Source of the DNA: Bacteroidales bacterium
Lineage (GTDB): Bacteria > Bacteroidota > Bacteroidia > Bacteroidales > Prolixibacteraceae
DNA: 64,000 nt
Direction: 5' to 3'
Assembly (NCBI GenBank): GCA_012719495.1
Contig: JAAYAG010000011.1
Coordinates: forward strand, 62,001-126,000
Positions 1 through 64,000 of this stretch are shown here, in pieces. Under the pieces are notes generated by a model. The model was given only the letters and a program-made list of their open reading frames with translations. It made no database searches and was not told where the DNA came from. Position 1 is the first letter of the stretch, and each line of letters starts with the position of its first letter. Both the position numbers and the translations under genes were made by a program.

Positions 1-1362
1 GACTTTTTCAACATTGAACTGGCAAAGAAAACCATGGCTGACGAACAGCGCATAATCAACACATCAATGCCAATAAATGGGGTAGAATTTGTGGGAACCA
101 AAGATGGGCGTTTCCGCTGGGTAAGTACATCGAAGGTGCCAATTACCGACAAAAACGGGAAAGTAATCGGAACCGTTGGAATTACGCACGACATAGACAA
201 AATGATGAGGGTTGAACAACGCTTGAAATCAGAACGCGATATGTTACAATTACTTATCGACCATATTCCCTCACCCATTTATTTCAAAGACACTCAATCG
301 AAATTTACCCGCGTAAATCTTGCCCAGGCAAAACTCCTTGGTGCCAATTCTCCCGAAGATGTGATTGGAAAATCAGATTTCGACTATTACACCCCTGAGA
401 ATGCTGACGAATTTTATAACGACGAAAAAAATATCATTGATAAGCATAAACCCCTAATTAATAAAGTAGAAGAATGTTTTCACCCAGGGGATGGGCTCCA
501 TTGGTTTTCTACTACAAAAATACCATTAAAAAATGAAGATGGCGAACTTTCGGGCATAGTTGGTGTATCGCACGACATTACCGATCAGATACTTATAAAA
601 AAGAACCTTGAACTGGCCAAAGAAAAAGCTGAGATAGCAAATTCGGCAAAAAGTAATTTTCTGTCGAATATGTCGCACGAAATTCGCACGCCAATGAACG
701 GGGTAATCGGCATGGCTGAAGTGCTTAATATGACCGATCTGGACGAAGAACAGAAGCGCATTGTGGACCTGATTATCAGATCAGGAAACAATTTATTGAA
801 TATTATCAATGATATACTTGACCTCTCGAAAATTGAAAGTGAAAAACTAATCATCGAAGCAGTCCCCATCGACATAAAATCGATCGTCAGGGAGGTACAT
901 GAAATGTTCTATTTCGGGGCTATTGAAAAGAAAATTAATTTCGTTTGTAAAATCGATTCCAACATACCGGAATCCGTTATTGGGGATTCACTCCGTCTGA
1001 AACAAGTGCTTATAAATCTGACCAGTAATGCATTAAAATTCACTCAAGAAGGTGAAATTGTACTTGAAGCAAGTTTCCTTGGGAACAATGATAAAAACCA
1101 CTGTGTGATCTTCAAAGTAAACGATACTGGCATTGGTATTGGTAAAGAACAAAAACAATATCTTTTCGAAGCATTCACCCAAGCCGATGCTTCTACTTCC
1201 AGAAAATACGGGGGAACAGGTTTAGGCCTCGCTATTTGTTCGCGCCTTGTAAAAATGATGGGTGGCAAACTTGATGTAATCAGCGAGTTAGGTACTGGAT
1301 CGACGTTCTTTTTTGATATTTGTTTCAAAAAAATATTTATCGATGACCATGATGCTATTTAA
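1..1362 (+). CDS. PAS-domain sensor histidine kinase, 5' end cut by window
   Basis: The frame is open to base 1, so the N-terminus lies outside the window; the first internal ATG at 34 is not the true start. Counting from that ATG, the protein shows the end of one PAS/PAC module (residues 1-60), a second PAS domain (about 70-185), a HisKA dimerisation domain with the phospho-acceptor His215 in SHEIRTPMNG, and an HATPase domain with the N-box NLTSNALKF, NDTGIGIG and GGTGLGLAI. It ends just after the ATPase domain, so the receiver is supplied separately by the gene 13 bases downstream. The H-box type is that of hybrid, phosphorelay-type kinases. No membrane segment is visible in the part present. 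The signal sensed is unknown. Confidence 0.93.
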   Translation, partial: DFFNIELAKKTMADEQRIINTSMPINGVEFVGTKDGRFRWVSTSKVPITDKNGKVIGTVGITHDIDKMMRVEQRLKSERDMLQLLIDHIPSPIYFKDTQSKFTRVNLAQAKLLGANSPEDVIGKSDFDYYTPENADEFYNDEKNIIDKHKPLINKVEECFHPGDGLHWFSTTKIPLKNEDGELSGIVGVSHDITDQILIKKNLELAKEKAEIANSAKSNFLSNMSHEIRTPMNGVIGMAEVLNMTDLDEEQKRIVDLIIRSGNNLLNIINDILDLSKIESEKLIIEAVPIDIKSIVREVHEMFYFGAIEKKINFVCKIDSNIPESVIGDSLRLKQVLINLTSNALKFTQEGEIVLEASFLGNNDKNHCVIFKVNDTGIGIGKEQKQYLFEAFTQADASTSRKYGGTGLGLAICSRLVKMMGGKLDVISELGTGSTFFFDICFKKIFIDDHDAI

Positions 1363-1375
1363 TTAACATACAATA

Positions 1376-1780
1376 ATGAATACCGAAAAAAAATACAAAA
1401 TACTTGTTGCCGAAGATAACCACATCAACATTCAAGTGGCCAAATATATGCTCGCGAAAGTTTCAACGGTGCTAGACTTTGTAATGGACGGACAAAGCGC
1501 AGTTGATCAATTTATTAATAATTCATACGATATTATCCTGATGGATATGAAGATGCCCGTTCTCGACGGAATTGAAGCAACAAAAGCAATTCGTGATATT
1601 GAAGCCAGCCGTAACAGTAAAACTCGGATCCCAATAATAGCCATGACAGCCAACAGCGCTTGCGAGAAAGCCGCCGACTGCGAAAAGGCCGGCATGGACG
1701 GGTTTCTTTCAAAACCTTTCAATACCGATGATTTATTACGGGTTATAAAAACAATTGAACAAGACAGACTACAACAATAA
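1376..1780 (+). CDS. Stand-alone response regulator receiver (REC) protein
   Basis: A 134-residue single-domain receiver with no output domain. All signature residues are present: acidic pair E13/D14, phospho-acceptor Asp57 in LMDMKMP, Thr91, and Lys113 in LSKPF. It starts 13 bases after the PAS histidine kinase and is almost surely co-transcribed and phosphorylated by it. The receiver resembles those fused to the C-terminus of hybrid kinases, so the pair looks like a hybrid kinase split into two genes. Without an output domain it probably acts by protein interaction or as a phosphorelay intermediate; the final target cannot be seen. Confidence 0.92.
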   Translation: MNTEKKYKILVAEDNHINIQVAKYMLAKVSTVLDFVMDGQSAVDQFINNSYDIILMDMKMPVLDGIEATKAIRDIEASRNSKTRIPIIAMTANSACEKAADCEKAGMDGFLSKPFNTDDLLRVIKTIEQDRLQQ

Positions 1781-1784
1781 TTGA

Positions 1785-1792
1785 TATTTTTG
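1785..1792 (+). promoter_or_regulatory. Bacteroidota -7 element before mutS2
   Basis: TATTTTTG matches the TAnnTTTG consensus of the Bacteroidota primary sigma factor exactly, immediately after the receiver stop codon and 15 bases before ATG 1808. No well-spaced -33 TTTG is seen. It argues that mutS2 has its own promoter and that translation starts at ATG 1808, not at the in-frame TTG at 1781, which lies upstream of this element. Confidence 0.5.
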
Positions 1793-1807
1793 CATCAAAA
1801 AAAAGCG

Positions 1808-4297
1808 ATGCAGGTAATTTTTCCATCAAATTTTGAACAGAAAATTGGTTTCGATAAAATAAGGCAAAACCTTAAAGACAATTGTCTCAGTGCCATTGGT
1901 GCCGATTATGTCGATGCCATTTCATTCATGAACCAAATAGAAGAAATTGATCTGCAAACCGGACTAACCGAAGAATTTCTTCGCATTATCCGCGAACACG
2001 ACAACTTTCCCACCACTTTTTACTTCGATATGCGTAAGTCGTTGAACAAAATTCGCATAGAAGGCACATTTCTCGAAGTACTGGAAGTTTTCGACCTTAA
2101 ACGCTCTCTTGAAACCTTAAAAGGAATTGTTTCATTTTTCAATGCGGCCAAAACAGATGCTTTTCCCCTGCTAAAAGCCAAAGCTGGAAATGTTTCAAAC
2201 TTCAACGAAATATTACGCGAAATAGACCGTATCCTTACCAAATTTGGCACAATAAAAGACAATGCTTCTTCAGAACTTGCTGAAATAAGAAAACAATTAT
2301 CAGCAGTGCAAAGCTCGATAAGCCGTAAGATACAATCAATTATGCAACAATTGCAATCCGACGGTATTGTAGAAGAAGGCACCACTGTTGTTCTGCGCGA
2401 CGGTAGACCGGTAATCCCGGTTGCAGCAGCCAATAAAAAGAAAATCAATGGTATAGTACACGATGAATCGGCCACAGGGAAAACAGCATTTATTGAACCA
2501 TCTGTAATTGTGGAACTTAACAACCGCGTACGCGAACTTGAAAATGCTGAAAAACGAGAAATAATTAAGATTTTGATCCGATTTTCAACCGAAGTACGCC
2601 CCGAAATTGATGCACTTCTTAACTCTTACGATTTTATGGGCGAAATTGATTTCATCAGAAGCAAAGCTCTGTATGCACATCAATACGACTGCATTAAACC
2701 GGAATTGAAAAACGAACCTTTCTTTGACTGGCAGCATGCAAAGCACCCAATCCTAACACAAGCACTCAGAAAAGAAAAACGAGAAGTTGTACCCTTGAGC
2801 CTAAGACTCGATGAACCCAACCGCATCTTGCTGATTTCGGGGCCCAACGCTGGAGGCAAATCAGTATGTCTCAAGTCGGTAGGAATAATACAGTATATGT
2901 TGCAATGCGGGTTGCTTGTTCCAATGGCCGACGGTTCAAAAATGGGCATCTTCGAAGCAATTTTTATCGATATTGGCGATGAACAATCCATCGAAAACGA
3001 CCTCAGCACCTACTCATCGCACCTAATGAACATGAAATTCTTTACCCGTAACTGCAACAAACGAACGCTAGTACTAATCGATGAGTTTGGAACAGGAACC
3101 GAACCAATGCTTGGAGGCGCAATTGCAGAAGCAGTGCTTAATAAACTTAACAAATTGGGTACTTTCGGGGTTATCACCACCCACTACACCAATCTGAAAC
3201 ACTTTGGTGCTGCTGAAAAAGGAATTGTTAACGGAGCAATGCTATATGATTCGGGACAAATGAGGCCCCTTTTCAAACTACAAATTGGTAACCCAGGAAG
3301 TTCTTTTGCTTTTGAAATTGCTCGAAAAATTGGGCTTTCGGAAGAAATACTGAATGAGGCAACCGAAAAACTCGGGAAAGAACACATCGATTATGACAAA
3401 CATTTGCGGGAAATCGTTCGTGACAAACAATACTGGGAATCGAAAAGACAAAAAATAAAAGAGACCGAACGAAAACTCGACAATCTTAGCGAAGAATACT
3501 CGAGTGAGTTGCAACAAGTTCAAAAACAGCGAAAACAGATTATTGCTGAGGCCAAACAGGAAGCTCAGAAAATTTTGGATGACGCCAATAAAATGGTTGA
3601 AAATACCATTCGTGAAATTCGCGAATCACAGGCCGAGAAAGAAAAAACCCGCGAAATCAGAAAAAGCTTTACTGAACATCGTGAAAAAATAGACCAAATA
3701 GAAACAGAAACTTCGGCAAAAATTGCACAACAGATGGAGCGGATAAAGCAAAAACAAAGCCGCGAAAAAAAACCTAAAGAAGTGCAAAAAACGGAGCCAA
3801 AACCAGTTCAAAAAACGATATTCAACCGTGGCGACAAAGTTAAACTGAAAGAAAACGGAAACATTGGTGAGATTATCGAAATTGACAAAAACAAAGTAGT
3901 ACTGGCATTGGGCAATTTAATGACTTCAATGGGGATCGATAAAATTGAGTCCATAAGCAACAATGAAGCAAAAAAGATTGAGAAAGAAACACGTATGGCT
4001 CCCAAAGCCGACAGCTTAAAACGCACCAACGAAATGATGGCCAAACGCCTCACGTTCAAGCCCGATATTGATGTTCGGGGGCAACGTGCCGAAGAAGCCC
4101 TTGCCAATATTCAGTCATTTATCGACGAATCAATAATGTTGCGCCAAAAAACCCTAAGAATTCTGCACGGAAAAGGATACGGAATCCTCAAGGAAATTAT
4201 CCGTAACTATCTGCGCACCGAACCAGCAGTGCAATCGTTCCGCGATGAGCATGTACAACTGGGCGGAGCAGGCATTACAGTGGTCGAACTGGAATAA
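1808..4297 (+). CDS. mutS2: Endonuclease MutS2 family protein
   Basis: 829 residues from ATG 1808; an in-frame TTG at 1781 lies upstream of a -7 element and is less likely. Order: N-terminal MutS core/clamp helices, ABC-type MutS ATPase with Walker A GPNAGGKS (345-352) and Walker B LVLIDEFGTGTEP, a long charged coiled coil (about 530-680, rich in K/E/Q), a KOW-like patch, and a C-terminal Smr domain (DVRGQRAEEA, HGKGYGILKE). It lacks the mismatch-recognition domain of MutS1. Family members have been linked to suppressing recombination and, in Bacillus, to splitting collided ribosomes; which role applies here is not shown. A dehydrogenase gene follows after 31 bases and may be co-transcribed. 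Confidence 0.96.
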   Translation: MQVIFPSNFEQKIGFDKIRQNLKDNCLSAIGADYVDAISFMNQIEEIDLQTGLTEEFLRIIREHDNFPTTFYFDMRKSLNKIRIEGTFLEVLEVFDLKRSLETLKGIVSFFNAAKTDAFPLLKAKAGNVSNFNEILREIDRILTKFGTIKDNASSELAEIRKQLSAVQSSISRKIQSIMQQLQSDGIVEEGTTVVLRDGRPVIPVAAANKKKINGIVHDESATGKTAFIEPSVIVELNNRVRELENAEKREIIKILIRFSTEVRPEIDALLNSYDFMGEIDFIRSKALYAHQYDCIKPELKNEPFFDWQHAKHPILTQALRKEKREVVPLSLRLDEPNRILLISGPNAGGKSVCLKSVGIIQYMLQCGLLVPMADGSKMGIFEAIFIDIGDEQSIENDLSTYSSHLMNMKFFTRNCNKRTLVLIDEFGTGTEPMLGGAIAEAVLNKLNKLGTFGVITTHYTNLKHFGAAEKGIVNGAMLYDSGQMRPLFKLQIGNPGSSFAFEIARKIGLSEEILNEATEKLGKEHIDYDKHLREIVRDKQYWESKRQKIKETERKLDNLSEEYSSELQQVQKQRKQIIAEAKQEAQKILDDANKMVENTIREIRESQAEKEKTREIRKSFTEHREKIDQIETETSAKIAQQMERIKQKQSREKKPKEVQKTEPKPVQKTIFNRGDKVKLKENGNIGEIIEIDKNKVVLALGNLMTSMGIDKIESISNNEAKKIEKETRMAPKADSLKRTNEMMAKRLTFKPDIDVRGQRAEEALANIQSFIDESIMLRQKTLRILHGKGYGILKEIIRNYLRTEPAVQSFRDEHVQLGGAGITVVELE

Positions 4298-4328
4298 ACA
4301 CAACCTTTCTACATTGATTAACAACACC

Positions 4329-7259
4329 ATGAGCAACTCACAATACGAAAAAAAGCTTAAAGCACTTGCTGCTCAGCTCGAGGGAGAACTTCGCTTTGAT
4401 TCTATTTCTAAAATATTATATGCAACCGACGCATCAGCCTATCGTGAAATGCCATTGGCGGTTGCAATCCCAGCATCGAAAAACGACATTGCAAAACTCA
4501 TATCATTTGCCCGCGAGAACGACACATCACTCATCCCACGCGGAGCAGGCACTTCGCTTGCCGGACAAGTAGTTGGCCACGGTATCGTCGTTGATGTGTC
4601 AAGGAACTTTGACAAGATAATAGAGATAAACAGTGAAGAACACTGGGCCAAGGTTGAACCGGGAGTTGTTTTAGCCGAACTCAATTCAAAAGCCAAATCA
4701 ATGGGGCTGCAGTTTGGTCCTGAGACATCAACAGCTACCCGATGTACTATGGGCGGAATGTTGGGGAATAACAGCTGTGGACTGCACTCGCTTGTCTATG
4801 GCAGTGTGCGTGAGCACATTATTGAAACAACTGCATTTTTAAGTGATGGCTCAGAGGTCGTTTTTAAGGAGCTGACACAAACCGAATTTGAAGATAAATG
4901 CAAGGAAAAAACCCTTGAAGGAGAGATTTACCGGCAAATAAAAAACATCTTATCCAATAAAAAGAATCTGGAAGAAATTGAAAATCAATTTCCTGACAAA
5001 ACTGTTCCAAGAAGGAATAACGGGTATGCGCTCGATCAACTATCACAAATGCAGCCTTTTAATCCAGATGGGGAAAAAATAAACCTGGCGAAATTCATTG
5101 CCGGTTCTGAAGGCACATTAGCATTTGTTACCGAAATGAAACTAAACATGGTTCCGCTGCCCCCAAAAGAAAAAGCGCTGCTCTGTGTACATTTTGAACA
5201 GCTCACTGATGCTTTTAATGCCAATCTCATCGGCTTAAGATACAAACCATGGGCAATTGAACTGATGGATAAAACCATCATTAATCTGACGAAAGAAAAT
5301 ATTGGACTGAAACGCAACCGCTTTTTTATCGAAGGCGAACCGGCTGCAATTCTGATCATCGAACTTTGTGGTGACACGAAAGAAGAACTCATTTCAACTG
5401 CAAAAGAAATTGAAAAAGAAATGCTTGCCAATAAACTAGGGTATCATTTCCCAATGATTTGGGGAAACGATATTCCAAAAGTTTGGGGTCTGCGTACAGC
5501 AGGGTTAGGGGTCCTTTCAAATTTACCCGGCGACTCAAAGCCCGTTTCAGTAATCGAAGACACAGCTATTCCGGTCGCCAGGTTCACCGAATTTCTCGAA
5601 GAATTCAGGAACATGATGAAAGAGATGAACCTCGAGGCTGTTTACCACGGACACATTGCCACCGGCGAGTTACACCTGAGGCCAATGCTAAACCTGAAAG
5701 ACAAAACCGATGTAGAGCGCTTCAGGGCTGTAGCCACACGGACTGCAATGCTGGTAAAAAAATACCGTGGATCGCTTAGTGGTGAGCATGGCGACGGTCG
5801 TCTCCGCGGAGAATTCATTCCATTGATGCTTGGAGAAAGGGTGTATCAGCTGTTAAAAGAAATAAAAGCGTGCTGGGATCCCAATCAAGTATTCAACCCA
5901 GGAAAAATAACCGATACCCCGGCAATGAACCAATCGTTGCGCTTTGAGCCGGGAAATGAAACCCGAACACTGAACAGCTACTTTGAATATAAATTAGAGC
6001 CCGGAATGGCTCGGGCAATAGAAAAATGTAACGGCTCGGGCGATTGCCTGAAACAGCAAGTGCGCGGAGGTACCATGTGCCCCAGTTATATGGTTACCCG
6101 AGACGAAATGCATTCAACACGCGGTCGAGCAAATATTTTGCGAGAATTAATTACCCGGCCGCAAAAGCTCAATTGGGCCGATCAACATGAAGTCCTTTAC
6201 GCCCTCGACCTATGCCTCTCGTGCAAAGCATGCAAAAGCGAATGCCCATCGGGAGTGGATATTACCAAGCTTAAAGCCGACTTTCTGCAAAATCATTACG
6301 ATGCAAATCCAATCCCCTTCAGGTCGAAAATTATAGCCAACTTCACTTCCATCATGAATTTGGCCTCATTCTTCCGTCCTGTATCTAACTATGCCATGCG
6401 TTCGCATATTTTTTCACCCCTGATTAAACTAGCAATTGAGTTTGCACCGCAACGACCTCTGCCTCAACTTTCAAAGATTCGCATGTCGGGCTGGTACGCA
6501 AAACGGGCGAAACATCAAGGGTTTGAAAAAGGAAAAGTATATCTCTATAACGACGAATTTCTTGAACTAACCGACTCTCATATAGGTATAAAAGCCTTTC
6601 TTCTTCTCGAAAAACTTGGATACGAAGTGATAATACCGCCCCACGTAGCCAGTGGGCGAACCTATCTTTCGAAAGGATTTGTGAAAAAAGCCCGGAATTT
6701 AGCCGAAAAGAATATTGAGATGTTAAAAGACATCATCAGTCCTGAGACCCCACTTATTGGAATTGAGCCTTCTGCGATCTTGTCATTTCGCGATGAATAC
6801 CCCGAAATTGTTGGCGAAAAATACAAAAACGATGCCCGCAAATTAGCCGAATCGGTGCTAATGTTCGATGAATTTATTGTTCGTGAATTAGAAAAAGGTA
6901 ACATCAGCCGAGAACAATTTACTAGTGAAAAAGCTGAAATTAAATTACATGGCCATTGTCATCAAAAGTCGTTAGCAACAACTTCATCTTCAATAAAAAT
7001 GCTGCAAATACCCATTAACTATACGGTTACAGAGATCCCATCGGGTTGCTGCGGAATGGCTGGTTCTTTCGGCTACGAAAAAGAACACTACAAACTTTCT
7101 ATGGAAATTGGAGAAATGGTACTCTTCCCTGCCATACGAGAGACTCCAACGAAAATAATAATTGCAGCACCAGGAACCAGTTGCCGTGAACAAATTGAAC
7201 ATGGGACAGGGCGCAAAGCACTTCATCCTATTGAAATACTGCATGATGCTTTACACTAG
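4329..7259 (+). CDS. FAD-binding and Fe-S D-2-hydroxyacid dehydrogenase (YdiJ/GlcD-GlcF fusion type)
   Basis: 976 residues from ATG 4329; an earlier in-frame ATG at 4245 would overlap mutS2 by 53 bases. The N-terminal half is a VAO-type FAD domain (PRGAGTSLAGQ near residue 70; NNSCG; SGEHGDGRLRGEF) as in D-lactate, glycolate and D-2-hydroxyglutarate dehydrogenases. Then come two 4Fe-4S cysteine clusters (from C567, and CLSCKACKSECP from C629) and C-terminal CCG-type segments (HGHCHQKS; SGCCGMAGSFG, Cys907/908) like GlcF/HdrD. The layout matches E. coli YdiJ, which oxidises D-2-hydroxyglutarate. It likely passes electrons to quinone at the inner membrane. The exact substrate (D-lactate or D-2-hydroxyglutarate) cannot be fixed by reading. 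Confidence 0.9.
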   Translation: MSNSQYEKKLKALAAQLEGELRFDSISKILYATDASAYREMPLAVAIPASKNDIAKLISFARENDTSLIPRGAGTSLAGQVVGHGIVVDVSRNFDKIIEINSEEHWAKVEPGVVLAELNSKAKSMGLQFGPETSTATRCTMGGMLGNNSCGLHSLVYGSVREHIIETTAFLSDGSEVVFKELTQTEFEDKCKEKTLEGEIYRQIKNILSNKKNLEEIENQFPDKTVPRRNNGYALDQLSQMQPFNPDGEKINLAKFIAGSEGTLAFVTEMKLNMVPLPPKEKALLCVHFEQLTDAFNANLIGLRYKPWAIELMDKTIINLTKENIGLKRNRFFIEGEPAAILIIELCGDTKEELISTAKEIEKEMLANKLGYHFPMIWGNDIPKVWGLRTAGLGVLSNLPGDSKPVSVIEDTAIPVARFTEFLEEFRNMMKEMNLEAVYHGHIATGELHLRPMLNLKDKTDVERFRAVATRTAMLVKKYRGSLSGEHGDGRLRGEFIPLMLGERVYQLLKEIKACWDPNQVFNPGKITDTPAMNQSLRFEPGNETRTLNSYFEYKLEPGMARAIEKCNGSGDCLKQQVRGGTMCPSYMVTRDEMHSTRGRANILRELITRPQKLNWADQHEVLYALDLCLSCKACKSECPSGVDITKLKADFLQNHYDANPIPFRSKIIANFTSIMNLASFFRPVSNYAMRSHIFSPLIKLAIEFAPQRPLPQLSKIRMSGWYAKRAKHQGFEKGKVYLYNDEFLELTDSHIGIKAFLLLEKLGYEVIIPPHVASGRTYLSKGFVKKARNLAEKNIEMLKDIISPETPLIGIEPSAILSFRDEYPEIVGEKYKNDARKLAESVLMFDEFIVRELEKGNISREQFTSEKAEIKLHGHCHQKSLATTSSSIKMLQIPINYTVTEIPSGCCGMAGSFGYEKEHYKLSMEIGEMVLFPAIRETPTKIIIAAPGTSCREQIEHGTGRKALHPIEILHDALH

Positions 7260-7484
7260 GAGTTTAACTTTTTTACATACTATGTTTTTATAATTTATAT
7301 GAATTTTGAATAATTATAAAATAAAAAATTAACTTTGATGCTCAAGTAAAAAACTGCCTCACAAAATGATGCTAACTATGTTTTTCATCGGGCAATATTT
7401 ACTATATTTAAAATGATTTTTTGAACCAAACCAAAAAATCACTTTACACTATAAAGATTTGTCTTACTTCTCATTAAGTCCTTT
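7260..7484. other. AT-rich intergenic region
   Basis: 225 bases between the dehydrogenase and the SAH-hydrolase-like orphan. It is strongly AT-rich. I see no exact TAnnTTTG element, hairpin terminator or short gene; the promoter of the downstream gene is presumably here. Confidence 0.5.
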
Positions 7485-9944
7485 ATGGCAAACATAGAGT
7501 TAAATAAAAAGGCAACAACAATAACGGAGAAAGAAAATGAAGTACAAACCTTTTCCCAAGGTTGCTTTTTAAGTACTCTACATATCCCGTTTACCCCTCT
7601 AGATAATAGCAACATCATTGTTAAACTCGATAATATTTTTCTATTCCACGGACTCGAAAAGATTGTATGTAAATTGCTCGACGAGGTTCGTGAATCATGC
7701 TTCAATAACTGCGGCGACATCTCGGCAAGTATTGATATTGAACATGAAGATTGTCCGATACTGGAAAAAATCGGAATAAATAAAATATCCTTCTTTCATT
7801 TCACCAACGAACCTAAGCGATTGCCCTTCCTGTACAAATCAATTGCAAATGAATTACGGAACATTTTTAACGCCATTCAAAACCCATCGGTGAACGAAGG
7901 CTTTTTCAATTCAAATTTACATGAAAGCCCCACGGCATTGCTTTTTTCATCCGATGAGCTCATTGAAGAAGAGAATATTAAGCTGAACTATCTTGTTGAA
8001 TTCGTTAGTCACTCACATTTACTCCGTTTTACTGTTGAAGATGTACAAAGTTCAAGACTAAATGTAAAAAGTATAAACCATAGGGAAATTTCTACAACCG
8101 AAAAACTAGCCAACTTCTTCACTATTAACCAGCATTCATATTTAATATTTTCAACACTAATAAACCTTTGCAGGGAATATAAGCTAAGCTATAAAGATTC
8201 TGGCATGCAACTTTCTGAGCTTCTTGGAGCAATAAAGATGCAAGGATATTCCAATATGCGCGAAATTAGCATAAACTGGACTAGTAATGTGGTTCAATCG
8301 CTGTTATCGGAAGAAGGAGAACACTGGCATTCTACATTAAATGGAATACTATTGGTCCTCTCCGACCCAATAGCCCTGAAATTATTATCTGAAGGGAAAA
8401 CAATTTCAATCGACAACAATGGGCAAAACGCATACCTATCATTTACACAGCGTGGCCGAAACCTACAGATCGATTTGGACAAAAAAAAGCTGGCCGTTCA
8501 GCTAAGTAAATACCTATACGACAACGAATTTATTGCAGCAAAGACCAAATTATTAGGCACCTCGCTCGAAAAAACCCATATTTTGTTTATCACCCCGTTT
8601 ACACAAAATACGCTTATAATGCTTGGTGCTTTCGAAAAGATGCACGCATATTCGGTTGATGTGCTGATAACAAATCCAGCTGAGAACATCCTTCCCAGCC
8701 ATATTGAGACAGCACTTTCGTTACCTGAATCTTGTTTTCGGTTTTTAGGCCTAAAGCAAGCCAAAGGAAAACATTCAGCATACAAATATTGCCTAAGCGA
8801 CAAATTCTCGTCGATAGAAGATTTGGCAGAATTACAATGGTGGCTCGAAGTTGGCGAATTTGATCTCTTTCACGCGATACAACGAATTGGATTACATCTG
8901 TTATTTAACAGCCTGGCACACAACAAGGCTATTTCAACAGTCATTATTGAAGATGATGCATACCTCACCTCTGCCCTTACCGAATATTCCAGCTCAAAAC
9001 TTTCAATTGCAGAAGTATTTGAAACTTGCGGTTATGAAAACGGCCTCATTCCTTATGAGACTAAGTCTGGTAATTTCAATTCGTGGCTCAATTCTGGTCT
9101 CGCAGGCAGCATCGAATTTGGGCTAAATGTTGCGTCCTCAACAAGCGAAACAGGCAAAAACATTGATTATTTCCCTTTCAAAAAAGTACTCCCGGCAGAA
9201 AAACTTTACGAATCAGAAGAAATTGCCCGCTCATGCATAAATGCAATAGAGAATTTGTTGAATTCGACCGGACGGACTATCAATGAGCGGAACTGGCTGA
9301 TTTTGGGCACACAAAACAACGTTGGAGAACACATCAAATCAATCTTAAACCAACGAACCCGATCGAAAAACATTACAGGAGTCTTAACTGACGGCTCACA
9401 CAATTTAAATAACAACAACGATTATTTATCAATCGATAATTTACCTGACTCACTCTATGAAAATTCCGATATGATTTTTTGCATAAGCGGAAACCAGGCC
9501 GCCAACGAAAACTTTTTCGAGAAATTGATTTTTAAAACAAAAAAACAACAACTTTTCTTAGCCAGCGGTACCACCCGAAACAACGAATTTATCCCTTTTA
9601 TCAACTGGATTGAAAAACTACAAACAGAAAAGTTTAATGATTGTGAGTCAACCATTATAAAAATTGAAAAGAAGCCAATTGAGAGCCAGAAATCATGGAG
9701 TTGCGCGGGGACACTGTATACCATAGAAATCAAGTCAACCAAAAACATTAAAGAACTTGATTTATATCTACTTAACAATGGAAACCCCATATATATGCAG
9801 CAATACGGTATAGTTCACGAAGCACTTCAGGAATCGATAACAGAATGCCTTCAAACATTGAATAGTTTGGCAACCGCTAAAAATGAATATGAAGAACAAT
9901 TTCTTGAAAAAATACAGTTAAATAAAACCCGAGTTATCACCTAA
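7485..9944 (+). CDS. Uncharacterised protein, C-terminal half like S-adenosylhomocysteine hydrolase
   Basis: 819 residues, no signal peptide or membrane segment, so probably cytosolic. The N-terminal 350 residues match nothing I recognise. From about residue 360 the order of features follows the S-adenosylhomocysteine hydrolase (SAHH) fold: HILFITPFTQNTLIMLGAF (like the substrate-domain HMTxQTAxLIETLxxLGA), TVIIEDDAYLTSAL (like MILDDGGDLT), then GSIEFGLNVASS, a linker, and a Rossmann-like segment NWLILGTQNNVGEHI with DMIFCISGNQ downstream. The glycine motif GTQNNVG lacks the middle Gly of the SAHH GxGxxG, and active-site residues look only partly kept. This is a weak-similarity inference. It is flanked by long AT-rich gaps, so it is probably its own transcript. 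It could be an enzyme of related chemistry or a binding protein. Confidence 0.4.
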   Translation: MANIELNKKATTITEKENEVQTFSQGCFLSTLHIPFTPLDNSNIIVKLDNIFLFHGLEKIVCKLLDEVRESCFNNCGDISASIDIEHEDCPILEKIGINKISFFHFTNEPKRLPFLYKSIANELRNIFNAIQNPSVNEGFFNSNLHESPTALLFSSDELIEEENIKLNYLVEFVSHSHLLRFTVEDVQSSRLNVKSINHREISTTEKLANFFTINQHSYLIFSTLINLCREYKLSYKDSGMQLSELLGAIKMQGYSNMREISINWTSNVVQSLLSEEGEHWHSTLNGILLVLSDPIALKLLSEGKTISIDNNGQNAYLSFTQRGRNLQIDLDKKKLAVQLSKYLYDNEFIAAKTKLLGTSLEKTHILFITPFTQNTLIMLGAFEKMHAYSVDVLITNPAENILPSHIETALSLPESCFRFLGLKQAKGKHSAYKYCLSDKFSSIEDLAELQWWLEVGEFDLFHAIQRIGLHLLFNSLAHNKAISTVIIEDDAYLTSALTEYSSSKLSIAEVFETCGYENGLIPYETKSGNFNSWLNSGLAGSIEFGLNVASSTSETGKNIDYFPFKKVLPAEKLYESEEIARSCINAIENLLNSTGRTINERNWLILGTQNNVGEHIKSILNQRTRSKNITGVLTDGSHNLNNNNDYLSIDNLPDSLYENSDMIFCISGNQAANENFFEKLIFKTKKQQLFLASGTTRNNEFIPFINWIEKLQTEKFNDCESTIIKIEKKPIESQKSWSCAGTLYTIEIKSTKNIKELDLYLLNNGNPIYMQQYGIVHEALQESITECLQTLNSLATAKNEYEEQFLEKIQLNKTRVIT

Positions 9945-10064
9945 AAATCTTTCGCCTATATTTTTCTTGTAAATAACGAATTTTTCATGAAAGAGATCGG
10001 TTTTTACGCACAAAAAAACGAATAGAATTGCATATTTGTAACCCAATATATTAAATGTAAAAGT

Positions 10065-10832
10065 ATGTATTCACACGATGTAGATTATAAGATTATTGGT
10101 GACGATATCCAACTGGTGGAGATTGAACTTGACCCCAGCGAATCGGTAATTGCCGAAGCAGGCACCATGATGTACATGGAGCAAGAGATAGATTTTCAGA
10201 CTAAAATGGGTGACGGATCGAATCCCAACGAAGGCTTGTTCGACAAGTTATTCAAAGGCGCAGGACGGCTTATATCGGGCGAATCGCTCTTTTTAACCCA
10301 CTTTACTAACAGAGGGTTCAGCAAAAGCCATGTAGCTTTCGCAGCTCCTTACCCCGGAACCATTGTACCTATAGAACTATCGCAATTCAATGGCCAGATT
10401 ACCGTTCAGCGCGATGCTTTCTTGTGCGCCGCCATGGGAACCAAAGTATCGATTGTTTTTAACCGAAAACTTGGCGCTGGCTTTTTTAGCGGTGAAGGTT
10501 TTATTCTTCAGAGAATTGAAGGCGACGGACGAGCATTTATCCATGCTGGGGGAACTGTGGTTGAGAAAGTTCTCAACGGAGAAACGTTGCGTGTTGATAC
10601 CGGTTGTGTTGTTGGTTTTACCAGCGGAATTGATTTCGACATTCAGCAGGCCGGTGGATTAAAGTCTATGGTTTTTGGTGGCGAAGGAATGTTCTTGGCA
10701 ACACTGCGCGGACATGGAAAAGTGTGGCTTCAATCGATGCCAATCAGCAAACTTGTCCGCGAACTTAGCTCTATGGGCGGAAACCAACGCAAAGAAACCG
10801 GAGGCTTCTTGAACCAATTTCTACAAGACTAA
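10065..10832 (+). CDS. AIM24/DUF124 family protein (TIGR00266)
   Basis: 255 residues, a full-length member of the AIM24 (formerly DUF124) family of beta-sandwich proteins. Recognisable are the early EAGTMMYME segment, the central glycine-rich strands (GAGFFSGEGFILQRIEGDG, then AFIHAGG) and the ending with GHGKVWLQSMP. No signal peptide. Bacterial members have no settled role; the yeast relative is needed for mitochondrial membrane organisation. It stands alone between the orphan gene and a convergent permease, closed by a strong bidirectional hairpin. The last residues, rich in Gly/Asn/Gln, are a common family tail. Function is left open. Confidence 0.88.
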   Translation: MYSHDVDYKIIGDDIQLVEIELDPSESVIAEAGTMMYMEQEIDFQTKMGDGSNPNEGLFDKLFKGAGRLISGESLFLTHFTNRGFSKSHVAFAAPYPGTIVPIELSQFNGQITVQRDAFLCAAMGTKVSIVFNRKLGAGFFSGEGFILQRIEGDGRAFIHAGGTVVEKVLNGETLRVDTGCVVGFTSGIDFDIQQAGGLKSMVFGGEGMFLATLRGHGKVWLQSMPISKLVRELSSMGGNQRKETGGFLNQFLQD

Positions 10833-10850
10833 CATTTAATTAATGATATA

Positions 10851-10893
10851 AAAGAAAAACCGTCGCCGGACTCTGGTAACGGTTTTTCTTTTT
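10851..10893. terminator. Bidirectional hairpin terminator
   Basis: Perfect 13-base arms AAAGAAAAACCGT (10851-10863) and ACGGTTTTTCTTT (10879-10891) around a 15-base loop, with T runs on both strands. It lies between the convergent AIM24-family gene and the AI-2E-family permease and can stop transcription from both sides. Confidence 0.85.
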
Positions 10894-10906
10894 ATGTAGA
10901 AATGTT

Positions 10907-12052
10907 TTACTTCGGTAAATCCCGCTCACCAACATTCACACCGGGCTCCATGTTCTCGGTAAGTTTTCGAACCACCTTCAGGTTCGAAAGGAACTCGGAA
11001 GCCAATACCCTTAAAATTGTATACACCGGAATGGCGAGAATCATTCCAAGAATACCGGCAATGCTCCCGGCAGCCATAATCACCAAAAAAATCTCGAGAG
11101 GATGGGCCTTAACACTACTTGAATAAATAAGAGGCTGAATTAGAATGTTATCTATCATTTGAGATGAACCAAAAACAATAATCATAAATCCCAAAACAGG
11201 CAAGGTATGCGACATAAATGGTTGATCTACATTCATTGCCAATGCAATTACTATTCCAAATCCACCGCCAATCCAAGGCCCCAAATATGGAATAACATTG
11301 AAAAGCCCGCACAACACCCCAATCAATGCAGCAGTCCCAAAATTCAATCCAACTATTAGCAAACCAATGGTTACCAAAATAGCCACTATTATTATTTCGA
11401 CTACCAAACCAATGAAATAGCGGTTAAGAAGATTAGTAATTCGGTCAAAACTTCGCGAGAAACGATCTTCATATCCCTCGGGAGTCAGTGCCATAAGGCC
11501 TTCGCGAAACATTCCCTCTTCTTTCAAAAAGAAAAAAGCGATGAACGCGGTAGAAAAGATCCCGACAAAAATACTTCCTATAGTTCCGGCTACTGAGCCA
11601 AAAAGATCGGTGACTTTCGAGAATTTGAACAAAGAAGCAAGCTTTGAACTGGCTAAATCGGTTACCGAGAAACCAGAAAAAGTAATAGGCTCATATCCAA
11701 TAAAAACGAGCACCTGATTAATTGGACCTTCGAGCTGTAAAAGCAGTGCATTATAATCGACCGAGGCTAGTTTTGAGAATTCTCCGGCAATCAAGGGAAT
11801 AATAAAACCAAGCATGCCCAACAGAACCACAAGGATAAGAAATAGTGTAATAAACGCACTTACGGAAGAATTGAACCTGATCTTCCAAATTCTTACTTTT
11901 CGTAAAAACCTTGCCAGCGGGCGACCCAATGTAGAAACCACTGCCGCCACAATAATGTAGGTAACAATATCTTTAAAATACCATGCTATAAAACCAAGGA
12001 TCAACATCCCCAAGGCAAGCAAAATATAACGGGTCCGCAAAGCCATTTCCAT
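10907..12052 (-). CDS. AI-2E family permease (PerM/YdgG/YhhT type)
   Basis: 381 residues with about eight hydrophobic segments and the family hallmarks: an N-terminal hairpin of helices, a soluble stretch (about 65-150), then the membrane core with GLVVEIIIVAILVTIGL, GVLCGLFNVIPYLGPWIGG and the ending ILGMILAIPVYTILRV. The family includes TqsA, once proposed to export autoinducer-2, and members acting as Na+/H+ or other antiporters, so the name does not prove a signalling role. It is the last gene of a tight minus-strand cluster, 15 bases after a LytTR response regulator, suggesting its expression or activity is tied to that regulatory pair. Confidence 0.9.
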   Translation of the reverse strand: MEMALRTRYILLALGMLILGFIAWYFKDIVTYIIVAAVVSTLGRPLARFLRKVRIWKIRFNSSVSAFITLFLILVVLLGMLGFIIPLIAGEFSKLASVDYNALLLQLEGPINQVLVFIGYEPITFSGFSVTDLASSKLASLFKFSKVTDLFGSVAGTIGSIFVGIFSTAFIAFFFLKEEGMFREGLMALTPEGYEDRFSRSFDRITNLLNRYFIGLVVEIIIVAILVTIGLLIVGLNFGTAALIGVLCGLFNVIPYLGPWIGGGFGIVIALAMNVDQPFMSHTLPVLGFMIIVFGSSQMIDNILIQPLIYSSSVKAHPLEIFLVIMAAGSIAGILGMILAIPVYTILRVLASEFLSNLKVVRKLTENMEPGVNVGERDLPK

Positions 12053-12067
12053 TTTCAGTTTTTATCG

Positions 12068-12820
12068 TTAAAAAATATCGAGGAAAGGAATATTTTCAAT
12101 ATCAGATAAATTCCTCATCGAGACAGGAAAAGACTGCTCGTATGATTCAGATCTCAACACGCACATTTTCTTCTTTCTATCGACTTCACTAATGTATTCA
12201 ATATTTACAATTGTTGAGCGGTTGACCCGAACAAATTGCTCATATCCTAAATAACGGTGAATATTAACCAACGGTTGTTTTATTCGTGCAACAGAACCTT
12301 GAATAGTGGTCAAATCACAATAGTTTTTATCGGAGCTAACACTTAGTATTTCCGATTGCTTAAAGAAAACATATCCATGAGATGTTTTAAAAGAAAACTT
12401 GCCTTTGCCCTCTTTCGGCAAAGAATTTACTGTGGCTCCCTTTCTTTTTTCCACCTCGGCAGCAAGTTTACTAACCAATAAATTAACTTCGGAAATTCCA
12501 AAAGGCTTAACCAGAAAACCATAAGGCCTTAGTTCGAAAGCATCGATGGCGTATGACCTGAATGCGGTGCAAAAAACCAGCAAGGAATCGATCCCATGTT
12601 CTTTTAAGCGAGATGCAAAACTAAGGCCATCTTCATCGGGCATATTGATATCGAGAAATATTACATCGGGTTTACACAACTCAATCTTTTCAATAGCACC
12701 AAGAGGCGATGAAAGACCGGGCAATACCTCTACCAGCCCTTCGCATCGAAGAAATTTTTCAATTACATCGCGCGCGGCCGAATCGTCGTCAATTACTAAA
12801 GCCGAAAAAGAATAACTCAT
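12068..12820 (-). CDS. LytTR-type response regulator
   Basis: 250 residues: receiver domain (1-120) with acidic residues D11-D13, phospho-acceptor Asp57 in FLDINMPDEDG, Thr85, and Lys105 in LVKPF, followed after a linker by a LytTR DNA-binding domain (about 145-250) with the typical YLGYEQFVRVNRSTIVNI segment. All phosphorylation residues are intact. The usual LytS-like kinase partner is not adjacent. It lies 6 bases after a second LytTR regulator and 15 bases before an AI-2E-family permease in one likely transcript. Expected role: transcription factor binding paired direct repeats; no target site could be identified. Confidence 0.93.
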   Translation of the reverse strand: MSYSFSALVIDDDSAARDVIEKFLRCEGLVEVLPGLSSPLGAIEKIELCKPDVIFLDINMPDEDGLSFASRLKEHGIDSLLVFCTAFRSYAIDAFELRPYGFLVKPFGISEVNLLVSKLAAEVEKRKGATVNSLPKEGKGKFSFKTSHGYVFFKQSEILSVSSDKNYCDLTTIQGSVARIKQPLVNIHRYLGYEQFVRVNRSTIVNIEYISEVDRKKKMCVLRSESYEQSFPVSMRNLSDIENIPFLDIF

Positions 12821-12826
12821 TCAATT

Positions 12827-13537
12827 TTATTTTATATCAACAACTTGTCGTAGATAACCTTTTGAAACTTTAAATTCTTTTTTCCCTGAAAATGTATCTA
12901 CAATACATACATTCCGCTTCAAATCGATAGACCGGACAGCATCGATGTTGACAATGACCGAACGGTTGATCCGTGCAAACCGGAAGGCACTCAACATTTT
13001 TTCAACACGCCCTAAATTAGAAGTAGAGCATTCTTCCTTGCCATCGAGAAAACAAAGCGTTGTATAAGTTCTGTCGGCCATACAATAATTTAATTTATCG
13101 AGGTCGAATAAACTAAAACCGCCTGCAGTTGCAAGTTTTATTTTACGCAACTTAGTTGAGTTTCCCTCATCTTTTCCGCTGCGTAACTGGAAGGCTTTAC
13201 GTACCGATGCAATCAATTTCTCTGGCGAATAAGGGGTTACCAAAAAATCATGAACATGGTTCCGGATCGCATCAATTGCACACAATGGATTATCGGACAA
13301 GACAATAACAGGAACACCCAATTGATTGTCATTAATAACCCCGGCTAAATGAAATCCATTTCGTGCCGGTAAAAGATCGAAAGCAATAAGAACATCGGGT
13401 TTAGTCTCCAAAAGTTGGAAAAGGGCATCTTCAGCGGTACTACTCTCCAATATCTGGTGTATTTCCGCGATACTTTGCAACTGGCCCTTGACCTTTGCCC
13501 TCAATGCATTATCGCTTATTGCAATCAGTGCTAACAT
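12827..13537 (-). CDS. LytTR regulator with degenerate receiver domain
   Basis: 236 residues: an N-terminal receiver-like domain and a C-terminal LytTR domain (ending with FRFARINRSVIVNIDAV and a basic-hydrophobic tail). In the receiver, Asp54 (IAFDLLPARNG) is in the acceptor position, but the acidic pocket is reduced to S8-D9 and the conserved Lys of the KP motif is Thr101 (LVTPYS). Such changes usually mean a receiver that is not switched by normal phosphotransfer. It precedes the intact LytTR regulator by 6 bases, so the two probably work together, perhaps as a heterodimer. ATG at 13537 is the only plausible start. Confidence 0.85.
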   Translation of the reverse strand: MLALIAISDNALRAKVKGQLQSIAEIHQILESSTAEDALFQLLETKPDVLIAFDLLPARNGFHLAGVINDNQLGVPVIVLSDNPLCAIDAIRNHVHDFLVTPYSPEKLIASVRKAFQLRSGKDEGNSTKLRKIKLATAGGFSLFDLDKLNYCMADRTYTTLCFLDGKEECSTSNLGRVEKMLSAFRFARINRSVIVNIDAVRSIDLKRNVCIVDTFSGKKEFKVSKGYLRQVVDIK

Positions 13538-13712
13538 CTTATCAGATACTTAACCAGTGAACATTCTTAAACAAGTATTATCGAAAACAATATCGTCAAA
13601 TACAAATATGTGTATATTCCTTTCAAATATAATAAAACAGCAAATGATTGAGACAACTCAGGGCAATCTTTACTTAAAATCGTGCCCAAAGACTAAGAAA
13701 AGTTCCGTTGCT

Positions 13713-14612
13713 TTATATTTTAACGAAAAAAATGGCAATCCCCATCACGGCAATAATAGCGCCAACAACTTCATTCAAAGTAAGTTTCTCTTTCAGAATA
13801 ATATGAGATGGGAGCAAAATAAATACAGGAACCGTTGCCATGAGCGTAGAAGCAACTCCGAGTGAAGTATACTTAAATGCTACCATACCCAACGAAACGC
13901 CAAGAAATGGACCAAAGAAAGAGCCAATTACCAGAGCTTTCGATGCTTTTTTGTCTTTAACCCCTTCAAAAAGATTTTTCCAATGCTTCATAAAAGAGAT
14001 CATTATGGTAAAACCTATTAGGCCAATTATAACCCTAATCTGAGAAGAGGCAAAGGGATCGTTGTCGGCCATTCCAATTTTACTAAAAACAGAACCCACC
14101 CCTTGGCCAATTGCTCCACCAAAAGCAAATAAAATACCTTTTACCGGATACCTCATTCTTCGTTTTCCGCTTTCAGTGTCCTTCTTGAGAATAACAACAG
14201 CTACACCTAACATTACCAAGGCCATACCAAAAAAATTCATCCAGGTAAATGGATCTTTAATCATTATCCAGCCCAACAAAGCGGCAAAAGCAGGCGCGGT
14301 GCTCATAATTAGCATCGAAATTTTTGAACTTACATATTCATACGATTTAAACAGAAAATAATCGCCAATTACAAACCCAATAAGGCCAGAAATACCTAAA
14401 TATAACCACGCTTCAGGCGATGCATCGAGAGGTAGCCATTGTCCAAGCACAATTCTGCTATAAATTAAATAGAAAACAAAAGCGAAAACCATTCTGATCA
14501 GGTTAACCGAAACAGAACCAATACGCCTCGACGCATACTGAAAGCTCATGGCTGTAGCCGTCCAGCAAATTGCAGTGGCAAGGCCTGCTATTTCTCCTGT
14601 ATAAATCATCAT
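13713..14612 (-). CDS. EamA-family (drug/metabolite) permease
   Basis: 299 residues, ten hydrophobic segments forming two EamA repeats (about 1-135 and 155-299), the usual length for the DMT superfamily. Recognisable pieces are GLATAICWTATAMSF at the start, SFFGPFLGVSLGMVAFKYTS in the second repeat and LGVASTLMATVPVF. Substrates of this family range from amino acids and nucleotide precursors to metabolites and cannot be read from sequence. On the same strand as the LytTR cluster but separated from it by 175 bases, so it may be a separate unit. A CAAAACTA (TAGTTTTG on the minus strand) lies at 14617-14624, almost touching the start, which would give an almost leaderless mRNA. Confidence 0.9.
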   Translation of the reverse strand: MMIYTGEIAGLATAICWTATAMSFQYASRRIGSVSVNLIRMVFAFVFYLIYSRIVLGQWLPLDASPEAWLYLGISGLIGFVIGDYFLFKSYEYVSSKISMLIMSTAPAFAALLGWIMIKDPFTWMNFFGMALVMLGVAVVILKKDTESGKRRMRYPVKGILFAFGGAIGQGVGSVFSKIGMADNDPFASSQIRVIIGLIGFTIMISFMKHWKNLFEGVKDKKASKALVIGSFFGPFLGVSLGMVAFKYTSLGVASTLMATVPVFILLPSHIILKEKLTLNEVVGAIIAVMGIAIFFVKI

Positions 14613-14882
14613 TATGCAAAACTAAGAAACCGATTGTTTTTAATCTCAATGAAGATCATAAAAACAATTATTCATGCCAGAAATAAATATTGACTTAAAA
14701 AAGTTACAAGTGAGCGTAAAAAAACATCTTCTGAAAAAATCATCAAAAACACGTATATAATTCACATAAAGCAATATAACTCACAAAATAGCTTAGCATA
14801 CAGAATTCACAATTTTAATTTTAGGGAGCAAAAACATTAGCCGATCATGATCAGAATAAATAAAATTATCTTTTCATAAAAA
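14613..14882. other. Intergenic region between divergent units
   Basis: About 270 AT-rich bases between the EamA permease and the BlaI-type operator. Apart from the possible minus-strand -7 element at 14617-14624, I see no gene, hairpin or repeat. Confidence 0.5.
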
Positions 14883-14927
14883 AACTACTAATTTTTTAGT
14901 AGTTGTATTAATTTTTTAGTAGATTTG
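14883..14927 (+). promoter_or_regulatory. BlaI-type palindromic operator overlapping a promoter
   Basis: A perfect palindrome with 9-base arms AACTACTAA (14883-14891) and TTAGTAGTT (14896-14904) around TTTT. A second copy of the right arm, TTAGTAG (14916-14922), is paired with a weaker left arm TGTATTAA (14904-14911), giving two sites with centres about 20 bases apart. The second right arm overlaps TAGATTTG (14920-14927), an exact TAnnTTTG -7 element, 25 bases before ATG 14953. TACTA/TAGTA dyads are typical of BlaI/MecI operators, and a BlaI-family gene lies downstream, so autoregulation by blocking this promoter is inferred. Confidence 0.75.
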
Positions 14928-14952
14928 TTTCATAAACTTAAAAAACAACACC

Positions 14953-17409
14953 ATGGCTATTTTTCCTTATCTTCTAAAAACGACCATAAGTCTACTCTTG
15001 TTCTATTTGCTCTATACAAATATTTTCAAGAAAGAAGGGATACTAAAATTCAACCGATATTATTTATTGGTTTCACTCATCGCTTCTTTTCTGTTACCCT
15101 TTATTGAAGTAAATTTCAATATTGCACCCGAATTCTCGAACAGATTATACAATCCCGGGTATAATGCCACAATCGTTCAAAATGTGGATGTGATACCTGA
15201 AAAAAATACACCAGAAAACACCATTTGGGACCAGCCAACAATAAATCAGCCACCAATTATTTCTCCTGTTCAGCCTAAAGCCCCAACATCGAATCCAATT
15301 AACTTTTTCGAAATAGTAAGTTGGACATTGATTGGCCTTTATGTACTTGGCGTTCTAGTTTTGCTTTTTAGTTTTTTGTATCAACTTATGCAAACCCTGC
15401 GCTTATTTAAGCACAATACAATCGAAAATATCTCAAATGCAAAACTCATTGAACACAACTTGGAAATTATGCCCTTTTCAATATTTAATTACATCCTAAT
15501 CAACAAAAATCATTATGGCGAGAAAGAGCTGGAATATGTTTTGATGCATGAAATGGAACACATCAATCAAAAACACTCTTTCGATATTTTACTGGTCGAA
15601 CTCCTTAAAGTCATTTTCTGGATTAACCCAATAGTTTGGTTTTACGAAAGTGAAATGAAGCAAAACCATGAATACCTTGCCGACCGCGGAGTAATTGCCA
15701 GAGGCGTTCATACACCCGATTATCAATTAGTATTATTAACAAGCAGTTTAGGTATACCAAAATTCAATATCGTCAACAATTTTAATCAATCGTACATTAA
15801 AAAACGCATTACAATGATGACAAATAAAAACAGTAATAAACTTTCAATATGGAAGTTATTACTAATGATCCCAGTAGTTTTTGCAATAATAATTGCCTGT
15901 GCAAAACCATCGGGCAGCAAAACAACGGGTAATGAAAACATAGCAGCCAAAATTGAGGCAGCAGGAGAAATTACCGATTTCACCAAGTACATCGAGCTGA
16001 ATACACCTTATGATTGGGTAAGCTATCATCGTTCTGATCTTTTTTGCAAAGGAACATATACGATCACTCAAATCAATGAAGATGGTTCATTCTTCGGATT
16101 TCAAGTAAACCACACTAAACATGCGAATATTCCTGTAACCGGAAAACTCACCAAAGATCTTTTTGAGATATATACTGGAAGTCCATGGAATGAAATTTGG
16201 TCAATCAAATCTTCGGAAAATGGCAAGTTGTGTGGAGAGATATTTGCCGATTATTCATTGGCCAGAACAAGCAAGCTTACTTTTTATCTGGCTAAGAAAA
16301 TTGGCTACGATGAATTGTTGCCCGCTGCTTTAAGCAACCCGGGCGAAGAAATTTCAAAAAACCTCCACTTAAAGTTAAATGAAAAGTATTTCTACGAAAC
16401 TTTTGGTTATAATGGAGAACTTGCCATGACAGGATGGTTCATGATTACGAATTTTGACAAAACGACCCTTAAGATTTCTGGACTTCAATGGAATTACATT
16501 GGTAATTGTCCAGGTGCATTTAGCGGAAGTCTCGATGATAATAACCTTACTATCAACATTGGAGAACCGTGGAATGAAGTTTGGAAAGCAAAATTGGAAG
16601 GAGACCTGTTAAAAGGAACCCTTGAAATGCGTCCTACAGAGTTGGGTTTTGTACACCAAACACAATCTTGGGTAATGGCCAACACCAATCATCCAATACA
16701 CACCGCCGATAAAGTTGCAAAGCAGAGAATTCCGTATAATGTTGCACGCTATTCTGGCATGGAAGAAGATCTTAAAGCTTTGTTGGCTGAAAACATGAAA
16801 TATCCGGAGCAAGCCAAAAAGGATAAGATTGAAGGACGGGTTTATGTATCGTTCAATGTTAAAACCGATGGTTCGATTGCTAATTTAAAGGTGGCCAGAA
16901 AAGTTAATCCGTTACTTGACGAAGAAGCATTAAGACTAGTAAATTTAACCGATAAAAAATGGGTGCCTGCTTTAATCAACGATCAACCTACCGAAAGTGA
17001 ACATCAATTACTTATAAATTTCAGGTTAGACAATAAACAAATTAGTAATACGCAAAAAACTGAAATTATTACGCAACCATTTGAAAATGTTACGCAAACA
17101 TCAGTAGTTATTGAAGGTAAGGTAACCGACAAGGAGACAAAAGAGGCATTGGCATTTGTTAATGTTGTGGAGATTGATAATAATGGCAGAATGGTTACAG
17201 GTACAACAACAGACAAAAATGGAGCTTTTGTTATGAAAATTAAAGATGTAACTAATTCAATTCAAGCTTCGTTTAAAGGCTATAAAAAAACAGCTTTAAA
17301 AATAAGAGATGTAACTAATTCAATTCAAACTTCGTTCAAAGGAGATAAAAAAACAACTTTAGAATTAAGGAGTTCAATTAGTAATATTGAATTGGAGAAA
17401 GAGCGTTAA
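14953..17409 (+). CDS. BlaR1-like M56 metallopeptidase with TonB-C and CarboxypepD-type tail
   Basis: 818 residues. The N-terminal part is an M56 sensor protease: membrane helices near residues 5-50 and 115-140, zinc motif HEMEH (199-203) and the following EYLAD, then another helix near 300-316 ending in IIIACAKPS. Outside it lie two copies of a similar domain (about 340-450 and 470-580, each with PWNE[IV]W), a TonB C-terminal-like domain (about 605-690; YPEQAKKDKIEGRVYVSF) and a carboxypeptidase-regulatory-like beta domain (VIEGKVTDKETKEALAFVNV) that carries a 21-residue tandem duplication. BlaR1 relatives sense an outside signal and cleave the BlaI repressor. The BlaI gene follows after 123 bases. 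The extra domains suggest an envelope or cell-wall signal, not simply a beta-lactam. Confidence 0.88.
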   Translation: MAIFPYLLKTTISLLLFYLLYTNIFKKEGILKFNRYYLLVSLIASFLLPFIEVNFNIAPEFSNRLYNPGYNATIVQNVDVIPEKNTPENTIWDQPTINQPPIISPVQPKAPTSNPINFFEIVSWTLIGLYVLGVLVLLFSFLYQLMQTLRLFKHNTIENISNAKLIEHNLEIMPFSIFNYILINKNHYGEKELEYVLMHEMEHINQKHSFDILLVELLKVIFWINPIVWFYESEMKQNHEYLADRGVIARGVHTPDYQLVLLTSSLGIPKFNIVNNFNQSYIKKRITMMTNKNSNKLSIWKLLLMIPVVFAIIIACAKPSGSKTTGNENIAAKIEAAGEITDFTKYIELNTPYDWVSYHRSDLFCKGTYTITQINEDGSFFGFQVNHTKHANIPVTGKLTKDLFEIYTGSPWNEIWSIKSSENGKLCGEIFADYSLARTSKLTFYLAKKIGYDELLPAALSNPGEEISKNLHLKLNEKYFYETFGYNGELAMTGWFMITNFDKTTLKISGLQWNYIGNCPGAFSGSLDDNNLTINIGEPWNEVWKAKLEGDLLKGTLEMRPTELGFVHQTQSWVMANTNHPIHTADKVAKQRIPYNVARYSGMEEDLKALLAENMKYPEQAKKDKIEGRVYVSFNVKTDGSIANLKVARKVNPLLDEEALRLVNLTDKKWVPALINDQPTESEHQLLINFRLDNKQISNTQKTEIITQPFENVTQTSVVIEGKVTDKETKEALAFVNVVEIDNNGRMVTGTTTDKNGAFVMKIKDVTNSIQASFKGYKKTALKIRDVTNSIQTSFKGDKKTTLELRSSISNIELEKER
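17236..17361 (+). repeat. 63-base in-frame tandem duplication
   Basis: Two adjacent 63-base units (17236-17298, 17299-17361) with few differences, encoding KIKDVTNSIQASFKGYKKTAL and KIRDVTNSIQTSFKGDKKTTL. It adds 21 residues to the last domain of the M56 protein. The close DNA identity points to a recent duplication. Confidence 0.9.
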
Positions 17410-17532
17410 GGCTACTGAAGATATGGTTGTTCAAGCAGGTATTGGATAAAAATGGAGTTACTTAGGTTCGAGACCGGACCATTACACTAAAAAATATGAA
17501 TTGTCGCGGGACACAACATTAAATTATAAGTA

Positions 17533-17889
17533 ATGAAGCTTACTACAGCAGAAGAAGAAATTATGCAGATTCTATGGGAACTGGGTGAAGGAACAGTACG
17601 TGATGTGCTGGAAAAATACGAATCGAAAAATCCGGCATACAATACGGTCTCTACGCTCATTAAAATATTGGAGAAGAAAAATTATGTTAGTCATAAAACA
17701 TATAGCAACACGCATGTTTTCTTCCCATTAATTCAAAAAGAAGAATATGCCAAAAACCATCTGTCTAAATTTGTAAAAGAATATTTCGACAATTCATTCC
17801 CTGCAATGGCCTCATTTTTTGCCAAGAACAACAATATTAGCGTTGAAGAATTTGAGGAAATTTTAGAGAAGATTAAAAAAGAAATCTAG
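17533..17889 (+). CDS. blaI: BlaI/MecI/CopY family repressor
   Basis: 118 residues with the winged-helix DNA-binding domain of the family (LTTAEEEIMQILWELGEGTVRDV; YNTVSTLIKILEKKNYV) and a short helical C-terminal dimerisation region. BlaI proteins repress their own operon and are cut by the partner M56 protease. The candidate operator lies before the M56 gene at 14883-14927. The order protease then repressor is the reverse of the common blaI-blaR1 order, and the 123-base gap before it leaves open whether it also has its own promoter. No beta-lactamase gene is close; what the system controls, apart from itself, is unknown. Confidence 0.92.
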   Translation: MKLTTAEEEIMQILWELGEGTVRDVLEKYESKNPAYNTVSTLIKILEKKNYVSHKTYSNTHVFFPLIQKEEYAKNHLSKFVKEYFDNSFPAMASFFAKNNNISVEEFEEILEKIKKEI

Positions 17890-17921
17890 TAGTTAGAACA
17901 TAATTAGGTATTTAGTGCATC

Positions 17922-17962
17922 AAATGGAATAAGACCTTATAAAAGTGGCTTGTTCCATTTTT
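17922..17962 (+). terminator. Hairpin terminator after blaI
   Basis: Arms AAATGGAATAAG (17922-17933) and CTTGTTCCATTT (17949-17960), paired throughout with one G-U, followed by further T residues. It closes the M56-blaI unit. Confidence 0.7.
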
Positions 17963-18081
17963 GCGTACATGTATTTTCGCGATAATCGTTTTCGAAATGA
18001 AACTTTTTTTCAGCGCTTTTCGTTAAACCAAACACCTATTTTCGTATCTATGTTCTGTAGATTAACAATACAAACTAACTC

Positions 18082-19833
18082 ATGAGAAAAATATTTTTAA
18101 CAATTATTGCATTTGTTTTTGTAGCCGGAAACATTGTTTTGGCTCAGACAAAAGCACTTTCTACTATTGCAATATCGAAAGCCGATATTTCAAAGGCAGG
18201 TGAATCGATTCCTGCATCCGAAATTGGTGAACCTGTTGGTTCGGTAAAACTTTACGAACCCCGATGGGTTGAAGCGACAGAAACATCACCTGCTTATGCG
18301 GTGGTCGAAGGATCGATTTTTCCGGTTGACCCCAACGGTTGGCCAATAAACTTCAGGGTATTACTGCCCGCAAGCTGGTCGCAACGCGCCATGCAAGCCG
18401 GTGGTGGAGGCATGAATGGTAGCATTACCGTTCGCGAAGGCCGTAACCCGTTACTTGGAAAAGGTTTTGCCCTTTATGGCAGTGACTCAGGACATCAGGC
18501 AGGTGGAATGGGTTTCCCTGGTGGAGGACAAAGCAAACCGTTAGCTTCGGGGCCTGCTTCTGGAGATGAATGGGCACTGAACGATGAGGCTATCAAAAAT
18601 ATGGGCTATATGCAGATGAAAAAAACTCACGATGCTGCGATGGTCATTATGCAACGCATTTATGGCAAACGCCCTGTATATAACTATTATGTAGGAAGCT
18701 CACACGGTGGCCGCGAAGGACTTACCGTAGCCCAACGCTACCCCAAAGATTATAATGGCATTATTTCAAATGTGCCAATTGTTAATTTTTCAACGTTAAT
18801 GCTTGCCCCTGAGCTGATCAGAATTCAGGAAATACCTATGAAAAACTGGGTAACTCCTTCAAAAACAGCAGCTATTAGGGCTGAATTTTTGAAACAGTGC
18901 GATGGCCTCGACGGAATAAACGATGGTATTGTAAACAATTATATGGCTGCACGTGCCATTTTCAACGTGAACGATGGCATTGGCCCCAAAGACCCTTGGG
19001 CAGCTTTGCGCGCGCCAAACAATGTTGACCCGAATCCGGACGACAAGTCGGAATCGGCAAAACTTACCGATGGACAAATAAAAACCATGGAATTTGTGTA
19101 CAGCTCATACAAATTTGCCACTCCGTTGGCCAACGGGGTTACATCGTTTGGCATGTGGCTGCCCACTACCGAACCCGGTGGTTTTGGCATGATTGAAGGC
19201 TCTCGTTTCAAAGGCCAGGAAGGTGCGGCCAACGATGCTCGCGTACATGGTGCAATGGGCTCACTGGGTGTTACCGGATTTTTGATGCAGGACTTGAAGT
19301 CCAATCCGCTCGATTATGTCGAAGGTGGAAAATGGAACAAGCGCCGCGAAGAGATTTCGCAATGGCTCGACTCAACAAACCCCGATCTTACCGAGTTCTT
19401 CAAAAATGGAGGTAAAATTATTATGACCATCGGCACAATGGACAACATTGCATCGCCAGGCGCGCAGCTCGACTATTACCAATCGCTTTTAGACAAAATG
19501 GGCCGTAATACTATCGATCAATTTGCCCGCATGTACGTTGTCCCGCAAGGTGGCCATGGACTGGCAGGCCGAGGCTACAATGTTACCGGCGAAGGTAAAG
19601 CAGTTGAACCCAAAAATGTTCCGGCTCCAAATGGCGACGACAATATGGAATTGCTGATGAACTGGGTTGAAAACAACCAAGCTCCTGCAAAAACCCTTGT
19701 GGTTGATCCCAAAGGCAAAATCAGCGACAAGGCAGAAGGCGCAGGCTACCTGTTGTGTTCATATCCCAACTACCCAAAATATGTGAATGGCCCAGCCGAT
19801 CAGGCATCATCATATATCAGCGCTGACCGTTAG
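18082..19833 (+). CDS. Tannase/feruloyl esterase family secreted hydrolase
   Basis: 583 residues with a clear signal peptide (MRKIFLTIIAFVFVAGNIVLAQ). It belongs to the tannase/feruloyl esterase alpha/beta-hydrolase family: substrate-side opening segment (FRVLLPASWSQRAMQAGGGG, FALYGSDSGHQ), nucleophile Ser207 in GSSHGG (205-210), long lid region, and a late catalytic-His segment PQGGHGLAGRGY. Family enzymes cut ester links of plant phenolics such as gallate or ferulate esters, or terephthalate monoesters; substrate here is unknown. It stands alone, followed by two hairpin terminators. It begins a stretch of three secreted esterases up to 24.1 kb. Confidence 0.85.
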   Translation: MRKIFLTIIAFVFVAGNIVLAQTKALSTIAISKADISKAGESIPASEIGEPVGSVKLYEPRWVEATETSPAYAVVEGSIFPVDPNGWPINFRVLLPASWSQRAMQAGGGGMNGSITVREGRNPLLGKGFALYGSDSGHQAGGMGFPGGGQSKPLASGPASGDEWALNDEAIKNMGYMQMKKTHDAAMVIMQRIYGKRPVYNYYVGSSHGGREGLTVAQRYPKDYNGIISNVPIVNFSTLMLAPELIRIQEIPMKNWVTPSKTAAIRAEFLKQCDGLDGINDGIVNNYMAARAIFNVNDGIGPKDPWAALRAPNNVDPNPDDKSESAKLTDGQIKTMEFVYSSYKFATPLANGVTSFGMWLPTTEPGGFGMIEGSRFKGQEGAANDARVHGAMGSLGVTGFLMQDLKSNPLDYVEGGKWNKRREEISQWLDSTNPDLTEFFKNGGKIIMTIGTMDNIASPGAQLDYYQSLLDKMGRNTIDQFARMYVVPQGGHGLAGRGYNVTGEGKAVEPKNVPAPNGDDNMELLMNWVENNQAPAKTLVVDPKGKISDKAEGAGYLLCSYPNYPKYVNGPADQASSYISADR

Positions 19834-19857
19834 TTAATATCAGATTAAGTAATTCAG

Positions 19858-19894
19858 AAAGTGGCATTTGTTTTTAAAGTGCCACTTTTTTTTT
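19858..19894 (+). terminator. Hairpin terminator 1 after tannase-like gene
   Basis: Arms AAAGTGGCA (19858-19866) and TGCCACTTT (19880-19888), followed by an unbroken T run to 19894. A standard intrinsic terminator 25 bases after the stop codon. Confidence 0.85.
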
Positions 19895-19936
19895 GATCCT
19901 TTTTGATGCTTTTGATACGGAGATTTGAAAATTTTT

Positions 19937-19970
19937 AAAGCGCCGCCCTAGGTATCGGGTGGCGCTTTTT
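19937..19970 (+). terminator. Hairpin terminator 2 in tandem
   Basis: A GC-rich stem, AAAGCGCCGCCC (19937-19948) with GGGTGGCGCTTT (19957-19968), one G-U pair, 8-base loop, then T5. It lies 40 bases beyond the first terminator; also has A residues upstream, so it could work on the minus strand. Confidence 0.75.
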
Positions 19971-20120
19971 AATATTGACATCAAAATGCAACGCCTCTTA
20001 CTTTCACATATTGAAGAGTTAGTTTCTCCTTTTCCACCCAAAACTGTTACAGATTTATACATTCGATAGGCTAAAAACGCTTGTGGGTACACCTTTGCAG
20101 TGTAATTAAATTTAAAACTG

Positions 20121-21785
20121 ATGAAGATGAAAACACAACTGTTATTGGCTCTGTCCATCATTATTTCTTCGATGGCCTTTGGGCAACAAGTGGGGAAAAT
20201 GACCTTGATTAACATCGATGCCCCGTCGATGGAAAACTCCATTTTGGGCGAACCTACCACCCAACCATTGGCAATTTACCTGCCCCCGTCGTACGAAAAG
20301 GAAACGGAAAAATTCTATCCGGTGGTCTATTTCCTTCCCGGCTACGAAGACACCATTGCCGCCTACACCAAAGGGTACATCAACGGCTATTTTTTCGAAA
20401 AGTCGATGAACAGCATGATCACCCAGCGGGGAATGAAAGAGGCAATCGTGGTAATCGTTAATGGGTACAACCGGCTTACCGGATGTTTCTACAACAACTC
20501 GCCCGTAACCGGAAACTGGGAAGATTTTGTGGTGAACGAAGTAGTGGGTTACATCGATGCTCATTACCGAACCCTTCCAACACGTGAATCGAGGGCAATT
20601 TTTGGCTTGTCGATGGGCGGTTACGGCGCCACCCACCTCTCGATGAAGCACCCCGATCTGTTCTCGATCGGTGTGGGCGAATGCTCGGGGCTTGCCAACC
20701 CCACCGGCATCATGAGAACATCGCTGTTTATCGACACAAATGTGATTAAACGGGTAATTTCCATCCGCAACGAGCTGGCAAAATACCCGAGGGAAGAGGC
20801 ACACAAAAAATACCTCGACACCATCAACTATTACAAAAAAACCGATTGGGTAACGGTTTTTTCATTTGCATACGGATCGGCTTTTGCGCCCGACACCACC
20901 ATGAACGCACCTTATTGCAGCTACCCTTTTTCGTACAACGAGAATAACGAGCTGGTGATGGACTCGGCGGTGTTCAAGCGTTACGAACAGGGTTTTGGCA
21001 ACCTGAAAGCCAAAGTGGAACAGTACCGCGAAAACCTGTTGAAGCTGAAAGGGTATGGCATTGATTACGGCACAAGCGACTATTTCAAATGGATCATCGA
21101 CGGCAACACCTATTACGACAGCCTGCTTACTGCCGAAGAAATTCCACACCGCCTTTGGATAAACAACGGCGGGCATGGCGATCAGCACCGCCTCCGCACC
21201 GAGAATGTGCTGCTCCCCTACATTGATTCACTGTTGGCTTACGACACACAGCACCTGAGCAACAAAGCCACCATCGAAAAGTTCTCGTGCACAGGACAGG
21301 CAGCCGAACCGGTTATCGACTACACGTCGAACACCATAAACGTCACCTTTAAAACTGGCACAAAACTCACATCGCTGAAGCCTTCAGTTTTTGTTTCACC
21401 GGGTGCCCGGGTATCTCCTGCGGCAGGGGTTGGAATCGACCTGTCGGGTGGTTCGGCCACTTACACCATCACATCTGAAGACGGAAGCAGCACCTCGGTT
21501 TGGACAATCAAAAGCAATGCAACAAACGGAACAGGAAGCAACCTTCTGCCCGGCGAAAGGTTGAAAATCAGCCCCAATCCTATCGACAGCAACTTTTCGT
21601 TATCGGTCAATGGCGAAACAATCAACAAAGTAGAGATAATCGACTTAATGGGCCGTACACTTCTGTCAAGAAACACAAATGGAGAAAACATCGCCATGGA
21701 GCGACCAAACATTCCACAGGGAAATTATTTCGTAAAGGTTTACACCGAAGGTTTCTGCCATATCGAAAAAATTACCATCAGATAA
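20121..21785 (+). CDS. Putative esterase (PF00756-type) with T9SS C-terminal sorting domain
   Basis: 554 residues; ATG 20121 or 20127 both precede a signal peptide ending near SSMAFGQ. The catalytic domain is an esterase-D/feruloyl-esterase-like alpha/beta hydrolase (LAIYLPPSYEK, VVYFLPGYED, nucleophile Ser164 in GLSMGG, late His in NGGHGD). Residues about 400-470 form a small beta region. The last 80 residues are a type A type-IX-secretion sorting domain (LKISPNPID, VEIIDLMGRTLLSR, PQGNYFVKVYT), so the protein should reach the cell surface or medium. The gene is visibly richer in G+C (50 percent in a line I counted) than its AT-rich neighbours. It is convergent with a membrane AraC regulator that could control it. 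Confidence 0.88.
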   Translation: MKMKTQLLLALSIIISSMAFGQQVGKMTLINIDAPSMENSILGEPTTQPLAIYLPPSYEKETEKFYPVVYFLPGYEDTIAAYTKGYINGYFFEKSMNSMITQRGMKEAIVVIVNGYNRLTGCFYNNSPVTGNWEDFVVNEVVGYIDAHYRTLPTRESRAIFGLSMGGYGATHLSMKHPDLFSIGVGECSGLANPTGIMRTSLFIDTNVIKRVISIRNELAKYPREEAHKKYLDTINYYKKTDWVTVFSFAYGSAFAPDTTMNAPYCSYPFSYNENNELVMDSAVFKRYEQGFGNLKAKVEQYRENLLKLKGYGIDYGTSDYFKWIIDGNTYYDSLLTAEEIPHRLWINNGGHGDQHRLRTENVLLPYIDSLLAYDTQHLSNKATIEKFSCTGQAAEPVIDYTSNTINVTFKTGTKLTSLKPSVFVSPGARVSPAAGVGIDLSGGSATYTITSEDGSSTSVWTIKSNATNGTGSNLLPGERLKISPNPIDSNFSLSVNGETINKVEIIDLMGRTLLSRNTNGENIAMERPNIPQGNYFVKVYTEGFCHIEKITIR

Positions 21786-21827
21786 AAAGATGGAAAGAAA
21801 TAATTCGGAATTATCGAGTTCAAGGAT

Positions 21828-21980
21828 TTTTGAATTGCAACGGCATTTTGAATTGCAACGGCATTTATGCCGTTGAATAAATGATTCATTCATTAGGGGG
21901 CTTTAGCCAAATATTTAAATCGTTTGGGCTAAAGCCCTGTAATTTATCATCATTATAGCCCCTGACCTGAAGGTCAGGGC
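21828..21980. repeat. REP-like array of short palindromes
   Basis: Two direct copies of an 18-base unit TTTTGAATTGCAACGGCA (21828-21845, 21846-21863); a perfect hairpin CAACGGCAT/ATGCCGTTG (21856-21875); a second hairpin GGGCTTTAGCC...GGGCTAAAGCCC (21898-21937, one bulge); a third GCCCCTGACCT/AGGTCAGGGC (21958-21980). This is the look of REP/BIME-type intergenic repeats, usually mobilised by RAYT transposases; none is in the window. It lies between convergent genes and may also end transcription. Confidence 0.75.
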
Positions 21981-22003
21981 AATTCAAATGTTGTTTTTTT
22001 GCA

Positions 22004-23059
22004 TCAGTTACGGTTATCGACCAACTGCTGGTTGCGGTACTGCGACGGGGTATTGTTGGTAAATTTTTTGAAAGCCGTATTGAACGATGAAATAGTGTTG
22101 AACCCGTAATCGTAGGCAATGCTTGCAATTTTCAGGTTCTGATATTCGGGCAATTTCATAATGCCTTTTATCTCACTAATTCGGCAGGAGTTAATGTACT
22201 CGTTAAACGTCATGTTCAACTGCTGGTTAATCACCTGCGAAAGCTTATGCGGCCTTATCTGAAGCCGTTCGGCCACCTTGGGCAGTGTAATTTCGGGGTC
22301 GATGTAAAGCCGTTCAACCTCCATCACCCGTTTTAATCTCGACATTATCGAGTTTGCTTCGTCCTCCGTTAGTGTTGAATTAACATACTTCTGAACTTTC
22401 AACTTATCGCCTTCGCTGAACCAATAGAACCTTATGGCCGAGTAAAGCACCACATAGATAGCTGCAATAACTACAGCCAACAGTTCGAGGAAGTAAAATT
22501 TAAAATCGATGAAAAGAAGGTTGGCGGTTAACCAAATCAGGGAAAAACTAAGGAAGAGGATCCTCAGCCAAATTCGATCATGACTGGTAACAGAACTTTT
22601 TTCCTTTGAAATAATAACCGATTTGAATTCGATGAAAATAATGAGCAGGAAGATGAAAAACCACGATTGCAAAGGCCACAAAGGAATATCGAACGGGACA
22701 AAGTGACCAACAAAAGGAGATAACAAGGGAATGAACATAGCGCCAATAAGAATTGGGCTGACCCGTTGCTGCAACAACGCATAAAAGTAGAGCAACAGCA
22801 ATGGGCCAAACGAAAAATAAGCCGACTCGGAACAATAGTAAAGTAATAAACTGGGCGTCTTCCATTCGTGTTGAAAATTGATCAGTAACGCATAACCTAA
22901 CTTAAAGCAAACCGCAACCAGCAGTAGTCCCAACAATTGGTTTGCTTTCCGGTTTCCACGGTTGAGCAGAAAAAGCACAAAAGCAATTACCAGCCCATTA
23001 ATAATCCCAGTAGTACCTAAAGCAACCTGTACAATACTTGCAAGCCCCATATTCCCCAA
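22004..23059 (-). CDS. Membrane-bound AraC-family transcription regulator
   Basis: 351 residues: about seven hydrophobic helices (residues 5-225) followed by a cytosolic AraC double helix-turn-helix domain (about 250-350) with LPKVAERLQIRPHKLSQVINQ and the second-helix signature IASIAYDYGFNTISSFNTAFKKFTNNTPSQYR trimmed here in description. Membrane AraC proteins of this shape are common in Bacteroidota and are thought to read a signal at the membrane directly. Start at 23059 or the ATG at 23050. It is convergent with the T9SS esterase and divergent from the lipoprotein esterase (222-base gap), which are its most likely targets. Confidence 0.88.
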   Translation of the reverse strand: MGNMGLASIVQVALGTTGIINGLVIAFVLFLLNRGNRKANQLLGLLLVAVCFKLGYALLINFQHEWKTPSLLLYYCSESAYFSFGPLLLLYFYALLQQRVSPILIGAMFIPLLSPFVGHFVPFDIPLWPLQSWFFIFLLIIFIEFKSVIISKEKSSVTSHDRIWLRILFLSFSLIWLTANLLFIDFKFYFLELLAVVIAAIYVVLYSAIRFYWFSEGDKLKVQKYVNSTLTEDEANSIMSRLKRVMEVERLYIDPEITLPKVAERLQIRPHKLSQVINQQLNMTFNEYINSCRISEIKGIMKLPEYQNLKIASIAYDYGFNTISSFNTAFKKFTNNTPSQYRNQQLVDNRN

Positions 23060-23281
23060 TTTTGAGTTTAGACAACTTTGTTAAAGGTTTCCCTTACATT
23101 TATCAGAGTTCGATTTTGATTAAGTTCAAAAATAAATAATTAATCAGCGATAAATCCTGTGTTTGTTCTCACTTCAACAAATAAGTAAAAATTTTGTCAG
23201 GCTATTTTGTGAAAGTCAGAAGCAACCCACTAAACATCTATTTGTCTTTGATATTGAAATTTAAAACTTTGAATAGAAACT

Positions 23282-24148
23282 ATGAACAAATTTAAGAACC
23301 TGTTCCTCTTAGTGGTGCCTATTGCCTTGCTGTTTAGTTGTTCCGGTGATCCGCTAGCCGAAGTAGCTGAAGAATCTGATCATCTAAACGTGGCCTACGA
23401 GAGTGTTAATTCAGAAGTTGTTGGTCAAAATTACACTATCTACACTTATCTCCCACCCAATTATCAAACAAGTCGAGACAGTCTCCCTGTGCTTTATATG
23501 CTTGATGCCGATTGGGAGTTTATGACCGTAGCAAAATTTGCAGAGAAACAAATTTCAGCAAAGAAAATGGCCCCGTTAATCATTGTCGGGATTGGCTACA
23601 AAGGCAATTCAGCCGATAAACGCAATCGTGATTATACTCCAACATCGGTGAGCGAAGTTACCGACCGCGAAGAGTGTTGCGGTGCCGAAAACTTTTATCA
23701 GTTTATCGAAAAAGAGCTGATCTCTCATATCGACTCAACATGCCGGACACAAGGGGCTAGATACCGGGCCGTTGCAGGGCACTCACTTGGTGGCTTGTTT
23801 GCATTTTACTGTTTTTTTAAACACACCGAAACATTTACCCATTACCTGGCTGCCAGTCCTTCGGTTTGGTGGGACAACTTTGTATGCTTCGAATACGAGG
23901 AGCAATTCTCGAAAAAAGCTTCGCAATTTGTATACCCAACACGGTTGATGATGACGTTAGGTCAAGCTGGCGAAGGTGGCGGTGGAATTTTCCCGATAAT
24001 GGTTGAACAGCTTTACGAGCGGCTTACCGAACGCGATTATTCGAATTTCGATACCGATTACGTGGTACTCAACAACACCATCCACAACGAGAACTGGGAA
24101 GATGCCTACCAAGAAGCATTACCCTATTTGTTCAATGCTAAAAACTAA
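23282..24148 (+). CDS. Lipoprotein esterase (PF00756-type alpha/beta hydrolase)
   Basis: 288 residues with a lipoprotein signal and lipobox Cys20 (ALLFSCSG). Alpha/beta hydrolase of the putative esterase family: YTIYTYLPPNYQ, LPVLYMLDAD, IVGIGYKG, nucleophile Ser168 in GHSLGG, and a late HNENW segment likely supplying the catalytic His. Relatives include siderophore-ester hydrolases (Fes/IroE type) and carbohydrate esterases. It would be anchored to a membrane, unlike the T9SS esterase upstream. The next gene starts 22 bases downstream, so the two are probably co-transcribed. Confidence 0.87.
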   Translation: MNKFKNLFLLVVPIALLFSCSGDPLAEVAEESDHLNVAYESVNSEVVGQNYTIYTYLPPNYQTSRDSLPVLYMLDADWEFMTVAKFAEKQISAKKMAPLIIVGIGYKGNSADKRNRDYTPTSVSEVTDREECCGAENFYQFIEKELISHIDSTCRTQGARYRAVAGHSLGGLFAFYCFFKHTETFTHYLAASPSVWWDNFVCFEYEEQFSKKASQFVYPTRLMMTLGQAGEGGGGIFPIMVEQLYERLTERDYSNFDTDYVVLNNTIHNENWEDAYQEALPYLFNAKN

Positions 24149-24170
24149 CCCACTTACAAAACACACAGTT

Positions 24171-24833
24171 ATGAGCATCATAAAATCATTTTCAACAAAA
24201 AAATTGGTATTTATCCTCCTTGTTATTGTTTCTCTTAATGCATTTTCGCAGTCCGACAGTACCCGGTCGCTATCGCGTTACGACAATAAACTGAATGTAA
24301 GTGCCGCAATCAACCTATTGCCCTCGTCGTTCCCGTTTTCCCGTTTCCTTGCAAAAGACATCAATTTCAGCTACCGTTTTTCACCGAAACTACCGGTTGG
24401 CTTCACCTTTTCGGTAGGCCCGGGCATTATTATCCAACCTAAAACGATGAAGATTTCTGGCGATCTTACAATCCAAACCAACCATGTCGATTTCAGGCCA
24501 GGATTGTTTATCGACTACCCACTTGACGCAGGGAAATATGTAACATTCAACCCAAGGCTTACGGCCTATTATCCAATCTTTTTTGATCGGTCGAGAGTAG
24601 AAAGCAGCAGGTACGGAATTGATAAAAGCAAGAATATGTTTTGCCACTATTTCTCGCCCGAAGTCGAGCTTTTTGCAGAATGGCGCTGGGGCGAAATGAC
24701 GAAACTGCGGATTTTAAAACCCTTTACGCTTGAAGGCTTTATTAAAGTGCCCGTTAACGGCATCTATAAAATTTACGAGCGGGGAAGCCTTGGGGTAAAT
24801 CTCCGATATTTCATTTTTACGTCAAAAAAGTAG
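24171..24833 (+). CDS. Outer-membrane beta-barrel-like protein, function unknown
   Basis: 220 residues from ATG 24171. A longer reading from 24003 would overlap the esterase by 146 bases and lacks a signal peptide, whereas this start gives one (KLVFILLVIVSLNAFSQ). The mature part has alternating hydrophobic/polar strands rich in aromatic residues (FSYRFSPKLPVGFTFSVGPG, VDFRPGLFIDYPL) and ends in LGVNLRYFIFTSKK, like small outer-membrane barrels. No family recognised. It follows the lipoprotein esterase after 22 bases, so a shared envelope role is possible. Confidence 0.65.
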   Translation: MSIIKSFSTKKLVFILLVIVSLNAFSQSDSTRSLSRYDNKLNVSAAINLLPSSFPFSRFLAKDINFSYRFSPKLPVGFTFSVGPGIIIQPKTMKISGDLTIQTNHVDFRPGLFIDYPLDAGKYVTFNPRLTAYYPIFFDRSRVESSRYGIDKSKNMFCHYFSPEVELFAEWRWGEMTKLRILKPFTLEGFIKVPVNGIYKIYERGSLGVNLRYFIFTSKK

Positions 24834-25023
24834 CAACCAAATTATCTTTCTCGAATAAAAATCGGCTCTGGCATCAATCTTATTTTCTATAATCCTGATT
24901 TTCAATTCAAATTTCTGTACTACAAATGAGAAAGCATTTTTTAGCTATTTTTTTATCTGTCTGATTAAACTTTTTGCAAGGTAAATAATCAAAGGGAATG
25001 TTAATCAATCTAATTATTAAACT

Positions 25024-25488
25024 ATGAAAAAATTAATGACTGTAGCTTCGCTTTTGTTGCTCACAATTATTGTAAGTGCACAAACCGATTTTTCCGGAAC
25101 TTGGAAGCTCAATAAAGAAAAAAGTAAATTGAATGACCAATTCAGTATGGCACCAACACAACTAATCATTGTGCAAAAGGGAAATGATTTGAGCCTTGAA
25201 AGAAATATTAGTTTCCAGGATCAAAACATGACTATTCAAGAAAAATTTACTCTCGATGGAAAAGAATGCCTCAACAATGGAATGATGGATTCAAAGAAAA
25301 AATCAGTGGCAGTTTTTTCAGATGACAAAAAGGTTCTTACCATTGATTCAAAAATTCCGATGCAAGATGGCGCTGAAATTGCCATAAAAGAAGTATTCTC
25401 GATTGTTAACGGCAACTTGGTTATTGATTCTTCTAACAAATCATCTTGGGGTGACACAACCGAAAAAATGACTTTTGACAAACAATAA
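25024..25488 (+). CDS. Secreted lipocalin-like small protein
   Basis: 154 residues with a signal peptide ending near IVSAQ. The mature start DFSGTWKLNKEKS and repeating amphipathic strands (LTIDSKIPMQDGAEIAIKEV) fit the lipocalin-like secreted proteins widespread in Bacteroidota. No catalytic motif. It lies alone between envelope-protein genes and is closed by its own hairpin terminator. Ligand unknown. Confidence 0.7.
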   Translation: MKKLMTVASLLLLTIIVSAQTDFSGTWKLNKEKSKLNDQFSMAPTQLIIVQKGNDLSLERNISFQDQNMTIQEKFTLDGKECLNNGMMDSKKKSVAVFSDDKKVLTIDSKIPMQDGAEIAIKEVFSIVNGNLVIDSSNKSSWGDTTEKMTFDKQ

Positions 25489-25511
25489 ATTCAACTTATC
25501 ACTAAAACCCG

Positions 25512-25547
25512 AAAGGTTGTTTGGATTACTCCAAGCAGCCTTTTTTT
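25512..25547 (+). terminator. Hairpin terminator after lipocalin-like gene
   Basis: AAAGGTTGTTTGG (25512-25524) pairs with CCAAGCAGCCTTT (25531-25543) through two G-U pairs; six-base loop; seven T residues follow. Confidence 0.8.
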
Positions 25548-25621
25548 GATATAACGATTTTTGATTTCACCTATCAATGCAACCATTTACTCACCCTCTT
25601 GTCTTTAAACAAAAAACGATT

Positions 25622-26464
25622 ATGAAGAAACGATTATTAACCTTACTAACTATTATTGGCTTTAGTTCTTCGCTATTAGCCTCAAGCCCATCTGATTCAA
25701 TTCCAAAGTATGTTTATCTGGCATTTGGAGGTGGACTGAACAGAACCTCGGTAAACGAAACATTAAACACAAGCTTGTCTTACACCGGATTTACCCCCGG
25801 GTTTTCGGTTGAGTATTCTATGGCTACGTCGAAAATGTATGTTGAATTAAGAAATGTATTTTCAATCGGCAGCCTTTCGCCATATAAGGCCGGAAGTAAC
25901 TTTAACAACACGATGCAAAACATTTATGAGAACATAAATCTAAATGCCCTGTGGCTATTATACAAGAAACCCGAAAGTAAATTTTACACCTATGCCGGGC
26001 CTATGGTCAGCGGTAAAGTACAGGTAAGGGGCAAGAATTCTAATATTTCGAACAGTGCCTACACTTACGATATCTCAGCATCGTTTGGGCTTGCTGCAAA
26101 AGTTGATAAATATGTAAAAATCGACCACATATTTTCGTGGCCAATTAACGAGCAAAACTTCAAACTGGGAGCCAGTATCTCCTACCCTCTTGTTTCAAAT
26201 GTCTGGTTGCAGCCATACTCCGGAATCACTAAAAATATTGCCCAAGAAGGCGGCATGCTACTCGACCTTTCAAATAGTTACTTTGGATATTTCCTAAACT
26301 ACACGAACATTGAAGTTAATTTAGCCGTGGCATATCTGCTTAAAAACAAAAATGCCATTGAATTATCCTATATGCATGATTACAATTCGACACAACCAAA
26401 GCACAACCCCTCAAAAACGCTCAACCAGATGCTTAGCCTTAAACTATACTTCAACTTCAAATAA
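25622..26464 (+). CDS. Outer-membrane beta-barrel-like protein, function unknown
   Basis: 280 residues from ATG 25622, which begins a good signal peptide (KRLLTLLTIIGFSSSLLAS); the upstream in-frame ATG 25577 adds residues with no signal character. The mature protein has many aromatic, alternating strands (YTYAGPMVSGKVQVRG, YFGYFLNYTNIEVNLAVAYLL) and ends in LKLYFNFK with a terminal aromatic, typical of outer-membrane barrels. No named family recognised. The S41 protease gene starts 8 bases after its stop, so they form an operon. Confidence 0.65.
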   Translation: MKKRLLTLLTIIGFSSSLLASSPSDSIPKYVYLAFGGGLNRTSVNETLNTSLSYTGFTPGFSVEYSMATSKMYVELRNVFSIGSLSPYKAGSNFNNTMQNIYENINLNALWLLYKKPESKFYTYAGPMVSGKVQVRGKNSNISNSAYTYDISASFGLAAKVDKYVKIDHIFSWPINEQNFKLGASISYPLVSNVWLQPYSGITKNIAQEGGMLLDLSNSYFGYFLNYTNIEVNLAVAYLLKNKNAIELSYMHDYNSTQPKHNPSKTLNQMLSLKLYFNFK

Positions 26465-26472
26465 ATAAAATC

Positions 26473-27498
26473 ATGAAGAAATTAATTCAACCTATCATAT
26501 TCATTGCAGCAATGTTTTCGCTCGTCTCGTGTGCTAGCAGTATTCTTGAAGAACCTTCGACCGACAAAAAAGAGGTTTTTGAATATGCATGGAAAACGAT
26601 CGACGAAAGATACTCTTTCTTCGAACTGAAAAATATTGACTGGGACGCAGTTTATTCCCGCTTTGAACCAGGGATTAGCAATTCAATGACAGATGAACAG
26701 TTTTTTGACTCGCTTGCAGTAATGGTCGACGTACTGAAAGACGGGCATACAGGGGTAACTTCGCCATTCAACAGTCACTTCTACATTGGGTTCTTTACCC
26801 GTGGACTTGAAAATTACGACCACCGGTTGATTGTCGACAATTATTACCATAGCTGGGGAAACCGGAAAGGTAGTTTTTACCACACCGCACTAGCCGAAAA
26901 CCAGGTTGGATATATTGCCTACAGCGATTTCAGCAACTCATTTACCGATGAAGACCTAGACTATCTGCTCACCAAATACAAAGACACCAAAGGGATAATT
27001 ATCGATATACGAAACAACTTTGGGGGTTCAATCGACAATGTATTCAAACTGACCAAACGTTTTGCCAAAGAAAAAACCCTTCTTTACCGATCGAGGACGA
27101 AAACTGGTCCCGGCCACAATGAATTCAGCGAGCCCGTTGAAACATGGATTGAGCCTGCCGATAGCTCAAAGGTTAGCTATTATGGTAAAGTATGTTTGCT
27201 TACCAACCGAAAGGTATATAGTGCCGCAACCATGCTGACACTTTCGATGCGCGAACTCCCAAATGTTACAGTTGTTGGCGACACTACAGGAGGCGGACTG
27301 GGGCTACCAATTGGTGTTGAATTGCCTAACGGATGGCAGATCCATTTTGCAGGAAATCAGATATTAGGAGTCGATGGCAGTCCGTCTTATGAAATGGGAG
27401 TTCCACCCGATATTCAAGTTGATATGAAAAAAGAAGACATGGAGAATGGGGTTGATACCATTATTGAAACAGCAATAAAAGCAATCACAAGCAATTAG
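26473..27498 (+). CDS. S41-family (tail-specific-type) peptidase lipoprotein
   Basis: 341 residues, lipoprotein signal with lipobox Cys20 (SLVSCASS). After an N-terminal helical part (DVLKDGHTGVTS) comes the S41 core: GIIIDIRNNFGGS and the catalytic Ser250 in NRKVYSAATML, followed by GDTTGGGLG and PNGWQIHF. No PDZ domain is apparent, so it resembles the short, Bacteroidota-type S41 proteins and not CtpA. It is expected to face the periplasm or the outside. It is co-transcribed with the barrel-like protein just upstream (8 bases), perhaps its partner or substrate. Confidence 0.88.
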   Translation: MKKLIQPIIFIAAMFSLVSCASSILEEPSTDKKEVFEYAWKTIDERYSFFELKNIDWDAVYSRFEPGISNSMTDEQFFDSLAVMVDVLKDGHTGVTSPFNSHFYIGFFTRGLENYDHRLIVDNYYHSWGNRKGSFYHTALAENQVGYIAYSDFSNSFTDEDLDYLLTKYKDTKGIIIDIRNNFGGSIDNVFKLTKRFAKEKTLLYRSRTKTGPGHNEFSEPVETWIEPADSSKVSYYGKVCLLTNRKVYSAATMLTLSMRELPNVTVVGDTTGGGLGLPIGVELPNGWQIHFAGNQILGVDGSPSYEMGVPPDIQVDMKKEDMENGVDTIIETAIKAITSN

Positions 27499-27522
27499 AA
27501 CACTGTGATTTTTAAAAACTTG

Positions 27523-27566
27523 AAGCCAGTCCTGATTTGTTAGATCAATCAGGACTGGCTTTTTTC
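27523..27566. terminator. Bidirectional hairpin terminator
   Basis: Perfect 15-base arms AAGCCAGTCCTGATT (27523-27537) and AATCAGGACTGGCTT (27547-27561), followed by T residues, with A residues on the other side. It sits between the convergent S41 peptidase and lgt genes. Confidence 0.88.
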
Positions 27567-28392
27567 ATTTTTTGATTGTTGTTATTATTTTCTGGTTCAA
27601 CATTCCTTTCTGAGCCATAAATATCAAAGCAATACCGCCCAAAATAAACGGTATGCTTAACCATTGCCCCATATTAAAAGTCATTCCAGCTTCAAAAGCT
27701 TCCTGATCTTCTTTTACAAATTCGATTAGGAACCTTGCTGTAAATACCATGATAAAAAATACCCCTGAAATGAAGCCTGTTTTGTTTTTAGCATCAGTTT
27801 TCCAATAGAAGTGTTTCACCACAAAGAATGTAATTAAGTAAGCAATTGCCTCATAAAGTTGTGTCGGATGCTTTGGAACCGTTTCGTGGTTGCGTTCGAA
27901 AATGAAGCCCCACGGCAACGATGTTTGAACCCCATAAATTTCAGAGTTGAAAAGGTTACCCATTCTGATAAGCATTGCAACGATAGCAGTAGGAATCACT
28001 ACCCTGTCGATAACCCAAAAAACATTTCGCTTGGTATAGATTTTCGAAAAAACAAGCAGTGCAAGGAAAATGCCTATCACCCCACCATGACTGGCAAGAC
28101 CGCCCTGCCAAACAAATAAAATCTCGATCGGGTGCTGTGAGTAATATTCCCAGCCGTAGAAAAAAACATGGCCTAAACGCGCACCAACGATAGTACCTAT
28201 AACAATATAGAACAACAGGTTGTCGAGCCATTTAGCTTCCTCTTTTTCGTGCTTTAATTGTTTTTCTACCATCTTGTAACCAATTACAAAACCAATGGCG
28301 AACATTAATCCGTACCACCTAACCGGGCGGCCAAAAACCACGAAAATGTCGGGATTGAAATCCCAATGGATAAAAGACAGTAAATCAATCAT
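27565..28392 (-). CDS. lgt: Prolipoprotein diacylglyceryl transferase
   Basis: 275 residues, seven hydrophobic segments, inner-membrane enzyme that moves diacylglycerol from phosphatidylglycerol to the lipobox cysteine of prolipoproteins. Signature pieces: RWYGLMFAIGFVIGY, GARLGHVFFY, GGLASHGGVIG, the Lgt motif RMGNLFNSEIYG, and HPTQLYEA. It starts 18 bases after the secA stop codon and is probably transcribed with secA, linking export and lipoprotein lipidation. Many lipoproteins in this window (S41 peptidase, esterase, SusD proteins) are its expected substrates. Confidence 0.96.
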   Translation of the reverse strand: MIDLLSFIHWDFNPDIFVVFGRPVRWYGLMFAIGFVIGYKMVEKQLKHEKEEAKWLDNLLFYIVIGTIVGARLGHVFFYGWEYYSQHPIEILFVWQGGLASHGGVIGIFLALLVFSKIYTKRNVFWVIDRVVIPTAIVAMLIRMGNLFNSEIYGVQTSLPWGFIFERNHETVPKHPTQLYEAIAYLITFFVVKHFYWKTDAKNKTGFISGVFFIMVFTARFLIEFVKEDQEAFEAGMTFNMGQWLSIPFILGGIALIFMAQKGMLNQKIITTIKK

Positions 28393-28410
28393 CTCTATAT
28401 CTGTTATTAA

Positions 28411-31400
28411 TTATTCAGGCAGCCCTGCCCCATGACAGTTTTTGAATTTTCTGCCACTTCCACATGGACATGGGTCATTACGTCCCACCTTTTTATCGGT
28501 ACGAACTGGCTGTACTTTCTGCTGCTGTTGTTGTTGCGGAGCTCCACCTTCTTGAATTCCGCTGCGCCCGGTTTGCATATTGCTCATATCGGTTCGGCGC
28601 TGTTCTGCTGCTTCTTTCACATCCGAAGGGTCGCTGATTGGTATGTGGCCTTTCATCAAAATCGATACAAGTTTTTTATTTACTGTAGCGATCATTTGCT
28701 TGAATAGGTTGAACGATTCCAGTTTATAAATCAACAACGGGTCTTTTTGCTCATAAGTAGCATTTTGTACCGACTGGCGTAATTCGTCCATTTCGCGGAG
28801 TTGTTCGCGCCATGCATCGTCGATTGTAGCAAGAATTACCTGTTTTTCGAATGAGCGTGCAACTTCTTTTCCGTTATTGTTATAAGCCTTTTCCAAGTTG
28901 GTTATAACCTGATAGAAACGTTTTCCATCGGTAAATGGTACAATTATGTTCTTATACTGATGTGATTTCGTTTCGTACACATTTTTGATTACAGGAAATG
29001 CCTGTTTCGAAATGGTCTCGATTTTCCGGTTATAACTCGACAACATTTGCTCAAAAACCGTGTCAGTAATTTCTTCCGGTCCTTTACGTTTGAAATCTTC
29101 AGCTGAAACATTTGGCTCAACAGAAGCTACCCTAATCAATTCATAGACATAATCTTCGTAGTCGCCTCCGTGAAACTGATTAGTAATTTCTTCCAACGTA
29201 TCATAAATGTTGTTCATGATATCAACCTCGAGCCTGTCGCCAAACAAGGCATGACGGCGACGCTTGTATATTACTTCGCGTTGAGAATTCATCACATCGT
29301 CGTATTCGAGCAATCGCTTACGGATGCCAAAGTTGTTTTCTTCTACTTTTTTCTGAGCTCTCTCTATCGATTTTGAAATCATTGAATGCTGTATCACTTC
29401 GCCTTCTTTGAGTCCAAGCCTGTCCATAATACCGGCAATACGTTCGGTTCCGAATAAGCGCATAAGGTCGTCTTCGAGCGAAACAAAGAATTGCGAAGAC
29501 CCCGGGTCACCCTGACGACCGGCACGGCCGCGCAACTGACGGTCGACACGACGTGAATCGTGCCTTTCGGAACCAATGATTGCCAACCCTCCACATGCTT
29601 TTACTTCGGGTGAAAGTTTGATATCGGTACCACGGCCTGCCATGTTGGTTGCTATAGTAACCATTCCTGTTTTACCCGCTTCGGCAACAATTTCAGCTTC
29701 GCGCTGGTGCAATTTTGCATTCAAAACGTTATGCTTAATGCCTTTCATTTTCAGCATTCGGCTTAAGAGTTCTGAAATTTCGACAGATGTTGTACCCACC
29801 AATACTGGCCGTCCTAACTTATTCAATTCGACAATTTCCTGAATTATTGCGTTGTATTTTTCGCGTTTTGTCTTGTAAACCAAATCTTCACGGTCATCAC
29901 GCACAATAGGCCTGTTTGTTGGAATAACCACAACATCCAATTTATAGATATCCCAGAATTCACCAGCTTCGGTTTCAGCTGTACCGGTCATACCGGCAAG
30001 TTTGTGATACATCCTGAAGTAATTCTGAAGGGTAATGGTAGCAAATGTCTGAGTTGCTGCTTCAACCTTAACCCGTTCTTTGGCTTCGATTGCCTGATGC
30101 AAACCGTCGGAATACCTACGGCCTTCCATTATACGGCCAGTTTGTTCATCAACAATTTTTACAGCACCGTCAATTACAACATATTCAACATCTTTTTCGA
30201 AAAGTGTATATGCTTTAAGCAATTGGTTGAGTGTATGCACGCGCTCTGATTTCACGCTAAACTCCTGAAGCAATTCATCTTTCTGGGCTACTTTTTCTTC
30301 AGCCGACATGGAAGTATTGTTTTCTAGAATTGCCATTTCCGAACCCATATCGGGAAGTACAAAAAACTCAGGGTCTGATATATCCTTAGAAATCAAATCA
30401 ATACCAACATCGGTAAGCTCTATTGAATTATGCTGTTCTTCAATCACAAAGTAAAGAGGATCAGTTACAATATGCATATTTTTGTTGTTCTCCTGCATGT
30501 AGAAATTTTCGGTTTTCTGCATCAGGGTTTTTATGCCCTCTTCACTGAGAAATTTAATCAACGCATTGTTTTTGGGTAGTCCTTTGTGTGCGCGCAACAA
30601 CAATAATGCTCCTTCTTCTGTTTCACTTTTTGATGCGTCAGGTTTGGTAAGCAATCGTTTTGCATCGGCCAACAATTGGGTTACCATTTTACGCTGTTCA
30701 GACACGAGTCGTTCTACTTTAGGCCGATACTCTGCAAAAAGCTCATCAGATGAAGCTTGTTTCACTGGTCCGGAAATAATCAGCGGTGTACGGGCATCGT
30801 CGATCAACACAGAGTCAACTTCGTCGACAATGGCATAGTGATGCTTGCGCTGAACTAAATCTTCGGGGTTAATCGACATATTATCACGAAGATAATCGAA
30901 CCCAAATTCATTATTGGTACCAAAGGTTATGTCGGCGTTATATGCTTTACGGCGCGATTCAGAATTGGGCTGATATTTGTCTATACAATCAACGGTCAAC
31001 CCATGAAACTGATAGATTGGCCCCATCCACTCTGAGTCACGTTTTGCCAAATAATCGTTCACAGTAACTACGTGTACCCCCTTGCCTGTCAATGCATTAA
31101 GAAAAACAGGCAATGTAGCAACAAGCGTTTTACCTTCACCGGTAGCCATCTCAGAAATCTTTCCCTGATGTAGCACAACGCCCCCTATGAGCTGCACATC
31201 GTAGTGAACCATGTCCCAAGTGATTTCATTTCCACCTGCAATCCAACGGTTATGCCAATATGATTTTTCTCCTTTGATTTCTACATGATCGTAAAGAGCG
31301 GCCAAATCCCGATCATAATCACTCGCTGTAACTTCTACCCATTCAGTTTCAACAAAGCGGCGTGCCGTTTCTTTTACTATGGCAAAGGCCACAGGAAGTA

Positions 31401-31716
31401 CTTGATTCAGAATATTTTCCAATTTTTCATCAACGCTGACTGTGAGTTTATCGATCTGATCGTAAATAGCTTCACTTTCTTCGATGCTAACGTTTTCTGC
31501 CTTCAGACGTAATTCTGCAATCTCATCTTCTTCTGCTTTAACAAAATCGCTAATCCGCTTCTTAACCTGCAGGGTTTCAGCACGAAGTTCGTCGTTGCTA
31601 TATTTCGAAATCCGGTCATATTCTTTTTTGATAGTCTCAACTATCGGCATTATTTCCTTGATGTCTTTGTCAGATTTTGTGCCAAAGAACTTTCCAAGTA
31701 ACTGAGCTATACCCAT
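28411..31716 (-). CDS. secA: Preprotein translocase ATPase SecA
   Basis: 1101 residues, longer than the 900-residue E. coli protein because of family-typical insertions in Bacteroidota (for example the acidic/charged stretch at about 330-430). Walker A GEGKT (193-197), [20 protein letters not shown] helicase motif II region, [10 protein letters not shown] motif VI, preprotein cross-linking and helical wing domains, then a Gln-rich linker (PQQQQQQ) and a zinc-binding tail with [14 protein letters not shown] that contacts SecB and lipids. It drives export through SecYEG. Promoter element upstream at 31783-31790; lgt follows. Confidence 0.98.
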
Positions 31717-31782
31717 TTTTTTATTTTTTACTATTTCGTTTGTTATAAATTCAAGGTTCCGTAAGGGAACTTTTTAGCACGA

Positions 31783-31790
31783 CAAAAATA
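31783..31790 (-). promoter_or_regulatory. Bacteroidota -7 element before secA
   Basis: CAAAAATA on +, so TATTTTTG on the minus strand, an exact TAnnTTTG match about 65 bases before the secA start. A short inverted repeat GTTCC/GGAAC (31756-31760, 31766-31770) lies in the resulting leader. Confidence 0.5.
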
Positions 31791-31891
31791 ATTTAATTGC
31801 GGGAGGAATAAAACGTTAAGCCATTTTATTTGCCTGTGCTTTCGATTTACATAAAGTTTACTGGCATCTTCAATTTCTTCTGCCAATTATC

Positions 31892-31899
31892 TACCTTTG
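31892..31899 (+). promoter_or_regulatory. Bacteroidota -7 element before glycosidase-like gene
   Basis: TACCTTTG, an exact TAnnTTTG match, 29 bases before ATG 31929. No clear -33 TTTG at the usual spacing. Confidence 0.5.
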
Positions 31900-31928
31900 A
31901 AATTTCACAAACTTAAAATCTACTACGT

Positions 31929-33788
31929 ATGAAACCTTTCGTTTGTTTATGCCTCATAGGGCTGCTGTGTTTTGCAGCTCCACATGAAGGCTTTTCTTCG
32001 GATACAGGGAAAAATTTTAAAACTTCGATTTACACACGTGCATACGAAGTTCAGAAAATGGCTGACCAACAGTGGCTTGAATCGACATGGAAAACAATTT
32101 CGGAACAAATGCATGTCGATAAAATTTATCTTGAAACCCATCGTGACCTGCTAATTGTTGATGAAAACACGCTCAAAAAAGCAATCTCTTTTTTCAAGTC
32201 GAAAGGGCTGGATGTAGCGGGAGGAATAACCTACACCATCGACGAAAGCGACCAATTTCAAACTTACTGCTACACTAATCCGGAAATTAGGGCTAAAGCA
32301 CAGGAAGTTATTGAGTACACGGCCCATTTCTTCGACGAGATTATCCTCGACGATTTCTTTTTTACCAGCTGCAAATGCGAGCATTGTGTTAACGCAAAAG
32401 GAGGACAAAGCTGGACTGAATACCGGCTCGATCTGATGACCAAAGCGGCGAACGACTTCATCATAAACCCTGCAAAAAAGGTAAACCCCAACGCAAAAGT
32501 CATTATTAAGTACCCAAATTGGTACGACCACTTTCATGGACTTGGGTTTAACCTCGAGACTGAACCAAAGATGTTCGATGGGGTTTACACTGGAACCGAA
32601 ACACGCGATGCAGAACTAAGCAACCAACATTTGCAACCATATCTCAGTTTTTTGGCTTTCAGATATTTCTACAATTTGAAACCAGGAAAGAACGGTGGAG
32701 GATGGGTAGATACCGGAGGAATGCGTTATTACGATCGTTATGCCGAACAACTTTGGCTCACAATATTGGCAAAAGCACCTGAAATGACCCTTTTCGATTA
32801 CCGGCAAATGCTAATTCCGCTTCGCGAACAGTGGGAACCAGCGTGGAAAAATCAAGATGTAAGCTTCGACTATGCAACATTCCTAAAAGACAATTCAAAT
32901 AAAACCGTTGCCAAAATTGCTGGTCATTCGCTCAATATAATTTCCAAAATATCAAACAAGCTTGGCAACCCTGTTGGCGTAAAAAGCTACAAACCATATC
33001 ACTCCTCAGGAGAAGATTTCCTTCAGAACTATATGGGAATGATTGGAGTACCTATGGACATTGTTTCAGAGTTCCCTGAAAACGACCCGATGATTATCCT
33101 CACCGAACAAGCAGCCAAAGACCCGATGATTATACAAAAGATTGAACAAAGGCTCAAATCAGGTAAAGATGTGATTATCACTTCCGGGTTACTTAATGCC
33201 CTGCAAAACAGGGGTATTCGCAACATTGTAGATATGGAGTACACTTCACGTAAGTCAATGATTGAAGATTTCCTACTGGGAAGATCAATGATTAAAGGCA
33301 AGTCGCCTATGTTGATCCCCCAAATTCAATACTTTACTAACGATTCGTGGGAGATAATTTCTGGAATGGACAGTGGATTAGGCTGGCCGTTATTGCACCA
33401 GGGAAAATTTGCCAATGCAACCCTTTACTTATTGGTTATCCCCGAGAATTTTGCAGACTTGTATAACCTGCCTGCTGAAGTTCTGAACAAAATCAGGGAA
33501 ATAGCCTGTAAGCAATTCGGCATTTCTATCGAAGGTGAATCTATGGCATCGCTCTTCCTTTACGACAATAATACCTTTGTTATTCATTCGTTTAAAGATG
33601 AACCATGTGAATTTAATATTGTGCTCGACGAAGTTGGAAAAACGCTGACAGATCTGTTAACAGATCAAAAACACATGCCGAAACTTCGCGAAGCAGCAAT
33701 GGGCTGGAACCGAAAAACAGGAACCGACAAGTACGTGTATTCCATTACCGTGCCACCCCACTCGTTCAGATCATTCTCTATCGATTAA
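31929..33788 (+). CDS. Secreted glycoside-hydrolase-like protein (TIM barrel plus trimerisation-like domain)
   Basis: 619 residues with a signal peptide (about 1-23). The first 350 residues read like a TIM-barrel glycosidase of the kind related to GH42-like/uncharacterised families: strand-end acidic residues D141/D142 in EIILDDFFF, a cysteine group C148/C150/C153 (TSCKCEHC) that could bind metal or form a disulphide, KVIIKYPNWYDHF, and GVYTGTETRD. Residues about 370-520 resemble a class-I-glutamine-amidotransferase-like trimerisation domain, and the end is a beta region. I do not recognise a named family. It might serve the SusC1/SusD1 uptake locus that starts 0.7 kb downstream. Confidence 0.55.
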   Translation: MKPFVCLCLIGLLCFAAPHEGFSSDTGKNFKTSIYTRAYEVQKMADQQWLESTWKTISEQMHVDKIYLETHRDLLIVDENTLKKAISFFKSKGLDVAGGITYTIDESDQFQTYCYTNPEIRAKAQEVIEYTAHFFDEIILDDFFFTSCKCEHCVNAKGGQSWTEYRLDLMTKAANDFIINPAKKVNPNAKVIIKYPNWYDHFHGLGFNLETEPKMFDGVYTGTETRDAELSNQHLQPYLSFLAFRYFYNLKPGKNGGGWVDTGGMRYYDRYAEQLWLTILAKAPEMTLFDYRQMLIPLREQWEPAWKNQDVSFDYATFLKDNSNKTVAKIAGHSLNIISKISNKLGNPVGVKSYKPYHSSGEDFLQNYMGMIGVPMDIVSEFPENDPMIILTEQAAKDPMIIQKIEQRLKSGKDVIITSGLLNALQNRGIRNIVDMEYTSRKSMIEDFLLGRSMIKGKSPMLIPQIQYFTNDSWEIISGMDSGLGWPLLHQGKFANATLYLLVIPENFADLYNLPAEVLNKIREIACKQFGISIEGESMASLFLYDNNTFVIHSFKDEPCEFNIVLDEVGKTLTDLLTDQKHMPKLREAAMGWNRKTGTDKYVYSITVPPHSFRSFSID

Positions 33789-33830
33789 TTGAAGAGAGAA
33801 ATTGTTTTACAGCGGCTTATTTCTTTTTCC

Positions 33831-33838
33831 TAAATTTG
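33831..33838 (+). promoter_or_regulatory. Bacteroidota -7 element before UPF0316 gene
   Basis: TAAATTTG, an exact TAnnTTTG match, 14 bases before ATG 33853, implying a very short leader. Confidence 0.45.
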
Positions 33839-33852
33839 TGTAAAAAAGAATC

Positions 33853-34425
33853 ATGCTATTATCAATATTCAGCGACAACGAACTATTCAACAACATCTTC
33901 TTGCCATTGATGATCTTTTGCGCCCGAATTGCCGATGTTACATTTGGCACATTCCGCATCGTAATGGTATCGAAAGGCAATAAGTACATGGCACCAATAT
34001 TGGGGTTCTTCGAAGTGCTTATTTGGGTCATTGTAATCGGTGAAGTAATGCAGAACCTGGATAACTGGGTCAATATAATTGCCTATGCAGCAGGTTTTGC
34101 AACGGGAAATTATGTTGGCCTCATTATTGAAAGCAGGGTAGCTATGGGCTATGCAAAAATTCAGATAATTACCGCAAAACCAGCTACAGAGCTTATTCAA
34201 TCGTTGGTTGAGGCGGGCTACGGTATTACGCACCACGAAGCTAATGGAGCCAACGGAAAAGTTAGCATAATCTATTCAATTATCTCCCGAAAACAACTAC
34301 AAACAATTGTCGACATGATTAGAACACACAATCCCAATGCATTCTATTCAATTGAAGATGTGCGATTTGTGAATAAGGGAATTATTCCAGTAAACCCAAC
34401 CCCTAAATGGAGAATTGGTAAGTAA
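33853..34425 (+). CDS. UPF0316 (DUF5698/DUF2179) membrane protein
   Basis: 190 residues: three hydrophobic helices at the N-terminus (LPLMIFCARIADVTFGTFRI, then APILGFFEVLIWVIVIGEV and IIAYAAGFATGNYVGLII), followed by a small soluble DUF2179 domain (about 100-175) with alternating beta/alpha structure and TIVDMIRTHNPNAFYSIEDV. This matches UPF0316 proteins, whose role is not established; DUF2179 domains in other proteins bind nucleotides. It is a complete, ordinary-length member. No functional link to the neighbours is apparent. Confidence 0.9.
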   Translation: MLLSIFSDNELFNNIFLPLMIFCARIADVTFGTFRIVMVSKGNKYMAPILGFFEVLIWVIVIGEVMQNLDNWVNIIAYAAGFATGNYVGLIIESRVAMGYAKIQIITAKPATELIQSLVEAGYGITHHEANGANGKVSIIYSIISRKQLQTIVDMIRTHNPNAFYSIEDVRFVNKGIIPVNPTPKWRIGK

Positions 34426-34469
34426 AACTGGGGAAATTGAACGATAAGCATTCAAAATCAATGATGAAA

Positions 34470-34500
34470 GTTGGAAATAGGGTATCTTTGAGTAAGTTTG
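34470..34500 (+). promoter_or_regulatory. Promoter of hybrid regulator 1
   Basis: GTTG at 34470-34473, a 19-base spacer, and TAAGTTTG at 34493-34500 (exact TAnnTTTG). A second exact element TATCTTTG lies at 34483-34490. Start codon at 34541. Spacing and both boxes fit the Bacteroidota promoter. Confidence 0.6.
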
Positions 34501-34540
34501 TCTAATCCAAGCTCTGAATAATTTAAATATTATCATACCG

Positions 34541-37500
34541 ATGAAGTTAACATTGCGGACATTACTTTCTTTTTTTATCATAATGGTGGTAAATCTGCCA
34601 ACATTTAGTGAAAACTTTTCATTCGAAAGACTTAGTGTGCCGGTATCGCACTCAAACATAATCAACATAACCCAAGACCACCAAGGATTCATGTGGTTTG
34701 GCTCTCGCAATGGCCTTAACCGGTACGACGGAGTGAACATGGTCACCTTTCATCACCAAAGTTTTGACACAACATCGCTGGTGAATGATTTGGTGAACGC
34801 GATAAAAGAAGACTCCAACAAAAGATTATGGATTGGAACGTATGACGGACTTTCAATTTTCAACCCTGAAAAATTTTGTTTCTCAGATATAAATCAATAC
34901 TTACAAAATCAAGAAAACCAAGATTTTGGAAATGTTCTCTCTATTGACATGGATAACAATGGGGGGATGTGGGTTAGCACAGTAGCAAATGGCCTTTTCT
35001 ATTTCGATGGGGAAAACGGTAATATGATCCGTTATAAGAATGATAAAAACAGCGGAGGCATAAGCAGCAACCTTGTTAATGTTGTGAAATGCGATTCGAA
35101 AGGCAGGGTTTGGGTTGGCACCCGCGACGGATTGAGCCTGATAGGAAAAGACAGAAATCAAATCTCAAATTACAAACACAATCCTTCAGATAAAAACTCA
35201 CTGACAAGCAACTACATAAACGCCATTATTGAAGATAATCATGGGAGCATTTGGATAGGAACAACAGGAATGGGACTTCAAAAAGTAGTTGAGAATTCAG
35301 GTAAAATCAGCTTCGAAAGAATTACATTGCACGAGAACTACTACAGCTACAATCCCGGGTTTTCAATACTTTCTCTTATGTGTGACATCACTGGCAACCT
35401 ATGGGTAGGCACCGAGAATGGAGGGTTATATATTATTAAAAACGGAGTTGGTCCAATTATCCGTTTCCTGAATGATCCGTTTGATGCCAAATCTATTGCC
35501 GGAAACTCAATCTATACAATATTTCAGTCGAAAGATGGTATTATCTGGATAGGCACTTACAACCAGGGAGTTTGTTATTATGACCCAAATATCATTCAAT
35601 TTGAACATTTCAACCAAAACCCAACCGAAACGAACATACTGAACTGTAACATTATAAAACATCTTCAATATTACCGGGGAAAGATAATTATTGGCACAGA
35701 TGGGGGCGGATTAACCATTGCCGACCTAAATAACAAAAAATCGGAACACTTTACTAAAAGGGCTTCAGGCAATAGCATCAGCTCCAACACCGTAATGAGC
35801 ATGCTTGCCAATGGCGACGGAGTATGGCTGGGAACTTGGGATGCCGGACTCGACTATTTTGATTTATCACAAAAAACGTTCAAAAACTACAATACTATTA
35901 TTAACCAACAGGAGACATCAACTGTTGAACACGTTACCGCATTTTGCAAAGACCATAAAGGAAGAATCTGGGTGGGAACATTTGGGTTTGGGCTCAATTA
36001 TTACTCCCCCGTCGAAGACAGACTTATTCATTTTTGCGGACGAGATGCCGGGAATTCAATATTCGACACCGAAAACATACATTGCCTGATTGAAACTTCG
36101 ACAGGTGATTTGCTCGCAGGAACTATGGACGGCCTGTACCAAATTAAAAACCCATACGGAACCCCTTCGATCACCCGTTATCAATACAACCAAAAAGATT
36201 CCCTTTCACTTAGCAATAATTTAGTTGTAAGCCTGTTTGAAGATCACAAAAAACAGATTTGGGTTGGCACTATTGGTGGCGGACTTAACCTTTTCGATCC
36301 ACAAAAAGAACAGTTCAAACGTTTCTCGGAACGTGACGGATTGCCCGAAAACACAATAAGAAGCATTACTGAAGATAAAAATAACGACCTATGGATCAGC
36401 ACCAATCTAGGAATAGCCAGATTAAACTACGAAACCTTTGAAATAAAATCATATGGAGGAAAAACCATTCAGCAGATGGGCGAATTTCTTATTAGCTCCT
36501 CCACAACAGATAACTTGGGGAACGTATATTTTGGAGCCAGCAATGGCTTTATACGATTCAATCCCAACGAGATAACGGAGAATAAAAATATTCCACCCGT
36601 ATATTTTTCGAATTTCAGGCTTTTCAACAAAACAGTTGAAATAGGGAAGAAAAACTCCCCGCTTAAAAAGCATATTTCGCTAACCAACGAGATCGAACTT
36701 GAACATAAACAGTCAGTTTTTTCAATCGATTTTGTTGCACTAAACTACACAGAACCAGGTCAAAACCAATATGCATACTACCTTGAAGGCCTGGAGCCTG
36801 ACTGGAATTACTCAGGGCACACAAATTCGGCAACATACACAAACCTGAACCCTGGGAAATACACTTTTAAAGTAAAAGCTTCAAACAACGACGGCAAATG
36901 GAACAACACACCCACTACCTTGATTATTGATGTAAACCCACCCGCTTGGGCTACATGGTGGGCTTTTTCGATATATTTAGTGCTCCTTTCTCTCATTTTC
37001 TATTCCATCATCCGCCTTATTCAGAACAGGGCAATTGAACAAGAACAAATAAGGGCTGAACGAATACAAAACCAGAACCTGCAGGAACTAAAAGACCGAA
37101 AATTAAAGTTTTTCACGAATATATCACACGAAATAAGAACACCATTATCGCTAATTATCACACCTTTGGAGGAATTACTCCATACTCCGGGCTTAAGTAA
37201 CGATATAAAGAAAAAGATCCGTTACGCTGGCGACAATTCAAAATTCCTGCTAAAATTGGTAAATCAGTTGCTCGATTTCAGAAAACTCGACAACAGCATG
37301 ATGGAACTCAGGGTTTGCAAAACAAGTATTAATCAACTCGTTGAACAAATAATTGCCCTACATAAACTTCGTGCCGAAGAAAAAGAAATAGAATTAGTAT
37401 TTGAACCTCTCGAAACCGATTTAAATTTTCCGGTTGATACCGATAAAGTGGAGAAAATTATTCACAACCTCTTATCTAATGCTGTTAAATTTTCACCAGA

Positions 37501-38659
37501 CAATTCCTTGATTTTCATAAGAGTTAACGAAAATAAAGCAAGTGAGCAGTTAATTTTCGAAGTTATTGACCACGGGCCAGGCATTGAACCAGACCAGATA
37601 CCCCTAATTTTCGAACGTTTCTACCAAGGTACTTCGGCCTTTAATAAAGGAGGTACGGGAATTGGGTTGGCCCTCTGCAAAGAACTTGCTGAGATTCACA
37701 AAGGTCAGCTCGAAGTCGAAAGCATTAAAGGCGAAGGATGTAACTTCAAACTGATTTTGCCAACCAACCCCGAAGTATACAACGATGCGGTAAAAATTAC
37801 AGACAAACAGATTATTGAAGAACCTGACACTGAATGCACACAACCTACTCCATTTGAAATTGAAGAAGAATCAAGTCAGTTAAAAAGCATCAGATATTCA
37901 ATGGTCATTGTTGAAGACGATTCTCAAATACGGAATTACCTCAGCGACGAGTTTTCAAAAACATACAAGACACACACTGCATCTAACGGCAAAGAAGCGT
38001 TGAAGCTTATAAACAGTGTGATGCCTGATATCATCATAACCGACGTATTAATGCCCGAAATGGATGGAATGGAACTTTGCCGCGCAGTAAAAAACGACAT
38101 AGAAACCTCGCACATCCCGTTCATAATGCTCACTGCAAAAATCGATATAGAAAACCAGATTGCAGGCCTCGAAACCGGAGCCGATGCCTATGTTCCTAAA
38201 CCTTTCAACATGCGATATCTCAAGGTATTGGTCAAGAATATAATAGATAAACGCAGTGCCATGTACAAAACCTTTTCGCAAAAAAACATAATTATCCCCA
38301 GCGAATTTTCAACCAATAAAATGGATGAAGAATTTCTTCACAAGGTAATCCAATACATAGAATTGAATATTGAAAACACCGAGCTATCTGTGGACATGCT
38401 TGCACAAAACATGAACCTGAGTCGCAGCCAGGTATACCGGAAAATTAAAGCATTGACCGATTTAACCGCAAACGAATTCATACGGCAAATACGACTAAAA
38501 AAATCACTCAAACTCCTTGCAGAAGGCAACCTGAACATTAGCGAAATTGCTTATAGCGTGGGATTCAGTTCTCAATCATATTTTACCCGGAGTTTCAAGG
38601 AGTATTACGGGAAATCTCCATCGGAATTAAAAGGACAAACAATGAATTCAGCAACATAA
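34541..38659 (+). CDS. Hybrid two-component system regulator (HTCS) 1
   Basis: 1372 residues. Signal peptide (1-24), two seven-bladed-type propeller halves of Reg_prop repeats (many W[VI]GT motifs, about 40-690), a Y_Y_Y domain (about 710-790), membrane helix (about 804-827), HisKA with His863 in SHEIRTPLS, HATPase (NLLSNAVKF, GGTGIGLAL), receiver with Asp1168 in ITDVLMPEMDG and Lys in VPKPF, and a C-terminal AraC domain (IAYSVGFSSQSYFTRSFKEYYG). All catalytic residues are intact. Such proteins bind a glycan breakdown product in the periplasm and switch on a neighbouring susC/susD locus, here the pair starting 239 bases downstream. Confidence 0.96.
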   Translation: MKLTLRTLLSFFIIMVVNLPTFSENFSFERLSVPVSHSNIINITQDHQGFMWFGSRNGLNRYDGVNMVTFHHQSFDTTSLVNDLVNAIKEDSNKRLWIGTYDGLSIFNPEKFCFSDINQYLQNQENQDFGNVLSIDMDNNGGMWVSTVANGLFYFDGENGNMIRYKNDKNSGGISSNLVNVVKCDSKGRVWVGTRDGLSLIGKDRNQISNYKHNPSDKNSLTSNYINAIIEDNHGSIWIGTTGMGLQKVVENSGKISFERITLHENYYSYNPGFSILSLMCDITGNLWVGTENGGLYIIKNGVGPIIRFLNDPFDAKSIAGNSIYTIFQSKDGIIWIGTYNQGVCYYDPNIIQFEHFNQNPTETNILNCNIIKHLQYYRGKIIIGTDGGGLTIADLNNKKSEHFTKRASGNSISSNTVMSMLANGDGVWLGTWDAGLDYFDLSQKTFKNYNTIINQQETSTVEHVTAFCKDHKGRIWVGTFGFGLNYYSPVEDRLIHFCGRDAGNSIFDTENIHCLIETSTGDLLAGTMDGLYQIKNPYGTPSITRYQYNQKDSLSLSNNLVVSLFEDHKKQIWVGTIGGGLNLFDPQKEQFKRFSERDGLPENTIRSITEDKNNDLWISTNLGIARLNYETFEIKSYGGKTIQQMGEFLISSSTTDNLGNVYFGASNGFIRFNPNEITENKNIPPVYFSNFRLFNKTVEIGKKNSPLKKHISLTNEIELEHKQSVFSIDFVALNYTEPGQNQYAYYLEGLEPDWNYSGHTNSATYTNLNPGKYTFKVKASNNDGKWNNTPTTLIIDVNPPAWATWWAFSIYLVLLSLIFYSIIRLIQNRAIEQEQIRAERIQNQNLQELKDRKLKFFTNISHEIRTPLSLIITPLEELLHTPGLSNDIKKKIRYAGDNSKFLLKLVNQLLDFRKLDNSMMELRVCKTSINQLVEQIIALHKLRAEEKEIELVFEPLETDLNFPVDTDKVEKIIHNLLSNAVKFSPDNSLIFIRVNENKASEQLIFEVIDHGPGIEPDQIPLIFERFYQGTSAFNKGGTGIGLALCKELAEIHKGQLEVESIKGEGCNFKLILPTNPEVYNDAVKITDKQIIEEPDTECTQPTPFEIEEESSQLKSIRYSMVIVEDDSQIRNYLSDEFSKTYKTHTASNGKEALKLINSVMPDIIITDVLMPEMDGMELCRAVKNDIETSHIPFIMLTAKIDIENQIAGLETGADAYVPKPFNMRYLKVLVKNIIDKRSAMYKTFSQKNIIIPSEFSTNKMDEEFLHKVIQYIELNIENTELSVDMLAQNMNLSRSQVYRKIKALTDLTANEFIRQIRLKKSLKLLAEGNLNISEIAYSVGFSSQSYFTRSFKEYYGKSPSELKGQTMNSAT

Positions 38660-38897
38660 CTTTTGTTGCAATTGCTTCAGAAATGAAAGCGCATGCTTTA
38701 ATTATGCATACTCATTATTGTCAAAAATAATAGTTTTGACCAGCCTAAAACAGCGATAAACGCTAACAGTTAACGAGCATGCAAGAATCGCTGTAATATG
38801 CTTGCAAAAAACAGAAAAAATCTAACTATCGAGTATAAAAAAGCTTCGCATTTAAACAACGGAAGTTTATATTACTAACATAAACCTTTTAATAATT
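38660..38897 (+). promoter_or_regulatory. susC1 upstream region with inverted repeats
   Basis: Between HTCS1 and susC1. It holds a perfect inverted repeat GTCAAAA (38720-38726)/TTTTGAC (38734-38740); within it TAGTTTTG (38731-38738) is an exact -7 element, implying a leader of about 155 bases. Further on lie CAGCGAT (38751-38757)/ATCGCTG (38787-38793) and TGCAAG (38780-38785)/CTTGCA (38801-38806). The repeats are candidate sites for HTCS1 or leader-RNA structure. Confidence 0.45.
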
Positions 38898-41800
38898 ATG
38901 AAAGAAAATCTATTGATGAATTCTCCATTTTTTCGGCGAATTGCGACGATGATGGCATTTCTGATAATGCTATGTCTTATGCTTCCCGGAATTGGTTATG
39001 CAAATGCCAATGCATTGCAAGGCAAAAAGACGGTTAGTGGGATTGTAACCGACCAAAAATCATCGACAACCCTTCCCGGTGTTACAGTTGTGGTTAAAGG
39101 AACAACCGTTGGAGCAATTACCGACATCGACGGTAAATATTCAATTGTTGCTTCAGACAAAGATGTGCTCGAATTTACATTCGTAGGCTACAGCAAAAAA
39201 ACTGTACCTGTTAATGGACAAAGCAGTATTAACGTATCATTAGTTGAAGATGTTTTTGGCCTTGACGAAGTAGTTGTAACTGGGTACGGTGTTCAGAAAA
39301 AAAGTGACTTGACAGGTGCTGTGTCATCTATCTCAAGTGAAACCCTGAACAAAATGCCGGTTGCCACATTAGACCAGGCACTTCAAGGACAAGCCGCAGG
39401 GGTTAACATTACCCAAAAATCAGGTCGACCAGGTGAAGCTGTTGACATTCAAATCCGTGGTGTAAGTTCTATTAATGGTACGCAGCCATTAGTAATTATT
39501 GACGGTGTAGCTGGCGACATTAACCTGCTTAACCCAGCCGACATCGCATCAATCGAAGTATTGAAAGATGCTTCTTCTGCAGCTATTTACGGAGCAACTG
39601 GCGGTAACGGAGTAATTCTTGTTACTACAAAGAAAGGAAGCTCTGGAAAAGTAACAACCAGTATTAATGCTTACAGGGGAATTGAATCTTCAATTGGTAA
39701 GCTAGAACTTATGAACGCTCAGGAATATATGGCAATGAACGAGGAGGTTGACTATAAAGGTAAGATAGTAGCCGGCATAAACTCTCGTCCTGACACATTA
39801 GAAACATTTGATTGGCAAGAATATGTTTTCGAACCTGCAATGTCTCAGAATTACGATGTTGCTATTTCTGGAGGCAATGAATATTCATCATTCATGATAA
39901 GTTCAAGCTATTCAGATCAGGAAGGTATTATTAGGAATAGTGACTATCAGAGATTCACTTTCCGTATCAATACTGAACAGAAGCTTTCAAAACGTTTGAC
40001 ATTCGACCAGAAAATTTCTTTTGTAAGTACAACTGCAAATGGTTTGGAAGAATGGAAATGGCACCAATATTATTTCAATCCTCTATATGCTACTATGATA
40101 ATGGACCCAACTGTTAAGCCTTATGATAGTGAAGGGAATTGGGGTAAATCAAATTTCAGTACTGTAAACCCTCTTGTGAATCTTGATATGATTGACAAGG
40201 TAATGAAGGATAATACATTTGAAGGGAACTTTGGATTAAAAGTTAACATATTAAAAGGATTAGACTTTTCAACTAGATTCAGTGGCAGGTTAGGATTTAG
40301 TGATGATAAAGAATATCAGGGTTTGTATTTTGCAACTCCAACTGACAACAGGACAACTGACAAGTTGATACAAAGCATGGACAGAAACATTTCATGGACT
40401 ACACAAAATATATTGAACTATCAAACAACTATTGCTGACGCACACAACATTTCTTTGATGGTTGGTATGGAAGCAAATAAATGGAAGACTTATGATATCA
40501 CAGGCACACGTTTGAATATGTCAAGCTCTGATCCATGGATGTTGTATTTTGTGAAATCTACAAATAGTACAGACCTTGCCCAGTTGGTAACTGGAACAGG
40601 AAAAACAGGAGCAACTGCTGCTTATTTTGGGCGTATTAACTATGACTATAAAGGAAAATACCTTTTAACTGTTAATGTTCGTCGTGATGGTTCAAGTAGC
40701 TTCGGCCCTAAATATCGCTGGGGTAATTTCCCATCAGTATCTTTAGGCTGGAAATTTTCTGAAGAAGAATTCATTAAAAACATTGATGCTATTAGCTTTG
40801 GAAAACTGCGTGTGGGATATGGACAGACTGGGGCAAATGCTAAATCAGGCTTTCCTTTCCTTTCGAATGTTGAATCAAATGTGTGGTTCAGATATTCTGT
40901 TGATAATGAATACAGTCAAACTGGAACAGGCCCTTATCAGATTGCTAACCCGGAAGTTAGATGGGAATCTGTTAATATGACAAACTTAGGGCTCGATTTA
41001 GCTTTCTTTGATAACCGATTGGCAATTACAACTGATGTATTTAACAAAGTTAACGAAGGAATGTTAATGCTAAGAGAAGTTCCTGCAACTGCCGGAACCT
41101 TTAATGGAAGTGATCCGGAAGTTAATTTTGGGAGTATCAAAAACATGGGTTATGAAATAACCATTACAGGCCGCAAGAAAGAAGGCGAACTTCGCGGATC
41201 AATCGATCTGAACCTTTCAGGGGTAAGAAATGAAGTACTGGAATTAGCCTCTGACTCAATGCTTGCTGGTAGAGTCCATACGTTATCACCAACAAACCTG
41301 ACATGTATCGGACAACCGGTAGCCCAGTTTTATGGATTTAAAGTTGATTATTCAGTTGGAAATGGGTTGTTCAGAGAAACTGATCCGGTAGAAACATCTG
41401 GTGCAAGATCAATTATAACAAACCAGCCCTACAGAGAAGTTGATGGCAAGAAAATTTATGCACAGGCTAAAGCTGTTCCAGGAGACCGTCGTTATAAAGA
41501 CTTAAATGGTGATGGACAAATCAATGATAAAGATAAAGTGAATCTTGGAAGCCCGCTGCCAAAACTCACTTACGGTTTCTCTATAAACCTGGAATACAAA
41601 GGATTCGATCTTTCTGCATTCTTCAACGGAACTCTTGGCAACAAGATTCTTAACGGAACAAAACAATACACATACTACCTTCAGGGATATGGAAATAAAT
41701 TGAAAGAATACGCAGACCGTTATGTTGAGAAAGACATCATTAAGCTTGATCCTGATGGAAATGAATATGTTGCTGTTAAACAAAACATTGACACAGACAT

Positions 41801-42116
41801 TCCAAGAAACAATGCAGATAACTATAATAAGTTAACTGACTGGCATATTGAAGATGGTAGTTATCTTCGTTTGAAAAACCTTGTTGTTGGTTATACCCTT
41901 CCCAATAGCTTAACTTCTAAAATTAATATTCAGAAGATTAGAATATATGGTGGAGCAAAAAACTTGTTTACTCTTACTAAATATAAAGGCCTTAGCCCTG
42001 ATGTTGCAGGTAAACAACCTGAACAAACAGGTATGGGAGTTCTTGAACTTGGCGTCGACCTTGGTGTATATCCAGTAACTCAAATGTTTTACTTCGGTGC
42101 AAATATTGTATTCTAA
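38898..42116 (+). CDS. SusC/RagA-family TonB-linked outer-membrane receptor 1
   Basis: 1072 residues. N-terminal signal region (ATMMAFLIMLCLMLPGIGYANA), carboxypeptidase-like regulatory domain (VSGIVTDQKSSTTLPGVTV), TonB box-like DEVVVTGYG, plug domain with the SusC signature (RGVSSINGTQPLVIIDG; VLKDASSAAIYGATGGNGVI), then a 22-strand-type barrel ending in the terminal aromatic residue of MFYFGANIVF. The first Met residues are 38898 and a second at 38916; the latter gives the better signal. It imports a glycan or peptide ligand bound by the SusD partner starting 40 bases downstream. Substrate unknown. Confidence 0.96.
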   Translation: MKENLLMNSPFFRRIATMMAFLIMLCLMLPGIGYANANALQGKKTVSGIVTDQKSSTTLPGVTVVVKGTTVGAITDIDGKYSIVASDKDVLEFTFVGYSKKTVPVNGQSSINVSLVEDVFGLDEVVVTGYGVQKKSDLTGAVSSISSETLNKMPVATLDQALQGQAAGVNITQKSGRPGEAVDIQIRGVSSINGTQPLVIIDGVAGDINLLNPADIASIEVLKDASSAAIYGATGGNGVILVTTKKGSSGKVTTSINAYRGIESSIGKLELMNAQEYMAMNEEVDYKGKIVAGINSRPDTLETFDWQEYVFEPAMSQNYDVAISGGNEYSSFMISSSYSDQEGIIRNSDYQRFTFRINTEQKLSKRLTFDQKISFVSTTANGLEEWKWHQYYFNPLYATMIMDPTVKPYDSEGNWGKSNFSTVNPLVNLDMIDKVMKDNTFEGNFGLKVNILKGLDFSTRFSGRLGFSDDKEYQGLYFATPTDNRTTDKLIQSMDRNISWTTQNILNYQTTIADAHNISLMVGMEANKWKTYDITGTRLNMSSSDPWMLYFVKSTNSTDLAQLVTGTGKTGATAAYFGRINYDYKGKYLLTVNVRRDGSSSFGPKYRWGNFPSVSLGWKFSEEEFIKNIDAISFGKLRVGYGQTGANAKSGFPFLSNVESNVWFRYSVDNEYSQTGTGPYQIANPEVRWESVNMTNLGLDLAFFDNRLAITTDVFNKVNEGMLMLREVPATAGTFNGSDPEVNFGSIKNMGYEITITGRKKEGELRGSIDLNLSGVRNEVLELASDSMLAGRVHTLSPTNLTCIGQPVAQFYGFKVDYSVGNGLFRETDPVETSGARSIITNQPYREVDGKKIYAQAKAVPGDRRYKDLNGDGQINDKDKVNLGSPLPKLTYGFSINLEYKGFDLSAFFNGTLGNKILNGTKQYTYYLQGYGNKLKEYADRYVEKDIIKLDPDGNEYVAVKQNIDTDIPRNNADNYNKLTDWHIEDGSYLRLKNLVVGYTLPNSLTSKINIQKIRIYGGAKNLFTLTKYKGLSPDVAGKQPEQTGMGVLELGVDLGVYPVTQMFYFGANIVF

Positions 42117-42156
42117 GCTATTTTGAATAGGATATTATAAATTTAAAAGAAAAGAA

Positions 42157-43809
42157 ATGAAAAATAGAATTATATTATATATGAGTTTGTTGCTTCTGGG
42201 GGTTTTCTCTCATAGTTGCACATCTGAATTCTTGGAGCTTAATCCAATAGCTGCAGAAAATGAGGCTGCTTTTTATAAAACAATGGCTCATGCCGATCAG
42301 GCAATTATAGCATGCTATTCACAGTTCAATAATACTGGAGTTTGGTGTAAAGACCTCCTAATGGGTTTTGGGGATATTGCATCTGACGATGCTGAAGCCG
42401 GAGGTGACTTTGTAAATGAAGTACCTGATATGGAGAACTTAAACCGACTTGTACTTGAAAAAACCGACGGTAAATTATCCGATACATACGGAACTCTTTA
42501 TCGTCATATAAACTTTGCTAATATTGCTATTGACAGATTGCCCAGTATAGCAGAAACCGATCCGGATGTTGATATGGATTTACTTAATAAAAGAATTGGT
42601 GAAGCTAAATTTATTAGAGCAATTGCACATTTTTACCTGACTATTGTTTTTGGTGAGGTGCCATTGGTTGATCATATATTAGGACCTAGCGAATATACAA
42701 TGGGCAGAGCTAAACTTAAGGATATCTATAACCTTATTGAACAGGATTGTAAAGATGCAATGGCTGTTCTTCCTGAAAGGGGAGGATGGAATGGAGAAGA
42801 AGGCCGTGCTACAAAAGGTGCTGCTCAGGCTTTACTTGCAAGAATGTGCCTCTATGAATCTTCATATGCAAAATATTACAAAGGTCAGGATTCAAGGTTT
42901 GATGGTTGCACTGAACGCTGGGCTGATGTAGTAAACTACTGCGAACAGGTTATGAATTCAGGCAAGTATAAACTTGTTGGTATCGATGGCGAAAAGTATG
43001 AAACTTGGAGAAGTCCTCAGACTAACGGTTATCGTTACATCTTTACTTCACAGGGTGACCATTCTCCTGAAACAGTATTTGAAATTACCTGTTTACAAGA
43101 AGGTTTGGGTAATGCCGGTGCACGTGGACATTCTTTAGCAAAATGGTCAACATCGCGTTACTATTTTGATGAAAATGGTAAAGAATCATCAACTAACTAT
43201 TGGGGATTAGGACTACCAAATCCTGAACTTATTCAACTTTTTGGAGACGGTGATATCCGTAGGGAAACTACAATGTCTTTTGAAGGAGATACAAGCTGGA
43301 TTGAGATAGCTGGTGGAAAAAGATATACTCCTTCTTTTAGCCATAGCGTAACTAAAACTTATCAGAAGAAATGGGAATGTTCAGCTGAAGAATATATTGA
43401 CCATTCAGCAGAATGGATGCACGCTCCAAGTAATATAAAGCTTATCCGTTACTCTGATGTTTATCTTATGGCGGCTGAAGCTGCTTTAATGTTGGGAGAC
43501 AATCCAAAAGCTTTAGCATATGTGAATAAAGTAAGAGAGAGAGCACGTATGTGTGGCACTTCAGGTCTTCCTGCTGCTCTAACCTCTGTTTCATTAAATG
43601 ATATTATCCTTGAAAGAAGGCTCGAATTTGCTGGTGAAGGACACCGTATGTTCGATATCGTTAGATGGAATATTGCAGCTGACGTTATAAAACAAACTTA
43701 TGACGGAACACCTATTGAGTATGTAAGAGGAAAACATGAATTCCAACCACTGCCACAAAGGGAAGTCGATCTTAGCGAAGGAAAATTAGTACAATATCCT
43801 GGCTGGTAA
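42157..43809 (+). CDS. SusD/RagB-family surface lipoprotein 1
   Basis: 550 residues with a lipoprotein signal and lipobox cysteine in SHSCTSEFLELNP. SusD hallmarks: TPR-rich N-terminal half (AKFIRAIAHFYLTIVFGEVPLV, AQALLARMCLYESSY) and the C-terminal signature RYSDVYLMAAEAALML ... NDIILERRLEFAGEGHRMFDIVRW. It forms the lid of the SusC1 barrel and captures the ligand. The pair is ended by a hairpin terminator, so no glycoside hydrolase is part of the transcript. Codon choice in susC1/susD1 looks more T/A-ending than in HTCS1, a hint of separate ancestry. Confidence 0.96.
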   Translation: MKNRIILYMSLLLLGVFSHSCTSEFLELNPIAAENEAAFYKTMAHADQAIIACYSQFNNTGVWCKDLLMGFGDIASDDAEAGGDFVNEVPDMENLNRLVLEKTDGKLSDTYGTLYRHINFANIAIDRLPSIAETDPDVDMDLLNKRIGEAKFIRAIAHFYLTIVFGEVPLVDHILGPSEYTMGRAKLKDIYNLIEQDCKDAMAVLPERGGWNGEEGRATKGAAQALLARMCLYESSYAKYYKGQDSRFDGCTERWADVVNYCEQVMNSGKYKLVGIDGEKYETWRSPQTNGYRYIFTSQGDHSPETVFEITCLQEGLGNAGARGHSLAKWSTSRYYFDENGKESSTNYWGLGLPNPELIQLFGDGDIRRETTMSFEGDTSWIEIAGGKRYTPSFSHSVTKTYQKKWECSAEEYIDHSAEWMHAPSNIKLIRYSDVYLMAAEAALMLGDNPKALAYVNKVRERARMCGTSGLPAALTSVSLNDIILERRLEFAGEGHRMFDIVRWNIAADVIKQTYDGTPIEYVRGKHEFQPLPQREVDLSEGKLVQYPGW

Positions 43810-43869
43810 CAGTAAAATATTAAAAATACAGATTGTTATTTCTGTTTATTGAGTTTCTAATCAGTTATG

Positions 43870-43901
43870 GAACGCCCTGCTTTTGGGGCGTTCTTTTTTT
43901 T
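43870..43901 (+). terminator. Hairpin terminator after susD1
   Basis: Arms GAACGCCC (43870-43877) and GGGCGTTC (43886-43893), loop TGCTTTTG, then eight T residues. Strong intrinsic terminator. Confidence 0.9.
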
Positions 43902-44301
43902 GCTACCGCAAAATGAATTCACTCAACTCGCAATTTTACTTTAACAGATTGTTTCTACACAGAAGAATAAATTTAACAAACCAATAGCAATCCTTATACT
44001 TGCCAGACTATTAAGACAAAAAATCAATGTGAATGATTTGTAAGCATTGAAGATTGCAAAATCAGACTAAAACCTCCTTGGGATGCATATTTATAATGTA
44101 ACAACATAAAGCCGCTGCAATTCAAACACCAGTTACCCGATAATTCCGTATTAAATTAGGCCACTCAGTCAAAATAAGGCAGATAATGGAATTATTGCTA
44201 TCGAGGCGGCAATGCTCTTATAACAAAAAAGGGGTTACCTTAACCATTGGTTGATCAAATCATGAAAGTAGAAAAAATCAAGAAGCGTGATTCTTAAATT
44301 T
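43902..44301. other. Intergenic region, no gene seen
   Basis: About 400 bases between the susD1 terminator and the convergent BT_3928-like gene. No open frame of note, tRNA, hairpin or strong promoter element was found on either strand. Confidence 0.5.
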
Positions 44302-45435
44302 TTAATCTGCATACAAACTGGAAATTTTTTCAAACTCAGGAATATCACGCCAATGCCATTTATCAAGAATTGTCCCCTGATGGGTTAGCATTAATCCTGG
44401 ATTTGAACGAATTATAGTCTTCAGCGTAATCTCATCGCACGAAAAAATTTCATATGACGGATCGTACTGCAACTCAAACTGAATGATATCTTCACTAGTA
44501 GCAGCAGTAAGACAAATGAAGTTCCAACCTTTCGAAAGGGCTTCGCTGGCCAGTGTATTAATTTCATTTTGCCTTTTCTTATTCGATTTTTCGAGGTTAT
44601 AAGAAATCAGCATAAGCGTGTAATTCTCGCTATGAAGAAAAAAATCAGCAACGTCTTCGCCATAACTATTCTCAATAGTAAAGTCGTGAATTGGAGGATG
44701 ATATCCACTTTTTACCAACTTAGAGTTCATTTCAACATATTCCCAATGCAATGTATCTTGCCACGGATAATCTGAATCAGTAAATTTTTGCAATTTTCCA
44801 GTCTGCTTATTCTTGTATGTAAATTGATTCTCATAAATATCCTGAGGTGCGCCCTCTGGAACTTGCATCCCTTCAATGATATTGTTACCAATCTTATACG
44901 GTCTGAAGTCGATGATTGGCAGGTGGTTTAATCCATAGAATTGAACCGACACCAACAAAATAAGTGACGCAATAAAAACACTATGCTGATAAAGCGGCTT
45001 CAGCCTATTGCTATACTGATTCCTATTGACAACTACAAAAATTGCAAAAGCCATTAAAACTATATTTTTATAGAAAGTAGCCCAGTTTGAAATGATAATG
45101 GCATCACCAAAACATCCACAATCGGTAACAGGATTTTTTATGGCAATCCAAAGCGTTAGTGGAAAGAAAATAGCCATAAAAACCAAGGTTAGCCATGAAA
45201 AAAGTTTAACCTTATAGTTTATCAACATGGCAACGCCAACGCCATACTCAGCAAGAGACAATACTATTGATAAAAACAATGAAAACGCAGAAGCCCAATC
45301 GGTTCCAAATGCAGTAAAATAGTCGGTAAATTTATAGGCTGAGCCTAACGGATCGATTGCCTTTACAAATCCTGAAAAAACAAATGTAGCTCCTAATACA
45401 ATCCGGATTATTTCGCGTAATATCTTCATCGACAT
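44302..45435 (-). CDS. BT_3928-family DoxX/MauE-like membrane protein with thioredoxin-like tail
   Basis: 377 residues. Residues 1-165 hold five hydrophobic helices of the DoxX/MauE kind (LREIIRIVLGATFVFSGFVKAIDP; TDCGCFGDAI with paired cysteines); the C-terminal third has a thioredoxin-like fold (TLMLISYNLEKSNKKRQNEIN, KGWNFICLTAATSE, GLMLTHQGTILDKWHW) but without a CxxC pair there. Proteins of this layout are conserved in Bacteroidota next to DUF1599 genes, as here (122-base gap). A role in redox handling or electron transfer at the membrane is likely but not shown. Confidence 0.8.
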   Translation of the reverse strand: MSMKILREIIRIVLGATFVFSGFVKAIDPLGSAYKFTDYFTAFGTDWASAFSLFLSIVLSLAEYGVGVAMLINYKVKLFSWLTLVFMAIFFPLTLWIAIKNPVTDCGCFGDAIIISNWATFYKNIVLMAFAIFVVVNRNQYSNRLKPLYQHSVFIASLILLVSVQFYGLNHLPIIDFRPYKIGNNIIEGMQVPEGAPQDIYENQFTYKNKQTGKLQKFTDSDYPWQDTLHWEYVEMNSKLVKSGYHPPIHDFTIENSYGEDVADFFLHSENYTLMLISYNLEKSNKKRQNEINTLASEALSKGWNFICLTAATSEDIIQFELQYDPSYEIFSCDEITLKTIIRSNPGLMLTHQGTILDKWHWRDIPEFEKISSLYAD

Positions 45436-45557
45436 TTATTTATGTTTTTAAATTAATAGAAAACCTCTGCATCTTACTGAATATTAGAAAAAGAATCAGC
45501 AGGAAAGCGCTTGTCTATAAAATCAAAGACGATTACCTAGAAAAAAAATAACATTTT

Positions 45558-46106
45558 CTAGTTCCCGAATTCAATTTTAATCAGTGCAAAAACAGAATAA
45601 TTAATGATATCCAAATAGTTAGCATCAATTCCTTCCGACACTAAAGTTTTTCCTTGGTTATCTTCTATTTGCTTAATCCGTTTTATCTTCATCAGAATGA
45701 GGTCGGTATAAGAACTAATACGCATGTTACGCCAAGCTTCGCCATAATCGTGGTTTTTACGCAGCATAAGCTCCTTCGCAGTAAGTAAGTTATCAGCATA
45801 CTTTTTAAGCGTCTCTTCTGCCGACAGGTCTTCACTGTCGCTAGGGCCAAGCTCAAGCTGTATTAAAGCCATTGAACAATAATTAATAATCCCGATATAT
45901 TCCGAACGAACATCATCGTCTACTTGCTGATCGCCTTTTTCCTCAATACTCCGAATTCTCTGCGCTTTGATATAAATTTGGTCGGTCATCGACGTTGTAC
46001 GAAGGATGCGCCAGGCAACCCCATAATCCATCATCTTCTTGATAAATACCGACTTACATATTTCGATAATACTGTCGAACTGCTGGTTTGTTTTTTCCAT
46101 CATCAT
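45558..46106 (-). CDS. DUF1599 protein (two tandem repeats)
   Basis: 182 residues made of two similar units of about 85 residues. The first has MDYGVAWRILRTTSMTDQIYIKAQRI and IINYCSMALIQLEL; the second has HDYGEAWRNMRISSYTDLILMKIKRI and IINYSVFALIKIEF. DUF1599 is a conserved Bacteroidota family that has been grouped with nucleotide-modification-associated proteins, with no proven function. Divergent from folP (94-base gap) and followed by the BT_3928-like gene, the usual neighbourhood of the family. Confidence 0.88.
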   Translation of the reverse strand: MMMEKTNQQFDSIIEICKSVFIKKMMDYGVAWRILRTTSMTDQIYIKAQRIRSIEEKGDQQVDDDVRSEYIGIINYCSMALIQLELGPSDSEDLSAEETLKKYADNLLTAKELMLRKNHDYGEAWRNMRISSYTDLILMKIKRIKQIEDNQGKTLVSEGIDANYLDIINYSVFALIKIEFGN

Positions 46107-46158
46107 TATTTTTGGCCAATAAAAGTAAAAAATTTCAGAACATCAAGCCGAATTATTG

Positions 46159-46166
46159 TAGATTTG
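46159..46166 (+). promoter_or_regulatory. Bacteroidota -7 element before folP
   Basis: TAGATTTG, an exact TAnnTTTG match, 34 bases before ATG 46201. It supports ATG 46201 as the start in place of the in-frame TTG at 46186. Confidence 0.5.
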
Positions 46167-46200
46167 TGAAACGAAATAGCCCTAATTGTTGAGATTTGCC

Positions 46201-47079
46201 ATGCTAACACCAGCTACAGACAAACCATATTTCAGGAAAAAAAGCACGATTCGTTACAACGGCGAACTGGTAAACCTATCATGCCCAATGGTGATGGGAA
46301 TACTGAACGTTACTCCCGATTCGTTCTACGACGGGGGCAAACACATGACTATTGAAAAAGCCATAAAACGTGCATTTGAAATGGTTTCTGAAGGAGCCTC
46401 GATCATCGACATTGGCGCTTCGTCGACCCGCCCCGGAGCAGCCGAAGTATCGCCGGAAGAAGAACTTGCCCGGCTTTTGCCCGTGGCTAAAGAAATTCGG
46501 AAAAATTTTCAAGACATAATCATCTCGATCGACACCTATAACAGTGGTGTTGCCCGCTCTGTTATAGAAGAAATTGGCGATTGCATAATCAACGATATTT
46601 CGGGTGGAAAACTTGACCCTGAGATGTTTGAAATCGTCGCAAAATTGAAAGTCCCTTATATTCTGACACATATTCAAGGAACTCCTAAAACGATGCAACA
46701 AAATCCCAACTATGAAAATGTTACCAAAGAAGTTTTGAAAGAACTTAGTGAAAGCATTTTCAAACTTCACGAACTTGGAGTATCAGACGTAATTATTGAC
46801 CCGGGATTTGGATTTGGAAAAACACTTGAACATAATTACGAGTTGTTTGGAAACTTGGATGCATTTCGCATGTTCGAATTGCCAATCCTTGTTGGCATCT
46901 CACGTAAAACAATGATATACAAATTACTGAATACAACGCCTGAAGAAAGTTTGAATGGCACAACTATACTCAATACCCTGGCGCTAATAGCTGGGGCAAC
47001 CTTTTTGCGAGTTCATGATGTTAAACCTGCTGTCGAAGCCATAAAAATCGTCGAACAGCTTAAAAAGTGTTCCTTATGA
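46201..47079 (+). CDS. folP: Dihydropteroate synthase
   Basis: 292 residues from ATG 46201 (the in-frame TTG at 46186 is less likely). Makes 7,8-dihydropteroate from para-aminobenzoate and hydroxymethyl-dihydropterin pyrophosphate in folate synthesis. Signature motifs: MGILNVTPDSFYDGGKH, IDIGASSTRPGA, DPGFGFGKTLEHNYEL, GISRKTM. Its stop overlaps the cdaA start as ATGA (47076-47079), so the two are translationally coupled. folE, an earlier folate/pterin enzyme, lies 6 kb away on the other strand. Confidence 0.97.
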   Translation: MLTPATDKPYFRKKSTIRYNGELVNLSCPMVMGILNVTPDSFYDGGKHMTIEKAIKRAFEMVSEGASIIDIGASSTRPGAAEVSPEEELARLLPVAKEIRKNFQDIIISIDTYNSGVARSVIEEIGDCIINDISGGKLDPEMFEIVAKLKVPYILTHIQGTPKTMQQNPNYENVTKEVLKELSESIFKLHELGVSDVIIDPGFGFGKTLEHNYELFGNLDAFRMFELPILVGISRKTMIYKLLNTTPEESLNGTTILNTLALIAGATFLRVHDVKPAVEAIKIVEQLKKCSL

Positions 47080-47858
47080 TCGAAGCATTTATTACCCTGC
47101 GATTTGTAGACATTCTAGATATCCTCCTTGTTGCATTTCTAATCTATGAACTTTATGCCCTGATAAAAGGAACCGCTGCTTTTAGTATAGTTATGGGCAT
47201 GTTCATCTTCTACTTAACCTGGATAGTTATTCGCGCATTAAACATGGAATTAACTGCCAGCATTTTAGGTGAGATTGTAGGCGTAGGGGTACTTGCTCTG
47301 GTAATCATTTTTCAACAAGAAATACGTAAAATGTTTCTTTTGCTTGGTACGCGGTACAACCTGAATACAAAACTCAAATTTGAGAATATTTTCTCAAAGG
47401 AAAGAGACGACGAACACGATAAAAAAGTGAAAGAAATCATTCAGGCTTGTGAAGAAATGTCGCGCACAAAAACAGGCGCATTGATTGTGTTAATCAACAA
47501 GACTGAATTGAATGAGTACGTTGAAACCGGAGAAAGAATTGAAGCACCCGTTTCGGCAGCCCTGCTCGAAACAATATTTTTTAAGAATTCGCCACTACAC
47601 GACGGGGCAGTAATTATCCATAACGGACGGATTGTTGCAGCCCGCTGCGTTCTTCCCGTAAGCAACAAAGAACTTGAAAACGAACAACTTGGACTAAGAC
47701 ATCGTGCAGGTCTAGGCATATCACAAGTCACCGATGCATTGGTTATTATTGTTTCAGAAGAAACAGGTAAAATTGCATTTGCTTTCAATGGGAATCTTCA
47801 CGAGAATGTTAACCCAATTGAACTAACCCGGAAAATTGAACAAATTTACCAAGGTTAA
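47076..47858 (+). CDS. cdaA: Diadenylate cyclase (CdaA/DisA_N type)
   Basis: 260 residues from ATG 47076, which overlaps the folP stop as ATGA; the in-frame GTG at 47067 is less likely. Three N-terminal membrane helices (FVDILDILLVAFLIYELY and two more to about 75) and a cytosolic DAC domain with the catalytic DGAVII and RHRAGLG motifs. Makes the second messenger cyclic di-AMP from two ATP. c-di-AMP commonly governs osmotic and potassium balance and cell-wall stress. Coupling to folP is the usual Bacteroidota arrangement. tilS follows after 24 bases. Confidence 0.96.
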   Translation: MIEAFITLRFVDILDILLVAFLIYELYALIKGTAAFSIVMGMFIFYLTWIVIRALNMELTASILGEIVGVGVLALVIIFQQEIRKMFLLLGTRYNLNTKLKFENIFSKERDDEHDKKVKEIIQACEEMSRTKTGALIVLINKTELNEYVETGERIEAPVSAALLETIFFKNSPLHDGAVIIHNGRIVAARCVLPVSNKELENEQLGLRHRAGLGISQVTDALVIIVSEETGKIAFAFNGNLHENVNPIELTRKIEQIYQG

Positions 47859-47882
47859 TTAATCAAATAAATAGAGGTTGAA

Positions 47883-49208
47883 ATGTATAACGGATTTTTG
47901 AGATATAATGCTGATGAAAAACTATTTAGCCACGACGACAACGTATTGGTTGGCGTGAGTGGAGGTATTGATTCTGTAGTACTTGCTCATCTTTTCAATC
48001 ACAACGAAACCCGTTTTGCAATAGCCCACTGTAACTTCAACCTCAGGGGAAACGAGAGTGATGAAGACGAAAACTTTGTAAAGAAACTTTCAGAAGACTT
48101 TGGGGTTCATATCTATACTGTTTCATTTCAAACGTCGGCGTATGCAACTGAAAAAGGGATTTCAATTGAAATGGCTGCCCGTGAATTACGATATGACTGG
48201 TTCGAAAAGATAGCAAACGAACATGGGTTCACAAAAATAGCTGTTGCGCATCACCTCGACGATACCCTTGAAACATTCATCCTAAACCTGAGCCGCGGAA
48301 CCGGAATCAGAGGATTATCGGGCATAAAACCGGCTGTAGGTAAAATTATCAGGCCTTTGCTTTTTGCCACTCGAAAGGAAATTGAGCAATATGCCAGCGA
48401 AAACAACCTCGATTTCAGGTTCGATTCTAGCAATGACGATATTCATTTTCGCAGAAACAAAGTACGTCACAAAATATTGCCTCTCATCGAAGAACTTAAC
48501 CCCGCTTTCAGGGAAAACTTATGCCAAACGATACAAAACCTGTCAGCAACTGAAAAAATCTATACGGAAAAGATTAATGAAGTCAAAAAAATTGTTGTAC
48601 ACGAAGAAGGATGCTGGACGATAATAGACAAGGAAGAGTTGCAAAATTTCCAACCAACACCAGTATATCTCTTTGAAATTCTTCGTTCATACGGGTTTAA
48701 CGCTTCAACTATTTCGAAGGTTGCCGAGTCGATCAATGCTTCGCCTGGCAGCCAATTCTTCTCATCAAGCCATCGCTTGGTGATCGACAGGAAGAGCTTG
48801 ATTGTAATGCCCATTGAGAAACAAAATCAGGAATTGTTCTACATAGAACGCGATCAGGATTTCGTATTCGACCCCTTCGAGATGAAAATTACAGTAGAGA
48901 CTCATTTGCCAGGATATAAAATCGCCCGCGATAAACATGTTGGCCTGTTCGATTTAGACAAAATCAACTTTCCCTTGGTGATTAGAAAATGGCAACACGG
49001 AGAATATTTTAGGCCACTGGGAATGGAAAACCTCAAAAAAGTAAGTGACTTTTTCATCGACAACAAGCTCTCAATCCCTGAGAAGGAAAACACCTGGATT
49101 ATTGCTTCAGACAACAAAATAATATGGATTGTTGGGCACCGTATCGACGACAGGTTTAAAGTAACAAAAGACACCAGTCAGATATTGCGAATGGAGCTTC
49201 AATTGTAA
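47883..49208 (+). CDS. tilS: tRNA(Ile)-lysidine synthetase
   Basis: 441 residues. PP-loop ATP motif SGGIDS (26-31), followed by HHLDDTLETFILNLSRGTG and RRNKVRHKILP typical of the TilS N-domain, and a C-terminal TilS_C domain (IRKWQHGEYFRPLGM, KVSDFFIDNKLSIPEK). It adds lysine to C34 of the minor isoleucine tRNA so it reads AUA. Essential housekeeping enzyme. Same strand and 24 bases after cdaA, so it is probably in the folP-cdaA transcript. Confidence 0.97.
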   Translation: MYNGFLRYNADEKLFSHDDNVLVGVSGGIDSVVLAHLFNHNETRFAIAHCNFNLRGNESDEDENFVKKLSEDFGVHIYTVSFQTSAYATEKGISIEMAARELRYDWFEKIANEHGFTKIAVAHHLDDTLETFILNLSRGTGIRGLSGIKPAVGKIIRPLLFATRKEIEQYASENNLDFRFDSSNDDIHFRRNKVRHKILPLIEELNPAFRENLCQTIQNLSATEKIYTEKINEVKKIVVHEEGCWTIIDKEELQNFQPTPVYLFEILRSYGFNASTISKVAESINASPGSQFFSSSHRLVIDRKSLIVMPIEKQNQELFYIERDQDFVFDPFEMKITVETHLPGYKIARDKHVGLFDLDKINFPLVIRKWQHGEYFRPLGMENLKKVSDFFIDNKLSIPEKENTWIIASDNKIIWIVGHRIDDRFKVTKDTSQILRMELQL

Positions 49209-49217
49209 CTTCAACCC

Positions 49218-49697
49218 CTAGAGCATCATCTTACCAAAACTTAAGGGCAAAAGGTTTTTAATTCCTTCAATAACATAAATACTATGAGCGCTGTCGAGAA
49301 TTAATTTTACAGGAATACCAAAACGCTCTTCGGCCTCGAGTATTGACTGACGACATGACCCACAAGGAGTTATAGGTGTATTCACCATCCCTTTTTTATT
49401 AAATGCAGAAATAGCCATAGCCACTACCCTATCGCGCGGATAATTGGCATTGGCAGCAAACAAAGCTACACGCTCTGCGCAAAGCCCCGAGGGGGAAGCT
49501 GCATTTTCCTGATTATTTCCAATAATAATTTTACCGTTGTCGAGCAAGATTGCTGCCCCAACATGAAAACCTGAATACGGAGCCCATGCATTTTTAGCAA
49601 TTTCCCTCGCCTTATTAACCAACTGTGATTCAACGTCATTCAACCTTTCAATTGAAGAGTACTCAATAAAATTAATCTCGATTGTCCTGTGGTTCAT
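49218..49697 (-). CDS. cdd: Cytidine deaminase
   Basis: 159 residues. Zinc enzyme that turns cytidine and deoxycytidine into the uridine forms in pyrimidine salvage. Motifs: GFHVGAAILLDNG, the catalytic CAE (Cys73, Glu75) and PCGSC (Cys112, Cys115). Length fits the small homotetrameric form. Convergent with tilS, only 9 bases between the two stops. Its promoter is at 49714-49744. Confidence 0.95.
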   Translation of the reverse strand: MNHRTIEINFIEYSSIERLNDVESQLVNKAREIAKNAWAPYSGFHVGAAILLDNGKIIIGNNQENAASPSGLCAERVALFAANANYPRDRVVAMAISAFNKKGMVNTPITPCGSCRQSILEAEERFGIPVKLILDSAHSIYVIEGIKNLLPLSFGKMML

Positions 49698-49713
49698 AGC
49701 TTGCTGTTTTTAT

Positions 49714-49744
49714 CAAAAATAGTGTTTTTCTTAGTTATTAACAA
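49714..49744 (-). promoter_or_regulatory. Promoter of cdd
   Basis: Minus strand TATTTTTG (plus CAAAAATA, 49714-49721), an exact -7 element, with TTG (plus CAA, 49742-49744) 20 bases upstream. Start codon at 49697. Confidence 0.55.
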
Positions 49745-49770
49745 TCAACTTTATTCCTAATCTATTTTTT

Positions 49771-49778
49771 TATTTTTG
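49771..49778 (+). promoter_or_regulatory. Bacteroidota -7 element before glucosaminidase gene
   Basis: TATTTTTG, an exact TAnnTTTG match, 69 bases before ATG 49848. Back to back with the cdd promoter on the other strand. Confidence 0.45.
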
Positions 49779-49847
49779 CCAAACAGGGAGAAGCAAAATT
49801 TTATTGTACAAACTCCGTTTTACAATCGATGACAAAATAACTGTAAC

Positions 49848-50837
49848 ATGAAACAACTCATAATCGTATCTTTTATCAGCTTTATTACTTTATCGGTTGC
49901 GGCCAATAGCAAAACTACACGGTATGCCTACATAAATATGTATAAGGAAATTGCGGTTAGGGAAATGCTTCGCAGCGGAATTCCAGCGAGCATAACCCTT
50001 GCCCAAGGCTGTCTTGAATCAGACAATGGGAACAGCCAGTTGGCAAAAAAATCGAACAATCATTTCGGTATTAAATGCAAAAGCGATTGGAAGGGCGAAC
50101 GTTCTTTTCACGACGATGACGAAAAAAATGAATGTTTCAGAAAATATAACAATCCCCTTGAATCGTATGTCGATCATACTGAATACCTTATTGGCACTCC
50201 AAGATACGCCTCATTATTCAAACTTAGCCGTACCGACTATTCTGCCTGGGCTCATGGACTCAGGGCAGCAGGCTATGCCACAGACCCAAATTATGCCATG
50301 CGCCTGATTAAAATTATTGAAGATGAGAAACTTTATATTTTCGATTCATTGGAATCATATACTATTACTGATGAAGAGATTCTTGCCCGTTATTCAGAAA
50401 ATTCAAAAAAACAAAGTCAAATAGAACGCAGTACGGGCAGTTTCAGTAATATTTCCATTAACCCTTTTGCCCAGCGTGAAACTTTTAAGATAAACGGCCT
50501 TGACATTATCTATGTAAAAGAAGGAGACACTTATGAAAGTATTGCTGAAGAGTTTGGAATGAAAGAATGGGAAATACATGCTTACAATAATCTTAAAAAA
50601 GATGCCGCCCAACCAGCAGCCGGAAGTCACCTTTTTCTGGAAAGAAAAAAATGCAAAGCCGCAAAAGGAACTGAAAATCACACTGTTCAACCCAAGGAGA
50701 CAATGTACGATATTTCACAAAAATATGGAGTGTCGCTCCGTTCACTGTATTGCAAAAACCGCTTGAAAAAAGGAACAGAGCCTGCTCCGGGAACTAAAAT
50801 TTACTTGCGCAAGATGAAACCCAAAGCGCAGAAATAG
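49848..50837 (+). CDS. Secreted glucosaminidase-domain protein with LysM repeats
   Basis: 329 residues with a signal peptide (LIIVSFISFITLSVAAN). Glucosaminidase (mannosyl-glycoprotein endo-beta-N-acetylglucosaminidase) domain at about 20-165 with SGIPASITLAQGCLESDNG, carrying the catalytic Glu, and HFGIKCKSDW; then a LysM domain at about 215-265 (DIIYVKEGDTYESIAEEFG) and a second at about 280-325 (HTVQPKETMYDISQKYGV). It should bind and cut peptidoglycan glycan chains in the periplasm, for cell-wall remodelling or separation. Convergent with fmt. No operon partner. Confidence 0.93.
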   Translation: MKQLIIVSFISFITLSVAANSKTTRYAYINMYKEIAVREMLRSGIPASITLAQGCLESDNGNSQLAKKSNNHFGIKCKSDWKGERSFHDDDEKNECFRKYNNPLESYVDHTEYLIGTPRYASLFKLSRTDYSAWAHGLRAAGYATDPNYAMRLIKIIEDEKLYIFDSLESYTITDEEILARYSENSKKQSQIERSTGSFSNISINPFAQRETFKINGLDIIYVKEGDTYESIAEEFGMKEWEIHAYNNLKKDAAQPAAGSHLFLERKKCKAAKGTENHTVQPKETMYDISQKYGVSLRSLYCKNRLKKGTEPAPGTKIYLRKMKPKAQK

Positions 50838-50856
50838 AGTAAATTATCAACTAGTA

Positions 50857-51843
50857 TTACTCGCAGGGCGAAACGCAACGGTAATCACCCAGCGCAGAAA
50901 ACCCACGCAGGAAATCGCCAATTGGCATTCGTTTCTTGCCAGCCAATTGTAATTCCAGTACATTAATAAATCCATTCTTACAAGCTATTTTCAGAAAGGT
51001 TTTTCCATCAGATTTTATAGAACCAAGTTTAAGATCATGATCGATGAATTCAGCTTCAACGTTGAAGATTTTCAGTGAAAGCGATTGCCCGGTTGCTGCG
51101 TTTGCCCAGTTCGTCCACGCAGCAGGGTAAGGACTTAATCCTCGGATTAAATTCTTTATGCGGTCAGGCGATTCGTTCCAATTGATCTGACAATCATCTT
51201 TAAATATTTTTGGTGCTGGTGTTGGCATTATTCCCTTGCTGATCAAAGCCTCTTGTGAAATCATCTCAATATTTCCCAAGGCTAATGCATCAACAGTTTT
51301 CATGACCAATGGAGCACCAATTTTCATCAATTTATCGTGCAAAACTTCAGCATTGTCTGTTGGGGCAATTTCAACTTTCTCCTGAAAAATAATATTGCCG
51401 GTATCAATCTGATGTTCAATTTTGAAGGTAGTCACCCCCGACTCGGTATCGCCGTTTATTAAAGCCCAGTTGATAGGTGCGGCTCCGCGATATCTTGGCA
51501 ATAACGACGCATGAAGGTTGAAAGTACCTAACCGGGGCATGTTCCAAACCACTTCGGGCAACATTCGGAAAGCAACCACTATATTCAAATCGGGTTTTAA
51601 AAGCGAAAGTTCAGAAAGAAAACGTTCATCTTTGAGTTTTTCAGGTTGCAAAACCGCCAACCCTTCCTGCATAGCATATTGTTTTACCGCGGAGTAAGTT
51701 ATTTGCTGACCCCTTCCGGCAGGTTTATCGGGAACAGTAACAACAGCAACCACAGAATATCCGTTCTCGACTAAGGCACGTAAACTTGCCACCGCAAAAT
51801 CGGGAGTTCCCATAAAAACAATACGAAGCTTTTTCGGATCCAT
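50857..51843 (-). CDS. fmt: Methionyl-tRNA formyltransferase
   Basis: 328 residues. Formylates initiator Met-tRNA using 10-formyltetrahydrofolate. Motifs: VFMGTPDFAVASL, folate-binding SLLPRYRGAAPINWAL with the catalytic His/Asn/Asp set (FNLHASLLP; QIDTGNI), and a C-terminal OB-fold domain (INWNESPDRIKNLIRGLSPYPAAWT). Its folate cofactor links it to folP and folE in the same block. A -7 element in minus orientation lies at 51886-51893. Confidence 0.97.
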   Translation of the reverse strand: MDPKKLRIVFMGTPDFAVASLRALVENGYSVVAVVTVPDKPAGRGQQITYSAVKQYAMQEGLAVLQPEKLKDERFLSELSLLKPDLNIVVAFRMLPEVVWNMPRLGTFNLHASLLPRYRGAAPINWALINGDTESGVTTFKIEHQIDTGNIIFQEKVEIAPTDNAEVLHDKLMKIGAPLVMKTVDALALGNIEMISQEALISKGIMPTPAPKIFKDDCQINWNESPDRIKNLIRGLSPYPAAWTNWANAATGQSLSLKIFNVEAEFIDHDLKLGSIKSDGKTFLKIACKNGFINVLELQLAGKKRMPIGDFLRGFSALGDYRCVSPCE

Positions 51844-51885
51844 AGCGTTATTCTTTTAAATACAACAAAAACTAAAATCAATGGA

Positions 51886-51893
51886 CAAAAATA
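51886..51893 (-). promoter_or_regulatory. Bacteroidota -7 element before fmt
   Basis: CAAAAATA on +, TATTTTTG on the minus strand; exact match, 43 bases before the fmt start. No good -33 box. Confidence 0.4.
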
Positions 51894-51927
51894 GCTACTT
51901 GAGCAATTCTTTTATTGTTTTACTGCA

Positions 51928-52125
51928 TTATTTAGTCCTAAGGTTTGTGTTACCCTTAATGGCTTTGGGATGATACGGACAATGAGTACAACCATTTCCA
52001 CAACACCACCCCCTGTTTCTCAGGTACATCTCGGTCATGACCCTGAAACCCTTAGGATTCATGTAAAAATCAACTCCCTCCTTTAGCTCGTCGCTATAAC
52101 TTAAATCACTATAAAATCCACTCAT
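51928..52125 (-). CDS. DUF5522 small cysteine-rich protein
   Basis: 65 residues. The C-terminal half has MTEMYLRNRGWCCGNGCTHCPYHP, the signature of DUF5522, whose four cysteines look like a metal-binding site. Small proteins of this family are widespread in bacteria and unstudied. On the same strand just upstream of fmt (84-base gap), so it could be co-transcribed with it, although fmt has its own -7 element within the gap. Function unknown. Confidence 0.85.
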   Translation of the reverse strand: MSGFYSDLSYSDELKEGVDFYMNPKGFRVMTEMYLRNRGWCCGNGCTHCPYHPKAIKGNTNLRTK

Positions 52126-52418
52126 TCCAATGTTTTATTACTTTCTGAAACTTGTACTTTTTTATTTATGCTTTTGAGATTATTGAACAGCACGGCCGCA
52201 CTTTTTGTTCGCTGGTGAATGAGACTACTGAAAATACAATCACACCACTTGACAGAAAAGCTGCTGTTAGAATATTTGAATCTCCGAATAAATAACACAG
52301 AGGTTTTATTATTTTACTAAATGGATAAAATCAACTATTTTCAATTGATAATGAAACAATAAGTAAACTATTAAGGGTAAGCAAAATTGGGATACAAATT
52401 ATTAATAGGGGGTAAAAA
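52126..52418. other. Intergenic region, no gene seen
   Basis: Nearly 300 AT-rich bases between DUF5522 and the MaoC promoter. No gene, hairpin terminator or RNA-like structure was seen. Confidence 0.5.
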
Positions 52419-52449
52419 TTGGTGCATTGCTATTGTTATCTCATTTTTG
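52419..52449 (+). promoter_or_regulatory. Possible promoter of MaoC-like gene
   Basis: TTG (52419-52421), 20 bases, then CATTTTTG (52442-52449), one mismatch to TAnnTTTG. It lies upstream of ATG 52480 but downstream of the alternative start 52387, so it supports the shorter gene. Confidence 0.4.
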
Positions 52450-52479
52450 CGACCGGAAATTAATAAAGGATTGGAAAAA

Positions 52480-52944
52480 ATGGATAAAGTATTAATTAGC
52501 AGTTTCGAAGACCTCGAAAATTATGTTGGAAAAGAATTAGGAGTTTCTGAAGCTCATGAAATTACCCAAGAACAAATCAACCGATTTGCCGCTGCCACAC
52601 TCGATTTTCAATGGATTCATACCGACCCCGAACGCGCAAAAACAGAGTCTCCGTTTGAGAATACTATTGCTCATGGATATTTAACCCTCTCGCTGTTACC
52701 TTATCTCTGGAACCAAATAGTTGAGGTACAGAATCTAAAATTGATGGTAAACTATGGCATCGAAAAATTTAAGTTTAACCAAGCGGTAGTTGTAGGCAGT
52801 AAAGTTAGGCTTCGCGCCAAGGTTGTGTCAGTTGTAAACCTTCGCGGAACTGTAAAAGCTCAGATAAAAGTTACCCTGGAAATTGAAGGCAGCAAGAAAT
52901 CTGCTTACGAAGGTGATGTTGTGTTTCTTTACCATTTCAACTAA
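52480..52944 (+). CDS. MaoC-like (R)-specific enoyl-CoA hydratase-type protein
   Basis: 154 residues from ATG 52480, preceded by an AAAGGA ribosome site (52465-52470); a longer in-frame reading from 52387 begins upstream of the likely promoter. Hot-dog-fold MaoC dehydratase with the hydratase motif D-F-x-W-I-H-T-D-P-x-R (DFQWIHTDPERA), which carries the catalytic Asp/His pair, then TIAHGYLTLSLLPYL. Family members hydrate trans-2-enoyl-CoA in fatty-acid or polyhydroxyalkanoate metabolism. It stands alone, convergent with folE. Confidence 0.9.
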   Translation: MDKVLISSFEDLENYVGKELGVSEAHEITQEQINRFAAATLDFQWIHTDPERAKTESPFENTIAHGYLTLSLLPYLWNQIVEVQNLKLMVNYGIEKFKFNQAVVVGSKVRLRAKVVSVVNLRGTVKAQIKVTLEIEGSKKSAYEGDVVFLYHFN

Positions 52945-52971
52945 GGCAAGAAAATATAACTGGGTGTGAAA

Positions 52972-53595
52972 TTAGTGCATCGAACTGCTAATGATGCGCA
53001 TGAATTCGTTACGGGTTGCATCGCGGGTAAAAGCGCCAACAAAATCGGATGTTGTGGTAACCGAGTGTTGTTTTTGAACGCCCCTCATTTGCATACAAAG
53101 ATGCTGTGCCTCAATAACAACAGCTACGCCCAACGGATGCAATGTATCGTTAATGCAGTCTTTGATCTGTGTAGTTAATCTTTCCTGCACCTGTAACCGG
53201 CGTGAAAAAGCATCGACGACCCGGGCAATTTTACTAAGACCTGTAATGTACCCATTTGGGATATAGGCAACATGGGCTTTCCCGATAAAAGGAAGCATGT
53301 GGTGTTCGCACATCGAATATAATTCAATGTCTTTCACCACAACCATTTGCTTGTAGTCTTCATTAAACATAGCCGACCGAAGAATTTCTTCCGGGTCCAT
53401 TTTATAACCCTGTAAAAGAAATTGCATCGCTTTGGCTACACGTATCGGCGTTTTCTGCAGTCCCTCGCGGGTAACGTCTTCGCCCAATATCTGTAAGATA
53501 CTCGAATAATTCTCTGCCAACTTACCGGTTACTTCAGAATCATACTTTTCTATCTTCTGATAATTGCCATTCTGGTCGTTCAATGAAAATTCCAT
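52972..53595 (-). CDS. folE: GTP cyclohydrolase I
   Basis: 207 residues. First step of folate/pterin synthesis: GTP to 7,8-dihydroneopterin triphosphate. Zinc ligands Cys96 and His99 in [11 protein letters not shown] and Cys167 in [31 protein letters not shown] is the active-site signature. Length and all motifs are normal for a homodecameric FolE. Convergent with the MaoC-like gene (27 bases between stops); no riboswitch-like structure is seen before it. Confidence 0.97.
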
Positions 53596-53888
53596 GGTCT
53601 CATTTTTCGTATTACATAATCATCGCAAGGCGTACAGAACTCACCCATAGCGAGGGTTTAAAGGTATTGATTATTTTTCTCCGACACCAAAAGAATACCA
53701 GGCAAAATACAAAGTGCAATGAAATTATCATTTTTTCAAAACAATAACCGCACATCGATTTATTTTACCAGATATTACAAAGTAGATTTTGAATACGAAT
53801 AACATCTGGTTTACGCCCAATTTCTGGACTGGAAATAGTAAACTAAGATTTGAATAAATTAATTTCAAAAAGGCTTCGCCCTAACAAA
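53596..53888. other. Intergenic region, no gene seen
   Basis: About 290 bases upstream of folE and downstream of the sugar permease. No open frame, hairpin or repeat of note; the folE promoter should be here but shows no exact TAnnTTTG match. Confidence 0.45.
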
Positions 53889-55187
53889 TTACGGCTTGAT
53901 TTTTTTGTAAAAGAGTGCATATGCCAGGATAAACAGATAAGCCGGCAGTGCAATCATATAGGCTCCCCGAGGTGAAAAACTGTCGGCTAAAAATCCGTAA
54001 ATAACCGGAATTATTGCACCTCCGGCAATAGCCATAATTAAAAAAGAAGATCCAATTTTTGTATAGCGCCCCAGCCCATCGATCGCAAGGGGCCAAATAG
54101 CCGGATAAACCAATGCGTTGGCTAGCCCCAACAATGAAATGCATAACACGGAAACAAAACCGTGGCTAATAAGGGCCATGATTGTGAAAAAAAGACCTAA
54201 CAGTGCAGAAACAGCAAGAGCCATCTTTTGCGATATATATTTAGGAATAAGAACGATACCAATAAGATAACCAACAATCATTGAAACCAAGGTAACAGTG
54301 GCAAAGAACTTAGCTGAAGAAAGTGCTATGCCCTGAGAAGCCCCGTAACTAATGACCGAATCACCAGCAAGCACTTCGACCCCAACATAAAGAAACATGG
54401 CCAACGTACCCAAAATGAGCTGAGGGAATTGCCATATACTAGTCTTTTGGGTATTTTCTGCCCCGAAGTTTTCATCTTCAACATTTGCATCATCAATTTC
54501 AGGCAAACCACTTTTATAAACTCCAAAAGCTAATGACAAAAGTACAAATGCAATAATCACATAAGGCCACACAACCCTCAATGCCAATGCGTTGAGTTGT
54601 TCAATTTTTTGAATTTCAGACATGGTCTGCAATAAAGCCACCAATGTATCTACATTTTTTAGAGCAATAGCTCCCAACACAATTGGCGCAACAGCTCCGG
54701 CAAATTTATTGCAAACTCCCATTACGCTAATACGCTTTGCTGCACTCTCTATAGGGCCAAGAATTGTAATGTATGGATTTGCAGCAGTTTGCAATACTGC
54801 CAAACCTGTTCCCTGAACAAATAAACCCAGCAAAAAAAGGCTAAACGTTCGAGAAAAAGCAGCAGGGATAAACAAAACAGCTCCGACTGCCATAACAAGC
54901 AAACCGAGAGACATACCCCGTTTAAAACCAACTTTTTTCAATATCCATGCAGAAGGGATCGCCATTACAAAATAGGAAATATAGAAAGAAAAAGCGACCA
55001 GATATGCCTGAACATTACTTAGTTCGCAAGCGATTTTCAGATAAGGGATCAACACCGAATTTAACCATGTGATGAAACCAAAAATGAAAAATAACATACC
55101 AATAATAACAATTGATCGATTATCGCTTTTGGGTATTGAAAAACCTTTTGCTTTTTCACGAGATATGCCCACCTCTTTTTCTGCCAT
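53889..55187 (-). CDS. FucP-type sugar MFS permease
   Basis: 432 residues, twelve hydrophobic segments. Features of the fucose/glucose-galactose H+ symporter family: FGFITWLNSVLIPYLKIACELSNVQAYLVAF at the first helix pair (trimmed here), GLFVQGTGLAVLQTAANPYIT in helices 4-5, GVCNKFAGAVAPIVLGAI, and YPAIWPLAIDGLGRYTKIGSS. Brings hexoses or 6-deoxyhexoses across the inner membrane. Upstream of it, in the opposite direction, is HTCS2, so it may supply monosaccharides from the neighbouring SusC2/SusD2 locus. Minus-strand promoter at 55225-55258. Confidence 0.9.
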   Translation of the reverse strand: MAEKEVGISREKAKGFSIPKSDNRSIVIIGMLFFIFGFITWLNSVLIPYLKIACELSNVQAYLVAFSFYISYFVMAIPSAWILKKVGFKRGMSLGLLVMAVGAVLFIPAAFSRTFSLFLLGLFVQGTGLAVLQTAANPYITILGPIESAAKRISVMGVCNKFAGAVAPIVLGAIALKNVDTLVALLQTMSEIQKIEQLNALALRVVWPYVIIAFVLLSLAFGVYKSGLPEIDDANVEDENFGAENTQKTSIWQFPQLILGTLAMFLYVGVEVLAGDSVISYGASQGIALSSAKFFATVTLVSMIVGYLIGIVLIPKYISQKMALAVSALLGLFFTIMALISHGFVSVLCISLLGLANALVYPAIWPLAIDGLGRYTKIGSSFLIMAIAGGAIIPVIYGFLADSFSPRGAYMIALPAYLFILAYALFYKKIKP

Positions 55188-55224
55188 TTTCTAGAGTATT
55201 TGAAATTTTACATCGTCCGAAGTT

Positions 55225-55258
55225 CAAAAATATTGATTAATGAAAAATACGAAACAAA
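55225..55258 (-). promoter_or_regulatory. Promoter of sugar permease gene
   Basis: Minus strand TATTTTTG (plus CAAAAATA, 55225-55232), exact -7, with TTTG (plus CAAA, 55255-55258) 22 bases upstream. Start codon at 55187. Confidence 0.5.
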
Positions 55259-55493
55259 ATACGGGAAACATTTCTATGAAACTGCATCAAATTCAAAAAA
55301 GAACAATAAAAGCTGCAAATCTTCAATCTGAAAATTTTCCACAAATACAAGAAACCCTTATTATCAATTAAAATAGGTAGATTGCTATTTCAAAGGAAAA
55401 AACGGGAAAAACCTTGATGCCCATATTTCATCTTTGCTTCAAAAAAATAATAATTTTACATTGTTTTCAAAAAATCAATCAAGGAATTGAGAT

Positions 55494-58400
55494 ATGGCAA
55501 CGGTAAACAAAATATATACTACAATTTTCCTATTGTGGCTTGGGCTAGCAGCTCAGATTATGACCTATGCTTCTAACTACAAATTCGAAAGCATTAATGA
55601 TTTGCAAGGAATTTCTATTAGAAAAGTTTACTCAATTTGTAAAGATAACGATGGATTCATCTGGGCTTCAACAAAATCAGGAGTATTACGCCTCACCCAA
55701 GATGAATACCGTATTTATGAGTTACCCTTTCAAACGGTCAATTTTATTACTGTCAAACTAGTTTTCGAAAATAACATCCTTTGGGCATACTCCAACAATG
55801 GGCAATTATTCCGTTACGATCCAATAAAAGATAAATTTCTTTTTGTCTTCAACTTAAGTGAAAGTGCAAAAAACCAATACATCAATGTAGGTGCAATGCT
55901 TGTTGATAATTCTGAGGCTTGTTGGATGGCAACTTCATTTGGATTATACAAATATTTCAATGGTGAATTTCAGCTTTTCGAAGATAAGCAAAACAATATA
56001 TCCTCTCTATGCTGGTACGATGACGATACTTTTTTCGCGGTTTCGAACGAAGAAATTGCCCTGATCGACACCAAAACTCAATCAAGAAAACTGCTCTTTC
56101 AACATCCTGGCAAGAAGGAAATTAACACAAACTCATTATATTACGACAAAACAAGCGAAGTGCTTTGGCTTGGTTCTCAATCGGATGGGCTATTATTCTA
56201 CTCAATTCAGTCGAATGAAATAAAACACTTTGCTCCAAAAGATTTTCCGCAGCAACCAGTGAAAGTAATTGAACCCATTGACGAACAAACCCTTCTGGCA
56301 GGAGTTGATGGACAGGGCATTTGGGAAATTGACCGCAAAAACCTAAAAATTAAACATGTATACAAAGAAGACAACGACAACAGTGCTTCTTTAAGAGGAA
56401 ACGGGGTTTACGATATTTTCTTCGATAAGGAAAATGAGCGAGTCTGGGTTGGTACATATAGTGCAGGAATATCTTATTTCGACATGGCCCCACCACTTAT
56501 TGAACAAATTACCCACCAACCAAATCAAGAAAATTCACTGAAAAACAACGAAGTAAACGAAGCAATAGAAGACAAGAACGGCAACCTGTGGCTGGCAACA
56601 AATAACGGGATAAGCCAATGGAAAAGAAATGAAAACCGCTGGAAACATTTTTATGCAAACAATCAGGATCAAGCACAAGTTTTCTTGACAATCCATGAAG
56701 ACAATCAAGGGAAAATTTGGGCAGGAAGCTACGCCTCTGGCCTGCATATTATCGACAGGGAAACAGGCAAAGAACTTGCCCATTATGCAAAAAACATCCC
56801 GGGTTCACCTATCGATGTCAAATTTGTTTACGATATTTTTACCGATTCAAAGGGTGAAATATGGATTTGTGGGATCAACAGCGAAGTTGTAAGATATTCT
56901 CCCACAGAAAATAAATTCACTAAGTATTCTCAACAACCTGTTTCAATGATAACCGAGTACTCAGACTCGATAATGCTATTGGCCTGCTCGTATGGACTTG
57001 TGCAACTCAATAAAAATACCTCTGCATATAAAATACTTATAGACAAACATATAGTTGAAGACATTCTTCCTCTAAATGACAATATATGGGTAGCCACAAG
57101 CGGCGAAGGGCTATTGCGTTACAATATGATAAACAATAACTTAGAAAAATTCACTACCAAAAACGGGCTTCCATCAAATTACATAAACAGCTTAGCTTCT
57201 TCGAGCAATTATTTATGGCTGGGAACCGAAAGTGGATTGTGCCGCTTTGATCCAAGACAAAAAAGCGCAGTTGTTTTCTCTTCTATAGAACCCTTATCCA
57301 GTTCATCGTTCAACAATCACGCGTACCTTCATTTACGTGACGGAAGGCTGGCTTTTGGTTCTAATAACGGCCTAATAATCTTTAATCCACAAACAATTTC
57401 TGAAAAGCAAAATTCAGGGAAGATATTCATTCAAGATTTCAGCATATTAGGCCGCTCACTACGAGATATTTCTTCTTTCAAGCTAAAGCAACCCATCAAC
57501 AACATCGAACATTTTAAATTAAAACACAATCAAAATTCGCTGACATTTGAAATACTGCCCGTTGGAACCATAAAAGACGCAAAATTTTCGTGGAAGATTG
57601 ACGATTCCAATGAATGGTCTACCCCATCAAAACAACGGCATATTACCTTCAATAATCTTCCACACCGAGATTACACCCTAAAGATCAAGATGCTCGATAA
57701 TTCCCTTTCGTATGTGGTTGATGAACGAACGGTATATTTCACAATTGCAGCTCCGTTCTGGGCTTCGTGGTGGTTCCTTATTATCGTCTTTACTACGCTC
57801 TTCATCCTAATATACTCATTGTTTTGGTATTACATCAACAAACTAAAACAACAGCATGCCGAAGAAAAAATTAGGTACTTCACCAACACTGCCCACGATA
57901 TTCGCACCTCGTTAACTTTAATAAAAGCCCCAGTTGATGAACTAAAAAACGAAACAAATCTCTCGGCCCGAGGCAAACAATTCTTAAAATTAGCTTCGGA
58001 ACAAACCAACAGGCTTTCAAATGTTATTACACAACTAATGGATTTTCAAAAAGCCGATATCGGGAAAGAAAAGCTTATAATGAAAATGACCGATGTGGTA
58101 GAGTTAGTAAAATATAGGACCGAAATGGTAGAACCTTTATGCAAAACAAAAAATATAAAACTGATATTCAAAACGAATACAAACCACTACGAAACAGCTA
58201 TTGACGATATACAGTTTGAGAAAGTAATAGACAACCTGATTTCGAATGCAATAAAATATTCGAGAGAAAACTCAACGGTATATATTTCTCTTGAATGCAA
58301 GAATACTGAATGGAACCTTGTAGTAAAAGATGAAGGAATTGGAATATCGAAAGCCGATCAGAAACGGCTATTCAAAGAGTTTTACCGGGGAGAAAACGCC

Positions 58401-59411
58401 GTTAATTCAAAAGTTGTAGGTTCTGGTGTTGGTCTTTTACTATCAAAAAACATCGTTTTGCTTCACGGTGGGAATATAACCTTCAACAGTGAAGAAAATA
58501 AGGGTTCAGAATTTTTAATAACAATCCCGCATCAAAAAATGTCCGACATAAAAGCTGAGCAAACTTCTGAAAATGAAAGGACAAACAATAAAACTACTCT
58601 TGAAAACACATATAATGATTTAGTTGCAGATGAAAAAGAAGAAAGCAAACAAAAAATTCTTTTAGTAGAAGACAACGAAGAACTTCTTCAGTTTCTTTGC
58701 CTGATTTTTGGAGATGAATATGAAATATATATAGCATTCAATGGCTCCGAAGGTTGGGAACAGACACAAAAACACCTGCCCGATTTAATTGTTTCTGACG
58801 TGATGATGCCCGAAATGGACGGGTTTGAATTTTGTAAATTGGTAAAATCTACCTGGGAAACATCCCATATTCCTGTAATTTTACTTTCTGCGCTTAACGA
58901 AAATGCCAAACAATTACAAGGATTAGGCCTTGGAGCCGACGACTACATTACCAAACCGTTCGACGCCAATATTTTAAAACATAAAATACACAATCTCATA
59001 CAAAGCCGAAAAGCCTATTATGAAAAAGCTCTCCAAAAAATAAAAGAGTACCCCCAAGAGCAGCTACTGGCAAACCCAATGAATGACAAGTTTTTAAAGC
59101 AAATGGTCGATGTAGTAAAAGAGAATATGGCCAACACACAATTTGGAAAGGTTGAGTTTGCTTCAGCTCTGTGTGTAAGCCCATCGCTCCTCTATAAAAA
59201 AACTAAAGCAATTGCCGGATTATCGCCTGTCGATTTCATTAAATCGGTTAGGCTCGATCATTCAATTCAATTACTTCAGAACAAAGAATATACAATTGCA
59301 GAAATCAGCGAGCTGTGTGGATTCTCAAATCAATCGTACTTTAGTGCTGTATTCAAAAAGAAATTTGGGAAAACGCCTTCCGAGTACTATGACACTACAA
59401 ATGACCGATAA
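55494..59411 (+). CDS. Hybrid two-component system regulator (HTCS) 2
   Basis: 1305 residues: signal peptide/helix (about 1-26), Reg_prop propeller repeats (about 30-640; W[VA]GT/WLGT motifs), Y_Y_Y domain (about 665-750), membrane helix (757-781), HisKA with His801 in the H-box AHDIRTSLTLI, HATPase (NLISNAIKYS; GSGVGLLLSK), receiver with Asp1102 in VSDVMMPEMDG, and AraC domain (ISELCGFSNQSYFSAVFKKKFG). The H-box has Asp and Ser where HTCS1 has Glu and Pro. It should sense a glycan fragment in the periplasm and activate the convergent susD2/susC2 genes and perhaps the divergent sugar permease. Confidence 0.95.
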   Translation: MATVNKIYTTIFLLWLGLAAQIMTYASNYKFESINDLQGISIRKVYSICKDNDGFIWASTKSGVLRLTQDEYRIYELPFQTVNFITVKLVFENNILWAYSNNGQLFRYDPIKDKFLFVFNLSESAKNQYINVGAMLVDNSEACWMATSFGLYKYFNGEFQLFEDKQNNISSLCWYDDDTFFAVSNEEIALIDTKTQSRKLLFQHPGKKEINTNSLYYDKTSEVLWLGSQSDGLLFYSIQSNEIKHFAPKDFPQQPVKVIEPIDEQTLLAGVDGQGIWEIDRKNLKIKHVYKEDNDNSASLRGNGVYDIFFDKENERVWVGTYSAGISYFDMAPPLIEQITHQPNQENSLKNNEVNEAIEDKNGNLWLATNNGISQWKRNENRWKHFYANNQDQAQVFLTIHEDNQGKIWAGSYASGLHIIDRETGKELAHYAKNIPGSPIDVKFVYDIFTDSKGEIWICGINSEVVRYSPTENKFTKYSQQPVSMITEYSDSIMLLACSYGLVQLNKNTSAYKILIDKHIVEDILPLNDNIWVATSGEGLLRYNMINNNLEKFTTKNGLPSNYINSLASSSNYLWLGTESGLCRFDPRQKSAVVFSSIEPLSSSSFNNHAYLHLRDGRLAFGSNNGLIIFNPQTISEKQNSGKIFIQDFSILGRSLRDISSFKLKQPINNIEHFKLKHNQNSLTFEILPVGTIKDAKFSWKIDDSNEWSTPSKQRHITFNNLPHRDYTLKIKMLDNSLSYVVDERTVYFTIAAPFWASWWFLIIVFTTLFILIYSLFWYYINKLKQQHAEEKIRYFTNTAHDIRTSLTLIKAPVDELKNETNLSARGKQFLKLASEQTNRLSNVITQLMDFQKADIGKEKLIMKMTDVVELVKYRTEMVEPLCKTKNIKLIFKTNTNHYETAIDDIQFEKVIDNLISNAIKYSRENSTVYISLECKNTEWNLVVKDEGIGISKADQKRLFKEFYRGENAVNSKVVGSGVGLLLSKNIVLLHGGNITFNSEENKGSEFLITIPHQKMSDIKAEQTSENERTNNKTTLENTYNDLVADEKEESKQKILLVEDNEELLQFLCLIFGDEYEIYIAFNGSEGWEQTQKHLPDLIVSDVMMPEMDGFEFCKLVKSTWETSHIPVILLSALNENAKQLQGLGLGADDYITKPFDANILKHKIHNLIQSRKAYYEKALQKIKEYPQEQLLANPMNDKFLKQMVDVVKENMANTQFGKVEFASALCVSPSLLYKKTKAIAGLSPVDFIKSVRLDHSIQLLQNKEYTIAEISELCGFSNQSYFSAVFKKKFGKTPSEYYDTTNDR

Positions 59412-59453
59412 AATCACTTTCGTTGTAATTGTCTTAAAATGACAAAATAGAAA

Positions 59454-59492
59454 TAGGGTTAAGAACAAATTATTCTCAACCCTAATTTTATT
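59454..59492. terminator. Bidirectional hairpin terminator
   Basis: TAGGGTTAAGAA (59454-59465) and TTCTCAACCCTA (59473-59484), one mismatch, seven-base loop, T-rich downstream and A-rich on the other side. It separates HTCS2 from the convergent susD2. Confidence 0.7.
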
Positions 59493-59546
59493 TTCGATCA
59501 AAAGCTCACAACCTTATCAGCTTTTGTTTCCCCATTCAACAGGTGC

Positions 59547-61025
59547 TTATTTCACAAAAGGAATATACCAATTCTGCTCGTTCATAAGTTTTTCCCTAAC
59601 ACGCTGTGCGGCTGAAGGATCAGTAAACTTAGCAGCAACACGATCGGCTAAATATTCATTTCCTCTTCTTCGGGCAAGTCTCATAAGGTCGAACCACCTT
59701 TTCCCCTCAAAAGCGAGTTCCATAGATCGCTCTTCAATGATTAAATCTTCGATGAAGGTTACAGAATCAACACCTTCGGGCACTTCTCTTGGTTGAAGGT
59801 AAGCACGCCCCCGAATGCCTGCATTTTCGCTCCAATTTGGAAACGTTTTATGTCCCCGGTTCATTATATTTAAAGCTACCAGTGAACTTCCACTCCTGTT
59901 CAATGCTTCGGCGAGTAGCAAATGAATATCGGCTGCCCGATAAAGGATTATATATGACCCCAATTCCCATGTACTGCTTTCATCTAAACTATATTTATTA
60001 ACTATTGGCATTTCATCAACAATTCTAAAAGACACATCGAGGCCGCGGTAAACATCTCCACTATTTTTCTTTACCTGATCTATTTGCGAATTAAAAAGGT
60101 TGATGATATTGTCTGTTGGCTTGGCTTGATATTCGTATTCAAAACCATACCATAGTTCTATAGGATTTGGTTGCTTTTGCCCGTAATAAAATGGCACACA
60201 AGACATTACCTCAACTGCGCTATAGTCGATAAAAATTTCACTCCAACTCTTTTTAGCATAAGTGTTTGTGACTTTATAAATACTAGTCGTGTTTTCCCAC
60301 CCCTCAATAGCCATTCTTAAATAAGTTGCAGCATTTACATAATCCTGCTTTTCGAGGTATATTTCTCCAATTAAAGCCTTGTTGTACATAGGCAATGTCC
60401 TAAAATACAGATATTGATTATCGGCTTCGAGACGATCGTTGTCTAAATAAGGTAAAAGGTTATTTATTAACGTATCTAAAATTGATTCTCGTGAAACATA
60501 AGCTACTTTATCCTGGGAATAATTCGGAAGGTTATCTTTCAAATACGCAACTTCTCCATACAAGCGAGCCAACATAAAATAAGCCCACGAACGCATTCCA
60601 ATCAGATTGCATTTTATTACATAAAGGTCAGTCTCTGTAATATCCTTGTCTTTATTGACAATACTATCGACATAGAGCAAAGACTCGTTAGCATTTATAA
60701 CAACCTGATATAGAGCCGACGGATCGAGATATGGATTATTAGTACTGAAATCGTGATTATTAATACTTTGCCAGGAAGCGTTTGCTTTTTCTGTTGTGAT
60801 TGTTTGATCAGCCAAGAGATCGCACGCAAAAACAAGCTGCGGAACCACATCCTGAAGAATGGCTAAAGGTGCCTGAGTAAAAAGTTCAGCTTCAACTAAA
60901 GAATTATACGATTTGTCGGGAGTAACCCTGTCGCTTGGCGACTCGTTGAAAAAATCGTCGGAACAGGCTCCCATAGCAAATACTACAAGCAATTGGATAG
61001 CAATCCATTTAATTTTATTTTTCAT
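59547..61025 (-). CDS. SusD/RagB-family surface lipoprotein 2
   Basis: 492 residues with a lipoprotein signal (lipobox MGACSDDFF). SusD fold: N-terminal TPR region (MRSWAYFMLARLYGEVAYL; MYNKALIGEIYLEKQDYVNAATYLRMAIEGW, quoted in part) and the C-terminal signature ILYRAADIHLLLAEALNRSGS with EDLIIEERSMELAFEGKRWFDLMRLARR in part. Shorter than SusD1 (550), at the small end for the family. Transcribed after susC2 (53 bases apart). A weak hairpin AAAAGCT/AGCTTTT at 59500-59525 lies just beyond its stop codon. Confidence 0.95.
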   Translation of the reverse strand: MKNKIKWIAIQLLVVFAMGACSDDFFNESPSDRVTPDKSYNSLVEAELFTQAPLAILQDVVPQLVFACDLLADQTITTEKANASWQSINNHDFSTNNPYLDPSALYQVVINANESLLYVDSIVNKDKDITETDLYVIKCNLIGMRSWAYFMLARLYGEVAYLKDNLPNYSQDKVAYVSRESILDTLINNLLPYLDNDRLEADNQYLYFRTLPMYNKALIGEIYLEKQDYVNAATYLRMAIEGWENTTSIYKVTNTYAKKSWSEIFIDYSAVEVMSCVPFYYGQKQPNPIELWYGFEYEYQAKPTDNIINLFNSQIDQVKKNSGDVYRGLDVSFRIVDEMPIVNKYSLDESSTWELGSYIILYRAADIHLLLAEALNRSGSSLVALNIMNRGHKTFPNWSENAGIRGRAYLQPREVPEGVDSVTFIEDLIIEERSMELAFEGKRWFDLMRLARRRGNEYLADRVAAKFTDPSAAQRVREKLMNEQNWYIPFVK

Positions 61026-61078
61026 ACGTTGATTTTAATTATTATCGAATGAAACATACATTTCATATATCTTCTACA

Positions 61079-64000
61079 CTACAATCCTAATTTAACACCA
61101 AACACAAACGATTTGGGCTGAGGCATTTTGCCGTAATCATTACTTAAATACAACGGATCGTTGTAGAGCATAAACTCAGGGTCGAGCCCCGAGTATGAAG
61201 TGAGCGTAACCAAGTTGCTTGCTGTTAAGTAAAGCGTGAGGGTATCAAAAATCTTAGTCGATTTCGGATACTTGTAACTTACAGTAAAAGAACGCATTCG
61301 AACATAACTTCCATCTTCTATCCAGCGATCGGAAAACACGTTGTTCCCATATTCATCGCCAATTGAAAGTGCCGGAAAATCTGAACCAGTATTAGTACTA
61401 TTCCATCGCTTTTTTACTATAGCTTGTTGGTTTTGCCCCAACTGCATCGACTGGCCTAATTTGTTAACATGACTATAAATATCATTACCTGTGCTAAAAG
61501 CGAAATCTGCCTTAAACTCAACATTACCTACAGCTACCGAGGCATACAATCCGCCATAAATGGGCGCAATTGGGCACCCAATAATCATTTTATCCAACTC
61601 ATTAATGACTTTATTGCCATCTACATCTACGTATCGAATATCACCAGCTGTTGCCTGTTTTCCATTTGGCCCAATGTATTGAGAAGCTTCATCGTTATTG
61701 TTGAAAATACCATTAGTTTTCAACCCAAAATATGAATACATAGGTTCTCCGGCTTTTGTAATAAGGCTTACTCCTTCAACTTCATTTACAATACTGTTTT
61801 CCTCTTTAAGCAGAAAGTCGATTGAAGTGATTTTATTATCGACATAAGACAACGAACCTCCAACATTTACAGTAACATTGCCAATATCTTGCCGATAATT
61901 AGCCGATAATTCGGCTCCCATATTCCGCAATGCCCCTGAGTTGCTGTAGTAGGTTGTGTACCCATAAGCCGGAGCAATTTTTTGCCTGGTAATCAGATTG
62001 TTTACTGTTGAATTGAACATATTAAGCGAAATGTTCAACTTTTGAGCTAAAAGAGAAATATCGACACCAAGATTGAAACTGGTTAGTTTTTCCATTTCCA
62101 TATCGGGGTTTGGAACCGATTCACGAACCAGCACGCTCGATGAAGACAATTTTCTTCCTCTATAATACAAATGGCTATAATCGTATGCAAAATTATTGAT
62201 GTTACCTGATTGACTGAACGATGCCCTTATCTTCAAATCGTTGAGCCAAGTTTTTTCGGCCAAAAAAGGTTCTGCAGAGAGCCTCCATGCGCCACTGAGC
62301 GACGGGTAAAAATTATATCTCGAATTTTTGCCCAAAGCAGAGTTTGCATCGTACGAAAATGCTGCAGAAAAATAATATTTGTCAGAAAAGTTATAATCGG
62401 CAGTTGCATAATAAGCTACCCATTTCACCTTTCTGTTTTCACCAAAAATAGTTCTCAACTCAGGGTTATTTGCCCCCTGACCCAAGCTTTTAAAATCGTC
62501 AGTTGAAGAGTTAAGATCTTGCCCTTTGTCATATTCGTAAGAATTGATAACATATCTATGACCAATTTTCACGTTGAGTAAGCTTTTGCTATTAAATACT
62601 TTTTTGTAGCTAAGCTGATTCTGGTTTTGGGTTGAACGAAATTCGTTAACCATTACCCTGCTCGTGTTGTAGGCTGAATCTATTTTACTAATACCAAGGT
62701 CGGGAATAAAAATATTATCTCTCGAATTATTAAAGTTGATACCAACAAATGTTGAGATTGATAAATTTTTAGAAAACTCATATTGAGCTTTAACCGACGT
62801 TATAAAATGATAATTTTTATTTTCAGCATCAATATTTTTGACAATTGCTGTAGGGTTACTCACGTTAAAAACACCAATATCATCAATTGTTCCCAACTCA
62901 TTGCCCTGAGCATCAAACTTCATTGGTGTCATGATTGGAGACTTCAATTGTGCAGCAAGAATAGGATTAGTAGGAATGTTATAACCTTGCTCCATCAACG
63001 CCGAATTAGCCAACGAAAGTTTTGTGCTTGGCATTACGCTAAATTTGTCGGTAATGTTTATTACCCCATTAACCCGCAAATTAAATCGATTATACCCTGT
63101 ATTTTTAAGTATTCCTTGATGATTTAAGTATCCTGTAGAAATATTATACGTTGCAATGTCGTCTCCTCCCTTAAGAAAGAGGTGATATTTCTGCAAAATG
63201 CCAACACGATATATTTCATCCTGCCAGTCTGTATTATTGTTGTATCGATGATACTCTTCTGAATTTTCATTAGTGTTCAAGAATGAATACTTCTTCTCAA
63301 TTTCTTCTTGCGAAAGCCCCAATTGGTTAATTTGCTCATTGAACAATTCCCTGAAACCACCTGCATCGAGGAGGTTTTGCCGCTTTGGCGAAAACGCTAC
63401 ACCAGTGTACCCATTAACAACAATGCTGCTACTTGTTTCACCTTTCTGTTCCAGATTAATATAAATCACACCATTTGATCCATTAGAGCCCAACGATGCA
63501 TTTCCTTCGGTTAAAACCGAAACACTTGAAACATCTTCTACATCAACGACATCAAAAGGATTATGAGTAAACGCATCTACAGAACTGTAATTAGCGTAAT
63601 GGATCGGATGAATCATATCATCGACAATCACCAATGGTTCGTTTCTTCCAAACATCGACGACAATCCTCTTATATTTAAAAAGTTTTTACTTCCAGGCAT
63701 ACCAGAACCTGTAATAACCTGTGTCCCGGCTAACTTCCCTTGAAAAAGCTGATCTAATGAACTGCTCGCTTTCTGGCTTAAGTCGTTAGATGTAATATAA
63801 GAGCCAGACTGAGTCATATCGCGAACGGCCAAGAAACCTAATGGTGTAGAAAACTGATCATCAACAGACCGAAACTCCTTCCGAACCATGTATATTGTCA
63901 CCATAGATTGGCCATTTAGTTCAATAATGCGTGTTGTATACCCTGGTAATTGAACCACCAAAAATTCGTTAGGATCGGCAACATTTATTTCAAACGCACC
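61079..64000 (-). CDS. SusC/RagA-family TonB-linked receptor 2, N-terminus cut by window
   Basis: At least 973 residues; the frame is open to base 64000 and the TTG at 63961 is internal, not a start. The part present begins in a carboxypeptidase-regulatory-like domain (VVQLPGYTTRIIELNG), then a plug (FQGKLAGTQVITGSGMPGS; IRGLSSMFGRNEPLVIVDD) and a barrel ending in FVFGVKLGL. The usual TonB-box DEVVVTGYG is replaced by FLAVRDMTQSGS, and the common KDASATAIYGSRGANG loop by LTEGNASLGSNGSNGVIYI. It is a divergent branch of the SusC family. Partner SusD2 lies 53 bases downstream. Confidence 0.92.
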   Translation of the reverse strand, partial: GAFEINVADPNEFLVVQLPGYTTRIIELNGQSMVTIYMVRKEFRSVDDQFSTPLGFLAVRDMTQSGSYITSNDLSQKASSSLDQLFQGKLAGTQVITGSGMPGSKNFLNIRGLSSMFGRNEPLVIVDDMIHPIHYANYSSVDAFTHNPFDVVDVEDVSSVSVLTEGNASLGSNGSNGVIYINLEQKGETSSSIVVNGYTGVAFSPKRQNLLDAGGFRELFNEQINQLGLSQEEIEKKYSFLNTNENSEEYHRYNNNTDWQDEIYRVGILQKYHLFLKGGDDIATYNISTGYLNHQGILKNTGYNRFNLRVNGVINITDKFSVMPSTKLSLANSALMEQGYNIPTNPILAAQLKSPIMTPMKFDAQGNELGTIDDIGVFNVSNPTAIVKNIDAENKNYHFITSVKAQYEFSKNLSISTFVGINFNNSRDNIFIPDLGISKIDSAYNTSRVMVNEFRSTQNQNQLSYKKVFNSKSLLNVKIGHRYVINSYEYDKGQDLNSSTDDFKSLGQGANNPELRTIFGENRKVKWVAYYATADYNFSDKYYFSAAFSYDANSALGKNSRYNFYPSLSGAWRLSAEPFLAEKTWLNDLKIRASFSQSGNINNFAYDYSHLYYRGRKLSSSSVLVRESVPNPDMEMEKLTSFNLGVDISLLAQKLNISLNMFNSTVNNLITRQKIAPAYGYTTYYSNSGALRNMGAELSANYRQDIGNVTVNVGGSLSYVDNKITSIDFLLKEENSIVNEVEGVSLITKAGEPMYSYFGLKTNGIFNNNDEASQYIGPNGKQATAGDIRYVDVDGNKVINELDKMIIGCPIAPIYGGLYASVAVGNVEFKADFAFSTGNDIYSHVNKLGQSMQLGQNQQAIVKKRWNSTNTGSDFPALSIGDEYGNNVFSDRWIEDGSYVRMRSFTVSYKYPKSTKIFDTLTLYLTASNLVTLTSYSGLDPEFMLYNDPLYLSNDYGKMPQPKSFVFGVKLGL

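Follow-up and report, generated by a model that had tools for sequence, protein, structure and literature searches.

Gene content and setting of the locus

The whole stretch of 64,000 nucleotides analysed here (the window) carries a gene for a long protein whose C-terminal part is predicted to fold like S-adenosylhomocysteine hydrolase (SAHH; EC 3.13.2.1). The gene, its two neighbours and the parts of its product are listed in Table 1. An A+T-rich gap of 225 bases separates the gene from the D-2-hydroxyglutarate-dehydrogenase-like gene. Three divergent homologues show the frame to be coding: they match most of its length at 31–33% identity, with one of the three truncated by a contig end. Its G+C content by codon position is 0.42/0.32/0.38, with the minimum at the second position, as in the neighbouring genes. 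The two genes upstream are syntenic in three related genomes, among them G003, whose own homologue sits elsewhere; in all three, the SAHH-like gene and the AIM24 gene are both absent from the roughly 5.5 kb after those syntenic genes. A separate, normal SAHH is encoded elsewhere in the window genome and, with 503.3 bits to PF05221, served as the control for the Pfam search. Further along the window, positions 14953-17409 encode an 818-residue M56 (BlaR1-type) peptidase that also has a TonB C-terminal domain and a carboxypeptidase-regulatory-like domain; a penicillinase-repressor (BlaI-type) gene comes next, at 17533-17889.

Table 1. Positions in the window of the gene for the SAHH-fold protein, its neighbours, and the parts and motif sites of the protein
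Feature	Position	Strand	Remarks
D-2-hydroxyglutarate-dehydrogenase-like gene, upstream neighbour	4245..7259		
SAHH-fold protein gene, whole	7485..9944	+	ATG-started open reading frame, 819 codons, no internal stop
N-terminal part, residues 1-336	7485..8492	+	Kept in the family; unmatched in Pfam and among PDB sequences
SAHH-like region, model residues about 337-803	8493..9893	+	Predicted structure
PFTQN (371-375), probable site of SAHH HxTxE(Q) nucleobase motif	8595..8609	+	Relatives HFTNE/HFTGE
EDDAY (489-493), probable site of SAHH DDGGD	8949..8963	+	Relatives EDGGY
GSIEFGLNV (541-549), probable site of SAHH GVSEETTTG	9105..9131	+	Relatives GSVEHTRNG
GTQNNVG (608-614), probable site of NAD loop GxGxxG	9306..9326	+	Relatives GSLGAIG
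CISGN (666-670), probable site of SAHH TTTGN	9480..9494	+	
ASGTT (693-697), probable site of SAHH Gly-His-Phe/Tyr molecular gate, without His	9561..9575	+	Relatives ASGST
AIM24-family gene, downstream neighbour	10065..10832		

Relatives and their distribution

The protein had been introduced as an orphan, a label that needs correcting, as it has three homologues, whose genes lie in a conserved order. The family therefore has four known members, the window copy and three homologues in Prolixibacteraceae or Bacteroidales MAGs. An alignment-profile scan of genome contigs located the three loci in Tobar14m-G4 and Zod_maxbin.0112 (Prolixibacteraceae) and in CSSed10_38 (Bacteroidales; locus L014). 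A single-sequence scan of genome contigs returned no homologue, so that single-sequence scans miss relatives here. Genomes with a match numbered 2 among 100 relatives, 3 among 140 in the family, 1 among 393 in the order and 1 among 295 in the class, each count including the window's own genome and the genome sets overlapping. The three relatives, of which the L004 member is cut by a contig end, are 52–53% identical to one another, and the window copy is 31–33% identical to them. The family is a new, divergent and rare variant of a known fold family.

A tblastn search with the L003 protein (E ≤ 0.01) gave no match among 50,697 phage records and 72,556 plasmid records, and an alignment scan of viral contigs found no homologue. 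A defence or phage origin was considered and found no support, there being neither a PADLOC or PHROGs match nor a phage record. Among the listed titles and opening lines of abstracts, which came from indirect terms and are no proof of absence, there was no description of the SAHH-like family or of its gene order.

Predicted fold of the protein

Full-length structures of the window protein and of the L014 relative were predicted with AlphaFold2 from an alignment of the four family members, without templates. Model confidence was modest, with a mean pLDDT of 56.3 for the window protein and 67.3 for L014, and pTM values of 0.38 and 0.44 respectively. In a Foldseek search of the PDB with the window model, all 22 matches at E ≤ 0.001 were SAHHs (best 1b3r, E 7.0e-9), and the next family was dipicolinate synthase A, from E 1.1e-3 (3d4o). 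VIA-align placed residues 342-802 of the window model on the Thermotoga SAHH 5tov with a Z score of 18.8 (rmsd 4.0, 338 aligned residues). The L014 model gave a best SAHH match of E 5.3e-11 in Foldseek and aligned with 3x2f at Z 22.5 (rmsd 4.4, 361 aligned residues). Identity to the SAHHs was 11–17% in the VIA-align comparisons, and the aligned part began at model residues 334 to 347, so that the structural matches cover the models only from about residue 335 onward.

The best 50 VIA-align entries for each model were SAHH or SAHH-like, two of them, 1v8b and 3x2e, being titled just 'hydrolase'. The structure 1v8b is that of an SAHH. The other, 3x2e, is given as an SAHH in the available text of PMC13406329. 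Both models were built on the same four sequences and are not independent of each other. Despite the modest model confidence the ranking is clear, and on the predicted structures an SAHH fold for the window protein is highly probable.

Since SAHH entries top the structure ranking, the core of the preliminary description is supported. The divergent, SAHH-like domain that it proposed was to begin near residue 360, and model residues from about 337 to 803 match SAHH. The strong resemblance to folds of the 1LI4/1V8B type, which it named as the support to look for, was found with 1b3r and 1li4 in Foldseek and with 5tov, 3x2f, 1li4 and 1v8b in VIA-align. Its N-terminal domain of about 350 residues that could not be placed is likewise borne out, at about 335 residues: this part had no Pfam match in any of the four members and no meaningful PDB-sequence match. 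It is kept in the family, the window copy being 36–39% identical to the relatives over residues 30-345.

Limits of comparison at the sequence level

Sequence searches gave no comparable signal. PF05221 and PF00670 did not match the whole window protein at E ≤ 1, nor the C-terminal halves of the four members at E ≤ 10. The sole Pfam match of the window protein up to E 1 was to a Rossmann family, THF_DHG_CYH_C (the THF dehydrogenase NAD domain), at E 0.013 and below threshold (15.3 bits, cut-off 27). NCBIfam, PADLOC and PHROGs held no family for the protein at E ≤ 1. Against PDB sequences, phmmer with the window protein returned nothing up to E 10, and profile searches gave only weak Rossmann or unrelated matches, at E 0.37 or worse.

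For a profile-profile comparison, 20 SAHHs were picked for variety from 50 that had been extracted from 51 scanned loci. The family aligned with them colinearly over 353 columns (-mact 0.1), or 239 columns at the default setting; the longest alignment in 100 shuffles spanned at most 142 columns. The score of 19.9 was equalled or beaten by 18 of the 100 column-shuffled SAHH alignments (best shuffle 26.8), and the likeness to SAHH at the level of sequence is therefore not significant beyond chance. The claim of a common fold accordingly rests on structure. Because shuffles reach the profile score, the residue equivalences given below rest on the fold and the order of motifs and are to be read as probable.

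Active-site residues

The available text of PMC10978960 gives HxTxE(Q) as the nucleobase fingerprint of SAH-preferring enzymes and HxExK as that of SIH-preferring enzymes. Among the 20 SAHHs, the His of HxTxE(Q) is present in all, the Thr in 18 and Glu or Gln in 18. All 20 have the DDG and EETTT segments, the hinge Lys and Asp-Asn, GxGxxG, the Glu at the end of beta-2, the gate Gly-His and the histidine of GHP. All three relatives carry the nucleobase motif as HFT[NG]E, whereas it is missing from the window copy (PFTQN). The catalytic DDG and EETTT segments are both changed in the window copy (EDDAY, IEFGLN). Retained in the relatives are the second Asp of DDGG and, in EETTT, the Glu and the Thr that come first. 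By the profile alignment, all four members depart from EETTT at its second Glu and its last two Thr, and likewise from the T-K-x-x-F-D-N hinge segment, which is shortened in the relatives and shorter still by four in the window copy, where no matching Lys or Asp-Asn is found.

The NAD loop of the relatives, GSLGAIG, is of the GxxGxxG type, and that of the window copy (GTQNNVG) follows neither pattern. At the end of beta-2 the relatives have an Asp (GIDI/GLDI), and the window copy (ITGVLTDG) has no acid at the matching position. A His-Phe gate and a Lys/Tyr tail of SAHH are described in the available text of PMC13406329. The gate His is changed in all four members (ASGTT in the window copy, ASGST in the relatives), and the His of GHP is altered in all three members that reach that far. 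The C-terminal Lys/Tyr tail (KPxxYRY) is missing from the window copy and from the two relatives with an intact end. This absence has no diagnostic value, as the ending is also lacking in 14 of the 20 true SAHHs. The window copy does keep D490 and several other residues of the SAHH half (SCINAIEN, FLASG), so that some ligand binding by it is possible.

Columns invariant in the three relatives were kept by the window copy at 3 of 10 positions in residues 1-40 and at 70 of 121 in 41-360. The corresponding figures were 23 of 47 in 361-480, 11 of 35 in 481-560 (a range picked after the fact) and 46 of 95 in 561-760, or 80 of 177 over 361-760, which sets the halves at 58% vs 45%. The relatives among themselves are about equally conserved in both halves (48–52% and 55%). 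This points, as a moderate contrast, to a window copy that has decayed somewhat more in its SAHH half, and most near the DDGG and EETTT sites.

The motifs quoted earlier, IIEDDAYLT (487-495), GLNVASS (546-552), LGTQNNVG (607-614) and CISGN (666-670), are all present, and the NAD motif was rightly called altered, reading GTQNNVG instead of GxGxxG. Their order also agrees with that of SAHH, except that the assignment of GLNVASS has to be changed: its GLNV is placed by the profile alignment at the TTTG of EETTTG, not at the NVNDS segment. Judged from these residues, the window copy very probably does not carry out SAHH catalysis. With its substrate, gate and NAD motifs lost and a normal SAHH in the same genome, an inactive or binding protein, one of the functions offered in the preliminary description, fits the window copy better than the other, a new methyl-cycle enzyme.

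Gene order and partners in the relatives

In all three relatives a gene for a membrane protein (ECF-S/HAMP-type) directly precedes the SAHH-like gene. In both cases with enough contig, L005/L003 and L014, the order is MinD-like ATPase gene, membrane protein gene, SAHH-like gene; in L004 the contig ends beyond the membrane protein gene. The membrane proteins of L005 and L004 pass the Pfam cut-off for the ECF-type S component PF07155 and have a HAMP match below cut-off; that of L014 was classed by alignment. The ATPases score below the NCBIfam MinD cut-offs, with 83 bits to TIGR01969 (cut-off 201.75) and 52.7 bits to TIGR01968 (cut-off 212.9) for L014, and 80.4 and 61.5 bits respectively for L005. 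In L014 a further gene on the same strand follows about 20 bases after the SAHH-like gene, which hence need not end the set.

The window genome (G000) gave no match to the relatives' membrane protein, and its MinD/ParA proteins are only distant (best 33% identity, E 3e-12, in a frame of 798 residues). Two other genes lie beside the set in G003. A divergent amidohydrolase gene of the 5'-deoxyadenosine/SAH-deaminase group (L005:5367-6623, minus strand), whose listed NCBIfam matches are all below their own cut-offs, adjoins the MinD-like gene. Just downstream of the SAHH-like gene, on the opposite strand, is a leucine-carboxyl-methyltransferase-type (PF04072) gene (L005:11112-11966, minus strand).

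Proposed function and alternatives

The explanation that we prefer, with a probability of roughly 60%, is that the family is an SAHH-derived nucleoside- or NAD-binding regulator, which in the window genome survives as a solitary pseudoenzyme. A regulatory or binding role, taken by itself, is about an even bet. The protein would consist of two parts, a divergent SAHH fold and, ahead of it, an N-terminal domain of some 335 residues that could not be placed. In the relatives, HxTxE, EDGG, the GxxGxxG loop and the Asp at the end of beta-2 suggest that the SAHH-like half may bind an adenine nucleoside, NAD or both. The substrate domain of SAHH swings by about 18 degrees and closes on its ligand, according to the available text of PMC10978960. 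A motion of this kind, driven by ligand, could act as a switch read by the membrane protein and MinD-like ATPase, in place of SAH hydrolysis. In the window species the gene would persist alone, as a pseudoenzyme descended from such a protein without the ligand machinery. As the partner neighbours of the relatives are missing from the window genome, a signalling role there would fall to the N-terminal half alone; this better-kept half probably carries the remaining binding function, by analogy with AHCYL1/IRBIT.

A more specific version is tentative and, as a whole, unlikely. The relatives would form a new signalling module at the membrane: their SAHH-fold protein would sense methylation or redox state by way of adenosine, SAH or NAD and, through the ECF-S/HAMP-type protein, control how active the MinD-like ATPase is or where it sits. 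The window protein would be a derived, ligand-independent offshoot. If the regulator reading is true, regulators have arisen from the SAHH fold on more than one occasion. The SAHH-derived regulators in the available text of PMC12955632 are animal proteins (AHCYL1/2), to which the bacterial family would add another case. The HxTxE motif and plausible NAD loop of the relatives make the question of a ligand testable by ordinary binding assays.

That the window gene is a decaying, functionless relic left after loss of its partner genes is unlikely. The window genome has no partner match, the window copy is far more diverged than the relatives are mutually, and the syntenic upstream genes of three related genomes are not followed by this gene, all of which fits such decay. 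However, its 819 codons have stayed free of stops with a codon-position G+C like that of the neighbours, and the N-terminal half still shows the identity to the relatives and the 70 kept columns of 121 given above.

Rather improbable, too, is a new active enzyme of the SAHH superfamily, in which the relatives, and perhaps the window copy, would use NAD+ and altered acid/base residues on an adenosine-type substrate other than SAH. The SAHH-type residues kept by the relatives (HxTxE, the second Asp of DDGG, the first Glu and Thr of EETTT, GxxGxxG and the beta-2 Asp) would suit such an enzyme, as would the divergent deaminase-group neighbour in one genome. Yet of the two relatives whose sequence reaches upstream past the ATPase gene, just one has that neighbour. 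By the profile alignment, three of the EETTT residues, the hinge segment and the gate His differ from SAHH in every member and the GHP His in the three that extend to it, and the window copy lacks HxTxE and the NAD loop as well. Descent from another Rossmann dehydrogenase-like family, such as dipicolinate synthase subunit A or the 2-hydroxyacid dehydrogenases, is very improbable: the next structural matches (3d4o) and the sub-threshold THF dehydrogenase match point that way, but the top SAHH entry beats the nearest of these structures by about five orders of magnitude in E, the SAHH alignment spans both domains in order and the best 50 VIA-align entries per model are SAHH or SAHH-like.

Comparison with known systems

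Set against the regulator that we favour, SAHH itself shares the two-domain fold over about 330–390 aligned residues, the order of the motifs and, in the relatives, HxTxE. Unlike SAHH, the family has the N-terminal addition of about 335 residues, no Pfam match and 11–17% identity, and it is without the gate His, catalytic residues and Lys/Tyr tail, with an altered NAD loop. The AHCYLs are highly similar to AHCY. In AHCYL1/IRBIT, as in the family, an extra N-terminal part precedes an SAHH fold whose catalytic residues are substituted, and structures of the human proteins AHCYL1 and AHCYL2 (3mtg, 3gvp) were among the structural matches of the models. The family differs in being bacterial, in the MinD-like and membrane-protein neighbours of the relatives and in an SAHH half that is far more diverged; its N-terminal part gave no Pfam match that would point to an IRBIT domain. 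That an SAHH domain can be inactive and follow a regulatory N-terminal part has a precedent in AHCYL1 and AHCYL2, as presented in the available text of PMC12955632. The archaeal SIHHs share the SAHH fold and a short C terminus, and a SAH-deaminase-type gene adjoins one relative. They carry HxExK, whereas the relatives carry HxTxE and the window copy neither; a reading as SIHH is not favoured, because the relatives have HxTxE.

MinD/ParA-type loci on plasmids resemble the relatives' gene sets in their ATPase. Proteins 41–52% identical to the L014 MinD-like ATPase were found in 13 plasmid records (cyanobacteria, Deinococcus, Rhizobium, Streptomyces), of which 10 were examined with flanks of 6 or 8 kb. 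Unlike the relatives, all 10 lacked the SAHH-like protein and its N-terminal domain, for which the family profiles gave nothing below E 0.14. The last 70 or so residues of the Bacteroidales membrane protein consist of a coiled coil and a TDFF/TDYF-type motif, and a profile of this tail picked out a protein encoded close to the ATPase at 5 of the 10 plasmid loci (E 1.5e-17 to 5.1e-9, the next match at 0.76). That the tail and the MinD-like ATPase recur together suggests that they interact, the tail of about 70 residues possibly being an ATPase-binding element. The tail was seen on HAMP-type or other proteins from several phyla, next to a single subfamily of MinD-like ATPases, in L005, L014, L004, L073, L074, L077, L079 and L080. 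Other neighbours of the ATPase in L073, L075, L076 and L081 include AGE epimerase, STAS-type and GlgX genes, and SpoIIE phosphatase genes are also present in the plasmid clusters of L073, L076 and L081.
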